DNA from: an uncultured Porphyromonadaceae bacterium
GTDB lineage: Bacteria; Bacteroidota; Bacteroidia; Bacteroidales; Muribaculaceae
Assembly: GCA_947176755.1 (NCBI GenBank)
Contig: CAMWRW010000007.1
Location: 1 to 57,837, forward strand
Length of the DNA: 57,837 nucleotides
Direction of reading: 5' to 3'
How positions within the stretch are numbered: position 1 is the first letter of the stretch; each line of letters opens with the position of its first letter. The translations under genes and the position numbers were made by a program. The notes beneath the pieces were generated by a model. It did no database searches. It saw only the letters and a program-made list of their open reading frames with translations, and had not been told where the DNA came from. This document shows positions 1-57,837 of the stretch, one piece after another.

Positions 1-143
1 CCAAAGTTAACTATATTTGCATATATTTTAACAACCCGATATTTACATTGACCCATGATTAGGGGGCATAGTAAATATCCGGTCGATGTAAATATCGGGT
101 CGATGTAAATATCGGGTTGAAATGTTAAAATAACTATCTTTGG
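1..143. promoter_or_regulatory. Symmetric operator-like repeat array upstream of the CobW-type gene
   Basis: A 17-bp unit (GGTCGATGTAAATATCG) occurs in perfect tandem at 81-97 and 98-114, with a degenerate copy at about 64-80. An inverted 17-bp copy at 32-48 matches 103-119 exactly. Outer arms are also inverted: CCAAAG at 1-6 with CTTTGG at 138-143, and ATTTTAAC at 25-32 with GTTAAAAT at 124-131. TAnnTTTG-type -7 boxes face outward at 135-142 (plus, TATCTTTG) and at 9-2 (minus, TAACTTTG), with another on the plus strand at 12-19. This looks like a bidirectional promoter with a shared operator. The regulator is unknown; a metal sensor is a guess from the downstream gene. The left edge is cut by the window. 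Confidence 0.5.
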
Positions 144-209
144 ATGTTAAATTGCGATCCACATTCCTATTTAGCATGGTTGGAATTGTTATAATTCTAT
201 ATACTGATT

Positions 210-1496
210 ATGAATACTGAAAAGACAATACCTGTGCTGCTGCTGACGGGATACCTCGGCAGCGGAAAAACAACTCTTCTCAACCGAATTCTTAACAACC
301 GTAAGGGAATCCGTTTTGCTGTTATCGTTAATGATATCGGCGAAGTAAACATTGATGCTGACCTCATAGCCAAAGGGGGCATTGTGGGGAATGATGATGA
401 TTCCCTCGTTGCCCTTCAGAACGGGTGTATCTGCTGCACGCTGAAGATGGACCTCGTCAAACAGCTTTGCGACCTGAAGGCGGCCGGCATATTTGATTAT
501 ATCGTTATCGAGGCGAGCGGCATCTGCGAGCCCGAGCCAATAGCCCAGACCGTCTGCGCCCTACCCCAACTCGCTCCCGAACAAGAGAAGGATGGACACC
601 TTCGGCTTGATTGTATCGCCACTGTTGTCGACGCGCTCCGCCTTAAAGAGGAATTCAACAAGGGAGAGTCGCTTATGCGCAAGGACCTTGACGAAGAGGA
701 TATCGAGAATCTTATCATCCAACAAATCGAATTCTGCAATATCATAATCCTCAACAAGATTTCTGAAATCACACGCGAAGAAGCGGATGAGATCAAAAGA
801 ATCATCCGGGCAATCCAGCCTAAGGCTGAGATTATAGAATGTGATTATTGCAATGTGCCGCTTGAAAGACTAATAGATACGAATCTATTCGATTTTGAGG
901 ATGTTGCCACCTCCGCAACATGGATTCGCGAAATAGAGGCACCTCTGGATGAACTTGAATCGGAACATGACCGGGAAAAGCATCATCATGAGCATGAACA
1001 TGAGCATGATCATCATCATGAACATGAGCATGATCATCATCATGAACATGAGCATGAACATCATCATGAACATGAGCATGAACACGGTCATCATCACCAT
1101 CATCATCATGACGGCGAAGGAGAGGCGGAGGAATACGGCATCAGTACGTTCGTATATTATGCGCGCCGGCCCTTCTCGCTCAATAAATTTGATTGGTTCT
1201 GCGCGAAAGAGTGGCCGGCGGGCGTGATCCGTACAAAGGGATTATGTTATTTCAAGGAGAATCCTGATATGTCTTATCTTTTTGAGCAGGCCGGCAGCCG
1301 GAAGCAGCTTATGGAAGCCGGTCGCTGGTATGCGACCGCACCGGAGGAGGATCTTCAGGCGATGCTTGCGAGAGATCCCGGTTTGATGCGCGATTGGGAC
1401 CCGGAATATGGCGACAGGATGCAGAAGCTCGTATTCATCGGGAAGAATATGGACAAAGAAGGAATCTGCCGGAAGTTGGACAGTCTGCTCGACTAA
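210..1496 (+). CDS. CobW/COG0523-family GTPase with His-rich metal-binding loop
   Basis: A 428-residue G3E-family GTPase, probably a zinc (or other metal) chaperone acting in the cytosol. The Walker A motif GYLGSGKTT lies near residue 14, the family metal motif CICC at residues 73-76, and the switch region has IEASG. The base-specificity position reads NKIS rather than the usual NKxD. Residues about 252-300 are almost only His, Glu and Asp, encoded by a tandem cat/gaa/cat/gag repeat at roughly 979-1110. A CobW C-terminal domain follows (about 310-428). The metal is not decided by sequence: COG0523 members serve zinc, cobalt or nitrile hydratase systems, and no B12 genes adjoin. The stop codon overlaps that of the convergent rmuC by three bases. 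The repeat array at 1-143 is the likely control region. Confidence 0.9.
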   Translation: MNTEKTIPVLLLTGYLGSGKTTLLNRILNNRKGIRFAVIVNDIGEVNIDADLIAKGGIVGNDDDSLVALQNGCICCTLKMDLVKQLCDLKAAGIFDYIVIEASGICEPEPIAQTVCALPQLAPEQEKDGHLRLDCIATVVDALRLKEEFNKGESLMRKDLDEEDIENLIIQQIEFCNIIILNKISEITREEADEIKRIIRAIQPKAEIIECDYCNVPLERLIDTNLFDFEDVATSATWIREIEAPLDELESEHDREKHHHEHEHEHDHHHEHEHDHHHEHEHEHHHEHEHEHGHHHHHHHDGEGEAEEYGISTFVYYARRPFSLNKFDWFCAKEWPAGVIRTKGLCYFKENPDMSYLFEQAGSRKQLMEAGRWYATAPEEDLQAMLARDPGLMRDWDPEYGDRMQKLVFIGKNMDKEGICRKLDSLLD

Positions 1497-3007
1497 TCGA
1501 GATCCAGGCCGAGCTGAGCGGGCGATACCCCCTTTCTTGGCTTGACAGAAGCTCCGAGACGAACGAGTTTCCCACAGGTGACGGGAATGCTCTGGCCTCC
1601 ATCGGCAAGTTTCTTTTGGGCTTCACGATAGGCCTTATCAGCCTTTTCGAGCTCGACTCCGACAGCATTGAACTTCTCCATAAAGATTGAGACACGCTCG
1701 AGCATTTCATTAGCGAGAGCAAAAACTTGTTTGTGGTTCTCAGCTTGGGCAATATTAGTCCAGGTGAGGGCCACAATCTTTAATGCGGCATAGAGAGTCT
1801 GTTCATCGGCGATATAGACATTGCGTTCCATAGCCTTTCGCCAAAGGTCGGGGGCTGTGTTCGTGGCGGCATGAAGAGCGGCAGTGGAGGGGACGAACAT
1901 AATAACGTAACCGATGCTTTTCGTGGGAGTGTCGACAAAATATGAACTGTAGTCCTTTCTTGCGAGTTCGTCGACATGGTTTCTGACTGATTCCACATGT
2001 TTAGCGAGAGCGACGGCACGCGCCTCCTCGGTTTCGGCATTAACGAAGTCGAGATAAGCTGAAAGTGAGACTTTTGAGTCGATAACGACATCTCGGTGCT
2101 GGTCAAGGTGAAGAGTGATATCAGGTCGGAGAGAAGATCCTGAACTTGTCCTGACAGTTTCACCTGAGGCATTGCGGATAGCTGACTGAGCATGAAAATG
2201 AATACCCTCCTTAAGCCCCTGAGATTCGAGGAGCTCGACGAGGACAGTTTCACCCCAATCGCCTTGCACTTTCGTGCCTTTACGGAGAGCCGTGGCGAGA
2301 CGGTCGGCAGAGTCACGAGTCAGCTGGCTTTCGCGTATGATTGTCTCAATATTTGCGCGCATTTCGCCGCGCAGTTTTTCCTGTCTTGAAGAATTATCTG
2401 CTACCGCCTCGTTCATTTTACGAATTGTAGATTCGAGGGGTTCCATCAGCTTTCCGAGAGATTCTGAGCTTGATTTGCTAAATTCTTCCTGGCGTCGGGC
2501 CAGGAGGTCGGCCGTAAGATTTTTCAGTTCCTCCTGCATTTTGGCGACAGTCTCATCGAAACGACCCTGCATAAGTTCCACGGAATCTTTATAGAAAGTT
2601 TCACGGGCGGCGGCAGCCTCCTTATTCGCCTGTTCCAAGCGGGCGATGTCTTCGCGATGGGCCAGTTCCGCACGTTCGATGTCTTCGCGATGAGCCTGCT
2701 CGGCACGTTCGATGTCTACGCGATGAGCCAGTTCGGCACGAGAAATATCGTCGCGATGAGCCTGCTCCAAGCGGTCGATATCTTCACGATGGGCCTGCTC
2801 TACGCGGGCAAGATCGTCGCGCCGCGTCTGTTCGAAGCGCTCAACTGCTTCTGAATGTGAGGTCTGAAGTCGGGCGATGTTCGATTCGTAGGTTTCCTTG
2901 ATGGATTGGATGGATTCGGAAGAGGCTCCGGCGCCTGACTTACCGAAGAAATAGCCTGCGACGAGGCCAAGAAGAAGGGCGATGATTGATAAGATAGCAG
3001 TGATCAT
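1493..3007 (-). CDS. rmuC: DNA recombination protein RmuC
   Basis: A 504-residue RmuC-family protein, which in E. coli limits recombination between inverted repeats. The start at 3007 is chosen because it puts the N-terminal membrane helix (ITAILSIIALLLGLVAGYF) first; an in-frame ATG 60 bases upstream adds a poorly fitting extension. A long coiled coil fills about residues 30-200, then the conserved RmuC domain (KVQGDWGE, SLRPDITLHL, DSKVSLSAY). Residues about 52-122 are near-identical 11-residue repeats of the type RAEQAHREDIE, a hendecad period suggesting an unusual coiled coil. It is the first gene of a divergent pair with uvrA. Confidence 0.92.
   Translation of the reverse strand: MITAILSIIALLLGLVAGYFFGKSGAGASSESIQSIKETYESNIARLQTSHSEAVERFEQTRRDDLARVEQAHREDIDRLEQAHRDDISRAELAHRVDIERAEQAHREDIERAELAHREDIARLEQANKEAAAARETFYKDSVELMQGRFDETVAKMQEELKNLTADLLARRQEEFSKSSSESLGKLMEPLESTIRKMNEAVADNSSRQEKLRGEMRANIETIIRESQLTRDSADRLATALRKGTKVQGDWGETVLVELLESQGLKEGIHFHAQSAIRNASGETVRTSSGSSLRPDITLHLDQHRDVVIDSKVSLSAYLDFVNAETEEARAVALAKHVESVRNHVDELARKDYSSYFVDTPTKSIGYVIMFVPSTAALHAATNTAPDLWRKAMERNVYIADEQTLYAALKIVALTWTNIAQAENHKQVFALANEMLERVSIFMEKFNAVGVELEKADKAYREAQKKLADGGQSIPVTCGKLVRLGASVKPRKGVSPAQLGLDLD
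2640..2822 (-). repeat. 33-bp tandem repeat inside rmuC coiled coil
   Basis: About five and a half near-identical 33-bp units encode successive 11-residue blocks (E/L-Q/L-AHREDI pattern) in RmuC. Units differ at a few bases, so they look like an expanded and partly diverged in-frame repeat. Copy number could vary between strains. Confidence 0.75.
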
Positions 3008-3143
3008 AACATAAGGATTAAAACATAAAATTAATAAAAAAAATTGAAAAGAAACAGGGGAAAACAAAAGAGGACCGATTTTTGAATAAGTGCGATCGGA
3101 TTTACAAGATAAGAGGCTTGGGAAACGTTATAAATAAATAGAC

Positions 3144-5945
3144 ATGAAAGAAGGGAATATCATCATAAAGGGGGCTCGGGTCAATAATCTTAAGAATATA
3201 GATCTCGAGCTTCCGTTGGGAAAGTTAATAGTTACAACCGGAGTCAGCGGATCGGGAAAATCATCACTCGCTTTCGACACACTATATGCCGAAGGACAAC
3301 GGCGATATGTAGAAAGTCTGTCGGCCTACGCGCGACAATTCCTCGGCCGGATGGCGAAGCCGGAATGCGATTATATAAAAGGACTGCCGCCTGCAATCGC
3401 CGTCGAGCAGAAAGTAACGACCCGCAATCCCCGAAGCACAGTGGGGACATCAACAGAAATATATGATTATCTGCGAATGTTGTTCGCTCGTATTGGGCAT
3501 ACGTTCTCTCCGATCAGCGGGGAGGAAGTGCGTCGACATGGAATCGAGGATATTGTGAGAACCGTTCAGAGTTATCCGGAGGGGACACGCGTTGCTGTTC
3601 TAACGCGGCTGCACCTTCCCGAGGGTCGGAGTTTCACCGAGCATCTTGACATCCTTATGAAGGAGGGTTATACCCGATTGGAGAAGGATGGGGATTTCAT
3701 AGATATATCCGACCTTATTTCCGGCGGGCAAGCCACGGAAGCGGAGAACTACCGACTATTGATCGACAGACTTTCGGTTTCGACGGAAAAGGATGAGATT
3801 TCGCGTCTTACTGATTCAGTTGAAACAGCCTACTATGAGGGACGAGATGAAGCAATCATTAAGGTTTGGAGTTCGGACGGACCGCACGAGCACTTTTTCT
3901 CGAAGCGATTTATAGCCGACGGCATGGAGTTCAGGGAGCCGTCAGACCTGATGTTTAATTTTAACAATCCTTACGGCGCCTGCCCTACATGCGAAGGCTT
4001 CGGGAGAGTGCTCGGGATCAGCGAGGATCTGGTGGTGCCAAATCCGACGCTGTCGGTCTATCAAGATGCCGTGAGATGTTGGAATGGAGAAAAAATGCAG
4101 GCATGGAAGAAGAAGCTGATTCATCTTGCGCCAAAATTCAATTTTCCCATTCATACTCCATATAACGAGCTAACCGAGGAACAGCATGATTTTCTCTGGA
4201 ACGGAAATACGCAATGGGAGGGTATCAACGGATTTTTCCGATGGCTTGATACGCAACAGGACAAGATGCAATTCCGGGTTATGAAGGCGCGTTATCGTGG
4301 CAAGACAATATGTCCGGATTGCAACGGGTCACGCTTGCGTTCAGACACGCAATATGTAAAGGTCGGAGGAAAAAATATCGGTGAACTCGTGAGAATGCCG
4401 ATTGATGAGTTATCGGCATTTTTTGATAATCTTGAACTGAACAGCACGGATGCGAAGATAGCCGAGCGACTGCTTTCAGAAATTCGTCAGCGACTTCATT
4501 TTCTTAATGAAGTCGGCCTGAGCTATCTTAGTCTCGACCGACTCTCCTCTACCCTATCGGGAGGAGAAAGCCAACGCATTAATCTTGCGACCTCGCTTGG
4601 CAGTTCGCTTGTCGGCTCGCTATATATTCTTGACGAGCCGAGCATCGGATTGCACTCGCGCGACACGGAGAAACTGATAGGAGTCCTGCGCCGACTCCAA
4701 CAGATAGGCAACACTGTTGTGATTGTCGAGCATGACGAGGAGATAATGCTTGCAGCCGACGAAATCGTCGACATCGGTCGGGATGCCGGAGAACTCGGAG
4801 GCAAAGTTGTCTGCCACGGAAACCTAAAAAAGCTCCTGAAAGATAAGAAAATAAAGGACTCCTACACCCTTGATTATCTACGTGGCGACCGCAAGATAGA
4901 AGTTCCGAAACGCCGTCGCAAATGGAAACGGAGCATCACTGTTGAAGGAGCTGCCGCCAATAATCTAAAAAATATTGACGTCACATTTCCTCTTGGAGTC
5001 ATGACGGTCGTGAGCGGTGTGAGCGGCTCGGGAAAATCTACTTTGGTGAAAGAAGTGTTATATAAATCACTTCTACGTGCTTTAGGAGAACCCGGGGATT
5101 CTCCCGGAGCTCACCGAGCCTTAAGGGGAGATGTGTCAGAAATAAAGGCAATCGAGTTTGTTGACCAGAATCCGATCGGCACCTCTTCACGTTCAAACCC
5201 GGCGACCTATCTTAAAGCGTTTGATGAGATCCGCAAACTTTATGCCGACCAGCAGCTTGCGAAACAATTAGGTTTCACGCCGGGCCATTTCTCGTTCAAC
5301 ACCGACGGGGGACGATGTGAAGAATGCAAAGGGGAAGGGACAATAACCATCCCGATGCAATTCATGGCCGACATACAGATTGAATGTGAGGCCTGTCACG
5401 GGAAACGTTTCAAACAGGAGGTGCTTGACGTGCTTTACAGAGGGAAGAGTATTCACGACATGCTTGAGATGACCGTTTCCCAGGCAATTGCATTCCTGAA
5501 GGAGAGTGACGGCGCCACGGAGCGCAGGATCGTGAGCAGACTCCAGCCACTTGAGGATGTAGGTCTCGGCTACATCCGCCTCGGACAGTCCTCCTCGACT
5601 CTCTCCGGCGGAGAGAACCAGCGTGTCAAACTGGCCTATTATATAGCACAGGAAAATACGGACGGAACTCTCTTCATATTTGACGAACCGACCACGGGCT
5701 TACATTTCCACGATATCTCCGTACTGCTCAAATCTCTCAATCGCCTTGTTGACAAAGGGAACACCGTTCTTATAATCGAACACAATCCGGACATGATAAA
5801 ATCGGCCGACTGGCTTATTGATATCGGACCGGACGGCGGCACTTCCGGAGGGGAAGTCGTTGCAGCGGGAACGCCGGAAGATGTTGCGAAATGCGAACGG
5901 TCATACACGGCAAGATTTCTTAAGGATAAACTTGAAGAGAAATGA
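3144..5945 (+). CDS. uvrA: Excinuclease ABC subunit UvrA, Bacteroidetes-type variant
   Basis: A 933-residue UvrA, the damage-recognition ATPase of nucleotide excision repair. Two ABC modules are visible: Walker [10 protein letters not shown] near residue 33 and GVSGSGKST near residue 625, signatures [10 protein letters not shown] and [10 protein letters not shown], and two Walker B segments ([16 protein letters not shown]). The second zinc finger is intact (CEEC near residue 725, CEAC about 25 residues on). The first zinc finger keeps only its second pair (CPTC at 280-283); the usual upstream CxxC is replaced by ADGMEF sequence. I recall the same form in other Bacteroidetes UvrA proteins, so it may be a lineage variant or paralogue. 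Its stop overlaps the next ATG (ATGA). Confidence 0.93.
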
Positions 5946-6421
5946 GAAAATTATTCTACGGGGGCTTTAAGCTGACTCCGCGCGGGCAGATTCTTGCAAT
6001 CACCGGCTCGTTGCTCTTGTTGTGTGCGGCGGCTCAGGGCTGCCGGAACAATAACAAGGGGGTCGACCGCTCTCCGGCACGCGAATTATATGGCCGGAGT
6101 CTGAAGCTGCTCAGACTATATACGGACTCAACGAAAGCATCCCGCGATTCCGCGACTCTTTTAGCGTTGGCGGAAAGGTTTGACAAGAAGTTAACCAATC
6201 TCAATTATGAATATCCCCCCGAGACAACATTGATGTTCACGGAGGGAGAAAATGACACCGTGATTCGACTCACGGCCCGATATGTTGAACTAAGGGATTC
6301 GCTTCTCTATCGCTTCGCCCATCCTTTGGAAGTTCGGGATACGGTCGCATCCGACTCCTTGCCGGGCGACACGACATTCATCTCGCACCGCTCGCAATCG
6401 AAAGAGAGCATAAAAGTGTGA
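5942..6421 (+). CDS. Hypothetical lipoprotein-like protein
   Basis: A 159-residue protein of unrecognised family, translationally coupled to uvrA by a 4-base overlap. After a basic, membrane-spanning N-terminus (ITGSLLLLCAAAQGC) the AAAQGC segment could be a lipobox with the lipidated cysteine near residue 34, so it may be anchored in an envelope membrane. The rest is polar, with a helical ELYGRSLKLLRLY stretch and a Ser/Asp-rich tail. The last 115 bases overlap, in antisense, the end of the convergent U32 gene; the U32 conserved C-terminus lies partly within that overlap, so the tail of this protein is probably unconstrained. No function is proposed. Confidence 0.6.
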   Translation: MRKLFYGGFKLTPRGQILAITGSLLLLCAAAQGCRNNNKGVDRSPARELYGRSLKLLRLYTDSTKASRDSATLLALAERFDKKLTNLNYEYPPETTLMFTEGENDTVIRLTARYVELRDSLLYRFAHPLEVRDTVASDSLPGDTTFISHRSQSKESIKV

Positions 6422-8154
6422 GGCCCGGTGGCAATTGTAAGTGGAGGAGCGAAACGTTTCAACCTCTCCTTATCCTTGCATTCACGCAGACAACAACCTA
6501 ATTCACGTCGCAGACAGTAGCGTGTGGTCATCACCACCCTGCTGTCTGTCGTTGTTTGCGCCACTTCGACAGCGGGGGAAATCTTCTTTACCCCATGCTC
6601 ATGATAGAATGACCGCGCGAGAGAGTTGGCCACATTGTCGCGTTCGTCAAGAGTCTCAGACGGATAGAGAGCCTCCGGATTCTCTTTGCGGCGCAGTTCG
6701 ACAGGATAAGAAGCCAGATTGGCCCTGTCGAGTTCGTCGACGAGACGTCTTCTCAGGGCCGTCAGCTCGGATGCCCGTATGAAAGTTTTCGGGTCGAGGT
6801 TATTAACGAAGTTTACGAGCTCATAGACAGAGTCGCCGAGACGTGAAAAGACCTTTCGCGGATCCATTGGCTTTTGAGCAGGGAATTTCTCCACGTCAAG
6901 TGGAATCCGCACCTTTACCCCACGTTCATCCACAGCGCTTACGCCGGCTTCATCAATAGCAATATCAACACGAATCACGCGACGTGCTGTCGGGCGATCG
7001 AGTTCCGATTGAAATTGACGGTCGAACGTGCGATGAATAACGGCTCCGGGAGGCAATCGGAAAGGTTTGGAACCAATTATTCTTTTTCCTTCCACGCGAT
7101 TTACCCCAATACCGACATATTCCCCTTTTTCGTTGAAAAAACTAATTCCGTCGCCGTTATGCAGGCTTTTGGGGTCGGAAACGACTTCCCCCATTGATTT
7201 GGGAGTCCGGAGAGAAGCCATCCTTTCGCCAAGTATTCTTCCGGCCAGGAAATAATCGGTGAAACCGCGATTAAAACTTTTTGCGGGGTCAGGAGAGAAT
7301 GTAATTTCCGACTGCCCATAAGAGGAGCGACAATAACGATCAGGGGCGCCCGCGATGATCATATCAAGTTGCCGTCTGTAATGGGCCGTGACATTCTTGA
7401 CATAGGCAGCATCCTTGAGGCGTCCCTCAATTTTGAAGGAAGAGACACCGGCCTCGACCAATTCAGGCAGACTCCGAGTAGCGTTAAAATCTCGGAGGGA
7501 TAGAAGGAATCTGTCGCGTTCGAGGACCTCTCCCCTACCATTCCTCAATGTGTAAGGCATCCGGCACATCTGGGCACATTCGCCACGGTTGGCGCTTCGG
7601 CCAAGCGAAACCTGACTGGCGGCACAACGACCCGAATAACTGACACAAAGCGCCCCGTGGATAAAACATTCGACGGGAACATCAACCGAGTCGCATATAT
7701 GACTGATCTCGGGAATCGAGAGTTCGCGCGCCAGAACAATCTGTGAAAAGCCGACTTCACTAAGAAAGCGGGCCTTTTCGGGAGTTCGCGTGTCGCATTG
7801 CGTGCTGGCGTGAAGAGAAATGGGCGGAAGGTTCATTTTCAGGAGCGCCATATCCTGAACGATGATTGCATCGACCCCTATCCGATAGAGATCACGGACC
7901 AGACTTTCCACCTTTGGAATCTCTGACTCATAAACCAGAGTATTTACCGTGACATAAACTTTCGCTCTGAAAGGACGCGCAAAAGCGACAACCTCGGCGA
8001 TATCCTCGATTGAATTGGCGGCTTTCTTTCTTGCACCGTGACTTGAGGCTCCCATATAGACAGCATCTGCGCCGTGGAGAATAGCCTGAAACGCCACGTG
8101 TTTATCGGCCGCAGGAGCAAGCAGTTCAAGCAGCCTTTTCTTCGTTTTCGCCAT
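6307..8154 (-). CDS. Peptidase U32-family RNA hydroxylation protein (RlhA/TrhP-like)
   Basis: A 615-residue member of the U32 family. Characterised relatives TrhP (tRNA) and RlhA (23S rRNA) support prephenate-dependent hydroxylation of RNA rather than proteolysis. The start at 8154 is used because LLELLAPAADK is the conserved N-terminus and the upstream in-frame extension lies inside smpB. Family motifs include GADAVYMG, FIHGALCVSYSGRC, RGECAQMCRMPY and SSFKIEGRLKD, with conserved cysteines that may bind an iron-sulfur cluster. The length and the region after about residue 320 resemble RlhA (DUF3656-like) more than short TrhP. The C-terminus ends in FDCERCEM, typical of the family. The gene starts one base after smpB stops. 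Confidence 0.85.
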   Translation of the reverse strand: MAKTKKRLLELLAPAADKHVAFQAILHGADAVYMGASSHGARKKAANSIEDIAEVVAFARPFRAKVYVTVNTLVYESEIPKVESLVRDLYRIGVDAIIVQDMALLKMNLPPISLHASTQCDTRTPEKARFLSEVGFSQIVLARELSIPEISHICDSVDVPVECFIHGALCVSYSGRCAASQVSLGRSANRGECAQMCRMPYTLRNGRGEVLERDRFLLSLRDFNATRSLPELVEAGVSSFKIEGRLKDAAYVKNVTAHYRRQLDMIIAGAPDRYCRSSYGQSEITFSPDPAKSFNRGFTDYFLAGRILGERMASLRTPKSMGEVVSDPKSLHNGDGISFFNEKGEYVGIGVNRVEGKRIIGSKPFRLPPGAVIHRTFDRQFQSELDRPTARRVIRVDIAIDEAGVSAVDERGVKVRIPLDVEKFPAQKPMDPRKVFSRLGDSVYELVNFVNNLDPKTFIRASELTALRRRLVDELDRANLASYPVELRRKENPEALYPSETLDERDNVANSLARSFYHEHGVKKISPAVEVAQTTTDSRVVMTTRYCLRRELGCCLRECKDKERLKRFAPPLTIATGPHTFMLSFDCERCEMNVVSPGKESDATVSRTSKGWAKR

Positions 8155-8155
8155 C

Positions 8156-8608
8156 CTATTTCTTGAACATTCTGTCGAGCGCACGCTTATCTTCGCGTTC
8201 ACGGATTGACTGACGTTTATCGTACTGTTTCTTGCCTCGACCGACACCAATCTGCATCTTGGCAAGCCCGCGTTCATTAATAAAGACTCGAAGAGGGATG
8301 ATTGTATAACCGGGATCTTCCGCAGCCTTGCGGATTTTTGCTATTTCCTTTTTTGTGAGGAGAAGTTTACGGTCGCGCCGGGCGACGTGGTTATTATATG
8401 AACCGTAGAAATATTCCGAGATATTCATTCCTTTTACCCAAACTTCTCCGTTTTCAATCAAGCAATAAGTGTCGACAAGAGAAGCCTTTCCGTCACGGAT
8501 AGACTTTATTTCCGTTCCGGTCAAAACGATTCCGGCGGTATAAGTGTCCGTTATTTCATAGTCAAAACGAGCACGTTTGTTTCGAATATTAATCTGATCA
8601 GCTTTCAT
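8156..8608 (-). CDS. smpB: SsrA-binding protein SmpB
   Basis: A 150-residue SmpB, the tmRNA partner needed for trans-translation rescue of stalled ribosomes. Full-length for the family: the OB-fold core carries [14 protein letters not shown] near the N-terminus, [14 protein letters not shown] and the RDRKLLL stretch; the basic C-terminal tail ([23 protein letters not shown]) is the part that enters the mRNA channel. It lies between the ECF ATPase gene and the U32 gene on the same strand with very short gaps, so it is probably cotranscribed. No tmRNA gene is seen in the window. Confidence 0.96.
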
Positions 8609-8632
8609 AGGAATACAAAGGTAATAAAAAAA

Positions 8633-9337
8633 TCAATGTGAATCGGCAAGTTGAGATAGAATGCCGATTGCTTCGTCTAAAGAAGTGTCAGCCAGAATGC
8701 GCCCCTCGTGAAGGAGTATAGCTCTCGGGGTCAGATTTCGGGCGAGTTCGAGATCATGGGTCGCGAGGAGAATCGTGTGATTGAACTCCGAGAGGGTTTT
8801 GACGAGAGCCTTGCAGGCTCTCATATCAAGGTTTGCCGAGGGTTCGTCAAGCACAAGAATATCAGGTTCCATAGAAAGGACAGTTGCAATGGCGGCAGCT
8901 CGCCGTTGTCCTCCCGAGAGCATGAAGGAGGGGGATGAGGCTAATGAAGGAATCCCGACTGCCTCCAAAGCGTTGTTTACTCTGCGAGTGACTTCCTGCT
9001 CAGGCAATTTCATATTTCGCGGGCCGAAAGCGACATCGTCGGCCACCGTCGGCATGAACAACATATCGTCGGGATTCTGGAACACCATTCCGACTCGCCG
9101 ACGCACTTCCGGGGCAGTCTTTCTTGTCACGGGGACATCGCCTACCACTACCCTTCCCGACGAAGGAAAGAGGAGACCGTTGGTCTGGAGCAGCAAAGTA
9201 GATTTCCCGGAACCGTTCAATCCAAGCAAAGCGACCCGTTCGCCATGCGTGATCCGCAGATTGATATCATGGAGCACTTCAGGCCCCTTCGGGTAGCTGA
9301 ACGACAGATTCTCAAAACTGATATAATGGTGACTCAT
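8633..9337 (-). CDS. cbiO: ECF/CbiO-type ATPase of a nickel or cobalt importer
   Basis: A 234-residue ABC ATPase forming the energising subunit of the importer encoded by the three genes at 8.6-11.1 kb. Walker A GLNGSGKST, Q-loop FQNPDDMLF (typical of CbiO/EcfA), signature LSGGQRR, Walker B ILVLDEPSANLD and the THD switch histidine are all present. It follows cbiQ after 7 bases. The substrate is decided by the CbiM subunit; nickel is favoured because a complete urease operon lies 15 kb away (inference), although cobalt for the B12-dependent mutase at 12-16 kb is an alternative. Confidence 0.93.
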   Translation of the reverse strand: MSHHYISFENLSFSYPKGPEVLHDINLRITHGERVALLGLNGSGKSTLLLQTNGLLFPSSGRVVVGDVPVTRKTAPEVRRRVGMVFQNPDDMLFMPTVADDVAFGPRNMKLPEQEVTRRVNNALEAVGIPSLASSPSFMLSGGQRRAAAIATVLSMEPDILVLDEPSANLDMRACKALVKTLSEFNHTILLATHDLELARNLTPRAILLHEGRILADTSLDEAIGILSQLADSH

Positions 9338-9344
9338 CTCGAAA

Positions 9345-10133
9345 TCAAAAATTTAGGAATCCGAACCAAGAATCAAAAGGAAGCCAGCGGAGGAGAGCGA
9401 CGGCGACACAGACCGTGATTGCAAACAGAATTGAATTCTTGTCCGGGGATTGCCCGCGGTCGACAAGCGGGAGCACACCGTCGAACCCTCGCGCCAACAT
9501 GGCGCGGTGGATAGACGACGCCCTGTCGGCCGAACGCACGAGAAGTTGGCCGACAAGAGCGGCCCAAAGAGAGAGGGAGAGCTTATCCGAACCGAAACCT
9601 CGGGCCTGACGGGCACGCCGCATGGAGAGGGCCTCCTCGATCAGCACGCTAAGATAGCGATAAGAAAGAAGAAGCTGGGTGACAAGTATCCGCGGGATAT
9701 GAATGCGCCTGAGCGAACTGCAGATGTCAAGGAAGCCGGCCATATAGCCTAAAATGATAAGCGACTGCATCGACAAGAGGCCACGCAGGATGATGGAAAC
9801 GAAACTTATCCATCCCGCCGACACGCTCACCTCCGCTATCTTGATTCCCGGATTATGATCGAATATGGGATTGAAGATACCGATAAGAATCACGAAGGGA
9901 AGAACCCAAAGCGACTTGATAAAGATCCTGACGAAACCGGCGCCACAATATTCAGCCATCATTACCGGATAGACAGCCATCCAGACAAGTCGCTGGGGAT
10001 CGGAGACCGGAACCGTAAGAACGATGACGATATAGAAAAGAGTGACAATAACGGCGGCCACCGGAGAGATATCCGATTTCCGGCTTCGTCCGAATTCATT
10101 CAGGGCGAGAAGTGCTTTTTCAAGTTTAGCCAT
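9345..10133 (-). CDS. cbiQ: ECF transporter T component (CbiQ family)
   Basis: A 262-residue polytopic membrane protein, the transmembrane coupling subunit of the metal importer. Several hydrophobic segments occupy residues 22-160, and the family's cytoplasmic coupling helices carry the A-R-G type motifs SMRRARQARGFG and IHRAMLARGFDG, which contact the ATPase. It starts one base before the stop of cbiM, so the two are tightly coupled, and it precedes cbiO by 7 bases. Confidence 0.92.
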   Translation of the reverse strand: MAKLEKALLALNEFGRSRKSDISPVAAVIVTLFYIVIVLTVPVSDPQRLVWMAVYPVMMAEYCGAGFVRIFIKSLWVLPFVILIGIFNPIFDHNPGIKIAEVSVSAGWISFVSIILRGLLSMQSLIILGYMAGFLDICSSLRRIHIPRILVTQLLLSYRYLSVLIEEALSMRRARQARGFGSDKLSLSLWAALVGQLLVRSADRASSIHRAMLARGFDGVLPLVDRGQSPDKNSILFAITVCVAVALLRWLPFDSWFGFLNF

Positions 10134-11090
10134 TCAGGAGACTTTCGAAGACCTGCGCTTGCGAAAAATGAGAACTGAAAAGACCCATATCAAACAGAGC
10201 ATGATCACGCCTCCGATTATTCCGGAGAGAGCAGATTCATAACCGGGAAGGAAAGCCGTTGGAGGATCGGAGGCCGGGGCCAGTTCGGTGTCACCCGTGA
10301 TTCGCATAATGCTCCACTCAAGGCCATCCGGATTTGAGGAAGCAATCCAAGTGAACCCGATGGCAAAGACTAGTGCAATAGCGGCGAAAGTCCACAACAC
10401 TCGCTTAGTGGATTTCGAGAGTTTTCCCGATTCATTACCGGAAATTCTGTCGGGATCATAGAAAAGCGCCGGGCGGACCTTTAGGACATAAACGAGCACT
10501 GCAGCCGTTGCCAGGCCTTCACCGATACCGATAAGGAGATGAATCGGGAGCATGAACATCAGGAATTGACCGATGGGGAGAGCCGTGATACCGGAGAGTT
10601 CAGTCTCGGCAGTCACGAGGAGAGCGCCACAGAGCAATCCGACGACGGAGGCGGCCACGGAGGCGACCGAAACCGAGACCACAGACGGACTCTTTCCTGC
10701 AATCGGCCGGAACACGAGAGGATAGGCCAAAAGACAAGATACAGCCGCCATATTTATCACATTGCATCCCAAGGCCAGCAGACCTCCATCGGCAAAAATC
10801 AGGCACTGATCAATGAGCACCGCACAAAGGGTTATGAAAGCAGCCCAGGGTCCGAGGATGGCGGATAGAAGCACGCCGCCAATGATATGACCACTTGATC
10901 CGGTTCCGGGAATGGTAAAATTAATCATCTGGGCGGCAAAAACGAAGGCTCCGAGCACACCCATCAAAGGGACGATATCGGTCCGTTTGATTTCGGAAAC
11001 CTTCTTGCATGCCACAATAACGAGGCCGAGGGCAACCGCTCCGGCCGAGAGAGCTACAGGCGCTGAAACCAGCGCATCCGCCATGTGCAT
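10134..11090 (-). CDS. cbiM: CbiM/NikM-type substrate component fused to an N-like PDGLE domain
   Basis: A 318-residue metal-binding S component. The N-terminus MHMADAL is the hallmark of the family: Met1 amide, His2 and a later His bind the metal, which also fixes the start codon. The conserved core reads NFTIPGTGSSGH and FADGGLLALGCN. After about residue 235 comes a hydrophobic helix, then SNPDGLEWSI and a last membrane helix: the small CbiN/NikN-like (PDGLE) subunit fused in one chain. The MHMADAL start resembles nickel-type members, and urease in the same window supports nickel, but this is inference. No cobalamin or NiCo riboswitch is recognisable in the 80 bases upstream. Confidence 0.9.
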   Translation of the reverse strand: MHMADALVSAPVALSAGAVALGLVIVACKKVSEIKRTDIVPLMGVLGAFVFAAQMINFTIPGTGSSGHIIGGVLLSAILGPWAAFITLCAVLIDQCLIFADGGLLALGCNVINMAAVSCLLAYPLVFRPIAGKSPSVVSVSVASVAASVVGLLCGALLVTAETELSGITALPIGQFLMFMLPIHLLIGIGEGLATAAVLVYVLKVRPALFYDPDRISGNESGKLSKSTKRVLWTFAAIALVFAIGFTWIASSNPDGLEWSIMRITGDTELAPASDPPTAFLPGYESALSGIIGGVIMLCLIWVFSVLIFRKRRSSKVS

Positions 11091-11170
11091 AACTAACGTG
11101 TTTGATTTGTTTTTATAAAATTAACATATCTGCACACAAGATTGTTTTGCCTCCGGCCCGAGACGTCGGT

Positions 11171-12040
11171 TCAATACGAGGAGAGAGGAAAGAGTTCCGT
11201 GAACACCCAGTTCCACAGGATGGGCATACCAATCGCAAGAGTCGCAAGGAGGACAACGGTGAGGGCCTCCTTGTCAGCAGGCACCCGCAGAATCCTAACC
11301 CCGCGAAATATTATATATACAGTCCATATCGGGAGAAACACAAGCGCGGGCCCGATCATGGGCAGGAGATTGAAAACGGTAAAGAAAATAGCCAGAGTTG
11401 AGATTGCGAGCATAAGAAAATCCTTACCAACCCATGTTTTCATTGTTCCTTTAAGCGTGCCGGGCAAAGCGATCGACGCAATAATTCCGGCCGAAAAATA
11501 TCCGAAGAACAATGAAAGAAAGCTGATAAGCATTTCCACGAATGTATCGACGAAGGATATGTTAGCTTCATAAAACCTATCCGCGATTTTAGAGCAAGCC
11601 GCAATTGCCAGCAGGGGGTAAAAACAACGGGAGGCGAAATCATCAGCAGGGATGGCTGCCCGGCGGAGAGCTTTCCATCCTTCTACGGGAGTGAACATCG
11701 TTTTGAAAAGGACAGCAAGAGGGGAAGCAGCCGATTTATTCGCTAGCGGAGGGGCGATAATATTCTCACCGTTTCTGACGGAGGAGGCATAATTGGAATT
11801 AGAAGTGTCCTCCCACACAGGATCATCCTCCACTTCATAGATATCCGCAAAAGGATCGTCTTCCGGTTCTTCATCATCATCAAGTTGATAAGAGGTGCTG
11901 TCGGAAAGAGCGGCGCTGGGCGCCCCATCATCTATATCGTCAATTATGTAATTATCAGGATCAGCATTGGGAATACCGTCATATAAAGGCTCATCGGCGT
12001 CACCCATGCTGTCAAGGTCATATTCTTCAAAATCGGTCAT
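11171..12040 (-). CDS. Yip1-family membrane protein with acidic N-terminal region
   Basis: A 289-residue protein. Residues 1-95 are acidic and low-complexity (many Asp, Glu, Ser), probably disordered. Residues about 100-289 form a Yip1-like domain with five hydrophobic segments, preceded by the family-typical phrase LFKTMFTPVEGWKALRR. Bacterial Yip1 proteins have no established role. It lies 80 bases upstream of the metal importer on the same strand and could share its transcript, but no functional link is implied. Confidence 0.75.
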   Translation of the reverse strand: MTDFEEYDLDSMGDADEPLYDGIPNADPDNYIIDDIDDGAPSAALSDSTSYQLDDDEEPEDDPFADIYEVEDDPVWEDTSNSNYASSVRNGENIIAPPLANKSAASPLAVLFKTMFTPVEGWKALRRAAIPADDFASRCFYPLLAIAACSKIADRFYEANISFVDTFVEMLISFLSLFFGYFSAGIIASIALPGTLKGTMKTWVGKDFLMLAISTLAIFFTVFNLLPMIGPALVFLPIWTVYIIFRGVRILRVPADKEALTVVLLATLAIGMPILWNWVFTELFPLSSY

Positions 12041-12170
12041 GATAATTAGGGTAGATAAAATAAAGAAAAAGGATAGGATAAGGACTAACGAATATAAATC
12101 TGCGGGTTAAGACTCTCAAACGTCAACCCGTCAGAATCCGTAATAATGGCAGAAGAGATTTAAAATTTGA

Positions 12171-12203
12171 GACGGGCAGAAGCCGGAGCGGCCTCTGCCC
12201 GTC
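12171..12203 (-). terminator. Hairpin downstream of the methylmalonyl-CoA mutase genes
   Basis: A perfect 10-bp stem, GACGGGCAGA at 12171-12180 with TCTGCCCGTC at 12194-12203, lies 17 bases past the mutB stop on the minus strand. It is followed in that direction by CAAATTTTAAATC, a weak T-tract, so termination is likely but not certain. Confidence 0.6.
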
Positions 12204-12220
12204 AAAAGGATTAGCGGGAA

Positions 12221-14362
12221 TTATTCGGCGCGGTCCTCATTGAGGATACGAATCATCTCGATAGCGCTCTTGGGAATACGCGTACCGGGGCCGAAGATAG
12301 CGGCAACGCCGGCTTTGTAGAGGAAGTCGTAGTCCTGGGCCGGAATTACACCACCTGCAGTTACGAGAATATCCTCACGACCGAGTTTCTTGAGCTCTTC
12401 GATCACCTGGGGAATAAGCGTCTTGTGACCGGCAGCGAGAGAAGAGACGCCAAGGATATGGACGTCGTTCTCAACAGCCTGACGAGCAGCCTCGGCGGGA
12501 GTCTGGAACAGGGGACCCATATCGACATCGAAACCGCAGTCAGCATAACCTGTGGCAACGACTTTAGCACCACGGTCGTGTCCGTCCTGACCCATTTTTG
12601 CGATCATGATACGCGGCTGACGACCTTCGCGGGCAGCGAAATCGGCAACGGCCTTGCGGGCTTCCTCGAACTCGGGATCACCCTTCTCTTCATTTGAATA
12701 CACTCCGGAAATAGTTTTGATTACAGCTTTGTAACGACCCACAACCGCTTCGCAAGCGTCGGAGATCTCACCGAGAGTTGCGCGGAGGCCGGCAGCCTTG
12801 ACAGCGAGGTCAAGGAGATTGCCCTTAGAGGGATCTTTCACAGCTTCAGTGATTGCTTCAAGAGCTGCTTTCACCGCAGCCTCGTCGCGATGCTTACGGA
12901 CATCTTCAAGACGTGCAACCTGTTCCTTACGGACCTCAGTGTTGTCGACTTCGAGGATATCTATAGGATCTTCATGATCGAGACGGAATTTGTTGATACC
13001 GACAATCGTCTGTTTGCCGGAGTCGATGTGAGCTTGCGTACGTGCGGCTGCTTCCTCGATCTTCAGTTTGGGCAGACCGGTTTCGATAGCCTTAGCCATG
13101 CCGCCGAGTTTCTCGATTTCCTGGATGTGAGCCCAAGCACGGTGAGCGATCTCATTGGTGAGGCTTTCAACATAGTATGAACCACCCCAGGGGTCAACCT
13201 GCTTGCAAACATAGGTTTCGTCCTGGATATAGATCTGTGTGTTACGTGCGATACGCGCTGAGAAGTCGGTCGGGAGGGCGATAGCTTCGTCAAGGGCGTT
13301 AGTATGGAGCGACTGTGTGTGACCGAGGACGGCGCCCATGGCTTCAACACAAGTACGTCCGACGTTGTTGAAAGGATCCTGCTCAGTGAGCGACCAACCG
13401 GAAGTCTGGCAGTGAGTACGGAGAGCGAGCGATTTGGGGTTCTTAGGATTGAACTGTTTCACGATGCGAGCCCAGAGCATACGAGCAGCACGCATTTTTG
13501 CGATTTCCATGAAATAGTTCATTGAAATGCCCCAGAAGAAAGAGAGACGCGGAGCGAAGGAGTCGATATCCATTCCTGCGTTCACACCGGCACGAAGATA
13601 TTCGAGACCGTCGGCGAGCGTATAAGCCAACTCGATATCGGCGGTTGCGCCGGCCTCCTGCATGTGATAGCCGGAGATGGAAATCGAGTTGAACTTGGGC
13701 ATGTTCTTCGAAGTATATTCAAAGATGTCGGCAATAATCTTCATTGAGAATGCCGGGGGATAGATGTAAGTGTTACGCACCATGAACTCCTTGAGGATAT
13801 CGTTCTGGATCGTACCTGCCATCTCCTCAAGTTTAGCGCCCTGTTCGAGACCTGCGTTAATATAGAACGCGAGGACGGGAAGGACGGCGCCGTTCATAGT
13901 CATGGAGACTGACATCTTGTTCAAAGGAATTCCATCGAAGAGGACCTTCATATCTTCGAGCGAGCAGATGGAAACACCGGCTTTGCCGACGTCGCCGACT
14001 ACGCGTTCGTGATCGGCGTCATAACCGCGGTGGGTAGGAAGGTCGAACGCTACGGAAAGACCTTTCTGGCCGGAAGCGAGGTTACGGCGATAGAAAGCGT
14101 TGGACTCAGCGGCGGTGGAGAACCCGGCATACTGGCGGATAGTCCAGGGACGCAAGGGATACATCGCGCTATAAGGGCCGCGGAGGAAAGGAGGAAGACC
14201 GGAAACATAGTCGAGGTGTTCCATACCCTCGAGATCTTCCTTGGTATAAACGGGCTTTACGGGAATAAGTTCTGCGGTGAGCCACTCCTCGCCTGCAGCC
14301 GGCTTGTGGCCGGCGGGGGCCACAGTCTTGAGAATATCTATTTGTTTGAAATCGGGTCTCAT
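12221..14362 (-). CDS. mutB: Methylmalonyl-CoA mutase large (catalytic) subunit
   Basis: A 713-residue catalytic subunit that interconverts methylmalonyl-CoA and succinyl-CoA with adenosylcobalamin, a step of the succinate-propionate route. The TIM-barrel half includes [11 protein letters not shown] near residue 73 and [10 protein letters not shown]. The C-terminal B12 domain has the cobalt-ligand motif DGHDRGAKV near residue 590 and the GGVIPAQDY segment. Its full length and intact B12 motif identify it as the active chain. It follows mutA after 9 bases, forming the usual two-gene operon. Confidence 0.97.
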
Positions 14363-14371
14363 TTTTCGGAA

Positions 14372-16231
14372 TTATTTGAGGAGTTTAGCATTGAAATCAG
14401 CCAGCGTGTCGAGGACGTTGACCTTCACATGGATAAAGTTTTCGATACCCTCCTTCTTGAGGTCGTCCATGCATGCGGGCGCACCGGCCACCACGAACAA
14501 AGCACGTCCGTCGAGTTCCTTGAAGGCCTCGGGAGCGAACTGAGCGTATTCATCATCGCTTGAACAGAGCACAACGACATCGGCACCCTTTTCTAAGGCT
14601 GCATCAACGCCTTCCTTGACAGAGTTGAAGCCGATGTTGTCGATGATTTCATAGCCTGCACAACCGAAGAAGTTTCCGGAGAATTGAGCGCGAGCGAGAC
14701 GCATAGCGAGATTACCGATCGTGAGCATGAACACTTTGGGGCGGTGAGCGGCGCGTTCAGTGTCGAGACGGAGCGCTTCGAACTGGCTGGCAGCACGGTC
14801 GAAGTTGAGTTTTTCAACAGCGCCGTCGGCAGGCTGCTCGGAAGCGCAACCGCATCCGCAGGCTGCACCCTCACATTTGATCTTGTCGAGAGCACGCTCG
14901 TTGAAATTAGGATAGATATTCGTTCCGAGGAGGTTTTCCTTACGACGAGCTACGTCAAGATGACGCTTAACGCCTGATTCGTTCACCTTACCCTGGATTT
15001 CGCCGCGACGGAGCATAGCTTCGAAGCCGCCGTTGTCCTCAACTTCGTTGAAGATTTTCCAGGCCTGTTCGGCGATAGAAACAGTGAGCGTTTCGATATA
15101 ATAGGAACCGCCGGCGGGGTCAACGACCTTATTAAGGTGAGACTCGTCGCGGAGGAGGAACTGCTGATTGCGGGCGATGCGCTCGCTGAATTCATCGGGA
15201 CGACGGAAACAGCTGTCGAAAGCAAGCGTTTCAATTGAGTTAACTCCGGCAAGGGCAGCACTCATCGTTTCGGTCATCGTGCGGAGGAGATTGACGTGAG
15301 CGTCATAGATGGTCTGGTTGAATTCGCTGGTAACGGCGTGAACCCACATCTTGCAGGCTTCATCGGAAGCGCCGTAAGCCTTTACAATTTCAGCCCAGAT
15401 CATACGACCGGCGCGGAACTTTGCAAGCTCCATGAAATAGTTGGATCCGATGCCCATGTTGAACTTGATGCGTTCAGCGACCTGGTCAGCGGATAGCCCG
15501 GCCTCGGTCATCATCGTCATCCATTCGGCACCCCAAGCGAGAGCATAACCGAGTTCCTGAGTGATGAAAGCACCGGCGTTGTTAAGCATGAAGCTGTCGA
15601 CAGCGAAGCAACGCAGCTCCTTAATATCCTTAACCACCTCATAAAGGGCGAGACCTTCAGCAGCGGCATCCTTGTGGAACGGAAGACCGCGACGGAGCAG
15701 GCGACGGAAAGGATCGTAAGCGACAGAGCCGCGGAATTCCTTTTCCGCACCGGCCTCACGAATGAGACGGACGAGTTCTTCAGCCACTTCCACGGCATGG
15801 CCGGGGCAGCAGGAAACATTGATTTCAACTTTTTTCAGGTCAACGCCTTTAAGAATTTCGGCGAGATCGGCAGCTCCGAGATTTCCTCCGAGTTTGATAC
15901 CGAGCGATTCGACACCACGGTTGAGAATATGGAGAGCATGTTCGTTAGCCTCGGCGGCCGTATCGCCAATAACGGCCTGACGAACAACCCAGTCGTTGTT
16001 GTCGCGCGTGCCGCGTACGAAAGGGAATTCGCCGGGGAGGGAACCGATCGTGGGAAGACCCTCGATATCCTCGCGGCGGTAGAACGGCTGCACATTGAAG
16101 CCTTCGTTAGTGCGCCACACGAGCTTGCGGTCAAAATCGGCGCCCTTCAGATCGACATTGATTTTCGCCTTCCACTCTTCAGTGGACACGGGCGGAAACA
16201 TGTCGAACAATTTTTCATTCTTTTCTGACAT
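14372..16231 (-). CDS. mutA: Methylmalonyl-CoA mutase small subunit
   Basis: A 619-residue partner of the large subunit. It keeps the barrel and B12-domain folds (RPDEFSERIARNQQ, DPAGGSYYIETL) but the C-terminal domain lacks the DxHxxG cobalt-ligand motif, as expected for this non-catalytic chain. Between the domains is a cysteine cluster, CEGAACGCGC near residue 450, whose role I do not know. The gene opens the operon; the only -7 candidate upstream is at 16348-16341. Confidence 0.95.
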   Translation of the reverse strand: MSEKNEKLFDMFPPVSTEEWKAKINVDLKGADFDRKLVWRTNEGFNVQPFYRREDIEGLPTIGSLPGEFPFVRGTRDNNDWVVRQAVIGDTAAEANEHALHILNRGVESLGIKLGGNLGAADLAEILKGVDLKKVEINVSCCPGHAVEVAEELVRLIREAGAEKEFRGSVAYDPFRRLLRRGLPFHKDAAAEGLALYEVVKDIKELRCFAVDSFMLNNAGAFITQELGYALAWGAEWMTMMTEAGLSADQVAERIKFNMGIGSNYFMELAKFRAGRMIWAEIVKAYGASDEACKMWVHAVTSEFNQTIYDAHVNLLRTMTETMSAALAGVNSIETLAFDSCFRRPDEFSERIARNQQFLLRDESHLNKVVDPAGGSYYIETLTVSIAEQAWKIFNEVEDNGGFEAMLRRGEIQGKVNESGVKRHLDVARRKENLLGTNIYPNFNERALDKIKCEGAACGCGCASEQPADGAVEKLNFDRAASQFEALRLDTERAAHRPKVFMLTIGNLAMRLARAQFSGNFFGCAGYEIIDNIGFNSVKEGVDAALEKGADVVVLCSSDDEYAQFAPEAFKELDGRALFVVAGAPACMDDLKKEGIENFIHVKVNVLDTLADFNAKLLK

Positions 16232-16340
16232 TGTGCTGAAAATTAAATAATCATGATATTAGCGACTGTCGGAGACCGGAAGACGAATGGCGGGGAAGGC
16301 CACACGTCAAGCGAACCGGTCGGGGATGACAAGCCGGACA

Positions 16341-16348
16341 CAAAATTA
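16341..16348 (-). promoter_or_regulatory. Candidate -7 box for mutAB
   Basis: TAATTTTG on the minus strand fits the Bacteroidales TAnnTTTG box and would give a leader of about 105 bases. No TTG lies at the right distance for a -33 element. The same gap (16232-16406) also holds an AT-rich imperfect inverted repeat at about 16361-16398, past the end of the ftsE-like gene, which might be its terminator. Confidence 0.4.
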
Positions 16349-16406
16349 TTGTTTTTTTTCTGTATTGAAAAAAATTTTTATATATTTTTCAACAGAAATG
16401 GGTAAG

Positions 16407-17099
16407 TTACTCTTCGGAAGCCTCTCCGGCGGGCTGCATTATTACTTTTTTGTCGAAACAGCGAATGACCGAAGCGGGAAAATCCTCCACCATCTGCAGA
16501 TTATGCGTGGCCATAATTATGGAGGTTCCTTCTGCGGCGAGTTTATGGAGGAGTTTCACGATTTGATAGCCTGTCTGGGGGTCAAGATTTCCGGTCGGCT
16601 CGTCGGCAAGAATCAGTCTCGGCCGATTGAGCAAAGCGCGGGCGATCACGACTCGCTGCTGCTCCCCACCGGAGAGTTCGTGAGGCATCTTATAACCTTT
16701 AGGGCCCATTCCGACGGCATCGAGCACCTCGTCAATCCGCCGTTCCATCTCCTGGCCGCGCTTCCAACCCGTGGCTTCAAGCACGAACCTCAGATTGGCC
16801 CGCGCGGAACGATCCTGCAGCAACTGGAAATCCTGAAAGACAATACCGATGCTCCTGCGAAGGAAAGGGATATTTTTCCTGCGGAGAGTCAGCAGGTCGT
16901 AACCGAGCACCTCAGCCTTCTCCCCTTTTGGAATCCTTACATCAGCATACATAGTCTTCATCAGCGAACTTTTTCCACTACCTACGCGCCCGACGAGATA
17001 ATGAAATTCTCCTTCTCCGACGGAGAAAGCGACATCCTTCAGGACAAGACGGTCGGCGCGTTCGATTTCGACGCCTTTGTATTCAATAATATTAGCCAT
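16407..17099 (-). CDS. ftsE: FtsE-like ABC transporter ATPase
   Basis: A 230-residue ATPase of the FtsE family, which with FtsX controls peptidoglycan hydrolases at division. Walker [11 protein letters not shown]-loop VFQDFQLLQ, signature ELSGGEQQR, Walker [13 protein letters not shown] and the ATHN switch are present; the FQDFQLL phrasing is typical of FtsE. No ftsX is adjacent; it follows radA after 4 bases. LolD-type ATPases are related, so the name is probable rather than certain. Confidence 0.82.
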
Positions 17100-17103
17100 A
17101 TTC

Positions 17104-18480
17104 TTATTTCTCGAAAAGATGGCGGAACATATCTGTCACCTTTGCGACTTCTACAATTCGGATTTTAAAATTACTTTTCGTTCCTTTGAGATTACCGACA
17201 GGAATGAAGATTGTCTCAAAGCCGAGCTTTTCTGCTTCGGCCACACGCTGGTCCATACGCGTTACGGTCCGGATTTCACCGGAAAGGCCGACTTCGCCGG
17301 CGAATGCAGTCCGCCGAGGGATGGTGAGGTCGAAATTCGACGACATTACGGCGGCGACGACAGCGAGGTCAATGGCGGGATCGGCCACCTTCAGTCCTCC
17401 CGCGATATTGAGGAAAACGTCCTTTTGCCCAAGTTTGAACCGGGCACGTTTCTCGAGCACGGCGAGAAGCATATTGAGTCTTCGTTGATCAAAGCCGGTG
17501 ACGGCACGCTGCGGCGTACCGTAAGCGGCGGAGGAAACGAGGGCCTGCACCTCTACAAGGAACGGGCGGACACCTTCGACAGTGACTCCGATCGCGATTC
17601 CGCTCATCTCCTCTTCGCGATTGTCGGAGAGGAGCATTTCTGAAGGATTCTTCACTTCGCGCAGACCGCGTTCGACCATCTCGTAGATTCCTATTTCATT
17701 TGTCGATCCGAAACGATTTTTCACCGCCCGGAGGATTCTGTAAAGATATTGACGGTCGCCTTCGAATTGAAGGACCGTATCAACGATATGTTCGAGCACC
17801 TTAGGGCCGGCTATCGCGCCATCTTTATTAATATGCCCGACAAGAATCACGGGCACATTGTTTTCCTTAGCATATCTGAGCAGAGAGGCAGCACATTCCC
17901 TCACCTGCGACACACTTCCGGGAGCGGATTCAATCTCATCGGAAGCAATCGTCTGAATGGAGTCGACAACGACCAAACCGGGCTCGACATTTTCTATCTG
18001 AGTGAAGATTTCATCAAGTCTTGTTTCGGTCAGTATGAAAGTGTTGTCAGAAAGTTTACCGAGTCTTTCAGCGCGCATCTTCAACTGGGAGGCGCTCTCC
18101 TCACTCGACCCATATCAAATTTTTCTACCCCGAATCGAGACGATATTCTGGAGCAGAAGAGTAGATTTTCCAATTCCCGGCTCACCGCCGACGAGAGTCA
18201 GCGAACCGGCGACGAGCCCCCCGCCGAGCACCCTGTTGAGTTCCGAAGAGGGCATCGGGATACGCTGTTCGCCTGAGATTTCAATTTCAGACAGACGCTG
18301 CGGGCGGGCGCTTTTGACGAGTCCACGACGAGAAGAGGAGCCACGCGATTTAGAAGTTGAGACACGTTCTTCAACAAACGTGTTCCATTCGCCGCAGGAA
18401 GGGCACCGGCCCATCCATTTAGCACTTTCGTAGCCACAATTACTACAGAAATAGACCGTCTTTGACTTAGCCTGAGCCAT
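17104..18480 (-). pseudogene. radA: radA (Sms) DNA repair ATPase with an in-frame TGA
   Basis: RadA promotes branch migration in homologous recombination. The reading frame is open from 18480 to 17104 (459 codons, normal length) except for one TGA at 18115-18117. The part before it holds the C4 zinc finger (CSNC..CPSC) and Walker A GEPGIGKST. After it come RLGKLSDNTFIL, the RadA motif KNRFGSTNEIG and the Lon-like C-terminal domain. Around the stop the sequence reads KI*YGSSEES where RadA has KILYVSGEES: three changes in a few codons, frame kept. It may be a recent pseudogene or a local sequence error; stop readthrough is less likely. The ATG at 18084 could restart translation but would omit the ATPase P-loop. 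Confidence 0.85.
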
Positions 18481-18521
18481 TAAATAGGTTTAAATAAAAG
18501 GAACAAAGAAGAACATCACCA

Positions 18522-18553
18522 CAAAATTACAAATTTTCTTTCCAAGGAGGCAA
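18522..18553 (-). promoter_or_regulatory. Promoter of radA
   Basis: On the minus strand a TTG at 18553-18551 and a TAATTTTG box at 18529-18522 are separated by 21 bases, matching the Bacteroidales -33/-7 architecture. Transcription would begin roughly 37 bases before the radA ATG and continue into the ftsE-like gene. Confidence 0.6.
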
Positions 18554-18571
18554 AAACATATAAAAAAATAA

Positions 18572-18602
18572 TTGACGGATTGTAAAAAAATAACTAAATT
18601 TG
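18572..18602 (+). promoter_or_regulatory. Promoter of mdh
   Basis: A TTG at 18572-18574 and a perfect -7 box TAAATTTG at 18595-18602 are spaced 20 bases apart, the standard Bacteroidales arrangement. It implies a leader of about 75 bases before the mdh ATG. It lies back to back with the radA promoter. Confidence 0.7.
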
Positions 18603-18682
18603 CGGGAAGAAAGACCGAGCGACAAACTCGAGCTTTGAAAAGGAAAACAAAAACCCAAAATAACTTAAATCAAAAAGAAGTC

Positions 18683-19696
18683 ATGAATTTCTTAACCGAC
18701 GAAAAACTGCTTATAGTAGGTGCAGCCGGCATGATCGGCTCGAACATGGCTCAGACTGCCATCATGATGGGTCTGACCCCGAACATCTGTCTGTACGACC
18801 CCTACGCAAAAGGACTTGAAGGCGTTGCCGAGGAGCTTCTCCAGTGTGGCTTCGACGGCTTGAACCTTACGTTCACCGACGACATCGAGAAAGCCTTCAC
18901 GGGCGCAAAATATATCGTATCATCCGGCGGCGCACCCCGCAAGGCCGGCATGACCCGCGAGGACCTTCTTGCAGGCAACTGCAAGATCGCCGAGGACTTC
19001 GGAAAGAATGTAAAACAGTACTGTCCTGATGTAAAACAGATTGTTGTGATTTTCAACCCTGCCGACATCACGGGTCTCGTAACGCTTCTCTACTCCGGCG
19101 TTAAACCCGGTTGCGTGACGACACTTGCAGGCCTTGACAGCACACGTCTTCGCAATGAGCTCGCAAAATACTTCAAGATTTCCCCGGACAAAGTTGTGAA
19201 CGCACGTACGTACGGCGGACATGGCGAGCAGATGGCCGTATTCGCATCGACCGTAACTGTTGACGGCAAGCCTCTTACCGAGCTCATCGAGAGCGGCGCA
19301 ATTCCTGAAGAGGAATGGGAAGCTCTGAAAGTTCGTGTGATCCAGGGTGGCAAGAACATCATCGATCTGCGCGGCCGCAGTTCGTTCCAGAGCCCCGCTT
19401 ACCTTTCGATCGAGATGATTGCAGCCGCAATGGGCGGTCCGGCCTTCAAATGGCCTGCAGGCGTTTACGTGAACAACGATAAATTCCAGAACATAATGAT
19501 GGCCATGGAAACGACCATCACTAAAGATGGCGCAACGTTCCGCATGGTTGAAGGCAACGCTAAAGAGCAGGAAGAACTCGAACAGAGCTACAAGCACCTT
19601 TGCACGCTCCGCGACGAAGTGATCGCCCTCGGCATCATGCCTCCCATCGAGAAATGGGGCGAGCTTAATCCCTACCTGATGGAAAAGACCAATTGA
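18683..19696 (+). CDS. mdh: Malate dehydrogenase
   Basis: A 337-residue NAD-dependent malate dehydrogenase of the Bacteroidetes type, converting oxaloacetate to malate in the reductive branch towards succinate. The ATG at 18683 places the Rossmann motif VGAAGMIGSN near residue 12; the upstream in-frame ATG (18572) overlaps the promoter and is rejected. Visible features are the Asp after the second strand (LYDPYAKG), the substrate loop with GAPRKAGMTREDLL, FNPADI and the catalytic histidine segment YGGHGEQMAVF. It is monocistronic, with its own promoter and terminator. Confidence 0.93.
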   Translation: MNFLTDEKLLIVGAAGMIGSNMAQTAIMMGLTPNICLYDPYAKGLEGVAEELLQCGFDGLNLTFTDDIEKAFTGAKYIVSSGGAPRKAGMTREDLLAGNCKIAEDFGKNVKQYCPDVKQIVVIFNPADITGLVTLLYSGVKPGCVTTLAGLDSTRLRNELAKYFKISPDKVVNARTYGGHGEQMAVFASTVTVDGKPLTELIESGAIPEEEWEALKVRVIQGGKNIIDLRGRSSFQSPAYLSIEMIAAAMGGPAFKWPAGVYVNNDKFQNIMMAMETTITKDGATFRMVEGNAKEQEELEQSYKHLCTLRDEVIALGIMPPIEKWGELNPYLMEKTN

Positions 19697-19722
19697 TCTG
19701 ACAACAGAATCAATCGATAAAG

Positions 19723-19765
19723 CGGACGGGAGGATAAGAACACTCCCGTCCGTTCTTATTTATAC
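19723..19765 (+). terminator. Terminator after mdh
   Basis: A perfect 10-bp stem, CGGACGGGAG at 19723-19732 with CTCCCGTCCG at 19743-19752, is followed by a T-rich run (TTCTTATTTAT). Confidence 0.8.
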
Positions 19766-19797
19766 TTGATTTTAAAATTTTCCAAACATCAATTTAC

Positions 19798-20727
19798 ATG
19801 GACAAAATTAATCACGAGTATGAATACAAAGGAATGCTAATCAACGGCTTCCTGATGATATTCTTCACATTCATCCTCATTCCTGGTCTTATTGCCCTTA
19901 CGATCGCCACATTAGCCGAAGATGCCCCCGGACTGGCCACGGCCATAAGCATTCCACTTTTTATAATTTTCATCTTGGGCTGCGTGGGATATTTCGTGCA
20001 GGAACCCAATGTGGCCCGCGTGATGATATTCTTCGGCAAATATAAGGGAACGTGCAAGAAAGTCGGCTATTACTGGGTCAATCCGTTCCTGAACCGCAAG
20101 CGACTGTCGCTGCGAATCCGGAATATGGATATCGAACCGATAAAGGTGAACGATAAGGTTGGCAATCCCGTGTTGATCGGTATGGTTCTCGTGTGGCGCA
20201 TCAAGGATACTTATAAAGTCGTGTTCGACCTTGATTCACAATCACTCGGAGCCGGGGCAGCGGGAATCAACAATAACGCGCTGTCGAATTTCGTAAGAAT
20301 ACAGAGTGACGCGGCCTTACGCGAAGTCACGGGCCATTTTGCCTACGATAACACCGATGCATCGCGGCCCGACGAATTGACGCTTCGTTCGAGCGGGAAG
20401 GAAATCAGCGACCTACTGGAGAAAAAAATCAACGAACGACTTGCCATGGCCGGCATGGAGGTTGTCGAGGCACGTATCAATTACCTTGCATACGCACCAG
20501 AAATTGCAGCCGTGATGCTTCGACGTCAGCAGGCATCGGCTATCATAACCGCTCGTGAGAAAATAGTTGAAGGTGCGGTGTCGATGGTTGAGATGGCTCT
20601 TAAGAGCCTTGATGAACGCGATATCGTTAAACTTTCCAACGAACAGAAGGCATCGATGGTGGGCAATCTTTTAGCCGTCCTGTGTGCTGACGAACCGTTG
20701 ACTCCTACGCTCAACGCGAATGTCTGA
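19798..20727 (+). CDS. SPFH/band 7 (stomatin-prohibitin) family membrane protein
   Basis: A 309-residue protein with two N-terminal membrane helices (about residues 14-35 and 45-66) and then an SPFH domain beginning at EPNVARVMIFFGKYKGT. The helical flotillin-like part carries VEARINYLAYAPEIAAVMLRRQQA. Such proteins oligomerise at membranes and are linked to microdomains or protease control; no substrate is evident. The arrangement (two helices, C-terminal domain around 240 residues) is typical of bacterial SPFH proteins. It stands alone between two terminators. Confidence 0.88.
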   Translation: MDKINHEYEYKGMLINGFLMIFFTFILIPGLIALTIATLAEDAPGLATAISIPLFIIFILGCVGYFVQEPNVARVMIFFGKYKGTCKKVGYYWVNPFLNRKRLSLRIRNMDIEPIKVNDKVGNPVLIGMVLVWRIKDTYKVVFDLDSQSLGAGAAGINNNALSNFVRIQSDAALREVTGHFAYDNTDASRPDELTLRSSGKEISDLLEKKINERLAMAGMEVVEARINYLAYAPEIAAVMLRRQQASAIITAREKIVEGAVSMVEMALKSLDERDIVKLSNEQKASMVGNLLAVLCADEPLTPTLNANV

Positions 20728-20751
20728 CCCGTGTAGACGCGGTTAAAAACG

Positions 20752-20778
20752 GAAAAGGGACTCAAAGAGTCCCTTTTC
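20752..20778. terminator. Bidirectional terminator between the SPFH and channel genes
   Basis: A perfect 12-bp stem (GAAAAGGGACTC at 20752-20763, complement at 20767-20778) with a 3-base loop sits between convergent genes. It abuts the channel stop codon at 20779. Confidence 0.85.
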
Positions 20779-21591
20779 TTAATTATTGTCGTCAGTTTTC
20801 GGAGTCGACTGCCCTGAGTCCGAACCACCATTGGCAGAGGAAGAATCGGGCACAATTGCAGAGGAATCTGAGTGATGATTTGTAATCAGGTTTGTGACAT
20901 AGACTGTAAAAATCGGGAACATCATCATTCCCAGGGCCGCGAGCACAACCGAGAGGACACGACCGACACCGGTGACGGCGATAATGTTCGAGCCTACCGT
21001 GGTGACATCCATAGCAGCCCACCAGATAGCATCCGTATAGTTCTTCACCAGAGGATTAACGCCTTTCTCGAAAAGATAGAATGTCAGACTCGCGAAGTAG
21101 ACCGTTGAGAAAAGCGATATAAGATATGCGAGGAAAAGGCTTGTAGCCTTATTGGAAGTTAGCCACGAAACTACGTAGGCCATAGCGTAACCACCCCGAA
21201 TCAAAGGCATGAAGCGAATGATGTAATCCAGTTCTTTAGAAATGTGAATGTCATATTTAAGGAAAAGATACTGGTAAGGAATCGAGACGAGGAGGAAGAT
21301 AAAACGCGTATAGAAATAATGCCACTTCTTTTCCGCAAGGAGAAACTCAATGAAGAAGTCCGCGAGAAAGACGAGACATATCCAATACTGCCATTTCTGG
21401 AAACGGGGCTGCGCGTAGAACGAAATATTATTGAACGTATCAATAGATATAAGAGTGATAAGAAGAATTGAAAGAAGGAGAATCACGATATGGAGGGCCG
21501 TGATAGTCCATCCTTCGAATTTTATCAGAAAGGGATGCGACTTACCTTTGGAAGTTGTCGTTCCGTTTGATTTTTTAGATGTCGGGGTCAT
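20779..21591 (-). CDS. Ion channel family protein (potassium-channel fold, non-canonical filter)
   Basis: A 270-residue membrane protein with several hydrophobic segments and a pore region WWAAMDVTTVGSNIIAVTG followed by a final helix and TVYVTNLI, as in voltage-gated-like bacterial ion transporters. The selectivity filter reads TTVGSN where potassium channels have TVGYGD, so ion preference cannot be assumed. The first 20 residues are polar, and the C-terminal tail after about residue 240 is Ser/Asp-rich. Divergent from the urea transporter gene; the 210-base gap between them holds only AT-rich sequence without a clear TAnnTTTG box. Confidence 0.8.
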   Translation of the reverse strand: MTPTSKKSNGTTTSKGKSHPFLIKFEGWTITALHIVILLLSILLITLISIDTFNNISFYAQPRFQKWQYWICLVFLADFFIEFLLAEKKWHYFYTRFIFLLVSIPYQYLFLKYDIHISKELDYIIRFMPLIRGGYAMAYVVSWLTSNKATSLFLAYLISLFSTVYFASLTFYLFEKGVNPLVKNYTDAIWWAAMDVTTVGSNIIAVTGVGRVLSVVLAALGMMMFPIFTVYVTNLITNHHSDSSAIVPDSSSANGGSDSGQSTPKTDDNN

Positions 21592-21800
21592 AATAAGAAT
21601 AGATATATACGGTTAATGGATAGTTCCATCCGGTCATTAAAGAGGATATATTATATAATTTTAATCAAACCCTCTTTAAAAGGAAAACGTTTAACATTTA
21701 TAAGGGTTCACAATCCGGGTTTAAAGGAGAGTCATCCCCAACCCATCCAAGGGAAAAAAGAATAAAATAACTCGAACCGAAATTATAAAAAAAGATAAAA

Positions 21801-22760
21801 ATGGCAACGACTTACACATTGGGCAACGTAGCGAAGGAATTTCCTCGCACTTGCATGCGGGGTCTGGGACAGGTGATGTTTCAGGACAACGCGCTGACCG
21901 GACTTCTGTTTATGGCAGGTATATTCTGGGGAGCATACGAAGAGGGCTCACCGTTGGTGGCCTGGGGAATGATAGTCGGACTTATAGTCTCGACCTTGAC
22001 CGGATATTTTCTTGATCTCAAGGATGAAAACGGAGCTCAGGGATTATGGGGATTCAACGGTTGCCTTGTGGGTTGCGCGTTTCCGACGTTTATGGGCGAT
22101 ACGGTCTGGATGTGGCTTGGACTCATCCTCTGCTCCGCGATGACGACATGGGTACGGACCGCCCTGAACAAGATAACGGCACCGTTAGGGACGAGCTCCT
22201 TCACCTTTCCGTTCGTGCTATGCACCTGGTTCTTCCTTCTGGCATCGCGTCTCTTTGCGGGAATGCCTCCCGAAGGAGCGGAGACTCCGGCCTTCCCTGC
22301 GGCAGTTACAGGCACGCTCGACCTCGGCTTCGGCTCTCTCGTTATTTATTGGCTGAAAGGGATCTCACAGGTTTTTCTGATCAACAGTTGGGTTACGGGA
22401 ATCTTTTTTCTTGCCGCTCTTGCAGTCAGCAGCCTGCGGGCTGCGACGTGGGCAGCCCTCTCGTCGGCGATTGCACTGTTCGTGGCAATAGTATGGAAAG
22501 CACCGGCAGTCGATATTGCATCCGGGCTTTACGGATTCAGCGCCGTGTTGACCGGAATCGCGCTGGGGGCAACTTTCTGCAACTTCAGCTGGAGGGCAAC
22601 GATATGGACCGTGGTCGGAGTGGTCGTGACAGTGTTCATTCAGGGAGCAATGAATGTCTTCTTTGAGCCGATGGGGCTTGCGACATTAACAGGACCTTTC
22701 TGTTTGGCTACATGGCTCATGCTATGGCCCGGCTATAGCTTCTTTCAGCCAAAACAATAA
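21801..22760 (+). CDS. Urea transporter (UT family)
   Basis: A 319-residue polytopic protein of the urea channel family, with an internal two-fold repeat. Each half has a signature: GFNGCLVG with TFPFVLCTW in the first and GFSAVLTGIALG with TGPFCLATWLML in the second. About ten hydrophobic segments are visible. It would admit urea to the cytosol for the urease encoded 2-9 kb downstream on the other strand. An MFS carrier gene follows 6 bases later, so the two form a transport operon facing ureD. Confidence 0.92.
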   Translation: MATTYTLGNVAKEFPRTCMRGLGQVMFQDNALTGLLFMAGIFWGAYEEGSPLVAWGMIVGLIVSTLTGYFLDLKDENGAQGLWGFNGCLVGCAFPTFMGDTVWMWLGLILCSAMTTWVRTALNKITAPLGTSSFTFPFVLCTWFFLLASRLFAGMPPEGAETPAFPAAVTGTLDLGFGSLVIYWLKGISQVFLINSWVTGIFFLAALAVSSLRAATWAALSSAIALFVAIVWKAPAVDIASGLYGFSAVLTGIALGATFCNFSWRATIWTVVGVVVTVFIQGAMNVFFEPMGLATLTGPFCLATWLMLWPGYSFFQPKQ

Positions 22761-22766
22761 TTTTGT

Positions 22767-24173
22767 ATGCAAGATATGGGAAACAACAGCAAAAACATTC
22801 CGGGAAGCATTCCCTTGACCGACCTTCCGATGGGATGGCGACAATACAGAATTGTGACTGTGGCATCTCTCGGCCAGATGATAGGGACAATTGTGGCGAC
22901 AATAGCGGGCGTTATCATTCCGCTGCTCAACATTCTGATGCACCCCGAACTTTCCCCCTTCATGCAGGGCCTGATCGGGAGCATTGACCTTATAGGAATT
23001 TGCATAGGAGCGTCGATATTCGGACGCTTGTCGGACAAATACGGCTATCTTCTATTCTTCCGTCTATGCCCTGCGTTAATATTGGCGGCGTCAGTTGCGG
23101 GAGTATTTCTCGGAGATGTCTGGGGAGTGACCCTCTGTCTGTTTGTGATCGGCCTTGGAATTGGAGGCGAGTATAGTCTTGATTCCGATTATGTCTCCGA
23201 GCTAATGCCTAAAGGCTACGGCCCGTTGATGGTCGGAGTAACGAAGACAGCCTCCGCATTGGGAAATATTATTGCGGCAGCGCTTTGTCTTTGGATTATC
23301 ATGGACACACGCCGAGCAGAAGTCTGGCCACAGCTATTGTGGATTGTGGCCGGGACAGCGGCGCTGATGCTCATTTTAAGAATCAAGTTCTACCAGAGTC
23401 CCTCCTGGCTGCAATCTCACGGAGAGGATGCAAAGGCCGAGAAAGCAGTAAAAGAATTTCTGGGGCCCCGCGCCACGCTCCCGGCGACGACGAGACAGGC
23501 CGCTACATCTTCCACGCCACAGAAGGAGAATATGTGGCAGTTTATGGTGCGCAACGGCAAGCAGGTTATCCTAAGCGGTATTCCCTGGGCGTGTGAGGGA
23601 CTGGGAGTTTACGGTATCGGAGTCTTTCTTCCGATACTGGTTATGGCTCTTGGACTTGAACATTTCACGAAAGGAATGCCGGAAGTGCTCCATGTAGCCG
23701 AATCGGTAAAGGTGACATTATGGATAAGCTGCATCATGCTTCCCGGATTTATACTCGGGCTTATCCTTATCCGCAGGAAAGTTAGAATCACGTTGATTCA
23801 ATCGGCGGGGTTCTGGCTATGTGCGGTTTCATTGGTGATTTTAGCACTTTCCTACCATTTCGGATGGAACAAATGGTGGAGCATCGGCTCATTCATGGCC
23901 TTTGAGCTCTTCCTCAACATGGGACCGCATCTCATCACGTATGTTCTTCCACCGCGCATCTATCCGGTGGAGACTCGCGGACAGGGCGTCGGTCTTGCTG
24001 CCTCGATCGGCAAGATAGGAGCCGTTGTCGGAGTGTTCCTCATCCCCATCCTCCTCAAGGCGGGCGGAGCATTGCTCGTGCTGATAGTTTCGGCGGCCGT
24101 CATGGCTGCGGGCGCAATCGTGACCGACATTTATGGAGCGCTTGTGAGCAAGGAGGAGAATGTAAGAATCTGA
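22767..24173 (+). CDS. Major facilitator superfamily transporter
   Basis: A 468-residue MFS carrier with about twelve membrane segments. Motif A appears as GRLSDKYGYLL after helix 2, and GIGGEYSLDSDYVSELMP resembles the sugar/metabolite-transporter branch of the superfamily. The central loop (about 210-255) is hydrophilic. The substrate is unknown; being paired with the urea transporter and facing the urease operon suggests a nitrogen compound or an organic acid, but this is only context. Start 22767 lies 6 bases after the previous stop. Confidence 0.85.
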   Translation: MQDMGNNSKNIPGSIPLTDLPMGWRQYRIVTVASLGQMIGTIVATIAGVIIPLLNILMHPELSPFMQGLIGSIDLIGICIGASIFGRLSDKYGYLLFFRLCPALILAASVAGVFLGDVWGVTLCLFVIGLGIGGEYSLDSDYVSELMPKGYGPLMVGVTKTASALGNIIAAALCLWIIMDTRRAEVWPQLLWIVAGTAALMLILRIKFYQSPSWLQSHGEDAKAEKAVKEFLGPRATLPATTRQAATSSTPQKENMWQFMVRNGKQVILSGIPWACEGLGVYGIGVFLPILVMALGLEHFTKGMPEVLHVAESVKVTLWISCIMLPGFILGLILIRRKVRITLIQSAGFWLCAVSLVILALSYHFGWNKWWSIGSFMAFELFLNMGPHLITYVLPPRIYPVETRGQGVGLAASIGKIGAVVGVFLIPILLKAGGALLVLIVSAAVMAAGAIVTDIYGALVSKEENVRI

Positions 24174-24194
24174 GGTTATAATCAGGTTGGTAGA

Positions 24195-24244
24195 TTAATA
24201 TAAAGAGAGCCTCCCGATGTGTCGGGAGGCTCTCTTTATATTAA
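24195..24244. terminator. Long bidirectional terminator between the MFS gene and ureD
   Basis: A perfect 23-bp stem (24195-24217 with 24222-24244) and a TGTG loop lie between convergent operons. A-rich and T-rich flanks allow it to work in both directions. Confidence 0.9.
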
Positions 24245-24257
24245 TAACAAAGGGGAA

Positions 24258-25223
24258 TCAACGCCAGGGAAATTCCTCGGGCACGGGCTTCCCTTTGACT
24301 TCCATCCGCACAATCGAACAGAATTCACGGACCATACGCTTCACGGCCGAGGAATCGTTGCCGAGCACTTTGTAGAGGAGTCCGGCGTCGTTGGGGAGCA
24401 GAGTGATTCCGGCAGCGATATGCTCCTTTCTGTCGAGCACCACGGGCGTTGCCTCATATATCTTGCGGGCATGTTCGGGGGGAGTCATCACAATCACATT
24501 TGCGAAAATCTCAAAGTCGCCCATGACTCCAAGCAAGCGGGGATTCATCTTATTGGGATCGATTACAAATTTCTCCCTGAAAAGCTCCTCGCCGTCGGGA
24601 CGTTCTCCATGACTGCAAACGGAAAGGATGTCGTAATCAAACATCTCTCCATCCTTATAATACTTTCTCCCACCCATGAAAATTTCAGAGTAGAATACCG
24701 TGGCCGAAGGATGGACGGAAAGCCGGGTGTCGCTTATGAACCGAGTGTGGGCGCAAGGGAAAACCGGTTCAGGCATAAACTCAAGATACGCTCCCTCTTC
24801 AAGAATGATGTTCTGGATCATTCCCGAATAATTGAATTTCATCGTCGCGAGTTTGGTAGCGGCGCCTGTAGAAATCCAAGCGAAAGCATCCTTCTCTACG
24901 ATAATGTCCTGCTGATATCGGTCGCCGTCGACATTCGGGCCTCCGGAAGAGAGGATATACAGGCATGGCATCTCGGGCATTTCCCGGTCAAAATAGAGTT
25001 CCTGCTGGGCAATCAAAGGGACACGCCGGTCGATTTCCCGCAGGATGCTTTTACCATCGGGGTCGAGTTGGAAACGCAGTTTTAAATATCCATGCTTACC
25101 GGGAGCTCCGACATACATCTGGTCGGGTTCCGTGAGATAAGGCTGCATTTCACGCGCCGAGGAGAAGTCCACCTCCGGCACGGAGCTGGTCATTATCCTG
25201 TCGAAGTTGGCGGGAGTGTTCAT
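24258..25223 (-). CDS. ureD: Urease accessory protein UreD
   Basis: A 321-residue UreD, the scaffold that docks on apo-urease and with UreF and UreG guides nickel delivery. Recognised by its place at the end of the operon and by conserved stretches such as PGKHGYLKLRFQLDPDGK and the YSSGMIQN-like central region. It overlaps ureG by 4 bases, indicating translational coupling. It is the last gene before the long terminator at 24195-24244. Confidence 0.9.
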   Translation of the reverse strand: MNTPANFDRIMTSSVPEVDFSSAREMQPYLTEPDQMYVGAPGKHGYLKLRFQLDPDGKSILREIDRRVPLIAQQELYFDREMPEMPCLYILSSGGPNVDGDRYQQDIIVEKDAFAWISTGAATKLATMKFNYSGMIQNIILEEGAYLEFMPEPVFPCAHTRFISDTRLSVHPSATVFYSEIFMGGRKYYKDGEMFDYDILSVCSHGERPDGEELFREKFVIDPNKMNPRLLGVMGDFEIFANVIVMTPPEHARKIYEATPVVLDRKEHIAAGITLLPNDAGLLYKVLGNDSSAVKRMVREFCSIVRMEVKGKPVPEEFPWR

Positions 25224-25849
25224 GCTTTCTCGGCTTTATCGAACAGAGCCATCTTGAAAATAAGGTCGACGAGTTCGTCGATTCCCTCCCCTGTCATGGC
25301 GTTAGTGAAAACGAACGGTTTTCCGGGGCGCATGAGTTTCGAGTCATGGTCCATCACTTCGAGGCTTGCATTAACATAAGGAGCGAGGTCGGTCTTATTG
25401 ATTACGAGAATGTCGCTCTGAGAAATTCCGGGGCCATCCTTGCGAGGAATTTTATCTCCGGCGGCGACATCAATTACATAAATAAAGAAGTCGACGAGAG
25501 CAGGGCTGAAGGTCAGGGTCAGATTATCGCCGCCCGATTCGATCAGCACGATATCCGTGTCGGGGAACTTCTCTTCCATCTCTTCGACGGCAGCAATATT
25601 CATCGAAGGGTCCTCGCGCACGGCTGTATGAGGACATGCACCGGTCTCGACTCCGATGATGCAGTCTTCATGCAGGACACCCTTGAGCGTTTTGCGCACA
25701 TGTTTTGCATCTTCCGTCGTGACGATATCGTTAGTAATGATCAGCACCTTCTGACCAAGTTCGAGAAGGCGCGGGGTGATAGCTTCTATAATGGCGGTCT
25801 TACCGGATCCCACAGGGCCTCCGATGCCGATTCTACAAGTTTGTGACAT
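25220..25849 (-). CDS. ureG: Urease accessory GTPase UreG
   Basis: A 209-residue GTPase that carries nickel and powers urease activation. P-loop GPVGSGKT at residues 8-15, the metal motif CPH in ETGACPHTAVRED, the ESGGDNL switch, and NKTDLAPYV for guanine specificity are all intact. Length and motifs are canonical. It lies between ureF (35-base gap) and ureD. Confidence 0.97.
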   Translation of the reverse strand: MSQTCRIGIGGPVGSGKTAIIEAITPRLLELGQKVLIITNDIVTTEDAKHVRKTLKGVLHEDCIIGVETGACPHTAVREDPSMNIAAVEEMEEKFPDTDIVLIESGGDNLTLTFSPALVDFFIYVIDVAAGDKIPRKDGPGISQSDILVINKTDLAPYVNASLEVMDHDSKLMRPGKPFVFTNAMTGEGIDELVDLIFKMALFDKAEKA

Positions 25850-25884
25850 ATTAGATTTATGTTAATCTTTGACGTCTGAAATAA

Positions 25885-26622
25885 TTAATTCATGAACATA
25901 CGCATATTTCCCTTTTCATGGAGCGAGGCCAGAATATCAAGCTCAGGGAAGAAAGCATTCATATCCCGGAGCTTCATCCGGGAAGCCTCTTCATAAAGGG
26001 ATTCCACCTTTTGAGAAAGACGGTAGAGAATCTGCTGAGTGTCGTAATGGGAAACCTTGACACAACGCAGAGCTGCAGAGAGAACCATGTTGATTGCGCC
26101 ATACTGATGGGCACAGAACATTTCCCTCTCCCCTATTCCGGCAGCTGCGAAGGCTATTCCTTGGCCGACGGGATAAGTTCCGGGAACAAGATCAGCCTTG
26201 ATGTCGGCCAGCCAGCGGGATGCAATCTGATTGTCGAAGAGTTTTCCGGCGAGTTCAGCCAGTTTCTTACCCATTCTTCGGAGCATCTGGCGAGCCTCGG
26301 CATTCATCTTAAACCGGATAAGAGCCTTGTCGGCATCGGCAATTGCCTCATAATCGCCACGCAGGAATGCCCTGTGGGCATGGATTGCCACGACTCCGTC
26401 GCTATATGCAGCCTGCACGGCCTGAGCCCAAGTAAAGTCCTCAAGCTCACGCGCGTCAGTCACCATATTCTCGAACGAAGCGGTCTCAAGTCCGTTGGAG
26501 AAAGAGAACGTTCCGACCGGGAATGTCGAGTCGGTGAACTGCAGGAGGCGCATTGCCGCGAGCATCGGCGACACCTGCGCCGAATCATTCGGGCTTTGAA
26601 CGGGGTCAATGGGTGTGCTCAT
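25885..26622 (-). CDS. ureF: Urease accessory protein UreF
   Basis: A 245-residue UreF, the GTPase-regulating partner that bridges UreD and UreG. The N-terminal LLQFTDSTFPVGTFSFSNGLE is the family signature, and the rest is all-helical. It overlaps ureE by 17 bases. The first 20 residues before the signature are longer than in some homologues, so a slightly later start is possible. Confidence 0.93.
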   Translation of the reverse strand: MSTPIDPVQSPNDSAQVSPMLAAMRLLQFTDSTFPVGTFSFSNGLETASFENMVTDARELEDFTWAQAVQAAYSDGVVAIHAHRAFLRGDYEAIADADKALIRFKMNAEARQMLRRMGKKLAELAGKLFDNQIASRWLADIKADLVPGTYPVGQGIAFAAAGIGEREMFCAHQYGAINMVLSAALRCVKVSHYDTQQILYRLSQKVESLYEEASRMKLRDMNAFFPELDILASLHEKGNMRMFMN

Positions 26623-27256
26623 GAGCTATGCCGTTTTCATCAAAATGGACGTGGGTTGTCGGGTGGTGATGGTGATGATGGCCTCCAACTTCCGGGTCGC
26701 CGTGAACGTGGGAATGACTCTCCTGACCGGCGCCACCGAAAAGGCGACGGATTTCGTGAGGGGCAAGGAAAGGAATGATATCGAGACCCGTCTGGAATTC
26801 AAAGGTGATTCCTTCAAGATGATGAGTTTCCATAACGGAGAGCATCACCTTCTTGTCAACAGTAAGAGGAACATAAACCTTCGTTCCCTTCACGACAGCA
26901 GGCCAGTGCTGATTTCCTATGGCATGGCCGAGCTCGACAGAGCGACGGATAATGGTATCGTGGTCCTTATCGGCAAGTGCTCCAAGATCAATCACCAGCA
27001 CCGGGCTGAGTTCAATCCGGAGCACAGCGGCCTTGCGGGATTCAGGATCGAATTCGATCACATCGCCGTCGACCACCTGCGTGTGGCGACGAAGCGCCAC
27101 AGGATATTCAATGCCGGAGGTTCCCTTAGCCAGAAAACGGCTTTTCTGAGCTGTCCACTGGTCAAGAAAGATGTAATCAATATCAGTGCCATCGAGTTTA
27201 TCTTTCCATTCAGCGTCGTGATTTATATTTCCTAAGATTTCAGAATATACTTTCAT
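26606..27256 (-). CDS. ureE: Urease nickel metallochaperone UreE
   Basis: A 216-residue UreE. The N-terminal peptide-binding domain and the metal-binding domain (GHAIGNQHWPAVVKGTKV, with the conserved nickel histidine in QHWP) are visible. The C-terminus is His-rich (HSHVHGDPEVGGHHHHHHP and HVHFDENGIAHEHTH), typical of nickel-storing UreE. It is the first accessory gene after the hairpin at 27294-27336. Confidence 0.93.
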   Translation of the reverse strand: MKVYSEILGNINHDAEWKDKLDGTDIDYIFLDQWTAQKSRFLAKGTSGIEYPVALRRHTQVVDGDVIEFDPESRKAAVLRIELSPVLVIDLGALADKDHDTIIRRSVELGHAIGNQHWPAVVKGTKVYVPLTVDKKVMLSVMETHHLEGITFEFQTGLDIIPFLAPHEIRRLFGGAGQESHSHVHGDPEVGGHHHHHHPTTHVHFDENGIAHEHTH

Positions 27257-27286
27257 AATAACATGATCAACGCGCGAAGCGCGGGC

Positions 27287-27336
27287 AAAAAAGAATCCCG
27301 ATGATAGCGGGGCGAAGCTCCGCCACCATCGGGATT
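27287..27336 (-). terminator. Intra-operon terminator/attenuator between ureC and ureE
   Basis: On the minus strand, after the ureC stop, a 10-bp stem (27327-27336 with 27294-27303) encloses a second GC-rich stem (27307-27323) and is followed by TTCTTTTTTG. This looks like an intrinsic terminator inside the urease operon. No separate promoter for ureE is obvious, so partial readthrough is the likely mode (inference). Confidence 0.7.
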
Positions 27337-27355
27337 AAATAACTTTCAATAAAAA

Positions 27356-29074
27356 TTAACTGAACCAGTAGAGCTGGGAGAGCGGCAGAGATGCAGCCGG
27401 AGGCACAGTTGCCTTGAATCCGTCGACAGTCACATCGAATGTTTCGGGATTTACCTCGATGAAAGGAGTGGCCGTGTTGCGGACCATATCTTTCTTCGAG
27501 ATCTGACGCGTTCCGCGGACAGCGTAAATTTCGCTTTGGAGGCCGAGTTTCTCCTTGATGCCGTTTTCGTAAGCTGCCTGAGAAACGAAAGTGAGGCGCG
27601 TGGAGGGAAGGGCCGAACCGTACATACCGTACATCGGACGCATGATTTTCGGCTGGGGGGTAGTAAGCGAAGAGTTGGTGTCACCCATATTCGCCCAGCT
27701 GATAAGGCCACCCTTGATCACGAGATTAGGCTTCGTGCCGAAGAAGGCGGGTTCCCAAAGGACGAGGTCGGCCATTTTACCGACTTCGATAGAACCGAGC
27801 ACCTCGGAGATACCGTAAGTGATTGCGGGGTTGATGGTCATCTGGGCCAGATAACGAAGCACGCGGAAGTTATCATTGGAATCAGAATCCTCGGGGAGTT
27901 TTCCGCGAACCTGTTTCATATACGAAGCCATCTGGAACGTGCGCATGAAAGATTCGCCAACGCGGCCCATAGCCTGAGAATCGGAGGAAACCATAGAGAT
28001 GATTCCGAGATCGTGGAACACGTTTTCGGCGGCCTGCGTTTCGGGACGCACGCGGCTTTCAGCGAAGGCCACATCCGAAGGAATGTTGGGGTTAAGGTTG
28101 TGGCAGACCATAATCATGTCGAAGAGCTCAGCCTGCGAGTTGATACCGAAGGGGAGCGTCGGGTTGGTTGACGAAGGGAGGACATTTGTCATGGAAGCCA
28201 CCTTGAGCAGGTCGGGAGCGTGACCGCCGCCGGCACCCTCGGTGTGGTAAGTATGAATCGTTCGACCGTCGATTGCAGCGAGAGAGTCCTCGACGTAACC
28301 TGATTCATTGAGAGTGTCGGTATGGATGCAGACCTGAACGTCATAACGGTCGGCGACACCGAGGCAGGTGCGAATCACACCGGGAGTCGCTCCCCAGTCT
28401 TCATGAATCTTGAAACCGCAAGCTCCGGCGACCATCTGTTCTTCGAGGTTTTCAGCCACGGAGCAGTTACCCTTACCGAGAAGACCGCAGTTGATAGGAA
28501 TTCCATCGAGGCTCTGGAGAATCTTACCGAGATTCCAGGGACCGGAAGTGATGGTCGTACCATTAGTTCCATCGGTCGGGCCGATACCGCCACCGACGAG
28601 GGTCGTGATACCGTTTGAAAGAGCATCGAGAGCCTGTTGGGGAGAACACATGTGGACGTGACCATCGATACCGGCAGCCGTCAGAATCATGTGTTCGCCG
28701 GAGATAGCGTCTGTGGAGGGGCCTGTGACGAGAGTCGGGGTGACACCTTTCATCACATTGGGGTTACCGGCCTTACCGATACCGGCGATTTTGCCATCTT
28801 TAACGCCGACGTCCGCTTTTACAACGCCGAGGATGGGGTCGATAATGGTGACGTTCGTGATCACGAGGTCAAGACTTCCGGCCTTTGAAGTGCACTCGTT
28901 TGCGAGGCCCATACCGTCGCGGAGCGTCTTGCCGCCACCATAGACCACCTCGTCGCCATAGACGCGGAGGTCTTTTTCAATTTCCACATAGAGGTCGGTG
29001 TTGCCCAGACGGATCTTATCGCCCACCGTGGGCCCGAACAGCATATTATTTTCTTGTCTTGAAATAGTAGCCAT
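27356..29074 (-). CDS. ureC: Urease alpha subunit UreC
   Basis: A 572-residue catalytic subunit of the nickel enzyme that splits urea to ammonia and carbamate. The metal site is intact: HVH in [13 protein letters not shown], the carbamylated lysine in [28 protein letters not shown] and the Asp of SSDSQAMGR. The active-site flap reads MVCHNLN; the Cys and catalytic His are kept, while the next position is Asn where many ureases have His. Length is standard. It follows ureB after 68 bases. Confidence 0.98.
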
Positions 29075-29142
29075 AACTGAGTAGCTTTATAAAAGATATG
29101 AACTTGTAGCCTCGCGCGAATCAGGCGCGAAATAAAGCTACA

Positions 29143-29697
29143 TCAGGATTTGGGATTGGTTTCGGTCTCGGTATATTCAGCGTCGGCCTCATCCTCGGGA
29201 ACGTTCTTATAGCCATATTCGGCAACGCGACGCATTGATTCGCGGAACTTGGGGAAGTAGGTCGGTTTGTCCTGAAGGCCGGTGTAGCCGTTCACGAGAT
29301 CATCAAAACCGATCACACGACGTTTGCCTGAATAAGCGACGAGTTCGACTTCGCGTTCGTCGCCGGGTTCGAAACGGATGGCGGTGGTTGCCGGGATGTT
29401 GAGGTGATAACCGAACGCCTTGGCACGGTCGAATTCCATGTAACGGTTCACCTCGAAGAAATGGAAATGCGAACCGATCTGCACGGGGCGGTCGCCGGTG
29501 TTGCGGACCTTAATTTTTACCGTGCGACGGTCGGCATTATATTGTATAGGCTCTGAAGCGAGGATAACGCCCCCGACAGGGACATAAGTATCGGGCTTGA
29601 AGCCGGGAGTGTTCGGATATGCAATGGGGGGTTCACCCGGGAAAATACCGTCGGGCTGCGCATAAGTTGCCTGCGGATTGGTTGTGTTGTCAGCCAT
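29143..29697 (-). CDS. ureB: Urease beta subunit UreB, with terminal extensions
   Basis: A 184-residue UreB; stand-alone UreB is usually about 100-110 residues. The core ([46 protein letters not shown]) spans about residues 38-140. An extra Pro-rich N-terminal segment of about 37 residues and a charged C-terminal tail of about 45 residues flank it. These extensions are probably genuine because the frame is continuous and no better start is placed before the core. It lies 20 bases after ureA. Confidence 0.93.
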
Positions 29698-29717
29698 AAC
29701 TTTAGGGTATTTAAAGA

Positions 29718-30020
29718 TTATTTAATCGGATGGTGAATAGAAACAAGACGCGAGCCATCGGTAAATACGGCCTCAACTTGCAACAGGGTAATCATATCAG
29801 CGACACCTTCCATCACCTGATCCTTAGTCAGGACCTGAGCGGCGGCATGCATCACCTCTTCCACCGTTTTGCCCTCACGGGCCATTTCGAGAGCGGCACT
29901 TGTGATATAGGCCACAGCCTCAGGATAGTTTAATTTAAGACCTTTGTTGAGACGACGCTCAGCAATCATACCTATACCAAGAAGTATAAGTTTGTCTTTT
30001 TCTTTGGGCGTTAAGTGCAT
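29718..30020 (-). CDS. ureA: Urease gamma subunit UreA
   Basis: A 100-residue UreA. The start at 30020 ([15 protein letters not shown]) matches the conserved N-terminus; an in-frame ATG 36 bases upstream adds an unrelated stretch. Family features are [18 protein letters not shown] and the C-terminal [18 protein letters not shown]. It is the first structural gene; the small membrane-protein gene upstream on the same strand may share its transcript. Confidence 0.95.
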
Positions 30021-30146
30021 ATCAGTATTCTTTTTATAAACAATAGCGGGAACCAACGGAAGACAGTCTCAATTTTTAACTATCGGCCTACGCTCCTCCA
30101 ATTTTAATTTTAAACACAAATTAAGCAAAATTTGTTTAAAGATTCT

Positions 30147-30401
30147 TCAACTTCTCCGATGTTTTACAGCATATTCATGTTTTTTCATTGAGTTCTGAAA
30201 GGATTTACCTTCCACCAAACTTGAAAACATACTTCTATTGGTGATCACATCCTGACGCCTGTCGACGTCGTGACGCAACTTATCCATATCCTCCTCTTCA
30301 GTCTGGAAATCGCCGGAGAAGATATGACCGATTCCGAGCAGAATCATCACCATCACCGCGAGAATGACCAATACGGCTATCGTCTGTATTACGGTCGACA
30401 T
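30147..30401 (-). CDS. Small single-pass membrane protein upstream of urease
   Basis: An 84-residue protein of unknown family. Residues 6-28 form one hydrophobic helix (IAVLVILAVMVMILLGIGHIF); the remainder is charged and probably cytosolic, with an acidic EEEDMD patch and a basic C-terminus. It is co-directional with ureA 127 bases downstream, and a promoter candidate lies just before it (30510-30482). Nothing in the sequence proves a link with urease. Confidence 0.6.
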   Translation of the reverse strand: MSTVIQTIAVLVILAVMVMILLGIGHIFSGDFQTEEEDMDKLRHDVDRRQDVITNRSMFSSLVEGKSFQNSMKKHEYAVKHRRS

Positions 30402-30481
30402 TTTTAATTATTCAGTTATTAATATCACGATTGCTATCAATTTTAAAACACTCATATTCAATCCATGGTTCGGACGATTGC

Positions 30482-30510
30482 CAAAAATAAAATTTTTTAT
30501 TCCCACTCAA
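30482..30510 (-). promoter_or_regulatory. Promoter candidate for the small membrane protein and possibly urease
   Basis: On the minus strand a TTG at 30510-30508 and TATTTTTG at 30489-30482 are spaced 18 bases apart, slightly short of the usual 19-21. No better promoter is visible directly before ureA, so this one may drive the urease operon. Confidence 0.45.
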
Positions 30511-30633
30511 CTTTTAAAAAATGTCATTGTTTATAGAGAAGAGGGAAGCATGATGTCGTTTCACGACGACGTGTCCTCCCACAATATTTAGAAACACAAG
30601 AATTTATTGCATCAAGAATAAAGAAAAGGAACT

Positions 30634-31701
30634 ATGAAAAAGACAGCACTTATGATCGCCCTCCTACTCGCAACCGGAGGGACAGCTATAGCTCAGAATA
30701 TCAATAAGACAGAAGCAAAGGCTCTTCAGACATTCCTCGCGCAGCCCGCCGCAACGGGAGGCACCAACGGAAGCGTGCTTAAATATGACGGACGCTCATT
30801 GAGCAGCGTTGAGGGTCTAAAAATAGAAGGAGGTCATGTTGTAGAAATCGACTGGCGGAACAAGAATCTCGCCGGGACGTTGAACCTCACCGGGTTCTCA
30901 CAGCTATCCGACCTTAACGTGCAGGGTAACAAACTGAGCGCCGTAACCCTCACCAATAACGCCAATCTGACGAAAGTGAATGTCGGAAAGAACCGTATCA
31001 CAGAATTTACCGTCAGCAACTGTCCTCAGATACTTGAACTGCGGGCCAACCGCAACCGTCTGAGCGAGCTGGACCTTTCAGGCGTGCCCCTTCTTAAGAA
31101 ACTTAATCTTTCGGGCAATCAGTTTGAAGCTCTTGACGTTTCGAACTCCGTGAACCTCGAATCGCTCAACTGCATGAGCAATCGACTGGAACAGCTGAAT
31201 GTCAACGGCTGCCAGAATCTGAAGAATCTTTACGCCGGATATAACGAACTGTCGGGAATGGAGCTCAGCGGATTGGCAAACCTGCTGACATTGAATGTCA
31301 ACAATAATAAAATCGAGAAGCTCTATCTTCAGAATCTTCCGGCTTTGAGCACTCTGATGTGCAGCGACAATCACATGACAGCGCTGACACTCAACAACTG
31401 CGAGAATATGAATGAAGTGTGGGCACCATACAATGACCTGACAAGTTTCACCCTTGAAAACACGCAGAAACTTGCATTCGTGAATCTCGAATGGAATGAC
31501 CTTACCTATCTGAACCTTTCAAACATGAATTTCCTCCAGCGTCTGAACGTATCGAACAATCAGCTTATCACGCTTAACGTGTCGTTCGATCCGATGCTGC
31601 AGACGGTTATCCTGACCAATAACGACCTTCTCAACGACTTCGAGACAATTGACACTCCGATGCTGAGCAATGTTGTCGGTTATGCGGATTGGGATATGTA
31701 A
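30634..31701 (+). CDS. Secreted leucine-rich-repeat protein
   Basis: A 355-residue protein with a cleavable-type signal peptide (KKTALMIALLLATGGTAIAQ, cleavage near residue 20). From about residue 85 to the end it is built of roughly 21-residue leucine-rich repeats with the pattern L..LNVs.N.L..L.L.nc, giving about twelve repeats. There is no cell-wall or T9SS sorting tail. Bacteroidetes LRR proteins of this kind are often surface or periplasmic binding proteins; the ligand is unknown. Confidence 0.85.
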   Translation: MKKTALMIALLLATGGTAIAQNINKTEAKALQTFLAQPAATGGTNGSVLKYDGRSLSSVEGLKIEGGHVVEIDWRNKNLAGTLNLTGFSQLSDLNVQGNKLSAVTLTNNANLTKVNVGKNRITEFTVSNCPQILELRANRNRLSELDLSGVPLLKKLNLSGNQFEALDVSNSVNLESLNCMSNRLEQLNVNGCQNLKNLYAGYNELSGMELSGLANLLTLNVNNNKIEKLYLQNLPALSTLMCSDNHMTALTLNNCENMNEVWAPYNDLTSFTLENTQKLAFVNLEWNDLTYLNLSNMNFLQRLNVSNNQLITLNVSFDPMLQTVILTNNDLLNDFETIDTPMLSNVVGYADWDM

Positions 31702-31732
31702 TCAAAAAAGAGAAAGCAACGTATAGCGCGTC

Positions 31733-31763
31733 AAAGGAGGTTTCCGAAAGGAGACCTCTTTTT
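31733..31763 (+). terminator. Terminator after the LRR gene
   Basis: AAAGGAGGT pairs with ACCTCTTTT (one G-T pair) across a short loop, followed directly by a T-run. Confidence 0.7.
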
Positions 31764-31911
31764 TATGCTTCTCGAAAGGGAGGAAGCGGTTTATGGAGCA
31801 AAGGGGAATGAGAGAGTCGCATAAACGAGGAGGTTGGGTGCGGGAGAAATTGATGCATACTGAGCGAATAAAAAATTTTAATGAACAAGCCTGCTAAAAT
31901 TAGATAATATG

Positions 31912-31942
31912 TTGCATAAAAAATTATTTATTTATAATTTTG
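31912..31942 (+). promoter_or_regulatory. Promoter of the BadF-type kinase gene
   Basis: TTG at 31912-31914 and a perfect TAATTTTG box at 31935-31942 are spaced 20 bases apart. Only 9 bases separate the box from the ATG at 31952, so the message should be leaderless or nearly so. Confidence 0.7.
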
Positions 31943-31951
31943 TTGGGAATT

Positions 31952-32812
31952 ATGGAACATATACTTATCGCCGATGCAGGCTCTACGAAAGTAGATTGGG
32001 CTGCAGTTGAAACTACAGGCAAGGTTGCATTACGTTTTTCGACACCGGGACTTAACGCCCTGATGGCGTCGCAGTCGGATGTTGAAAAGGCTCTTGCGGG
32101 AGTCAGGGAGACCCTCGGCTCAGAAATCCGCCCGGTCCGGACCTACTATTACGGTGCCGGGTGTGCGACTCCGGAGATATGCGACAAGATGCGCAGCTCG
32201 CTGCTTGCCAACCTCGGAGGAGAGGAAGCCTTCGTGACTACAGACCTGCTGGGGGCCGCGAGAGCGACGCTGGGGAAACGCAAAGGAATCGCATGCATAT
32301 TGGGCACGGGCTCCAATTCCTGTTTCTACGATGGGAAAGAGATTGTGACGAACGTTCCATCCCTGGGGTTCATTCTCGGCGACGAAGGGAGTGGCGCAGC
32401 GTTAGGGAAACGTCTTGTGAGCGATGCCTTCAAAGGGCATCTGCCGGAAGCCGTGAAAGAGAAGTTTTTGGATGCCTACCAACTGACGTTGGGAGAGATT
32501 CTCGATAAGATATATCGGCAGCCCTCCCCCAACCGCTTTCTGGCCTCGCTCGTGCCCTTCCTTAAGGAAAATATATGGAATCCCTACGTATATTCGCTCG
32601 TATTGAAGGAATTCACTCAATTTTTCCGACGGAACGTGTCGCGATACAAGGGAGTCCATTCCCTTCCAATCAGCGTGACAGGCTCGCTTGCGACCAATTT
32701 CGAGAATATTCTTCGCGAGGCGGCCGCGTCGCAAGGCTTCTCGCTGTCGGTGATCACCGCTACTCCGCTTGACGGATTGATAACCTTCCATACCGAACCT
32801 GCCGATGAATAG
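31952..32812 (+). CDS. BadF/BadG/BcrA/BcrD-type ATPase, N-acetylglucosamine kinase-like
   Basis: A 286-residue member of the actin-like ATPase fold. The phosphate-1 loop IADAGSTKVDW begins at residue 5, which forces the start to be at or near 31952; a TTG 12 bases upstream lies in the promoter box and is rejected. Phosphate-2 CILGTGSNSCFYDG and GFILGDEGSGAALGK match the GlcNAc-kinase-like branch. It probably phosphorylates an amino sugar in the cytosol; the exact sugar is not shown by sequence. The next gene overlaps its end by 8 bases. Confidence 0.85.
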   Translation: MEHILIADAGSTKVDWAAVETTGKVALRFSTPGLNALMASQSDVEKALAGVRETLGSEIRPVRTYYYGAGCATPEICDKMRSSLLANLGGEEAFVTTDLLGAARATLGKRKGIACILGTGSNSCFYDGKEIVTNVPSLGFILGDEGSGAALGKRLVSDAFKGHLPEAVKEKFLDAYQLTLGEILDKIYRQPSPNRFLASLVPFLKENIWNPYVYSLVLKEFTQFFRRNVSRYKGVHSLPISVTGSLATNFENILREAAASQGFSLSVITATPLDGLITFHTEPADE

Positions 32813-33476
32813 AATAGTAATAACCGCGGCAATCAGGGCGACCATAGCCGCAGGAGCGTTTATCGGCGCCACCGTCCCGGTGCTGGCCGATGAATATTGG
32901 GACCAAAAGACAAGTCTCTTCTCGATACTCCCCATCCAGAGCAACGACATCGTGTTTGTCGGGAATTCAATCACGGACGGGGGTGAATTTTCAGAACTCT
33001 TCGGCATTCCGAACATCAAGAACCGCGGGATTCGGAGCGATGTGATTACGGGGGTAGAGAAAAGAATCTCGCAGGTCACGTCGGGACACCCTGCAAAAAT
33101 ATTCCTTCTGATAGGAATCAACGATATTTCCCACGGTCTTACAACGGCGAAACTTGCTGAGCGATATGAAAGACTCGTAAAGAGAATCAGGGAGGAGTCT
33201 CCGGAGACAAAGGTTTATCTTCAGAGCATAATGCCGATCAACAACGACTTCGGACGCTATCGCAACCTTAAAGGGAAGGAGAATGCGGTCAGAGCCCTCA
33301 ATGTGGAAATTGAAAGAATTGCGAAAGAACAGGGAGCGAAGTTCATTGACCTTTGGCCCTATCTTGCGGGAGCAGACGGGAAGCTGAAGAAGCAATTCAC
33401 TAACGACGGATTACATCTCAACGGACAGGGCTATCGCGCCTGGACGAATGGGATTCGCAATGATGTAAAGGAGTGA
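32805..33476 (+). CDS. Exported SGNH/GDSL-family esterase
   Basis: A 223-residue hydrolase with an N-terminal signal peptide ending near VPVLADE. The SGNH blocks are present: FVGNSITDG (nucleophile Ser, block I), GINDIS (Asn of block III) and NDGLHLNGQGY (catalytic Asp and His of block V). It resembles acetylhydrolases acting on glycans or lipids; the position right after an amino-sugar kinase fits a sugar O-acetylesterase (inference). It overlaps the kinase gene and precedes the next gene by 4 bases. Confidence 0.85.
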   Translation: MNRIVITAAIRATIAAGAFIGATVPVLADEYWDQKTSLFSILPIQSNDIVFVGNSITDGGEFSELFGIPNIKNRGIRSDVITGVEKRISQVTSGHPAKIFLLIGINDISHGLTTAKLAERYERLVKRIREESPETKVYLQSIMPINNDFGRYRNLKGKENAVRALNVEIERIAKEQGAKFIDLWPYLAGADGKLKKQFTNDGLHLNGQGYRAWTNGIRNDVKE

Positions 33477-33480
33477 CGAA

Positions 33481-34386
33481 ATGATAAAAAAATATATTGC
33501 GGGAGGAATCCTTCTTGCAGTGGCAGCCGGAGGGCTGATAACCGGAAACGCTCAGGAACAGATTGTGATAGAGCCCTTGTTTGAATATCCGGTTGCGCCC
33601 GACACGATCTCCACCCTTGAGAAACGATCCGAATGGGTTGTGGCCAATTTCTGGAAGCCAATGGATTTCAAGGCTACGGGGACCGTAGACCAGAACGCGC
33701 TCAACAGTGCGTTCGCCGTCTATTCCGTGCCGATGCAGTGGGCCGCACCGGAAGTTACGGAGAAAGCGCTTAACGAGTTGATAGCGGCGAGCCAGCGGAA
33801 TCCGGCGTTGGCACTTCAGATGACTAAAGCCGCGGAGGAGTGTTTTTACGGACCGCGAGCCATCTATTGGAGCGACAAGGCCTATCTGATGTTCATTGAC
33901 GCGCTTCTCAAGAACAAGAAAATTCCGTCGGAGCGAAAAGTGCGCTACGAGCGACTTGCGAAAATCCTCCGTAACACACAGACCGGCGCCACCCCACCCA
34001 AATTCAATTACATGACACCGGAGGGCAAGCAACAGACGTTCAGGCCCAACGGCATCTATACCGTGATCGAATTCGGAGATCCCGGTTGCGATGAATGCCG
34101 TCATGCAAGATTGAAGATGGAGACCGACGTCAAGTTCAGTCAGCTTGTCGACCGCGGGGCAATCAATGTGATGTTTATCATCCCGGATCCCGAAGAGGGT
34201 TGGGAGAAAGAATTGTCAGGATATTCGGATAAATGGCATATCGGAGGGTCGGAAGAAGTTTCGGATCTTTACGACCTTCGCGAGTCACCGACAGTCTATA
34301 TCATCGATCAGAACGGGAAAGTGGCGGCGAAGAATATCCCCGTGGAGACGGCCATTGAAATGACACGCGCTCAATTCAACCAATAA
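33481..34386 (+). CDS. Exported DUF5106-like protein with thioredoxin-like C-terminal domain
   Basis: A 301-residue protein with a signal peptide (residues 1-23). The middle (about 35-170) is helical and resembles DUF5106 regions found in Bacteroidetes thioredoxin-like proteins. The C-terminal thioredoxin fold has FGDPGCDECRHARL near residue 195, a CxxC redox pair, and the cis-proline SPTVYIID. It probably acts in periplasmic thiol chemistry; a DoxX-type membrane protein is encoded 54 bases on, a combination that can form a redox relay. Confidence 0.75.
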   Translation: MIKKYIAGGILLAVAAGGLITGNAQEQIVIEPLFEYPVAPDTISTLEKRSEWVVANFWKPMDFKATGTVDQNALNSAFAVYSVPMQWAAPEVTEKALNELIAASQRNPALALQMTKAAEECFYGPRAIYWSDKAYLMFIDALLKNKKIPSERKVRYERLAKILRNTQTGATPPKFNYMTPEGKQQTFRPNGIYTVIEFGDPGCDECRHARLKMETDVKFSQLVDRGAINVMFIIPDPEEGWEKELSGYSDKWHIGGSEEVSDLYDLRESPTVYIIDQNGKVAAKNIPVETAIEMTRAQFNQ

Positions 34387-34439
34387 CGGGAAAGGCTCGG
34401 GAGATTAAACTCGCGGGCGAACTAAATAAGGGAAATAGC

Positions 34440-34934
34440 ATGTTAAAGTGGATTAAACATTCATTCATAAAATCATCGGGATATTCATACACCCATCTGG
34501 GGCGGATGTTCCTCAGGATGTTCGTCGGGATAATGCTGATGCAGGTAGGAGTCAATCAGATATATGAATTTGACACGGCAGCATCCGGCTATCCCTCGCT
34601 TTTCGGGCTGAGTCCGGAGGGCTCGTTGACAGGAATGATTATTCTCGAGATACTCTGCTCGTTTTGCATAATGGTCGGGTTCTGCACACGCATAATGATC
34701 ATTCCACCGTTCGTGGCGATGGTTGTTGCGGAGTGTTTCCTGCTGAACCATCCGGAAGTTGTGCCTGATTATATGCTGACCTGGAGTAATCCCGGCTATG
34801 TTCCGATGCTTTTTATGGGAATCTACTTCTTCCTCTTCCTTGTAGGACCGGGTAAGATCAGCTGCGACTATTTCATTGCGCTTCATTTTATTCATACGGA
34901 TAATAAAAGCGAGGCCGTTCTGGAGGAAGTATGA
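34440..34934 (+). CDS. DoxX-family membrane protein
   Basis: A 164-residue protein with four hydrophobic segments, starting after [22 protein letters not shown], a DoxX-type first helix. No catalytic motif is visible. Its end overlaps mnmA by 4 bases, so translation is coupled. Members of the family are often paired with thiol-redox proteins, consistent with the gene upstream. Confidence 0.75.
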
Positions 34935-36031
34935 AGATAGCGGTTTTAATCTCAGGAGGTGTTGACAGCGCCGTAACGGTGGAGCTTCTCAGTCGACAAG
35001 GCCACGATCTTCATCTCTTCTACATAAAAATCGGGAACGACAACGGCGAGGGAGATTGCTCGGCTGAGGAAGATATAGAGATGTGCGAGCTAATAGCGCG
35101 GAAATATGGACTGCCGCTTGAAGTGATTTCGCTTCATGAGGAATATTGGGAGAGTGTTATGGCCTATACACTTCGGACGGTGAAAGAGGGCCTGACGCCG
35201 CATCCGGACATAATGTGCAATAAACTCGTGAAGTTCGGATATTTTGAAGAGAGGCGCGGGAAGGAATTCGACAAGACCGCCACGGGGCATTATGCTTCGA
35301 TAAAGGAGATTGACGGACGACTTTACCTTGCCACGGCAGCCGACCCCGTAAAAGACCAAACAGACTTTCTCGCACAGATTTCTTACGACCAGCTGAGCCA
35401 TCTTATGTTTCCGCTCGGCGAGCTCCCGAAGAGCGAGGTCAGAAAACTGGCCGAGGAAGTGAAACTTCCGAACGCGACGCGGAAAGATTCACAAGGAATA
35501 TGCTTTTTAGGGAAGATAAACTATGCAGACTTTATCGAGCGCCATTTAGGGACTCGCCGGGGACCGATTATCGAGATCGAGACAGGAAAAAAGATTGGCG
35601 AGCACCGGGGCTATTGGTTCTATACGATTGGTCAGCGGAAGGGTCTGGGATTAAGTGGCGGCCCGTGGTTTGTCGTGAGGAAAAACGTTCGCGACAATGC
35701 GATTTATGTTTCACGAGGCTACGACACGCGGAAACAGTATGGCCGTGAGATAGGGGTCGAGGAGATGGACTGGATTTCGGGCAATCCTTTCGAGGAGGAA
35801 ATGACGGTTGCTCCGGCAAACGTCGACGAGACCGGGAAAAAGAGCATCGCCATATCTTTCAAGACACGCCACACTCCGCAGTTTCTCGACGGCACGATCG
35901 AGCGACTTCCTCACGGGGGCTACCGAATCGAGAGCCGGGAAGATGTGCAGGGTATTGCACCGGGCCAGTTCGCAATTGTCTATACTCCCGACAGGGAACT
36001 CTGTCTCGGGTCGGGAATGATTTCCCTTTAA
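34931..36031 (+). CDS. mnmA: tRNA-specific 2-thiouridylase MnmA
   Basis: A 366-residue enzyme that thiolates the wobble uridine of Lys, Glu and Gln tRNAs. The PP-loop SGGVDSAV is at residues 8-15, the first catalytic Cys in [12 protein letters not shown] near residue 97, and the second in [11 protein letters not shown] near residue 192. The [15 protein letters not shown] segment starts the central domain. The His of HPDIMCN replaces the common Asn, a minor variant. It is the last gene of a run with the DoxX gene. Confidence 0.94.
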
Positions 36032-36148
36032 TTTATAATTTAAACTTCTGCACAGGGAAACAAGAAAATAGGAATCCCTTTGATTTGGAGGTAGTGATTT
36101 GGATTGGATATTTGGATATAAAGGGTGAAGATTTGAAAAAAGTAGACT

Positions 36149-36787
36149 ATGATGAATAATGAGAGATGCGGTTTAAAACTTATAGGCATCACATACAATC
36201 AGATTGAGTCGGGTGTCTACGCCGTGATACTCGAGGGGATAGAGATGCAGCGAAGATTGCCTATAGTGATAGGCTATCCGGAGGCACAATCGATCGAGTG
36301 TGTTTTGCAGAATGTGAAGCCTCCACGCCCACTGACCCATGACCTGATGATTGAAATGCTCGATCGTTTCGGCATCCACCTTCGGGAGGTCAACATATTC
36401 CGTCTTGAAAGCGGGGTTTTTGCCGCGGAGCTACTCCTCGAGGGGCCTGACGGCGTTACAAAGACTCTCGATTCAAGGAGTTCAGACGGCATAGCACTTG
36501 CTATCCGATGCGGGGCCCCAATCTATACGACATGGAAAGTGTTGGAAGAATCGGGATTCGAACCTGATAAAAAAACGGGCAGCCAGCAGGAATCACCGCG
36601 ACGTGGTGCCGGCCGGAAGAGTGGAGGCAAGTCATCCGCCAATACGGTCCTGGAAGTCGACCTGAAAGGGAAGAGTCGGGATAAGCTCATCAAAGAGATG
36701 GAGAAGGCTGCGGAGCGAGAGGATTATGAGACGGCAGCCCGCATCAAGGAGGAGCTTCGGCGCAGGGATGCCGAAACGACCGACTGA
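36149..36787 (+). CDS. DUF151 bifunctional-nuclease-domain protein with UVR motif
   Basis: A 212-residue protein. Residues about 8-130 form the DUF151/BFN domain (VILEGIEMQRRLPIVIG, IECVLQ, RPLTHDLM). A basic linker follows, then a UvrB/UvrC-type motif (MEKAAEREDYETAARIKEEL) at about 185-206. In Bacteroidetes the two are commonly fused. Nuclease activity has been reported for plant homologues only, so the function here is unproven. A second ATG three bases downstream is equally possible as start. Confidence 0.85.
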   Translation: MMNNERCGLKLIGITYNQIESGVYAVILEGIEMQRRLPIVIGYPEAQSIECVLQNVKPPRPLTHDLMIEMLDRFGIHLREVNIFRLESGVFAAELLLEGPDGVTKTLDSRSSDGIALAIRCGAPIYTTWKVLEESGFEPDKKTGSQQESPRRGAGRKSGGKSSANTVLEVDLKGKSRDKLIKEMEKAAEREDYETAARIKEELRRRDAETTD

Positions 36788-36813
36788 ACTGATAATTAAA
36801 AGGAAACCAAATT

Positions 36814-36983
36814 AATAAGTATGTGTTCGAAATTATTTAATGTATCGCCTCATAAATTCTGAGGCGAACTTTAGAATCCGGCTTCAGTTGCTATGGAACC
36901 CCATAACGCCTTCAGCCGAATCCAAAATTTCATCCACATACTTCATAATCCGATACGATAAATAATTTTGTACACATACTTAT
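36814..36983. repeat. 170-bp palindromic MITE-like element, copy 1 (before argR)
   Basis: Identical to copy 2 (41578-41747) at 165 of 170 positions with no gaps. Terminal inverted repeats are perfect over 12 bp (ATAAGTATGTGT at the left, its complement at the right) and extend to about 33 bp with four mismatches. The centre is an imperfect palindrome around CTATGGAACCCCATAA, and a small stem GCCTCA/TGAGGC lies at 36847-36865. It encodes no protein. A TAATTTTG box (36963-36970) at its right end could drive argR, whose ATG is 7 bases beyond the element. Confidence 0.85.
36963..36970 (+). promoter_or_regulatory. Candidate -7 box of argR, carried by the repeat
   Basis: TAATTTTG fits the Bacteroidales -7 consensus and lies 20 bases before the argR ATG, inside repeat copy 1. 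No TTG sits at the usual -33 distance. The matching position in copy 2 has mutated to TAATTTCG. Confidence 0.4.
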
Positions 36984-36990
36984 CATAAAG

Positions 36991-37476
36991 ATGAAAAACC
37001 GAAAGAAAAGAGTGGAGGTGATGATCGACATCATCAACAAGCACTGCATAGGCAGTCAGGAAGAACTTTCCGCTCATCTGCGCAAACGCGGGTTTGACGT
37101 GACACAGGCTACGCTGTCGCGCGACCTGAAAATGCTTAAGACAACAAAAGTTCCTACCGACCGAGGCACGTATATGTATGTTATGCCCCATAGCAATTCT
37201 CTCAAGGATAAGATTATCGCCAATGGGAAGATGCCTCAGCACGCTAATTTCCAGAGCGGTTTCATATCTGTGGAATTCTCGGGCAATATGGCAGTGATAA
37301 AGACTCGCAACGGATATGCCTCGGGGATTGCATACGATATAGATATGCGCAAATATCCGGAAATCTTAGGAACCATCCCCGGCAGCGACACGATATTTGC
37401 AGTGATTGCAGAGCATGCGAGCCATAACCGTGTGCTTGAGATATTCGGGGAGATATTTGATACTAAGAAGAAATGA
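36991..37476 (+). CDS. argR: ArgR-family arginine repressor
   Basis: A 161-residue ArgR. The N-terminal winged helix reads IGSQEELSAHLRKRGFDV with TQATLSRDLKMLK as recognition part; the C-terminal hexamerisation domain has GYASGIAYDIDMRKYPEILGT. The arginine-binding motif, normally GDDTIF, is GSDTIF here, and TRNGYA replaces the usual TRPGYA. It opens an operon with an ArgC-like gene (4-base overlap) and ssb, and lies immediately after a palindromic repeat that may carry its promoter. Effector response may differ from the standard protein. Confidence 0.9.
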   Translation: MKNRKKRVEVMIDIINKHCIGSQEELSAHLRKRGFDVTQATLSRDLKMLKTTKVPTDRGTYMYVMPHSNSLKDKIIANGKMPQHANFQSGFISVEFSGNMAVIKTRNGYASGIAYDIDMRKYPEILGTIPGSDTIFAVIAEHASHNRVLEIFGEIFDTKKK

Positions 37477-38501
37477 TAAAAGTAGCGATTGCCGGAGCCG
37501 ACACACCGCGTGCGGGGGAACTTATCCGCATTTTGGCGGGGCACCCGGATGTTGTGCTTGAATGCGCGCAAGCAACGGGGCTTGAGGGTCTGCCGGTTGC
37601 CTCCCACCATCATGGTCTTATCGGCGAGACGTCGCTCAATTTTTCCAAAAGCATCGATCTCCGCCGCTCGGACGTGCTGTTTATTTGCGGAGCCGTGCCA
37701 ACTAACGCACAGCTTGCCGAATACCGCGTGATGCATCCCGGACTGAAGATAATCATCTTTCCGGGGGAGGGCTCGCAGGCAGAGGAATCTGTCGAAACAA
37801 TCGCGACTGTCCCTTTCTCCGACAATGATGAGGAAAGCAGGGATAGTCTGGAGATGGAGCAGATCAAGGAGGAGTTGGAGGAAGAGAGTGTCGTCGTTTA
37901 CGGATTGCCTGAAATCAATCGTAAGGCTCTTGTTCGGGGTGCGACAACCGCGCTCCTCCCCCATCCGCTTTTGTCGATGTGTCTTGTCGCCCTTTATCCG
38001 GCGGGAATGAATATGCTTCTTTCGGGCAACCCGGAAATTCATATCACAGCGCCTGAAGATATCGTGGCCGGCACTGACACGACGGCTCTCGCTTCGGAAC
38101 TCGAAAGCCGTCTGCGCGATATTCAGAAAGGATTCGCCGGGAGCGTAAAGATCACGACCGATGTCTCCTCAACCCGAAGGACCGGACTGATGAGTCTGAC
38201 GCTCGACTGCGGCATCAACCTTGACCATATCCTCCGGATTTATGAGATTTACGACGACCATCATTTCGCATTCCCGCTGATTCATCGTGTTGGAGTGTCG
38301 GAAGTTGCGGGCACGAATAAATGCGTGATCTCTATAGAGAAACCCGAACCGGGGAAACTGCGGCTGGGGGCTGCGGCCGATATCCGCCTGCGTGGAGGAG
38401 CCGGAGAGGCCGTCCATGTGATGAACCTCATGTTCGGACTGCATGAAAAAACCGGGCTGGCGTTGAAAGCAATTGATTTTTATCCGATAAACGCAGACTG
38501 A
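37473..38501 (+). CDS. ArgC-like protein lacking catalytic residues
   Basis: A 342-residue homologue of N-acetyl-gamma-glutamyl-phosphate reductase. The family frame is clear: an N-terminal Rossmann start (MIKVAIAGAD.PRAGELIRIL), VYGLPEINR, EVAGTNKCVI and the C-terminal GGAGEAVHVMNLMFGL. The NPGC segment after YGLPE is replaced by LLPHPLLSMC, removing the catalytic cysteine; the HRH motif and the DLSADFR stretch are also missing. It is therefore unlikely to be an active reductase. It may bind nucleotide or act as a regulatory partner of ArgR, with which it overlaps by 4 bases. Aspartate-semialdehyde dehydrogenase is related but fits less well. Confidence 0.75.
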   Translation: MIKVAIAGADTPRAGELIRILAGHPDVVLECAQATGLEGLPVASHHHGLIGETSLNFSKSIDLRRSDVLFICGAVPTNAQLAEYRVMHPGLKIIIFPGEGSQAEESVETIATVPFSDNDEESRDSLEMEQIKEELEEESVVVYGLPEINRKALVRGATTALLPHPLLSMCLVALYPAGMNMLLSGNPEIHITAPEDIVAGTDTTALASELESRLRDIQKGFAGSVKITTDVSSTRRTGLMSLTLDCGINLDHILRIYEIYDDHHFAFPLIHRVGVSEVAGTNKCVISIEKPEPGKLRLGAAADIRLRGGAGEAVHVMNLMFGLHEKTGLALKAIDFYPINAD

Positions 38502-38827
38502 TGTCGGTGAACAAAGTCATACTTTTGGGCAATGTGGGCGGAGATCCCGAGATACGCTATCCGGAAAAGGACCGCGCGATCGCTTATCTGTCGCTTGCCA
38601 CCAACGATCGGTTTGGCGGCTCGGGGGCAGAGATGACCGAATGGCATCGACTCGTGATGGGAGGAGAGAATGCGAAGCTCGCCGAGCGTTATATAAGGAA
38701 AGGCTCCCGAATTTATGTGGAGGGGAAACTGCGCACACGAGAATATGAGGATCGCTTCAAGATCACGCGCCGTGTCACAGAAGTGATAGTCGAACGACTT
38801 GAACTCCTCGGCCGTGCGACTTCATAA
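38501..38827 (+). CDS. ssb: Single-stranded DNA-binding protein (short form)
   Basis: A 108-residue OB-fold protein: NKVILLGNVGGDPEIRY at the start, EWHRLVMGGENAKLAERYIRKGSRIYVEGKL and a final VIVERLELL strand. It ends right after the fold and has no acidic DDIPF-type tail, which in the replicative SSB recruits partner proteins. It is therefore probably a secondary SSB. Its ATG overlaps the previous stop (TGATG), placing it in the argR operon. Confidence 0.88.
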   Translation: MSVNKVILLGNVGGDPEIRYPEKDRAIAYLSLATNDRFGGSGAEMTEWHRLVMGGENAKLAERYIRKGSRIYVEGKLRTREYEDRFKITRRVTEVIVERLELLGRATS

Positions 38828-38920
38828 GGCCGCGCCCCGAAAAGGGAGACGGAGCGAATGGGGGGAACAGATGGAATCGGGAAGACTGTATTAATAAGCA
38901 AAGATAAGAAAACAAGAGAG

Positions 38921-40819
38921 ATGAGAAAATGGCGAATTGAAGATTCGGCAGAACTTTACAATATTCCCGGCTGGGGACTAAAATATTTTTCAATCAATGA
39001 CAAAGGGCATGTACAGGTGACTCCTAAAGCCGGTTGCACGCCTGTCGACATCAAGGAGGTGATGGATACGCTTAAGCTGCGCGACGTCGACGCGCCACTG
39101 CTTCTTCGATTTCCGGATATCCTTGATGACCGAATCCGAAAAATCTCGGAATGTTTCCGCAAGGCCGCGAATGAATATGACTACAAGGCCCAGAACTTCA
39201 TAGTCTATCCGATTAAGGTCAATCAGATGCGACCTGTCGTGGAGGAGATTGTGAGCCACGGCAATAAGTATAACATTGGTCTTGAGGCGGGTTCAAAGCC
39301 GGAACTTCATGCCGTGCTTGCAGTGAACACGCATGAAAACTCACTGATTGTCTGCAACGGATATAAGGATGAGGATTACGTCGAACTTGCCCTGCTCGCC
39401 CAAAAAATGGGTCGACGAATCTATCTTGTCGTCGAGAAACTCAACGAGCTCAAGTTGATTGCGAGAGTTTCGAAACGCCTCGGCATCCGACCGAACATAG
39501 GCATCCGCATAAAACTCTCCTCATCCGGTTCGGGGAAATGGGAGGAGTCGGGAGGCGATGTAAGCAAGTTTGGACTCAATTCGTCGGAATTGCTCACGGC
39601 CATCTCGTTTATGGAAAAGAACAAGATGACCGACTGTCTGAAACTTATTCATTTCCATATCGGGAGCCAGATAACGAAAATTCGCCGAATCAAGAACGCA
39701 CTTCGCGAGGCAATGCAGTTCTATGTTCAGCTTTCGAAGATGGGCTACAATATAGAATTTGTCGACATAGGAGGGGGCCTTGGCGTTGATTACGACGGGA
39801 CTCGCTCATCGTCGGGTGAAAACTCGATGAACTATTCCATTCAGGAATATGTGAACGATTCCGTATCGGCTCTTGTCGACGCCTGCACCAAGAATAATCT
39901 TCCCCACCCGAACATCATTACAGAGAGCGGTCGTTCGCTGACGGCCCATCATTCCGTGCTTATCATTCAGGTTCTTGAAACGACCGAGCTGCCCATCTGG
40001 AAGGATGACGAGACGCTGGATGAGAATGCGCATGAACTTGCGCGGGAGCTTTACAATATCTGGGACAAGATCAATTCATCACGCGTGTTCGAGGACTGGC
40101 ACGATGCCCTTCAGATACGCGAGGAAGCCCTCGAACTTTTCAGTCTGGGACTTCTCGACCTGACTAACCGCGCCCAGATCGAGAAACTGTTCTGGTCGGT
40201 TGCGCGCGATGTCCGCGATCTCACGCGCTCGATGAAGCATCCGCCGGAAGAACTGAGGAAAGTCTCGCGAATGCTGCCGGAGAAATATTTCTGTAACTTT
40301 TCACTTTTCCAGTCGCTTCCCGATTCATGGGCAATCGACCAGATGTTTCCCATAATGCCAATCTCGCGACTTGATGAGAAGCCGACGAAGGAATGTACGA
40401 TTCAGGATGTGACCTGCGATTCCGACGGCAAAATCAATCATTTCGTTTCTCCACAGGGCAGCTCGCATTGCCTGAATGTCCACGATCTGAAACCCACAGA
40501 ACCTTACTATCTCGGAGTGTTCCTTGTCGGAGCCTACCAGGAGATTCTTGGCGACCTCCACAATCTGTTCGGCGATACGAACGCCGTGCATATCTCACTG
40601 ACCAAGGATGGATATGAGATCGCACAGGTGATCGACGGCGAGGCAGTGGCCGACGTGCTTGACTATGTGGAATATAATCCGAAGAAACTTGTGCGCAATC
40701 TGGAGACGTGGGTAACGGCGTCGATGAAGCGCGGAGTGATAACACCCGAAGAGGGACGTCAGTTTCTGAACAATTACCGCTCAGGGCTGTACGGGAGCAC
40801 CTATCTTGAACGCGACTGA
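38921..40819 (+). CDS. speA: Biosynthetic arginine decarboxylase SpeA
   Basis: A 632-residue PLP enzyme converting arginine to agmatine for polyamine synthesis. The ATG at 38921 starts MRKWRIEDSAELYNIPGWG, the conserved beginning; an in-frame ATG 63 bases upstream is rejected. The PLP lysine lies in YPIKVNQM, followed by GLEAGSKPEL, HFHIGSQ, FVDIGGGLGVDY and TESGRSLTAHHS. Length is normal for SpeA. It follows ssb after 93 bases and its stop overlaps the truA start. Proximity to argR suggests arginine-linked control. Confidence 0.95.
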   Translation: MRKWRIEDSAELYNIPGWGLKYFSINDKGHVQVTPKAGCTPVDIKEVMDTLKLRDVDAPLLLRFPDILDDRIRKISECFRKAANEYDYKAQNFIVYPIKVNQMRPVVEEIVSHGNKYNIGLEAGSKPELHAVLAVNTHENSLIVCNGYKDEDYVELALLAQKMGRRIYLVVEKLNELKLIARVSKRLGIRPNIGIRIKLSSSGSGKWEESGGDVSKFGLNSSELLTAISFMEKNKMTDCLKLIHFHIGSQITKIRRIKNALREAMQFYVQLSKMGYNIEFVDIGGGLGVDYDGTRSSSGENSMNYSIQEYVNDSVSALVDACTKNNLPHPNIITESGRSLTAHHSVLIIQVLETTELPIWKDDETLDENAHELARELYNIWDKINSSRVFEDWHDALQIREEALELFSLGLLDLTNRAQIEKLFWSVARDVRDLTRSMKHPPEELRKVSRMLPEKYFCNFSLFQSLPDSWAIDQMFPIMPISRLDEKPTKECTIQDVTCDSDGKINHFVSPQGSSHCLNVHDLKPTEPYYLGVFLVGAYQEILGDLHNLFGDTNAVHISLTKDGYEIAQVIDGEAVADVLDYVEYNPKKLVRNLETWVTASMKRGVITPEEGRQFLNNYRSGLYGSTYLERD

Positions 40820-41574
40820 TGCGCTATTTTCTAAAGCTCAGCTACGACGGAGCGCCGTTTCACGGCTGGCAATCACAACCGAACGCGGTAAGCGTTCAGC
40901 AGACTCTGGAGGAGGCATTAACGACCGTGCTCCGGCGCCCGACACCGGTGACGGGCGCCGGCCGGACCGACACGGGGGTGAACGCGCGGGTGATGTACGC
41001 GCATTTTGACACGCCGGAGCCTCTCGGGGATAGCCGTCGGCTACTTCTCTCACTCAACCGACTGTGCGGGCGCTCAATTGCTGTTGACTCGCTGACGGAA
41101 GTGGCTGCAGACGCGCATGCGCGTTTTGACGCCACTCTGCGCACATATAAATATTTCGTCAGCTATGAAAAGAGTCCTTTTCTCGACTCCTTCTCGTGGT
41201 TCTGCCCCGCTCCGCTTGATTTAGAGAATATGAATGAGGCTGCCGCCCTGCTTCTTGACACGGAGGATTTCACCTCCTTCGCGAAACTGCATTCCGATTC
41301 GAAGACCAACATCTGTCGGGTCACGGAGGCACGCTGGGAGGAATGGAAAAACGATTTCGGCACGCCGGGCATCGTCTTCACCATATCCGCCGACCGCTTT
41401 CTTCGCAATATGGTCAGAGCAGTGGTCGGGACACTTGTCGACGTAGGCCGGGGGAAACTTGACCGGGAGAGCTTCAGGAGAATAATCGAGCGGCAGGACC
41501 GCTGCGCGGCAGGACAGTCAATGCCGGCCAAGGCGTTATTTCTTTGGGATGTGAAGTATCCCTACATTAAATAG
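40819..41574 (+). CDS. truA: tRNA pseudouridine synthase A (TruA)
   Basis: A 251-residue TruA, which makes pseudouridine at positions 38-40 of tRNA anticodon stems. The catalytic Asp lies in GAGRTDTGVNAR near residue 50, with FHGWQSQ at the start and FLRNMVRAVVGTLVDVGRGK near the end. It shares a TGATG junction with speA and ends 3 bases before repeat copy 2. Confidence 0.95.
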   Translation: MRYFLKLSYDGAPFHGWQSQPNAVSVQQTLEEALTTVLRRPTPVTGAGRTDTGVNARVMYAHFDTPEPLGDSRRLLLSLNRLCGRSIAVDSLTEVAADAHARFDATLRTYKYFVSYEKSPFLDSFSWFCPAPLDLENMNEAAALLLDTEDFTSFAKLHSDSKTNICRVTEARWEEWKNDFGTPGIVFTISADRFLRNMVRAVVGTLVDVGRGKLDRESFRRIIERQDRCAAGQSMPAKALFLWDVKYPYIK

Positions 41575-41577
41575 ACA

Positions 41578-41747
41578 AATAAGTATGTGTTCGAAATTAT
41601 TTAATGCATCGCCTCATAAATTTTGAGGCGAACTTTGGAATCCGGCTTCAGTTGCTATGGAACCCCATAACGCCTTCAGCCGAATCCAAAATTTCATCCA
41701 CATACTTCATAATCCGATACGATAAATAATTTCGTAGACATACTTAT
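41578..41747. repeat. 170-bp palindromic MITE-like element, copy 2 (before ligA)
   Basis: Second copy of the element at 36814-36983, with five substitutions. The inverted repeat at the right end has one mismatch (TAGACATACTTAT), so 10 bp remain paired at the tips. The last two bases, A41746 and T41747, are the first two of the ligA ATG. The -7-like box reads TAATTTCG at 41727-41734. It begins 3 bases after the truA stop. No clear target-site duplication is visible at either copy. Confidence 0.85.
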
Positions 41748-43803
41748 GGATACACGCGAGAGAATCGAACAGCTCCGGAATGAGCTCCACCGACATAATC
41801 ACAATTATTACATTCTGAACTCGCCGGAGATTTCCGACCGGGAATTCGACGGGATGATGCACGAACTGGAGAAACTCGAACAGGAGCATCCGGAATATGC
41901 CGATCCCTTGTCGCCGACCCAACGTGTCGGGTCCGATCTGACGAAGGGATTCGAGCATGTTGTCCATGCCCGGCCGATGATGTCGCTGTCCAACACATAC
42001 TCGATCGATGAGGTCGACGAATGGTTCGGGCGGGTGAAGAAGGCTCTTGAAGGAGAGGATTTCAAGATTGTCGGAGAGATGAAGTTTGACGGGACCTCCA
42101 TATCCATCACCTATCGGAACGGGCGACTCGAACGAGCTGTAACGCGCGGCGACGGGACTCAGGGGGATGATGTGACGTCAAATGTAAAGACAATCCGGAG
42201 CATTCCTCTTCAGCTTCAGCCGGGCGACTGGCCGGATGAATTCGAAATCCGGGGAGAGATTCTTATGCCGTGGGAAGTTTTCGAGAAACTGAATGCCGAG
42301 CGAGCCTATAACGAGGAACCCTTGTTCGCCAATCCAAGAAACGCCGCGTCGGGGACGCTGAAGATGCAGGATTCTAAAGAAGTTGCAAAAAGGCATCTTG
42401 ATGCACGTTTTTATTATCTACTGAGCGACCGACTTCCATATAATAATCACTATGACAACATGGAGGCGGCCCGACGCTGGGGATTCAAAGTTTCGAAAGC
42501 GATGAAGCTGATGGAGACGCTGGAGGAAGTTGATGAGTATATCGGCTACTGGGATGAGGAGCGAAAAAACTTGCCTGTCGCTACGGACGGACTTGTCTTC
42601 AAGGTCAATTCCCTTCGTCAGCAGCTGAATCTCGGCTACACGGCGAAATCGCCGCGCTGGGCTGTGGCTTTCAAGTTCAATCCGGAACGCGCGTGCACTC
42701 CGCTTCGGTTCGTGTCGTTCGAAACGGGGCGAATGGGAATAGTGACACCGGTTGCGAATCTCGAACCGGTCCAGTTGTCGGGTACCATCGTGAAGCGGGC
42801 GTCGCTCCATAACGACGACATAATTCAGGAACTCGACATTCATGAGGGAGACTCCTTATATGTTGAAAAGGCGGGAGAGATTATTCCCCAAATCACGGGA
42901 GTCGACGTTTCGGCCCGCATTCCGGGGGCAGCGAAGATTGTGTTCGTGAAGGAGTGTCCCGAATGCGGGACTCCCCTGCGGCGAATTTTCGGAGAAGCGG
43001 CATGGTGTTGTCCCAACAAGTATGGCTGTCGTCCACAAATCACGGGCAGGATAGAGCACTTTTGCGCCCGACGAATGATGGACATCGACGGCATAGGGGA
43101 GGAAACCGCGGAACTTCTTTTTGACGCCGGGCTTGTGGAGAATATCGGCGACATCTATTCGCTGACTGCAGAAAAACTGTCTAGTCTTGACCGCATAGGG
43201 GAAAAGACGGCGTCACGCATAATGGCCGGTATTGAAGAATCGAAAAGCGTTCCTTTCGGGCGCGTGCTATACGCCTTGTCGATTCCGAATGTCGGAGAGA
43301 CAACGGCCAAACGGATTGCACGGACTGTCGGAAGCATGGAACGCCTTCGCGGGATGACGCTTGAAGAACTCACGGCACTCCCGGACGTGGGCCCGATTAT
43401 CGCGGGGTGTATCCATGATTTCCTCCGCGACCCGGTGAACGTTGCCAATATCGAGAATCTTGCGGAAGCCGGGGTCAGGATGAGAGTGGACGAAACGCAG
43501 GGACCTTCCGGAACGGCACTTCAAGATAAAGCAATCGTGATTTCCGGAACCTTCCGCCACCATTCACGCGACGAATATAAGGATATCATAGTCGCACAAG
43601 GGGGGAAAAACACGGGAAGCATTTCTAAAAAGACTTCGTTTGTGCTTGCAGGGGAAAACATGGGACCTGCAAAACTTGATAAATGTCGATCGCTCGGGAT
43701 TCCGATTGTGGGAGAGGATGAATTTCTCCAAATGCTAAATATTAACGGAGAAGAGCCTGAAGCTGAGGGAGAAGCCGGGACTGCAACCGAAGCCGAGGGA
43801 TAA
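41746..43803 (+). CDS. ligA: NAD-dependent DNA ligase LigA
   Basis: A 685-residue ligase with standard domain order. Domain Ia (HRHNHNYYILNSPEISDREFD) starts at about residue 14, so the ATG at 41746 is the only reasonable start. The adenylation lysine is in KFDGTSIS near residue 111. The C4 zinc finger (CPECGTPL..CCPNKYGC) precedes helix-hairpin-helix repeats, and a BRCT domain (AIVISGTFRHH, GGKNTGSISKKTSFV) ends it, followed by an acidic Glu-rich tail. Unusually, the start codon is formed by the end of a dispersed repeat, and no Shine-Dalgarno sequence is present. Confidence 0.95.
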   Translation: MDTRERIEQLRNELHRHNHNYYILNSPEISDREFDGMMHELEKLEQEHPEYADPLSPTQRVGSDLTKGFEHVVHARPMMSLSNTYSIDEVDEWFGRVKKALEGEDFKIVGEMKFDGTSISITYRNGRLERAVTRGDGTQGDDVTSNVKTIRSIPLQLQPGDWPDEFEIRGEILMPWEVFEKLNAERAYNEEPLFANPRNAASGTLKMQDSKEVAKRHLDARFYYLLSDRLPYNNHYDNMEAARRWGFKVSKAMKLMETLEEVDEYIGYWDEERKNLPVATDGLVFKVNSLRQQLNLGYTAKSPRWAVAFKFNPERACTPLRFVSFETGRMGIVTPVANLEPVQLSGTIVKRASLHNDDIIQELDIHEGDSLYVEKAGEIIPQITGVDVSARIPGAAKIVFVKECPECGTPLRRIFGEAAWCCPNKYGCRPQITGRIEHFCARRMMDIDGIGEETAELLFDAGLVENIGDIYSLTAEKLSSLDRIGEKTASRIMAGIEESKSVPFGRVLYALSIPNVGETTAKRIARTVGSMERLRGMTLEELTALPDVGPIIAGCIHDFLRDPVNVANIENLAEAGVRMRVDETQGPSGTALQDKAIVISGTFRHHSRDEYKDIIVAQGGKNTGSISKKTSFVLAGENMGPAKLDKCRSLGIPIVGEDEFLQMLNINGEEPEAEGEAGTATEAEG

Positions 43804-43835
43804 GAAATTAAGAAAATCGTTTAGAAAGAGAGATA

Positions 43836-44480
43836 ATGAAAGTATCACCGTCATTGTTGTCGGCCGATTTCGCGAATCTGCAGGCCGATATAGAAATGAT
43901 CAATCGTTCGGAGTCGGATTATCTTCATCTCGACGTCATGGACGGAGTGTTCGTTCCGAATATATCATTCGGATTCCCAGTGATGAAGGCCGTCGCGCAA
44001 CACTGCAAGAAGCCGCTGGATGTCCATTTAATGATAGTTGAGCCGCAGAAATGGGTGTCTCAGGTCCGCGATACGGGAGCGGAGATAATGAACGTCCATC
44101 AGGAGGCCTGTCTGCATCTTCACAGTTGTGTCCAGCAGATACATGCCGCGGGAATGAAGGCGGGAGTCACTCTCTGCCCGGCGACACCGGTGGCGACGCT
44201 CGCGGACATCATCGAGGATCTGGACCTCGTCCTTCTCATGTCGGTGAATCCCGGATTCGGCGGCCAACCATTCATTCCCCACACGGTAAAGAAAGTTGGC
44301 GAACTGCGTGAACTGATCTCGCGCACGGGTTCAAAAGCGGAAATCGAGGTCGACGGCGGGGTCAACGACAAGACCGGTGCCGAACTGGCCGCTGCCGGCG
44401 CCGATATTCTTGTGGCGGGAAGTTATGTTTTCAATGCTCCGAATCCTGAGGCAGTCATCAGGGGACTAAAGCAACTTTAA
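43836..44480 (+). CDS. rpe: Ribulose-phosphate 3-epimerase
   Basis: A 214-residue TIM-barrel enzyme interconverting ribulose-5-phosphate and xylulose-5-phosphate. SPSLLSADFANLQ opens the barrel, with the metal-site residues in HLDVMDGVFVPNISFG, DVHLMIVEP, MSVNPGFGGQ and EVDGGVN. It follows ligA after 32 bases and precedes the DedA gene by 10, so all three may be cotranscribed. Confidence 0.96.
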   Translation: MKVSPSLLSADFANLQADIEMINRSESDYLHLDVMDGVFVPNISFGFPVMKAVAQHCKKPLDVHLMIVEPQKWVSQVRDTGAEIMNVHQEACLHLHSCVQQIHAAGMKAGVTLCPATPVATLADIIEDLDLVLLMSVNPGFGGQPFIPHTVKKVGELRELISRTGSKAEIEVDGGVNDKTGAELAAAGADILVAGSYVFNAPNPEAVIRGLKQL

Positions 44481-44490
44481 CCGACCGGAA

Positions 44491-45165
44491 ATGTTAGATA
44501 TGATTCCTTTAGCGCTTTTTAACGCCAGCGACTTTTTCCAATGGTTTGTTGAGAATGCCAACTATTGGTTTGTGTTCGTGTTCATGGTTGTGGAAAGCAG
44601 TTTTATTCCGTTTCCTTCGGAAGTTGTCGTTCCGCCGGCAGCCTATCTGGCCGTGACAAACACGGGAGCAGGGAGCGATATGAACATTATCCTCGTGACA
44701 CTTATCGCCACATTAGGGGCGATGATCGGGGCCTTCATGAACTATTACCTTGCATTGTGGGTCGGGCGTCCGGTGATTTACCGTTTTGCCGATTCGAGAC
44801 TTGGTCACGCCTGCCTGATTGATCGGGGGAAAGTTGACCGGGCGGAGGAATATTTTGATAAGCACGGGGCGATTTCCACGTTTATCGGACGCCTTGTGCC
44901 TGCCATCCGCCAACTTATCTCTATTCCTGCGGGACTGTCAAAGATGAATGTCGGACAATTCGCCCTCTTCACGTTTCTTGGCGCCGGGGTGTGGAACGTG
45001 GTGCTTGCGGCTCTGGGCTATTGGCTGGCACAGACCGTCGAGCCGTCGATGCTTTTCGATAAGGTCGAGGAGTATAACCGTTATCTGACTTGGATCGGCT
45101 ACGGCATAGGGGTTGTGGCAATCGGATTTATCCTCTGGAATGCCTTCAGGAAAAAGAAGAATTGA
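44491..45165 (+). CDS. DedA-family membrane protein
   Basis: A 224-residue DedA/SNARE-associated family protein with about five hydrophobic segments. Family residues include E in FMVVESSFIPFPSE, the GRFVPAIRQ-like motif (IGRLVPAIRQLISIPAGL) with conserved arginines, and GAGVWNVVLAALGYW. Members are thought to be lipid (undecaprenyl phosphate or phospholipid) flippases; which lipid is not evident here. Confidence 0.9.
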   Translation: MLDMIPLALFNASDFFQWFVENANYWFVFVFMVVESSFIPFPSEVVVPPAAYLAVTNTGAGSDMNIILVTLIATLGAMIGAFMNYYLALWVGRPVIYRFADSRLGHACLIDRGKVDRAEEYFDKHGAISTFIGRLVPAIRQLISIPAGLSKMNVGQFALFTFLGAGVWNVVLAALGYWLAQTVEPSMLFDKVEEYNRYLTWIGYGIGVVAIGFILWNAFRKKKN

Positions 45166-45174
45166 TCTCCACAT

Positions 45175-45230
45175 AATAAATCAAGCGCGCATCTACAGGG
45201 TTAAACCTGATGATGCGCGCTTGATTTATT
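45175..45230. terminator. Bidirectional terminator between DedA and glycosylase genes
   Basis: A perfect 19-bp inverted repeat (45175-45193 with 45212-45230) lies between convergent genes. The right arm contains the glycosylase stop codon at 45226-45228. Confidence 0.85.
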
Positions 45231-45840
45231 CGGCGGGGAGCGAGATTCCGGCGTCGCGGAAGAGGCGGGCGTAATATGCGGCCTTTTTCTCCAGAGCGAG
45301 GGGATAGGCCCGGCTTGTGGAGGGCATCCTCCAAATGTGGAGACCTGAAGAGGAAGTTACCATCTCTCCCATTTTGGGGACGTCGGTCGACGTCAGGTCG
45401 GCAATCACGCTGGCAGCTTTTTCTCCGGTTGTGGCAATGGTGTGACAGTCGGGCATTTGTGCCAGAAGGTCGAAGAGCGGCACGGGCTCGAGAATCTCAA
45501 GGAATTTGTCGGAGGCATTCCCCTTTAGCCGGCGGACGCGTCTGGCGGTGTCGTTCATCGCGATTCCCTTTTCAGAGAGGAGTGTTATGATGGCCTGAAG
45601 ATCGAAGTCCTTCGTTCCGGGCCGGAGCAATGCGTCGCGCCGACCGAAGAATATCAGACCCATCATGTACCAGAAATCATTTGTCCGGTTAGGGTAATAG
45701 AAATTCATGCTCCATCGATGCGGGCCCGGAGGAAATGTGCCCATGATGAGGACTCGCGCGCCATCGGGAATGAAGGGCTCCCAGGGATGGGTCTCGGTTT
45801 CGTTCTCAGTGTCTATATGTATGAATTCAGATTCTTTCAT
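45226..45840 (-). CDS. Uracil-DNA glycosylase superfamily protein
   Basis: A 204-residue protein with the UDG-fold motifs RVLIMGTFPPG near residue 29 and MPSTSRAYP near residue 172, corresponding to the substrate-water-activating and DNA-binding loops of Mug-like or hypoxanthine glycosylases. The precise base removed cannot be read from sequence; MGTFPPG and the SRAYP loop differ from classical Ung. A short acidic N-terminus precedes the fold. It follows the dus gene by 31 bases on the same strand. Confidence 0.75.
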   Translation of the reverse strand: MKESEFIHIDTENETETHPWEPFIPDGARVLIMGTFPPGPHRWSMNFYYPNRTNDFWYMMGLIFFGRRDALLRPGTKDFDLQAIITLLSEKGIAMNDTARRVRRLKGNASDKFLEILEPVPLFDLLAQMPDCHTIATTGEKAASVIADLTSTDVPKMGEMVTSSSGLHIWRMPSTSRAYPLALEKKAAYYARLFRDAGISLPAE

Positions 45841-45871
45841 AAATTTAGAACGTTTCCGGGCGGAAAATTCC

Positions 45872-46798
45872 CTATTCCCTGATGAGAGCCACGGCGGAAA
45901 GATATTTCGGCATCGAACCGGCTTTCATTATTGCTTTCCAAGGCTTGCGTCCGATTTCCTGTTCCGCATATTCCCAGAAAGGTTTTATTTTGGAGAGCAG
46001 CTGGGATTCGCCACAGAGGGAAGCACGGTAATGTTCGAAGAGTCGGCGGTGGAAGTCGAGCATGACGTCGATTCTCTTTTCGCGAGGCCATTCTTCGCCG
46101 GCGACAAATTCAGCAAACAGGGAGGGACGGGCCAGCATACCGCGTCCGGCCATCACGCCGTCAATTCCGGGGAATTCGGAGGCAACTCGCGCGATGTCGT
46201 CGGGAGTGTGCAATTCTCCGTTATAGACCACGGGCCAGGGGGCTTCGTCAAGGAGATTGCGGAAGGCGTCGAGGTTAAGGTCGCCGGAATATTGCTGGCG
46301 TCCTGTGCGGGGATGCATGGCCACAAATCTCAAGGGAATGTCGCGCAAGGCGTCGATAGCCCCGCGCCATTCATCGGGCTTTTCCATTCCGAGACGCATC
46401 TTCAAGGAAAAGGATAATTCGGGATGCCGAGCAAGGATAGCGGCGATGTTGCCGAGTTCTTGAGTGTTCGAGAGGAAACCGCAACCTCTCCCCTTTCCCA
46501 TCTGGAGAGGAAAGGGGCAACCCATATTAAGATTTATTCTTGAGGCTCCTTCGGCGGCGAGTCGCGAGAGGAGAATCGAGAGTTCGGCGCCATCCCGGAA
46601 AATCACCTGGGGCTCGAGATTGAGGCCTTCGTTGAGAGGTCCGGAGAAATCGCGAAGGTCGCGCTGACGGAGGTCGCCGTGCTCGGCGCGAATGAAAGGA
46701 GTGTAATAGAGGGCGTCGCCGCCATACACTTCATGATGAAAATGCCGCCAGGCGGCGTCGGTGTGTCCCTGGACAGGGGCAATGTGAAGGGAATTCAT
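45872..46798 (-). CDS. dus: tRNA-dihydrouridine synthase family protein
   Basis: A 308-residue flavoenzyme that reduces uridine in tRNA. The start at 46798 is chosen because MNSLHIAPVQGHTD is the expected beginning and overlaps the previous stop by one base; an in-frame ATG 69 bases upstream lies in the DMT gene. Motifs: INLNMGCPFPLQMGKGRGCGF (catalytic Cys in the GC pair), LKMRLGM, MHPRTGRQQYSG and VVYNGELH. It resembles the DusC/Dus3-like bacterial branch. Subfamily and target position are not fixed. Confidence 0.88.
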   Translation of the reverse strand: MNSLHIAPVQGHTDAAWRHFHHEVYGGDALYYTPFIRAEHGDLRQRDLRDFSGPLNEGLNLEPQVIFRDGAELSILLSRLAAEGASRINLNMGCPFPLQMGKGRGCGFLSNTQELGNIAAILARHPELSFSLKMRLGMEKPDEWRGAIDALRDIPLRFVAMHPRTGRQQYSGDLNLDAFRNLLDEAPWPVVYNGELHTPDDIARVASEFPGIDGVMAGRGMLARPSLFAEFVAGEEWPREKRIDVMLDFHRRLFEHYRASLCGESQLLSKIKPFWEYAEQEIGRKPWKAIMKAGSMPKYLSAVALIRE

Positions 46799-47175
46799 TA
46801 TTTCGAGGGAATGAAGGTGAAGAAAACGGCCGCCACAAGGCAAAGGAAGGCCGCCAGATGATTCCAATGGAGCTTTTCGCCCTGGAACATCAGAATGGCG
46901 ATGACTGTAAAGACCGTGAGAGTGATGACCTCCTGAATGACTTTCAGCTGAAAGAGCGTGAACGGGCCTCCGCTTTCACGAAATCCAATTCTGTTGGCGG
47001 GAATCATGAAGATATATTCAATCAAGGCGATTCCCCATGAGAAGAGAATCACGGCATACAATGGCCAATTTTTAGAGATTCCGGTCGACTCAAGTTTAAG
47101 ATGCCCGTACCAGGCGAATGTCATGAATACATTCGAAATCACGAGGAGCAGGACCGTAATAATAGCCGCTTTCAT
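46798..47175 (-). CDS. DMT-type membrane protein (DUF486)
   Basis: A 125-residue protein with four hydrophobic helices, matching the DUF486 family: NVFMTFAWYGHLK near the start, EYIFMIPANRIGF in the middle and a last helix ending in FFTFIPSK. It resembles half of a drug/metabolite transporter and probably works as a dimer. The substrate is unknown. It is the first gene of a transcript with dus, with a -7 candidate at 47258-47251. Confidence 0.85.
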   Translation of the reverse strand: MKAAIITVLLLVISNVFMTFAWYGHLKLESTGISKNWPLYAVILFSWGIALIEYIFMIPANRIGFRESGGPFTLFQLKVIQEVITLTVFTVIAILMFQGEKLHWNHLAAFLCLVAAVFFTFIPSK

Positions 47176-47206
47176 TTGGATAAATGAGAAAAATAATCTT
47201 TATTTG
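47175..47206 (+). promoter_or_regulatory. Promoter candidate of the flavo-diiron gene
   Basis: TTTG at 47175-47178 and TTTATTTG at 47199-47206 (one mismatch to TAnnTTTG) are spaced 20 bases apart. The leader would be about 95 bases. Confidence 0.45.
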
Positions 47207-47250
47207 CGCAAAATTTCCGGGTCGGGAAACCGAGCCGGGCTTTTATCTGC

Positions 47251-47258
47251 AAAATTAA
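47251..47258 (-). promoter_or_regulatory. Candidate -7 box for the DUF486-dus transcript
   Basis: TAATTTTG on the minus strand fits the -7 consensus, about 75 bases before the start at 47175. No -33 TTG is seen at the usual distance. Confidence 0.35.
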
Positions 47259-47306
47259 TAAAAATCCACTGTTCCGCCACTCGCGGGCGGAAAGAAACAA
47301 CATATT

Positions 47307-48503
47307 ATGAATATACGCACAATTATACCCGGCATCCATTATACGGGTGTCAACGATCGCGTCACGCGGGCATTCGAGGGACTCTGGCCCCTCCCCTACG
47401 GCGTGAGCTATAATTCCTATCTTGTCGAGGGGACTTCCGCGGTGGCGCTAATCGACACGGTTTCAATCGCGGAGTTCAGGGAATTCCATAACAATCTGAG
47501 CCAGGTTCTGGGCGACCGCACGCCGAACTACCTTGTTGTGAACCACATGGAACCGGACCATTCGGGTTCGATTCCTGAGGTTGTGAAAACGTTCCCCGGA
47601 ATCCGGATTGTCGGCAACGCCCAGACGATTGGAATGATCAAGGGGTTCTACAAACTGGAAGATGATTCGCTCTTTCTTGAAGTGAAGGATGGCGACGAAC
47701 TTGATCTCGGGGGGATGACACTTCGCTTCCTGCTCACGCCGATGGTCCACTGGCCTGAGACGATGATGACATACGTGGCTGAACGCGGCGTTCTTTTCTC
47801 GGGAGATGCGTTCGGCACCTTCGGCGCCCTCAACGGAGGCGTTATAGATTCGGAGATGGAGACGGAGGTTTATGTGGAGGAGATGTATCGCTATTATTCG
47901 AATATTGTCGGAAAGTATGGCAAGTTCGTCCAGAAAGCACTTGCGAAAACGTCGGATCTCAAGATTGACTATATCTGTTCGACTCACGGACCGGTCTGGC
48001 ACGAGCGCGTGGCCGAGGTTGTCGGAATCACCGACCGGCTCAGCCGCTATGAACCGGAACGGGGTGTGACGATTATCTACGGTTCGATGTATGGCAACAC
48101 GGCGGAGCTGGCCGAAGAGATCGCAGCTTCCTTGTCGGAGGCGGGCGTGAAGAGAATCAAGGTCCATAATGCCTCGACCGCGTCGTTGAGCGAAATGATC
48201 AGCGATGCGTTCCGCTACGAGGGACTGATTGTCGGATCGGCAACATACTCGATGACGATATTCCCTCCTGTGGAAGCTCTGATGCGGGCGCTGGAGGTGC
48301 GCGAACTTCAGAACAGGGTTTTCGGCACGTTCGGAAGTTTCACTTGGGCAAAGGGAGCGGTCGTGACGGCTCTCGACGGATATGCGCAGAGGATGAAGAT
48401 GCCTGTGCTCGCATCGATGATTATGAAACAGAGCGCCGATTCCGATTCGTTAGCCGAGGCTCGCGCGCTGGGAAAACGAATCGCCGAGTTGCTTACAAAA
48501 TAA
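47307..48503 (+). CDS. FprA-family A-type flavoprotein (flavo-diiron protein)
   Basis: A 398-residue protein that reduces oxygen to water or nitric oxide to nitrous oxide. The metallo-beta-lactamase domain has the diiron ligands in NHMEPDHSGS near residue 80, plus HWPETM, FSGDAFG and STHGPVWH. The flavodoxin domain begins near residue 250 with YGSMYGNTAELAEEIA (FMN phosphate loop). No rubredoxin domain is fused. It probably protects the anaerobe from oxygen or nitric oxide. It is monocistronic, ending at a strong terminator. Confidence 0.94.
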   Translation: MNIRTIIPGIHYTGVNDRVTRAFEGLWPLPYGVSYNSYLVEGTSAVALIDTVSIAEFREFHNNLSQVLGDRTPNYLVVNHMEPDHSGSIPEVVKTFPGIRIVGNAQTIGMIKGFYKLEDDSLFLEVKDGDELDLGGMTLRFLLTPMVHWPETMMTYVAERGVLFSGDAFGTFGALNGGVIDSEMETEVYVEEMYRYYSNIVGKYGKFVQKALAKTSDLKIDYICSTHGPVWHERVAEVVGITDRLSRYEPERGVTIIYGSMYGNTAELAEEIAASLSEAGVKRIKVHNASTASLSEMISDAFRYEGLIVGSATYSMTIFPPVEALMRALEVRELQNRVFGTFGSFTWAKGAVVTALDGYAQRMKMPVLASMIMKQSADSDSLAEARALGKRIAELLTK

Positions 48504-48537
48504 TCTCTTTCCCGTTCTTGTTGAACACGGAATGAGT

Positions 48538-48585
48538 CAATAAAAAATCTCCGGATGCCATCAGGCATCCGGAGATTTTTTATTG
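48538..48585. terminator. Bidirectional terminator after the flavo-diiron gene
   Basis: A perfect 22-bp stem (48538-48559 with 48564-48585) with an ATCA loop and A/T-rich flanks lies between convergent genes. Confidence 0.9.
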
Positions 48586-48596
48586 ATGAGGTCTGT

Positions 48597-51020
48597 TTAT
48601 TTCACGAAAACTTTCTCTGTGGTGTTTTCCGACTTGCGGACATAGACACCGGGAAGAAGTTTGCCGGAAACGGCACGTCCGTTGAGATCGTAGTAACGGA
48701 CGGTTCCTTCGGCGGGAGCGACAATCTCCTCGACACCGACCGGAGTTGAAATTCCTACGGAACGAACGGGAGAAGAATAGCCATAGTTAGCAACATAGAA
48801 GTGGAGGTCGCCCTTCGTTCCCTGAGGAATCTCGATACCATCCTCATACTTCGAGAAGCCTTCGATGAGGTTTTCATCTTCATCTTCGGCAGCCTCCGCA
48901 CGGAAGGGCTTCGCCTTGGGAGCCTGCTGAGAACCGGTGTCGACCTTATAATAAAGGTTCATCAGTTCGGGGACATCCATTGTGATCGTGACATCCTCTT
49001 TAGAAACGTCAATCACACCGATAGGATATTCTTTTGGCTGACCATTGACATAGACGGGCACATGATAGAACACATTGAGACGAAGAATGGCGAGACCATC
49101 GCGATATGTTTCGTTCATGTTGGAAACGGCTTCGAGAGTGTAATATCCGGGTTCGGTCACAAACACTTCAAGACTGCCATCCTCGAGTTCTTTGATAGTA
49201 TATTTCTCTTCGTAATCGGGATCGGCTTTTTCCGCTTCAGTCGGATCAAGCGCAGGAATGCGATAGGTGACATCAAGATTATGAGGATTCTTCACTCCGT
49301 TAATCTTGTCCGGCTCATTCATATATATGCTGTAGACAACATTTTCGAAGGAAAGGTCGGCGGATTCGTATGATGAATTTTCCGATTCATAGAGCACATA
49401 AATTTTGTCAAGACGGACGTTTCCGGTTGCGGACGAAGGGAAATCAAATCTCACTTCATGAACCTTCTCGTCGTCTTTGGTGATCCAGGTGGACTTCAGC
49501 TTATCCCAACCCTCTTCAGAGAGATCGGAATCGGAAGTGGTTTCTCCTTCGGGCGTATAAGTGGTGCCGTTTGCAACCGTACCGGTCAAACCAATTTTTG
49601 AAATCTTATATCCTTCAGCAACGGAGACTACAAATCGAGCTCCTCTGTTCATACGAAGCTGATATGTGTCGCCACTCCTCCACGATCTATAACTATTATC
49701 AGCGGGCTCCTCATCTGTGGGAGACGGGAAGGTGATTGTGACATTCTGGTTGCCAGGGATTTTAATTTCATGGACTGAGGTTTCATACGTTGAACTATTA
49801 TTGGTTGACGTCATTCCATAAGGATTCTCAGTGGTGAAATCAAAAACGGCGGCATCAGCAAAAGCGCCATCTATCGCCTCCGAGGGATCCATGATGATTA
49901 TTGTGTAGGATGCTGTGGCGGAGGCATAAATGTCGGTCTCTTCCATGGTTGCTGTGATCACAACCTCACCCTTCGCATGAACATCGCCTTCATCCGTGAT
50001 GTCTCCGTTTTCCTCATCTTTCACTGCGGGAAGAATCTGGCCGGTTTCTTCGTTGATGGATACTATTGATGGGTCGGAGGAGGAATATGTGATCCGGCCG
50101 CGCAAATCGGTATCCTCGGGGAGAAGCACCTGAACGGGTTCCCAAACGACTCCGACACCGAGTTTGCCATAGACAATCTGGTCGCGGAATTTCAGTACAG
50201 GCTTGATTTTATTGACCGAAATCGTGAATGAACCTTCGCCGGCATTGAACTTGTCGGCAACGGCCTCTGTGGTGAAAGATATGGTTGCCGTGCCATAACC
50301 TACAGCCTTGAACGTTTTCGAATCTGCATCAACCTCCACGACGGATGTATCGCTCGATGTGAAGGTATAGCTGAGCTCAGTCGGCAGAATTTTGGGGAAG
50401 GCAAGAGTCTCACCTTTGAGCAGATCATATTTCTCATTGAAACCGCTATAGGAAGGATCAAGCACTTTGCTTACCTCTTTATAAAACAAAGGCATGCAAT
50501 AGCTTGAGTTCGATGTGTATCCTCTGAAATATGTTCCACTATTAAACTGGAGGTAACGGGTTCCGGACGCTATTTTCACAGTGTGATCACTCTCATCTAC
50601 TGTGACCGTGAGCTGATACTGTGAATCGGATTCGGAAAGACTTCCACTGGTTACGATACCATTCTTTGTAGGAAGGCCCCAATATACATTCTGAGAATGT
50701 TCAAATAGAACTTTGGAAGTTCCATTATCCACGATGGAGAAAATGCCGAGGCCTTTATCTTCGGCATCCACTGTGATTTCCTGAGGCACTTCGTTGGCAT
50801 TGCTTATAATGCTTACACCGGAACCGGAGGTTGAATTTGTGGCTGCAAATACATTTGACACCTTACTTACATTGAAGGTCTTTGATGCCACCAGAATGAA
50901 CTGATTGTCCGGATTGAGAATCTCCGATTCGTCAGTACAAAGCTGATAAGTCTTTGTCTCCGCATTCGTCTGCGCTGCTAAGGGCAACAGACAAAGCAGG
51001 GGAAGTAGAATTTTTTTCAT
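48597..51020 (-). CDS. Large secreted protein with Ig-like (BIG2-type) domains and T9SS-like tail
   Basis: An 807-residue exported protein with a signal peptide (KKILLPLLCLLPLAAQTNA). Two BIG2-like segments stand out, around TSSDTSVVEVDADSKTFKAVG (about residue 225) and YSSSDPSIVSINEETGQI (about 305). A beta-rich middle follows, and the last 45 residues (VRYYDLNGRAVSGKLLPGVYVRK..KVFVK) match the type IX secretion C-terminal sorting domain pattern of Bacteroidetes. It is likely displayed on the cell surface or released. No enzymatic motif is recognised; adhesion or structural roles are possible. Confidence 0.8.
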   Translation of the reverse strand: MKKILLPLLCLLPLAAQTNAETKTYQLCTDESEILNPDNQFILVASKTFNVSKVSNVFAATNSTSGSGVSIISNANEVPQEITVDAEDKGLGIFSIVDNGTSKVLFEHSQNVYWGLPTKNGIVTSGSLSESDSQYQLTVTVDESDHTVKIASGTRYLQFNSGTYFRGYTSNSSYCMPLFYKEVSKVLDPSYSGFNEKYDLLKGETLAFPKILPTELSYTFTSSDTSVVEVDADSKTFKAVGYGTATISFTTEAVADKFNAGEGSFTISVNKIKPVLKFRDQIVYGKLGVGVVWEPVQVLLPEDTDLRGRITYSSSDPSIVSINEETGQILPAVKDEENGDITDEGDVHAKGEVVITATMEETDIYASATASYTIIIMDPSEAIDGAFADAAVFDFTTENPYGMTSTNNSSTYETSVHEIKIPGNQNVTITFPSPTDEEPADNSYRSWRSGDTYQLRMNRGARFVVSVAEGYKISKIGLTGTVANGTTYTPEGETTSDSDLSEEGWDKLKSTWITKDDEKVHEVRFDFPSSATGNVRLDKIYVLYESENSSYESADLSFENVVYSIYMNEPDKINGVKNPHNLDVTYRIPALDPTEAEKADPDYEEKYTIKELEDGSLEVFVTEPGYYTLEAVSNMNETYRDGLAILRLNVFYHVPVYVNGQPKEYPIGVIDVSKEDVTITMDVPELMNLYYKVDTGSQQAPKAKPFRAEAAEDEDENLIEGFSKYEDGIEIPQGTKGDLHFYVANYGYSSPVRSVGISTPVGVEEIVAPAEGTVRYYDLNGRAVSGKLLPGVYVRKSENTTEKVFVK

Positions 51021-51088
51021 GCTTTATTTGTTTTGGTTAGTTTTATCGCTTTAAATCCGGCTGGCCGGATGACGTTTCATGCTTTTGG

Positions 51089-51096
51089 CAAAGATA
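51089..51096 (-). promoter_or_regulatory. Candidate -7 box for the secreted Ig-like protein
   Basis: TATCTTTG on the minus strand fits TAnnTTTG and gives a leader of about 65 bases. The leader contains the short palindrome CCGGCTGGCCGG near 51057-51068. No -33 TTG is evident. Confidence 0.35.
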
Positions 51097-51199
51097 GTCG
51101 TTTTTCCCCTATCTATAATCATCAGGCCCGCTTTTTATTCAATATTTAACATTAATTGGAAACCCCTGCCCGGAATTCTATCGTAGGAGGGGGAAGGGG

Positions 51200-51931
51200 T
51201 CAGAAATCGTAACCGACAGTAAAGGTCCAAGCTTTTGCATGGCCGCCATAGGATTGGCTGATTCCGGCACCCATCTGACGTTCTTTCCAGGCGTTTGTGA
51301 GACCGGCGAGATAATGGATTCCCAGATACCAATGGCGATCGAAAAGAAGGCCTGTCCCGAATTTGAGACCAAAGTCGGCTCCGGAGGCGCGGCTCGGGAG
51401 GATGGCGGGGGCCTGGGAGGGGGCGGCGGAGAATTCCTCACGAGGCTTTACTTTTGAGGAGAAGAGGATCTGGAGGTAGGGACCGGCCTCAACTTGCCAC
51501 CGGATTGCGTTGGAAAGGTTGAAGCTGAACTGCGCCATGACCGGAATCGTGAGGTTGTAGGAGTCGCGCTTGGCAGCCACGGCATATTCATAAGTGGTGC
51601 CGGATTCGGAAGTGAGGTCGCCCATGATTACGTTGCGTCCGTAGCGGGCTTCGAAGAAGACTCCGGGTTGGATGGCGAGATAGTCGCGGATGTTGATGCC
51701 GACGGTGGCTCCGAAGTCAAATCCGGTTCCCCAGCTTTCATGATGGTAGAGACCCGGAAGGGAGGAGGATGTGATCGTGCGGTTGGAGGTGTTGAAGCCT
51801 GCGCGGACGCCGATCGTGAATAGTCGGTCGGGATGTTCGGTGGAGAAAAATTCCTGAGCGGATACTGCGGAAATTCCGGCTAAACCCAGGCAAAGGGTCG
51901 TCATGCAACGGACGTGAGATTTAATCTTCAT
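51200..51931 (-). CDS. PorT-family outer membrane beta-barrel protein
   Basis: A 243-residue protein with a signal peptide ending near SAVSAQE. The remainder alternates hydrophobic and polar residues in barrel-like strands: FTIGVRAGFNTS, FDFGATVGINIRDYLAIQPGVFFEARYG, LTIPVMAQFSF, ADFGLKFGTGLLF and a final strand ending in aromatic F (WTFTVGYDF), as required for outer-membrane insertion. Similar PorT-type barrels are abundant in Bacteroidetes. The specific role is unknown. Confidence 0.82.
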   Translation of the reverse strand: MKIKSHVRCMTTLCLGLAGISAVSAQEFFSTEHPDRLFTIGVRAGFNTSNRTITSSSLPGLYHHESWGTGFDFGATVGINIRDYLAIQPGVFFEARYGRNVIMGDLTSESGTTYEYAVAAKRDSYNLTIPVMAQFSFNLSNAIRWQVEAGPYLQILFSSKVKPREEFSAAPSQAPAILPSRASGADFGLKFGTGLLFDRHWYLGIHYLAGLTNAWKERQMGAGISQSYGGHAKAWTFTVGYDF

Positions 51932-51962
51932 ATCGGATGAATTGAAATTGCGGTATATGATG

Positions 51963-51990
51963 CAAAATTAGCATTAATTTTGTAATTTTG
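51963..51990. promoter_or_regulatory. Cluster of three -7 boxes between divergent genes
   Basis: TAATTTTG occurs on the minus strand at 51970-51963 and twice on the plus strand at 51975-51982 and 51983-51990. The first would serve the OM barrel gene, the other two the YitT gene. No matching -33 TTG was found at 19-21 bases for any of them. Confidence 0.4.
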
Positions 51991-52078
51991 CAGCGCCTTT
52001 GAGCAATAGGCCCGGAGAAATCCGGATCAAGGGCAATAATCATTTATCCTAACTATCTGAAACATATCAAGGAAAAGA

Positions 52079-53074
52079 ATGAGCGCAGCAAGGAAATACA
52101 ATGTCAACGGTCTGCTGGTCAATGCGAAAGACTATGCTATGATTGTTGTTGGCCTGATGCTTTACGCAATCGGTTTTACGTCGTGCATCCTTCCCCATCA
52201 GGTTGTGATGGGAGGACTGTCGGGTGTCGGCACGCTGGTCTATTTCGGCACGGGGGGAGCAATCTCGGTTGCAGTCACGTCCTACGCGTGCAACCTGATA
52301 CTTTTGGCGATGGCCTACCGGCTGGTCGGCCGAAAGTTTGTTCTCCGCACGATTTTCGGAGCGACCGTGATCGCCCTTGGCATCGGTGTGTTCGAGAATT
52401 ATTTCATGGGTCTGGGCCATCCGATTATTCCGGACCGTGTTGTCAGCGTGGTCCTTGGAGCCGTATTGTGCGGTCTGGGCGTCGGCACATGCTTTATCCA
52501 TAACGGCTCGTCGGGAGGCACGGATATCGTGGCGGCGATGGTGTCGAAGGTGAGCAATGTGAGCATCGGACGAACGATGATTTATGTCGATCTGTTGATT
52601 GTGAGCTGTTCGATTTTCCTCCCATTCGACGGTACGATTGAGGAGCGAATCGAGGCACGCGTACCGACGATTGTCTATGGTATCATGGTGACGTTTATTG
52701 TTTCGTTCGTGACCGACCAGATTATCAATACTAACCGCCAGGCCACCCAGTTCCTGATATTTTCGCCGAAGTGGCGCGAGATAGCCGACAAGGTGATGAG
52801 CGAGGCACATCGCGGGGTGACGGTCGTGGATGCCCACGGATGGTATTCGAAGGCCGACGTTAAGATGCTGATGGTGTTCTGCCGCAAAATTGAGTCGGTG
52901 ACGATTTTCCGAATCGTTAAGAGCATCGATGAGGATGCTTTTGTGACCCAGGGGGCTGTGAACGGTGTCTACGGCAAGGGTTTCGACAAGGTTAAGATCC
53001 GCATGCGCAAGCGCAAGAAAGTGGATGGTCCTGTGGCGCAGGCTGCTGCGGAGGCGCTCGATAAGAAGGCGTGA
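52079..53074 (+). CDS. YitT-family membrane protein (DUF161/DUF2179)
   Basis: A 331-residue protein with about six hydrophobic segments (about residues 20-200) of the YitT type: AIGFTSCILPHQVVMGGLSG and NGSSGGTDIVAAMVSKVSN are the two internal-repeat signatures. A C-terminal DUF2179 domain (GVTVVDAHGWYSKADVKMLMVFCRK, IVKSIDEDAFV) follows. The transported substrate is unknown. The C-terminus is basic (RMRKRKKVDG). Confidence 0.88.
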   Translation: MSAARKYNVNGLLVNAKDYAMIVVGLMLYAIGFTSCILPHQVVMGGLSGVGTLVYFGTGGAISVAVTSYACNLILLAMAYRLVGRKFVLRTIFGATVIALGIGVFENYFMGLGHPIIPDRVVSVVLGAVLCGLGVGTCFIHNGSSGGTDIVAAMVSKVSNVSIGRTMIYVDLLIVSCSIFLPFDGTIEERIEARVPTIVYGIMVTFIVSFVTDQIINTNRQATQFLIFSPKWREIADKVMSEAHRGVTVVDAHGWYSKADVKMLMVFCRKIESVTIFRIVKSIDEDAFVTQGAVNGVYGKGFDKVKIRMRKRKKVDGPVAQAAAEALDKKA

Positions 53075-53103
53075 GCCCCGGGGGATAGTGTATTTCTCAG
53101 GGG

Positions 53104-54015
53104 TTATTTCCCTCGATAAAGATTTATGACGGAGTCGGCAAGGTTCGGCTCCGTTATTTCTTTATATATTATGGAGGGATCGCGTCGGAACCAGGTGATC
53201 TGCTTTTTGGCATAGACGCGGGTGTTTTTCTTTATTCGTTCGATTGCTTCGGCGGGTTTGAGGAGTCCGTCGAACATGGCGAACATTTCTTTGAGACCGA
53301 CCGTGTTGAGGGAATTAAGATGCCGAAGGGGATAGACGCGGCGTGCTTCTTCTTCAAGACCGAGGGCCAGCATTTGATCGACGCGCGCATTGATTCTCGA
53401 GAAGAGGAGCTCGCGAGGGGCTGAGAGGGATATCTTTAGAATCCGGAAGGGACGGGAGGCGACATGGCCGGTGCAGAGGGAAGAATATGGCGCATTGGCC
53501 GTCCGGGAGATTTCTACGGCGTGGAAGACTCGTTTGAGGTTGTGGAGATCAACGCGAGCATAATAGGCTGGATCGGTGCGGAGGAGTTCGGTGCGGAGCC
53601 AGTCGTCGCCTTTTTCGGTCCATTCTTGAGTTAGGGTCTGTCGGATTGTTTCGGGAACGGTCGGGAGGGGGTCGATGCCGTTACAGAAGGCGTCGACATA
53701 CATCATTGAGCCTCCGCAAAGGACAGCCACTCCCCTTTCGCGGAGGAGCCGCGAGGCGATGGCCAGGGCGTCGGTCTCGAAGAGGGAGGCACTGTAATAG
53801 GCGTCAAGGGGGAGCATGTCGACGAGATGATGGGGCACGGTGGCACGTTCTTCAGGCGTGGGCATGGCCGTGACGATGGGTATGCCCTGATAGATTTGCC
53901 GGGAATCGGCCGAAATTATCTCTGTCGAAAGGCGGGAGGCAATGTCGACGGCGAGGGCCGACTTCCCGGAGGCAGTCGGCCCTGTTATGACGATTACTGT
54001 CGGAACAGGCTTCAT
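53104..54015 (-). CDS. miaA: tRNA dimethylallyltransferase MiaA
   Basis: A 303-residue enzyme that adds a dimethylallyl group to A37 of tRNAs. P-loop [11 protein letters not shown] is at residues 11-21, with [32 protein letters not shown] and the C-terminal [13 protein letters not shown]. Length is standard. Its start overlaps the pepT stop by 3-4 bases, so the two are coupled. Confidence 0.96.
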
Positions 54016-55235
54016 GCCTTTTCCTCTACTATGCGACAGATGTTGACAATAACTTCAACGGCTTTCTCCATGGACTGGATGGAGACGTATTCGTAGCGAC
54101 CGTGGAAGTTCTCCCCTCCGGCAAAGATGTTGGGGCAAGGAAGACCTTTGAAGGAGAGCTGGGCACCGTCCGTGCCGCCACGGATGGGCTGGACTTTGGG
54201 GGTGATTCCGGCCATGCGCATTGCTTCTTCGGCATATTCGATGATGTACATCTGGGGCTCCACTTTCTCGCGCATGTTGTAATACTGGTCTTTGATTTCG
54301 ACGGAACATGAGCCTGGGAATTCCATGTTGGTCTTGCGACAAAGGTGCTCGATCTCTTTTTTGCGGGATTCGAAGCGGTCGCGGTCATGGTCGCGGATGA
54401 TGTATGTGAGAACGGTCTCTTCAACAGATCCTTCGATTCCGACGAGATGATAGAATCCTTCGTAGCCCTCGGTGTGTTCGGGGGTCTCCCATCGGGGAAG
54501 CATAGCGATGAAGCTGGCGGCGACACGGATGGAGTTGATCATCTTGTGCTTGGCATATCCGGGATGGACGTTGCGGCCTTTGATCGTGACGCGGGCGGAA
54601 GCGGCGTTGAAGTTTTCGTATTCGAGTTCTCCGAGGGCTCCGCCATCCATCGTGTAGGCAAACGCGCAACCGAATTTCTCAACGTTGTATTTGTGGGCGC
54701 CGAGACCGATTTCTTCATCGGGGTTGAAGCCGATTCGGATTTTGCCGTGTTTGATTTCGGGATGGGCCTGAAGATAGGCAACGGCGGAGATGATTTCGGC
54801 GATGCCGGCTTTGTCGTCGGCGCCGAGAAGGGTTGTTCCGTCGGTGACGATGAGGTCCTGGCCGATGTAGTTGTTTAATTCGGGGAAGGCTTCGGGATCA
54901 AGCACGATGTCCTGCTCTTCGTTGAGCACGATCGGACCTCCGGGATAGCCTTTGACTATGCGGGGATTGACGTGACGTCCGGTCATGTCGGGGGATGTGT
55001 CCATGTGGGCGATGAAGCCGATAACGGGCACATCTTTGTCGGTGTTGGCGGGAAGCGTGGCCATGAGATAGCCGTTGTCGTCAAGGTCTACGTCTTCGAG
55101 GCCCATGCCGAGAAGAACGGCCTTGAGATGTTTGGCAAATACCATCTGGCCCGGGGAGGAGGGGGTAAGGTTGGTTTCCTCGTCGCTCTGCGTGTCGAAT
55201 TTGACGAATTCGAGGAAATGGTCGGTTACGGTCAT
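54012..55235 (-). CDS. pepT: Peptidase T (tripeptide aminopeptidase)
   Basis: A 407-residue M20B metallopeptidase removing N-terminal residues from tripeptides in the cytosol. The start at 55235 ([20 protein letters not shown]) matches the family; an in-frame ATG 150 bases upstream passes through promoter-like DNA and is rejected. Zinc ligands and catalytic residues lie in [30 protein letters not shown] and MDGG. It opens the operon with miaA. Confidence 0.96.
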
Positions 55236-55280
55236 TTTATGTGAGTTTTTACGTTCCGGTATCTTTGTTATATTATTTCG

Positions 55281-55288
55281 CAAATTTA
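55281..55288 (-). promoter_or_regulatory. Candidate -7 box of pepT-miaA
   Basis: TAAATTTG on the minus strand, 45 bases before the pepT ATG, fits the consensus. No TTG is seen at the -33 distance. Confidence 0.4.
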
Positions 55289-55331
55289 CGACATTTTCTG
55301 AAGAGTGCCTAATTATTTCGTGAAGTTTGCG

Positions 55332-55339
55332 TAATTTTG
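55332..55339 (+). promoter_or_regulatory. Candidate -7 box of the exported nuclease gene
   Basis: TAATTTTG on the plus strand, ending 20 bases before the ATG at 55360, fits the consensus; a -33 element is not obvious. Confidence 0.4.
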
Positions 55340-55359
55340 TAGAAAGATTTTTTATAATA

Positions 55360-56250
55360 ATGGATAATAAAAAGAGAATCATCATAGGGGTCGGCGTCTG
55401 CGCGGCTCTCTTGATTTGCTTTGGCGCCGTTGGACTTTGCAGCAGCCGGGAATCGGCGAGACAGCCGGGGGATGCGGGGGCCGTGGAGAGGTATTCTCGT
55501 CGGGCCGCTGAATCGGCGTCTGACGACTCAGCGGGGAAGACGGGCGGCCGGACACAGGGGCGTTTTGCGGACCTTGAGGTTACGAAAATCCCTGCGTCTC
55601 TTTCTTCGCAGGAGAAGAGTTACACGGGGTTCCGCGTGAGCTTTAACCGCGAGAACGGTACGCCCAACTGGGTCGGCTGGGAACTGCTCGGGAAGGAAAC
55701 ATCGGGAGAGGCGTCGCGCTCTAACAAGTTCTGGCAGGATGTCGATCTGGAGGGCTGCCCTGCTTCAAGCGACTATTCCCGGTCGGGTTTTGACAGGGGT
55801 CATCTTTGTCCGGCGGCCGATCAGAAATGGAGCCGCGAGGCTATGGAGGATTGTTTCGTGATGGCCAACATGGCCCCTCAGGATCATGCACTGAATACGG
55901 GGGCATGGAACACGCTTGAGAATAAAGAGCGCGTCTGGGCGAAACGGGATTCGGCGATCGTGATTGTGGCGGGCCCGGTGTACGAGAAGGGTGATTCGCA
56001 ACGGATTGGCCGCGCGGGGGTGAGAGTTCCGGGGGCATTTTTTAAGGTGATCCTGGCTCCATACGTTGAAAAGCCGCGCGCCATCGGGTTTGTGTTTCCG
56101 AATATGACCGCACCAGGGAATATGGTGAATTACGCGATGTCGGTGAGGGAGGTCGAGAACCTGACGGGATTCGATTTCTTCAGCGGGCTGCCCGATGAGC
56201 TGGAAAATGATGTGGAATCTAATTTTTCTTTCCATGACTGGAATGACTGA
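55360..56250 (+). CDS. DNA/RNA non-specific endonuclease (NUC1-type), membrane-anchored or exported
   Basis: A 296-residue nuclease of the beta-beta-alpha-metal family. The catalytic motif [10 protein letters not shown] lies near residue 146, with the metal-binding asparagine in [18 protein letters not shown] about 25 residues later. An N-terminal hydrophobic helix ([21 protein letters not shown]) would export or anchor it, followed by a disordered Ser/Arg-rich linker. ATG 55360 is chosen over a TTG 33 bases upstream that overlaps the -7 box. It likely degrades extracellular nucleic acid for nutrition. It overlaps mnmE by 8 bases. Confidence 0.88.
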
Positions 56251-57664
56251 TAATAAGAACTTTCTGGAGCGGAGAACGATTGCCGCCCCGGCAACGCCGA
56301 AGGGTACGGGGGCGTTGGCTGTGATCCGTCTCTCCGGGCCCGAGGCTTTTGTAATCGCAGACAAGGTTTGGGCGGGGCGGTCGCTGTCGGATTGCCCGGG
56401 AAATACGGTGAGGGTCGGTAGGATCGTGAATGCTGCCGGAGAGATGATTGATCAGGGAGTGGCAACCGTGTTCCGGGCGCCGGCTTCGTTCACGGGCGAG
56501 GATACTGTTGAGTTTTCGCTTCACGGATCGGAATGGATCGTGAGAGAGGTGATGGGCCTTCTGGTTGATGCGGGAGCAGCTCCGGCGGAACCCGGAGAGT
56601 TTTCTCGGATGGCATATCTTAACGGGAAACTTGACCTCGCACAGGCGGAGGGCATTGCTGACTTGATAGCGTCAAGATCGAGGGCAGCCCACAGACTGGC
56701 AGTGTCGCAGCTGAGAGGCACTTTTTCCCGGGAACTTAACTCTTTGCGCGACCAATTGGTGGAACTCGATTCGCTGCTTGAACTGGAGTTGGACTTTTCA
56801 GAGGAAGATGTTGAATTTGCCGACCGTCGACGGCTGCTGGATTTGACGGAAAGAACGTTAAAGAAAGTGAGGCGGCTGGCCGACAGCTATCGCCGTGGGA
56901 AAGCGTTCAAGGAGGGTATACCGGTCGTGATTGTCGGACAACCGAACGCGGGGAAATCCACTCTGCTCAACAATTTGCTTCAGGAGGATCGCGCAATCGT
57001 CAGCTCAATCGCCGGCACGACTCGCGATGTGATCGAGGATACTCGAGAGATTGAGGGCATCCTTCTGCGCTTTCAGGACACCGCAGGCCTACGCGACACG
57101 GAGGATGAAATCGAACGGGAGGGCATCGAACGCGCGCGCGCATTGCTTAGGAAGGCTGCCGTTGGTCTTTGGATCATTGACCTGACCTCTCCCCTACTTC
57201 CTCAACTTGAAGAGGTTGAGAAGGAGATGGGCGAGATGGATGAAGACTCCATTAACTTTCTTTTGCTGAACAAATCTGATCTTAGAGAGCGCGATCTGAC
57301 AACAGAAGAAAGGGAACGAATTAAGAGGCTAATGCAAAAAGAAGGAGTTAGCGAACCGCTTAGCATCACGGCTCAATCGACCGAGGATACAGAGAAGGTT
57401 AAAGAGATTCTAATAAGAGAGATCAAGAAAAAAGGGAATCCGGAAGAAGAATTTCTGGTAACGAACCTGCGTCACAGGGAAGCGTTAGAAGCCGGAGCGA
57501 AGTCACTTGAAGACGTCAAAGGAGGCTTAGAGCAAGGTCTAAGCGGCGACCTGATAGCGCAAGACATCCGACAAGCCCTCCACCACTTGGGCGAACTCAC
57601 CGGCGCCATCACCACCGACACTCTTCTCGCTTCTATTTTCGAAAACTTTTGCATCGGCAAGTAA
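56243..57664 (+). CDS. mnmE: tRNA uridine-5-carboxymethylaminomethyl modification GTPase MnmE
   Basis: A 473-residue GTPase that with MnmG modifies wobble U34. The start at 56243 precedes the conserved RRTIAAPATPKGTGALAVIRLSG; the ATG 48 bases upstream lies inside the nuclease gene. The N-terminal folate-binding domain, the G domain (GQPNAGKST, IAGTTRDVIEDT, DTAGLRDTEDEIE, LNKSDL) and the terminal FCIGK with its catalytic Cys are complete. The last 400 bases look somewhat AT-richer than the rest. The 3' end is a known integration target for some genomic islands in other bacteria. Confidence 0.95.
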   Translation: MTDNKNFLERRTIAAPATPKGTGALAVIRLSGPEAFVIADKVWAGRSLSDCPGNTVRVGRIVNAAGEMIDQGVATVFRAPASFTGEDTVEFSLHGSEWIVREVMGLLVDAGAAPAEPGEFSRMAYLNGKLDLAQAEGIADLIASRSRAAHRLAVSQLRGTFSRELNSLRDQLVELDSLLELELDFSEEDVEFADRRRLLDLTERTLKKVRRLADSYRRGKAFKEGIPVVIVGQPNAGKSTLLNNLLQEDRAIVSSIAGTTRDVIEDTREIEGILLRFQDTAGLRDTEDEIEREGIERARALLRKAAVGLWIIDLTSPLLPQLEEVEKEMGEMDEDSINFLLLNKSDLRERDLTTEERERIKRLMQKEGVSEPLSITAQSTEDTEKVKEILIREIKKKGNPEEEFLVTNLRHREALEAGAKSLEDVKGGLEQGLSGDLIAQDIRQALHHLGELTGAITTDTLLASIFENFCIGK

Positions 57665-57736
57665 TCAGTTGATTATCAATGATTTATATTGACAGTAATT
57701 GACTGTTACTGAGCGATAAAACTTAATACATTCAAG

Positions 57737-57776
57737 AACGCCTAATGCTGATAACTGTCAGTGTTAGGCGTTTTTA
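57737..57776 (+). terminator. Terminator downstream of mnmE
   Basis: AACGCCTAA at 57737-57745 pairs with TTAGGCGTT at 57764-57772, with an inner CTGA/TCAG pairing, followed by a T-run. It lies 72 bases after the mnmE stop. Confidence 0.75.
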
Positions 57777-57837
57777 TGCACTATTTTGTACGGATTCTGT
57801 ACGACAGCGACTCATTTCACCCCTCGCGTCAGCAAGG

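Follow-up and report, generated by a model that had tools for sequence, protein, structure and literature searches.

A 167-bp non-coding element occupies the intergenic gaps before argR and ligA in the window, the whole 57,837-nt stretch of DNA that was analysed. In our opinion, it is very probably a MITE with IS630-type ends, present in at least 26 copies in its own genome, which would be cut and pasted into TA dinucleotides in trans and would come to serve as the leader of the next gene. It represents a new family of TA-ended, IS630-type MITEs, themselves a known kind, and the orientation of its copies relative to genes is an unexpected feature of the family.

The element and its two copies in the window

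The original prediction placed two near-identical copies of a 170-bp palindromic unit, in one orientation, before argR and ligA. The copies are indeed there: 165 of the 170 bases are identical, five positions differ, and the flanks are unrelated. The unit itself had been drawn slightly too long, since the common part is 167 bp and the outermost bases belong to the flanks. This unit, TAAGTATGTG...CACATACTTA, is palindromic, and its features in the window are as follows.

36149..36787, + strand: gene upstream of copy 1, with a bifunctional nuclease domain and a UVR motif
36816..36982, + strand: MITE copy 1, 167 bp, in the gap between the bifunctional nuclease gene and argR; limits taken from copies with unrelated flanks
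36816..36826, + strand: left terminal inverted repeat of copy 1, TAAGTATGTGT, whose first TA would be the target dinucleotide
36846..36866, + strand: left-arm inner hairpin, CGCCTCA-loop-TGAGGCG, from the fold of the + strand
36963..36970, + strand: -7-type box of copy 1, TAATTTTG, close to its right end
36972..36982, - strand: right terminal inverted repeat of copy 1
36991..37476, + strand: argR, downstream of copy 1, starting 8 bp past the element
40819..41574, + strand: truA (tRNA pseudouridine synthase), upstream of copy 2, ending 5 bp before the element
41580..41746, + strand: MITE copy 2, 167 bp, in the gap between truA and ligA; its final A doubles as the first base of the ligA start codon
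41580..41590, + strand: left terminal inverted repeat of copy 2
41727..41734, + strand: matching box TAATTTCG of copy 2
41736..41746, - strand: right terminal inverted repeat of copy 2
41746..43803, + strand: ligA (NAD-dependent DNA ligase), downstream of copy 2; its ATG overlaps the last base of that copy

Terminal inverted repeats had been proposed for both copies; the 11-mer is exact at both ends of copy 1, and in copy 2 the right-hand repeat departs from it at one base. As predicted, each copy lies between a stop codon and a start codon. The -7-type box expected at the downstream end fits TAnnTTTG in copy 1 but is one base off this consensus in copy 2. The proposed hairpin of the whole element agrees with fold z-scores of -6.3 for copy 1 as DNA and -7.2 for copy 2 as RNA, with 0 of 200 shuffles equal to the native fold in either case. 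Rfam gave no match at either window copy at the gathering threshold.

An alignment of 74 full copies, restricted to those complete at both ends and carrying 10 genome labels, gives a consensus of 167 bp in most labels. Copies of 155, 172, 202 and 203 bp also occur, and the G028 copy is only about 65% identical to the others, yet has 167 bp. Identity within genomes does not always exceed that between genomes: G062 copies share 0.837 internally and 0.838 with those of G079, and two JAAVFI copies share 0.665. A minus-strand reading frame of 20 aa was considered and rejected, as it has stops or lost starts in G029 and G079 copies (the frame could be placed in part of the copies). The element is short, non-coding and multicopy, as bacterial MITEs are, and its terminal inverted repeats carry TA at their outer ends, as in TA-ended bacterial MITEs. 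Flanks of the copies fit a duplication of TA at most, and the relatives without the element at these sites are distant; we infer that TA is duplicated on insertion, although the constant TA may instead belong to the element itself.

Distribution, unoccupied sites and probable mobilisation

The own genome (2.27 Mb) holds at least 26 matches of at least 140 bp, together with partial copies, several of them at contig ends; 40 of the 46 first-look candidates were scored, so that 26 is a lower bound. Such a number of matches greatly exceeds what chance would give. Matches occur in at least 8 of 111 genomes of the genus and in at least 13 of 397 genomes of the family, representing 6 of 30 genera (own genome included in each count). 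At most seven matches per genome were taken in the genus search and two in the family search, and copy numbers and counts are therefore lower bounds. The original prediction had suggested searching the genome and its relatives, and had named two outcomes that would speak against mobility: the existence of just two copies, and a presence that never varies. Neither describes the element, with its many copies in one genome, its patchy presence in genus and family, and its unoccupied orthologous sites. Element identity reaches 93% in other genera, and truA-ligA is 64-78% identical within the genus among the matches listed. The element appears to have spread between genera; it is family-wide in Muribaculaceae and probably recently active. 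Plasmids and phages gave no match to it, and viral contigs no match to its exact end pattern.

Presence varies at the two orthologous sites compared, for which 27 of 30 truA-ligA loci and 28 of 30 argR loci were read, the own locus included in each. None of 27 relatives has the element before argR. In 26 relatives truA and ligA are adjacent, and in 25 of these the two genes are separated by -2 to 114 nt. The comparison of occupied and empty sites, also proposed originally, thus found the argR site unoccupied in the relatives examined and the ligA site likewise in those 25. These absences contradict the idea of a conserved cis-regulatory RNA cassette passed down together with its genes, which we regard as very improbable even though a covarying hairpin (see below) and a mostly constant length would suit it. 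By blastp, both neighbours are common to L007 and L112 only and the downstream gene to L002 and L042, the flanking proteins of the remaining loci being unrelated or having only opposite-side genes in common; this, like the lack of an Rfam match, speaks against such a cassette.

Several IS630 transposons of the genus have ends similar to those of the MITE. An IS630 transposase frame in G026 (NF033545, E 1.4e-28) adjoins TAAGTAACTGTTCAAAATTATTTT, which is 20/24 identical to the MITE end. G001 carries a 363-aa open frame with a whole DDE domain (NF033545, E 6.8e-39) within a 1131-bp element ending TAAGTAAGC...TTTACTTA; G028 has two further IS630 transposons with paired ends, and G018 has one with a single such end. 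Identity at ends other than that one end of the G026 transposon is 13-20/24, and loose matches to the MITE end are frequent in IS630 transposon loci. Given the copies in one genome, the patchiness, the unoccupied sites and the similar IS630 ends, the predicted mobile, non-autonomous nature of the element is supported, and we therefore place it among TA-ended, IS630-type MITEs. Mobilisation in trans by an IS630-family transposase is likely. A transposase with such ends, which the original prediction had advised looking for, was thus found in the genus but not in the own genome. PF13358 has no match there or in G029, the two most copy-rich genomes, so that the presumed mobilising enzyme is lacking in the very genomes that call for it most; the transposase families covered by the search were IS630 and Y1. 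The own assembly consists of 97 contigs, some ending in this element; an unassembled copy of an IS630 transposase is possible because contigs end in this way.

A palindromic, extragenic and strand-asymmetric repeat also recalls REPINs, moved by a RAYT (Y1) transposase. This reading is extremely improbable: Y1_Tnp has no match in the own genome, though it is present in 73 of 111 genus genomes, including G029 and G006, and the ends resemble those of IS630 transposons. A composite transposon was considered for C54:3108-4015, where one gene lies between a full copy and half of another, and was set aside; by eye, the enclosed gene resembles one for a membrane protein.

Orientation, folding and position before genes

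Within tandem gene pairs, the right end of the element points toward the downstream gene in 44 of 50 cases (44 vs 6, from 82 copies; two-sided p = 3e-8). The set comprises 82 of 102 matches, aligned over at least 100 nt, with genes called by a simple codon-usage method. Sense orientation prevails 15 vs 0 in tandem pairs of the own genome and 6 vs 1 in later-found copies of other genera; in G062 and G079 it is mixed, at 5 vs 3 in tandem pairs. Among the later copies, L288, L292 and L295 (known loci repeated), L302 (a window copy) and L300 (a fragment) were not counted as new, and L293 sits in a divergent gene pair. The downstream gene called at L023 is doubtful, as an ATG directly follows the element.

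In 73 of 75 copies the minus strand forms the stronger fold and the gene-sense strand the weaker one. Plus-strand mismatches are A.C versus G.T by 545 to 207, cell counts that overstate independence because only a few inherited sites underlie the asymmetry. The minus-strand hairpin has 90.7% of cells paired and 21 pairs changed on both sides, as against 9.9 in shuffles (0 of 500 reach it). RNAalifold found three pairs only on the plus-strand alignment, and the full structure with RIBOSUM scoring. The fold alignment kept 43 of the 74 copies, omitting copies with N, two longer than 175 bp and near-identical ones; a further subset of 35 of those 43 was also used. In copies with reverse orientation (L044, L052 and L105) the minus-strand hairpin is still strong, at -72 to -76 kcal/mol. 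It should be noted that both strands fold strongly, and even the weaker hairpin should hinder translation where it touches a start codon. Two features go beyond the original prediction: the bias in orientation across the copies as a whole, and the difference in folding between the two strands of the hairpin.

Selection after insertion is, we infer, the most likely cause of the bias. An IS630-family transposase acting in trans would cut and paste the MITE into TA dinucleotides, and the inserted MITE would enter the message of the following gene as its leader. In sense copies, the mRNA would carry the weaker-folding strand, with A.C mismatches at sites that form G.U pairs in the other strand, and the downstream gene would stay expressed; a reverse copy would produce a near-perfect hairpin leader and would be lost. 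The ends suit intergenic sites as well, the left end giving a TAA stop and the right end overlapping an ATG in some copies. Selection by folding is weakened, however, by the G062 and G079 copies, which share the fold asymmetry despite their mixed orientation. A more elaborate, and unlikely, proposal is a portable mRNA leader that enters promoters and operon gaps in sense, downstream of the transcription start and ahead of the start codon, and persists thanks to differently tuned strands: a loose gene-sense strand and an opposite one forming a near-perfect, wobble-paired hairpin, maybe an RNA with a role in the life cycle of the element.

A start codon lies within 35 nt of the right end in 41 of 82 copies and of the left end in 5 of 82. 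The TAA of the element is the stop of the upstream gene in 4 of 82 copies, and the downstream ATG overlaps the last base of the element in 8 of 82. Compared with the 285 intergenic TA sites of the window, the 26 own copies overlap a start codon more often (5/26 vs 15/285, p = 0.018) and more often have a start at 35 nt or less (19/26 vs 127/285, p = 0.005). Precise targeting of start codons was nonetheless rejected: copies are spread uniformly along tandem gaps (KS p = 0.16), so that any preference is at most modest.

The same uniformity counts against directed insertion, in which the transposition machinery itself would set the element in sense near transcription starts, for example at an open complex. 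Among the younger copies in the own genome the bias is already total (all 12 tandem copies of the main subfamily), as this quite unlikely mechanism would have it. Moreover, of 15 TAnnTTTG boxes found up to 60 nt upstream of 86 left ends, six lie at 6-8 nt, where 6% are expected (p = 1.5e-4, for a window chosen post hoc). The box is lacking, however, upstream of most of the 86 left ends, and the ends behind the six include two solitary 26-bp ends, one partial copy and one cut by a contig end. We know of no IS630 mechanism that directs insertion in sense near transcription starts.

The original prediction also had the element bringing a promoter to its genes. An exact TAnnTTTG box is present in 5 of 25 own-genome copies, that of argR among them, and 22 of the 25 carry TAnnTTTG or TAnnTTCG at a distance of 12 nt from the right end. 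In 225 native upstream regions, scored with element copies removed, TAnnTTTG occurs 93 times vs 28 on the opposite strand, but TAnnTTCG, the commoner variant in the element, is unenriched (7 vs 5). The sequence hints weakly at a promoter carried by the element. It is possible, if doubtful, that an outward promoter in the right arm lets copies survive only when they face a gene; the boxes near the right end and the orientation bias fit this, and promoters have been reported in Correia and BrickBuilt MITEs (PMC10969869, PMC4596501). Apart from the unenriched variant, three observations disagree. ACT instead of TTG occupies the native spacing of 23 before the box in both window copies; the right-end consensus of G029, G006 and G062 departs from TAnnTT(T/C)G; and the left end bears the same box in most own copies, so that the box leaves the direction unexplained.

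Significance and comparison with known systems

Returning to selection on the leader, the strong bias is a testable sign of either such selection or directed insertion. Dozens of insertions make up a natural experiment on how a 167-nt hairpin before start codons, that of ligA included, affects expression.

The original prediction did not recognise the element as a described family, which fits our searches of Rfam and the open-access literature, where we found no described MITEs of Muribaculaceae; TA-ended bacterial MITEs as a kind are well known. Porphyromonas gingivalis, another Bacteroidales host, has BrickBuilt, MITE239, MITE700 and MITEPgRS, of which BrickBuilt is likewise intergenic but contains a minisatellite. 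Their ends as given in that source (GAGACC..., ACGT...) are IS5-family-like and, compared by eye, differ from TAAGTATGTG (PMC4596501).

RUP of Streptococcus pneumoniae, with IS630-Spn1, is similar in being short and non-coding, with TA termini and a proposed mobilisation by the IS630 family (PMC2229807). It is described there with 9-bp inverted repeats, whereas in the present element the palindrome takes up nearly all of the 167 bp and the orientation is biased; its host is different, and its partner was not found in the host genome.

Correia/NEMIS elements of Neisseria, of about 105-155 bp, have TA ends and a long hairpin transcript and often lie directly upstream of genes, and they are reported to act through promoters, IHF and RNase III (PMC2229807, PMC10969869, PMC2649163). 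The present element, in another host, resembles them in TA ends, hairpin and gene-upstream sites, a likeness drawn from sequence. Finally, ERIC of enterobacteria, a 127-bp repeat with TA ends, has an orientation-dependent effect on mRNA; it differs in its host and in a reported destabilisation of upstream transcripts (PMC2229807).

The element, its copies and its spread

The element lies at two places in the window, in each case with its right end toward the downstream gene:

36814-36983, plus strand, copy 1, before argR
41578-41747, plus strand, copy 2, before ligA

As the original prediction held, the two copies are nearly identical: their alignment has mismatches at 5 of 170 positions, and the flanks are unrelated. 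The unit common to the aligned copies measures 167 bp (TAAGTATGTG...CACATACTTA). The full-length palindrome, likewise predicted, is borne out in imperfect form over all 167 bp, and none of 200 shuffles folded equally well.

The element moves or has moved. Adjacent truA and ligA genes are found in 26 relatives, and 25 of the 26 gaps span -2 to 114 nt, too short to hold the element; the remaining gap is 970 nt long. Before argR, the element is absent in all 27 relatives examined, including one that a simple 7-mer test had singled out but that has none visible in the stretch shown. The same two flanking genes hold an element in two genomes, the own genome (L007) and that of a relative (L112, G029), with 98% and 82% identity to the window copy, respectively, i.e., in different age classes. 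Two further loci, L002 and L042, have their downstream gene in common.

At least 26 matches that are 140 bp or longer occur in the own-genome assembly, which comprises 2.27 Mb in 97 contigs, besides ends and fragments, some of them located at contig ends; this count is a lower bound, as 40 of 46 candidates were scored. Four of these matches are older copies (82-83% identity). Matches, some of them partial or weak, occur in 8 of 111 genomes of the genus, own included, and in the family sample in 13 of 397 genomes and 6 of 30 genera, own genus counted. An exact 24-base element end occurs in 27 stretches from named genome records, whose titles read uncultured Muribaculaceae or Muribaculaceae, Duncaniella, Bacteroides, Bacteroidales or Porphyromonadaceae; plasmids and phages searched with the element, and viral contigs searched with the exact end pattern, gave no match. 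The best identities in two other genera of the family sample are 93% and 92%, whereas genes common to species of the genus, such as truA-ligA, are 64-78% identical among the matches listed. Such similarity in a non-coding element suggests either horizontal spread or strong constraint; from these sequence comparisons we infer that the element probably spread horizontally between genera.

Candidate mobilising transposase

The element would be an IS630-type MITE. IS630 elements insert at TA. In the genus, the helix-turn-helix protein of G028 described below matched 13 of 111 genomes and DDE_3 matched 22 of 111, and these searches yielded IS630 transposons. Within the transposase loci returned, where loose unpaired end matches are frequent, only four elements have a transposase between paired ends: G028 contributes two, G026 and G001 one apiece. 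Of the four, that of G026 is the best case: TAAGTAACTGTTCAAAATTATTTT lies beside an IS630 transposase frame and resembles the MITE end at 20 of 24 positions. The G001 element (1131 bp) has related ends and a 363-aa open frame containing the whole DDE domain; no helix-turn-helix part was detected in this frame, for which reason it is not called intact. At G028 contig starts, a helix-turn-helix protein begins next to a MITE-like end. At three such transposase starts (L217, L218, L230), TAAGTATGTGT occurs a second time in the element end, inverted and roughly 60 bp further in, and resembles the CACATACTT inside the right arm of the MITE.

Further short elements in G007, G028, G029 and the own genome combine the same ends with other interiors, as expected if a transposase recognises the ends only; they are about 46 to 150 bp long where both ends are seen. 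Elements or ends of this kind are:

L064 (G000:C4:19106-19256), own genome
L200 and L209, G029
L210-L215, G007

Solitary left ends of 24-26 bp, perfectly or nearly perfectly conserved and lacking the rest of the element, were observed at L059 (G000:C14:32308), L060 (C9:9868), L078 and L091. Searches for DDE_3 in the own genome and G029, and for a Y1 transposase in the own genome, returned no match; the partner may thus have been lost, be unassembled, belong to another family, or act after occasional transfer.

Orientation, promoters and folding

According to gene calls around 82 copies, the right end faces the downstream gene of tandem pairs in 44 cases and the opposite holds in 6 (two-sided p 3e-8). 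The own genome contributes 15 sense and 0 reversed copies; further copies from other genera stand at 6 vs 1 (p 0.125 alone), and orientation in G062 and G079 is mixed (5 vs 3). A gene start lies within 35 nt of the right end in 41 of the 82 copies and of the left end in 5. Position along the tandem gaps is uniform (KS p 0.16). The last element base is overlapped by ATG in eight copies, and four copies supply the upstream gene's stop with the TAA of their left end. Fifteen TAnnTTTG boxes lie within 60 nt upstream of 86 left ends, six of these boxes at 6-8 nt vs 6% expected, in a distance window picked post hoc; 6-8 nt past the box is about the transcription-start position. The solitary ends L059 and L078 start 8 and 7 nt after such a box.

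That the element brings a promoter, as originally proposed, is possible for some copies, e.g., the one before argR, and is not supported as the general reason for orientation. Native genes show TAnnTTTG 93 times vs 28 on the other strand (225 regions), with TTG most commonly 23 bases before the box. Among 25 own-genome copies, five carry the exact box and 17 carry TAATTTCG. TAnnTTCG is not enriched before other genes (7 vs 5 on the other strand), both window copies have ACT at spacing 23, and in several other subfamilies the sequence deviates from the box.

Of 75 copies, 73 fold better on the minus than on the plus strand, and mirrored plus-strand positions form 545 A.C and 207 G.T pairs; the excess of A.C over G.T means that wobbles favour the minus strand. 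In 35 diverse copies, 90.7% of cells of the minus-strand hairpin are paired, and two-sided changes affect 21 of 65 pairs vs 9.9 in shuffles. All these counts are inflated by the copies' shared ancestry. For the same alignment, the RNAalifold energy of the minus strand is -87.4 kcal/mol and that of the plus strand -66.6 kcal/mol; a default run on the plus strand yielded 3 pairs only. The copies retained would be those that serve the next gene as a tolerable leader. Of the forces that may underlie the orientation, we rank weak sense-strand folding first, a promoter second and directed insertion third.

Other window features and known elements

Three further features were observed in the window:

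28623-28925, plus strand, Rfam 5_ureB_sRNA (RF02514), 64 bits, antisense to the minus-strand gene 27356-29074
957-1124, 12-bp repeats encoding a long His-Glu-rich stretch, HEHEHDHHHEHEH, in protein 210-1496
2628-2858, 33-bp tandem repeats encoding an 11-residue repeat in the minus-strand protein 1493-3067

The gene at 27356-29074 reads, by eye, as urease alpha subunit, and the RF02514 match probably stems from conservation of the coding sequence, not from an sRNA. Protein 210-1496 we take to be CobW/GTP-binding-like; protein 1493-3067 presumably resembles RmuC.

The open-access literature, to which the search was confined, yielded no Muribaculaceae MITE and no Bacteroidales IS630-type MITE. 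For bacterial MITEs in general, PMC2229807 describes TA ends, terminal repeats and long hairpin transcripts as features; it also links RUP with IS630-Spn1 and treats the orientation of ERIC.
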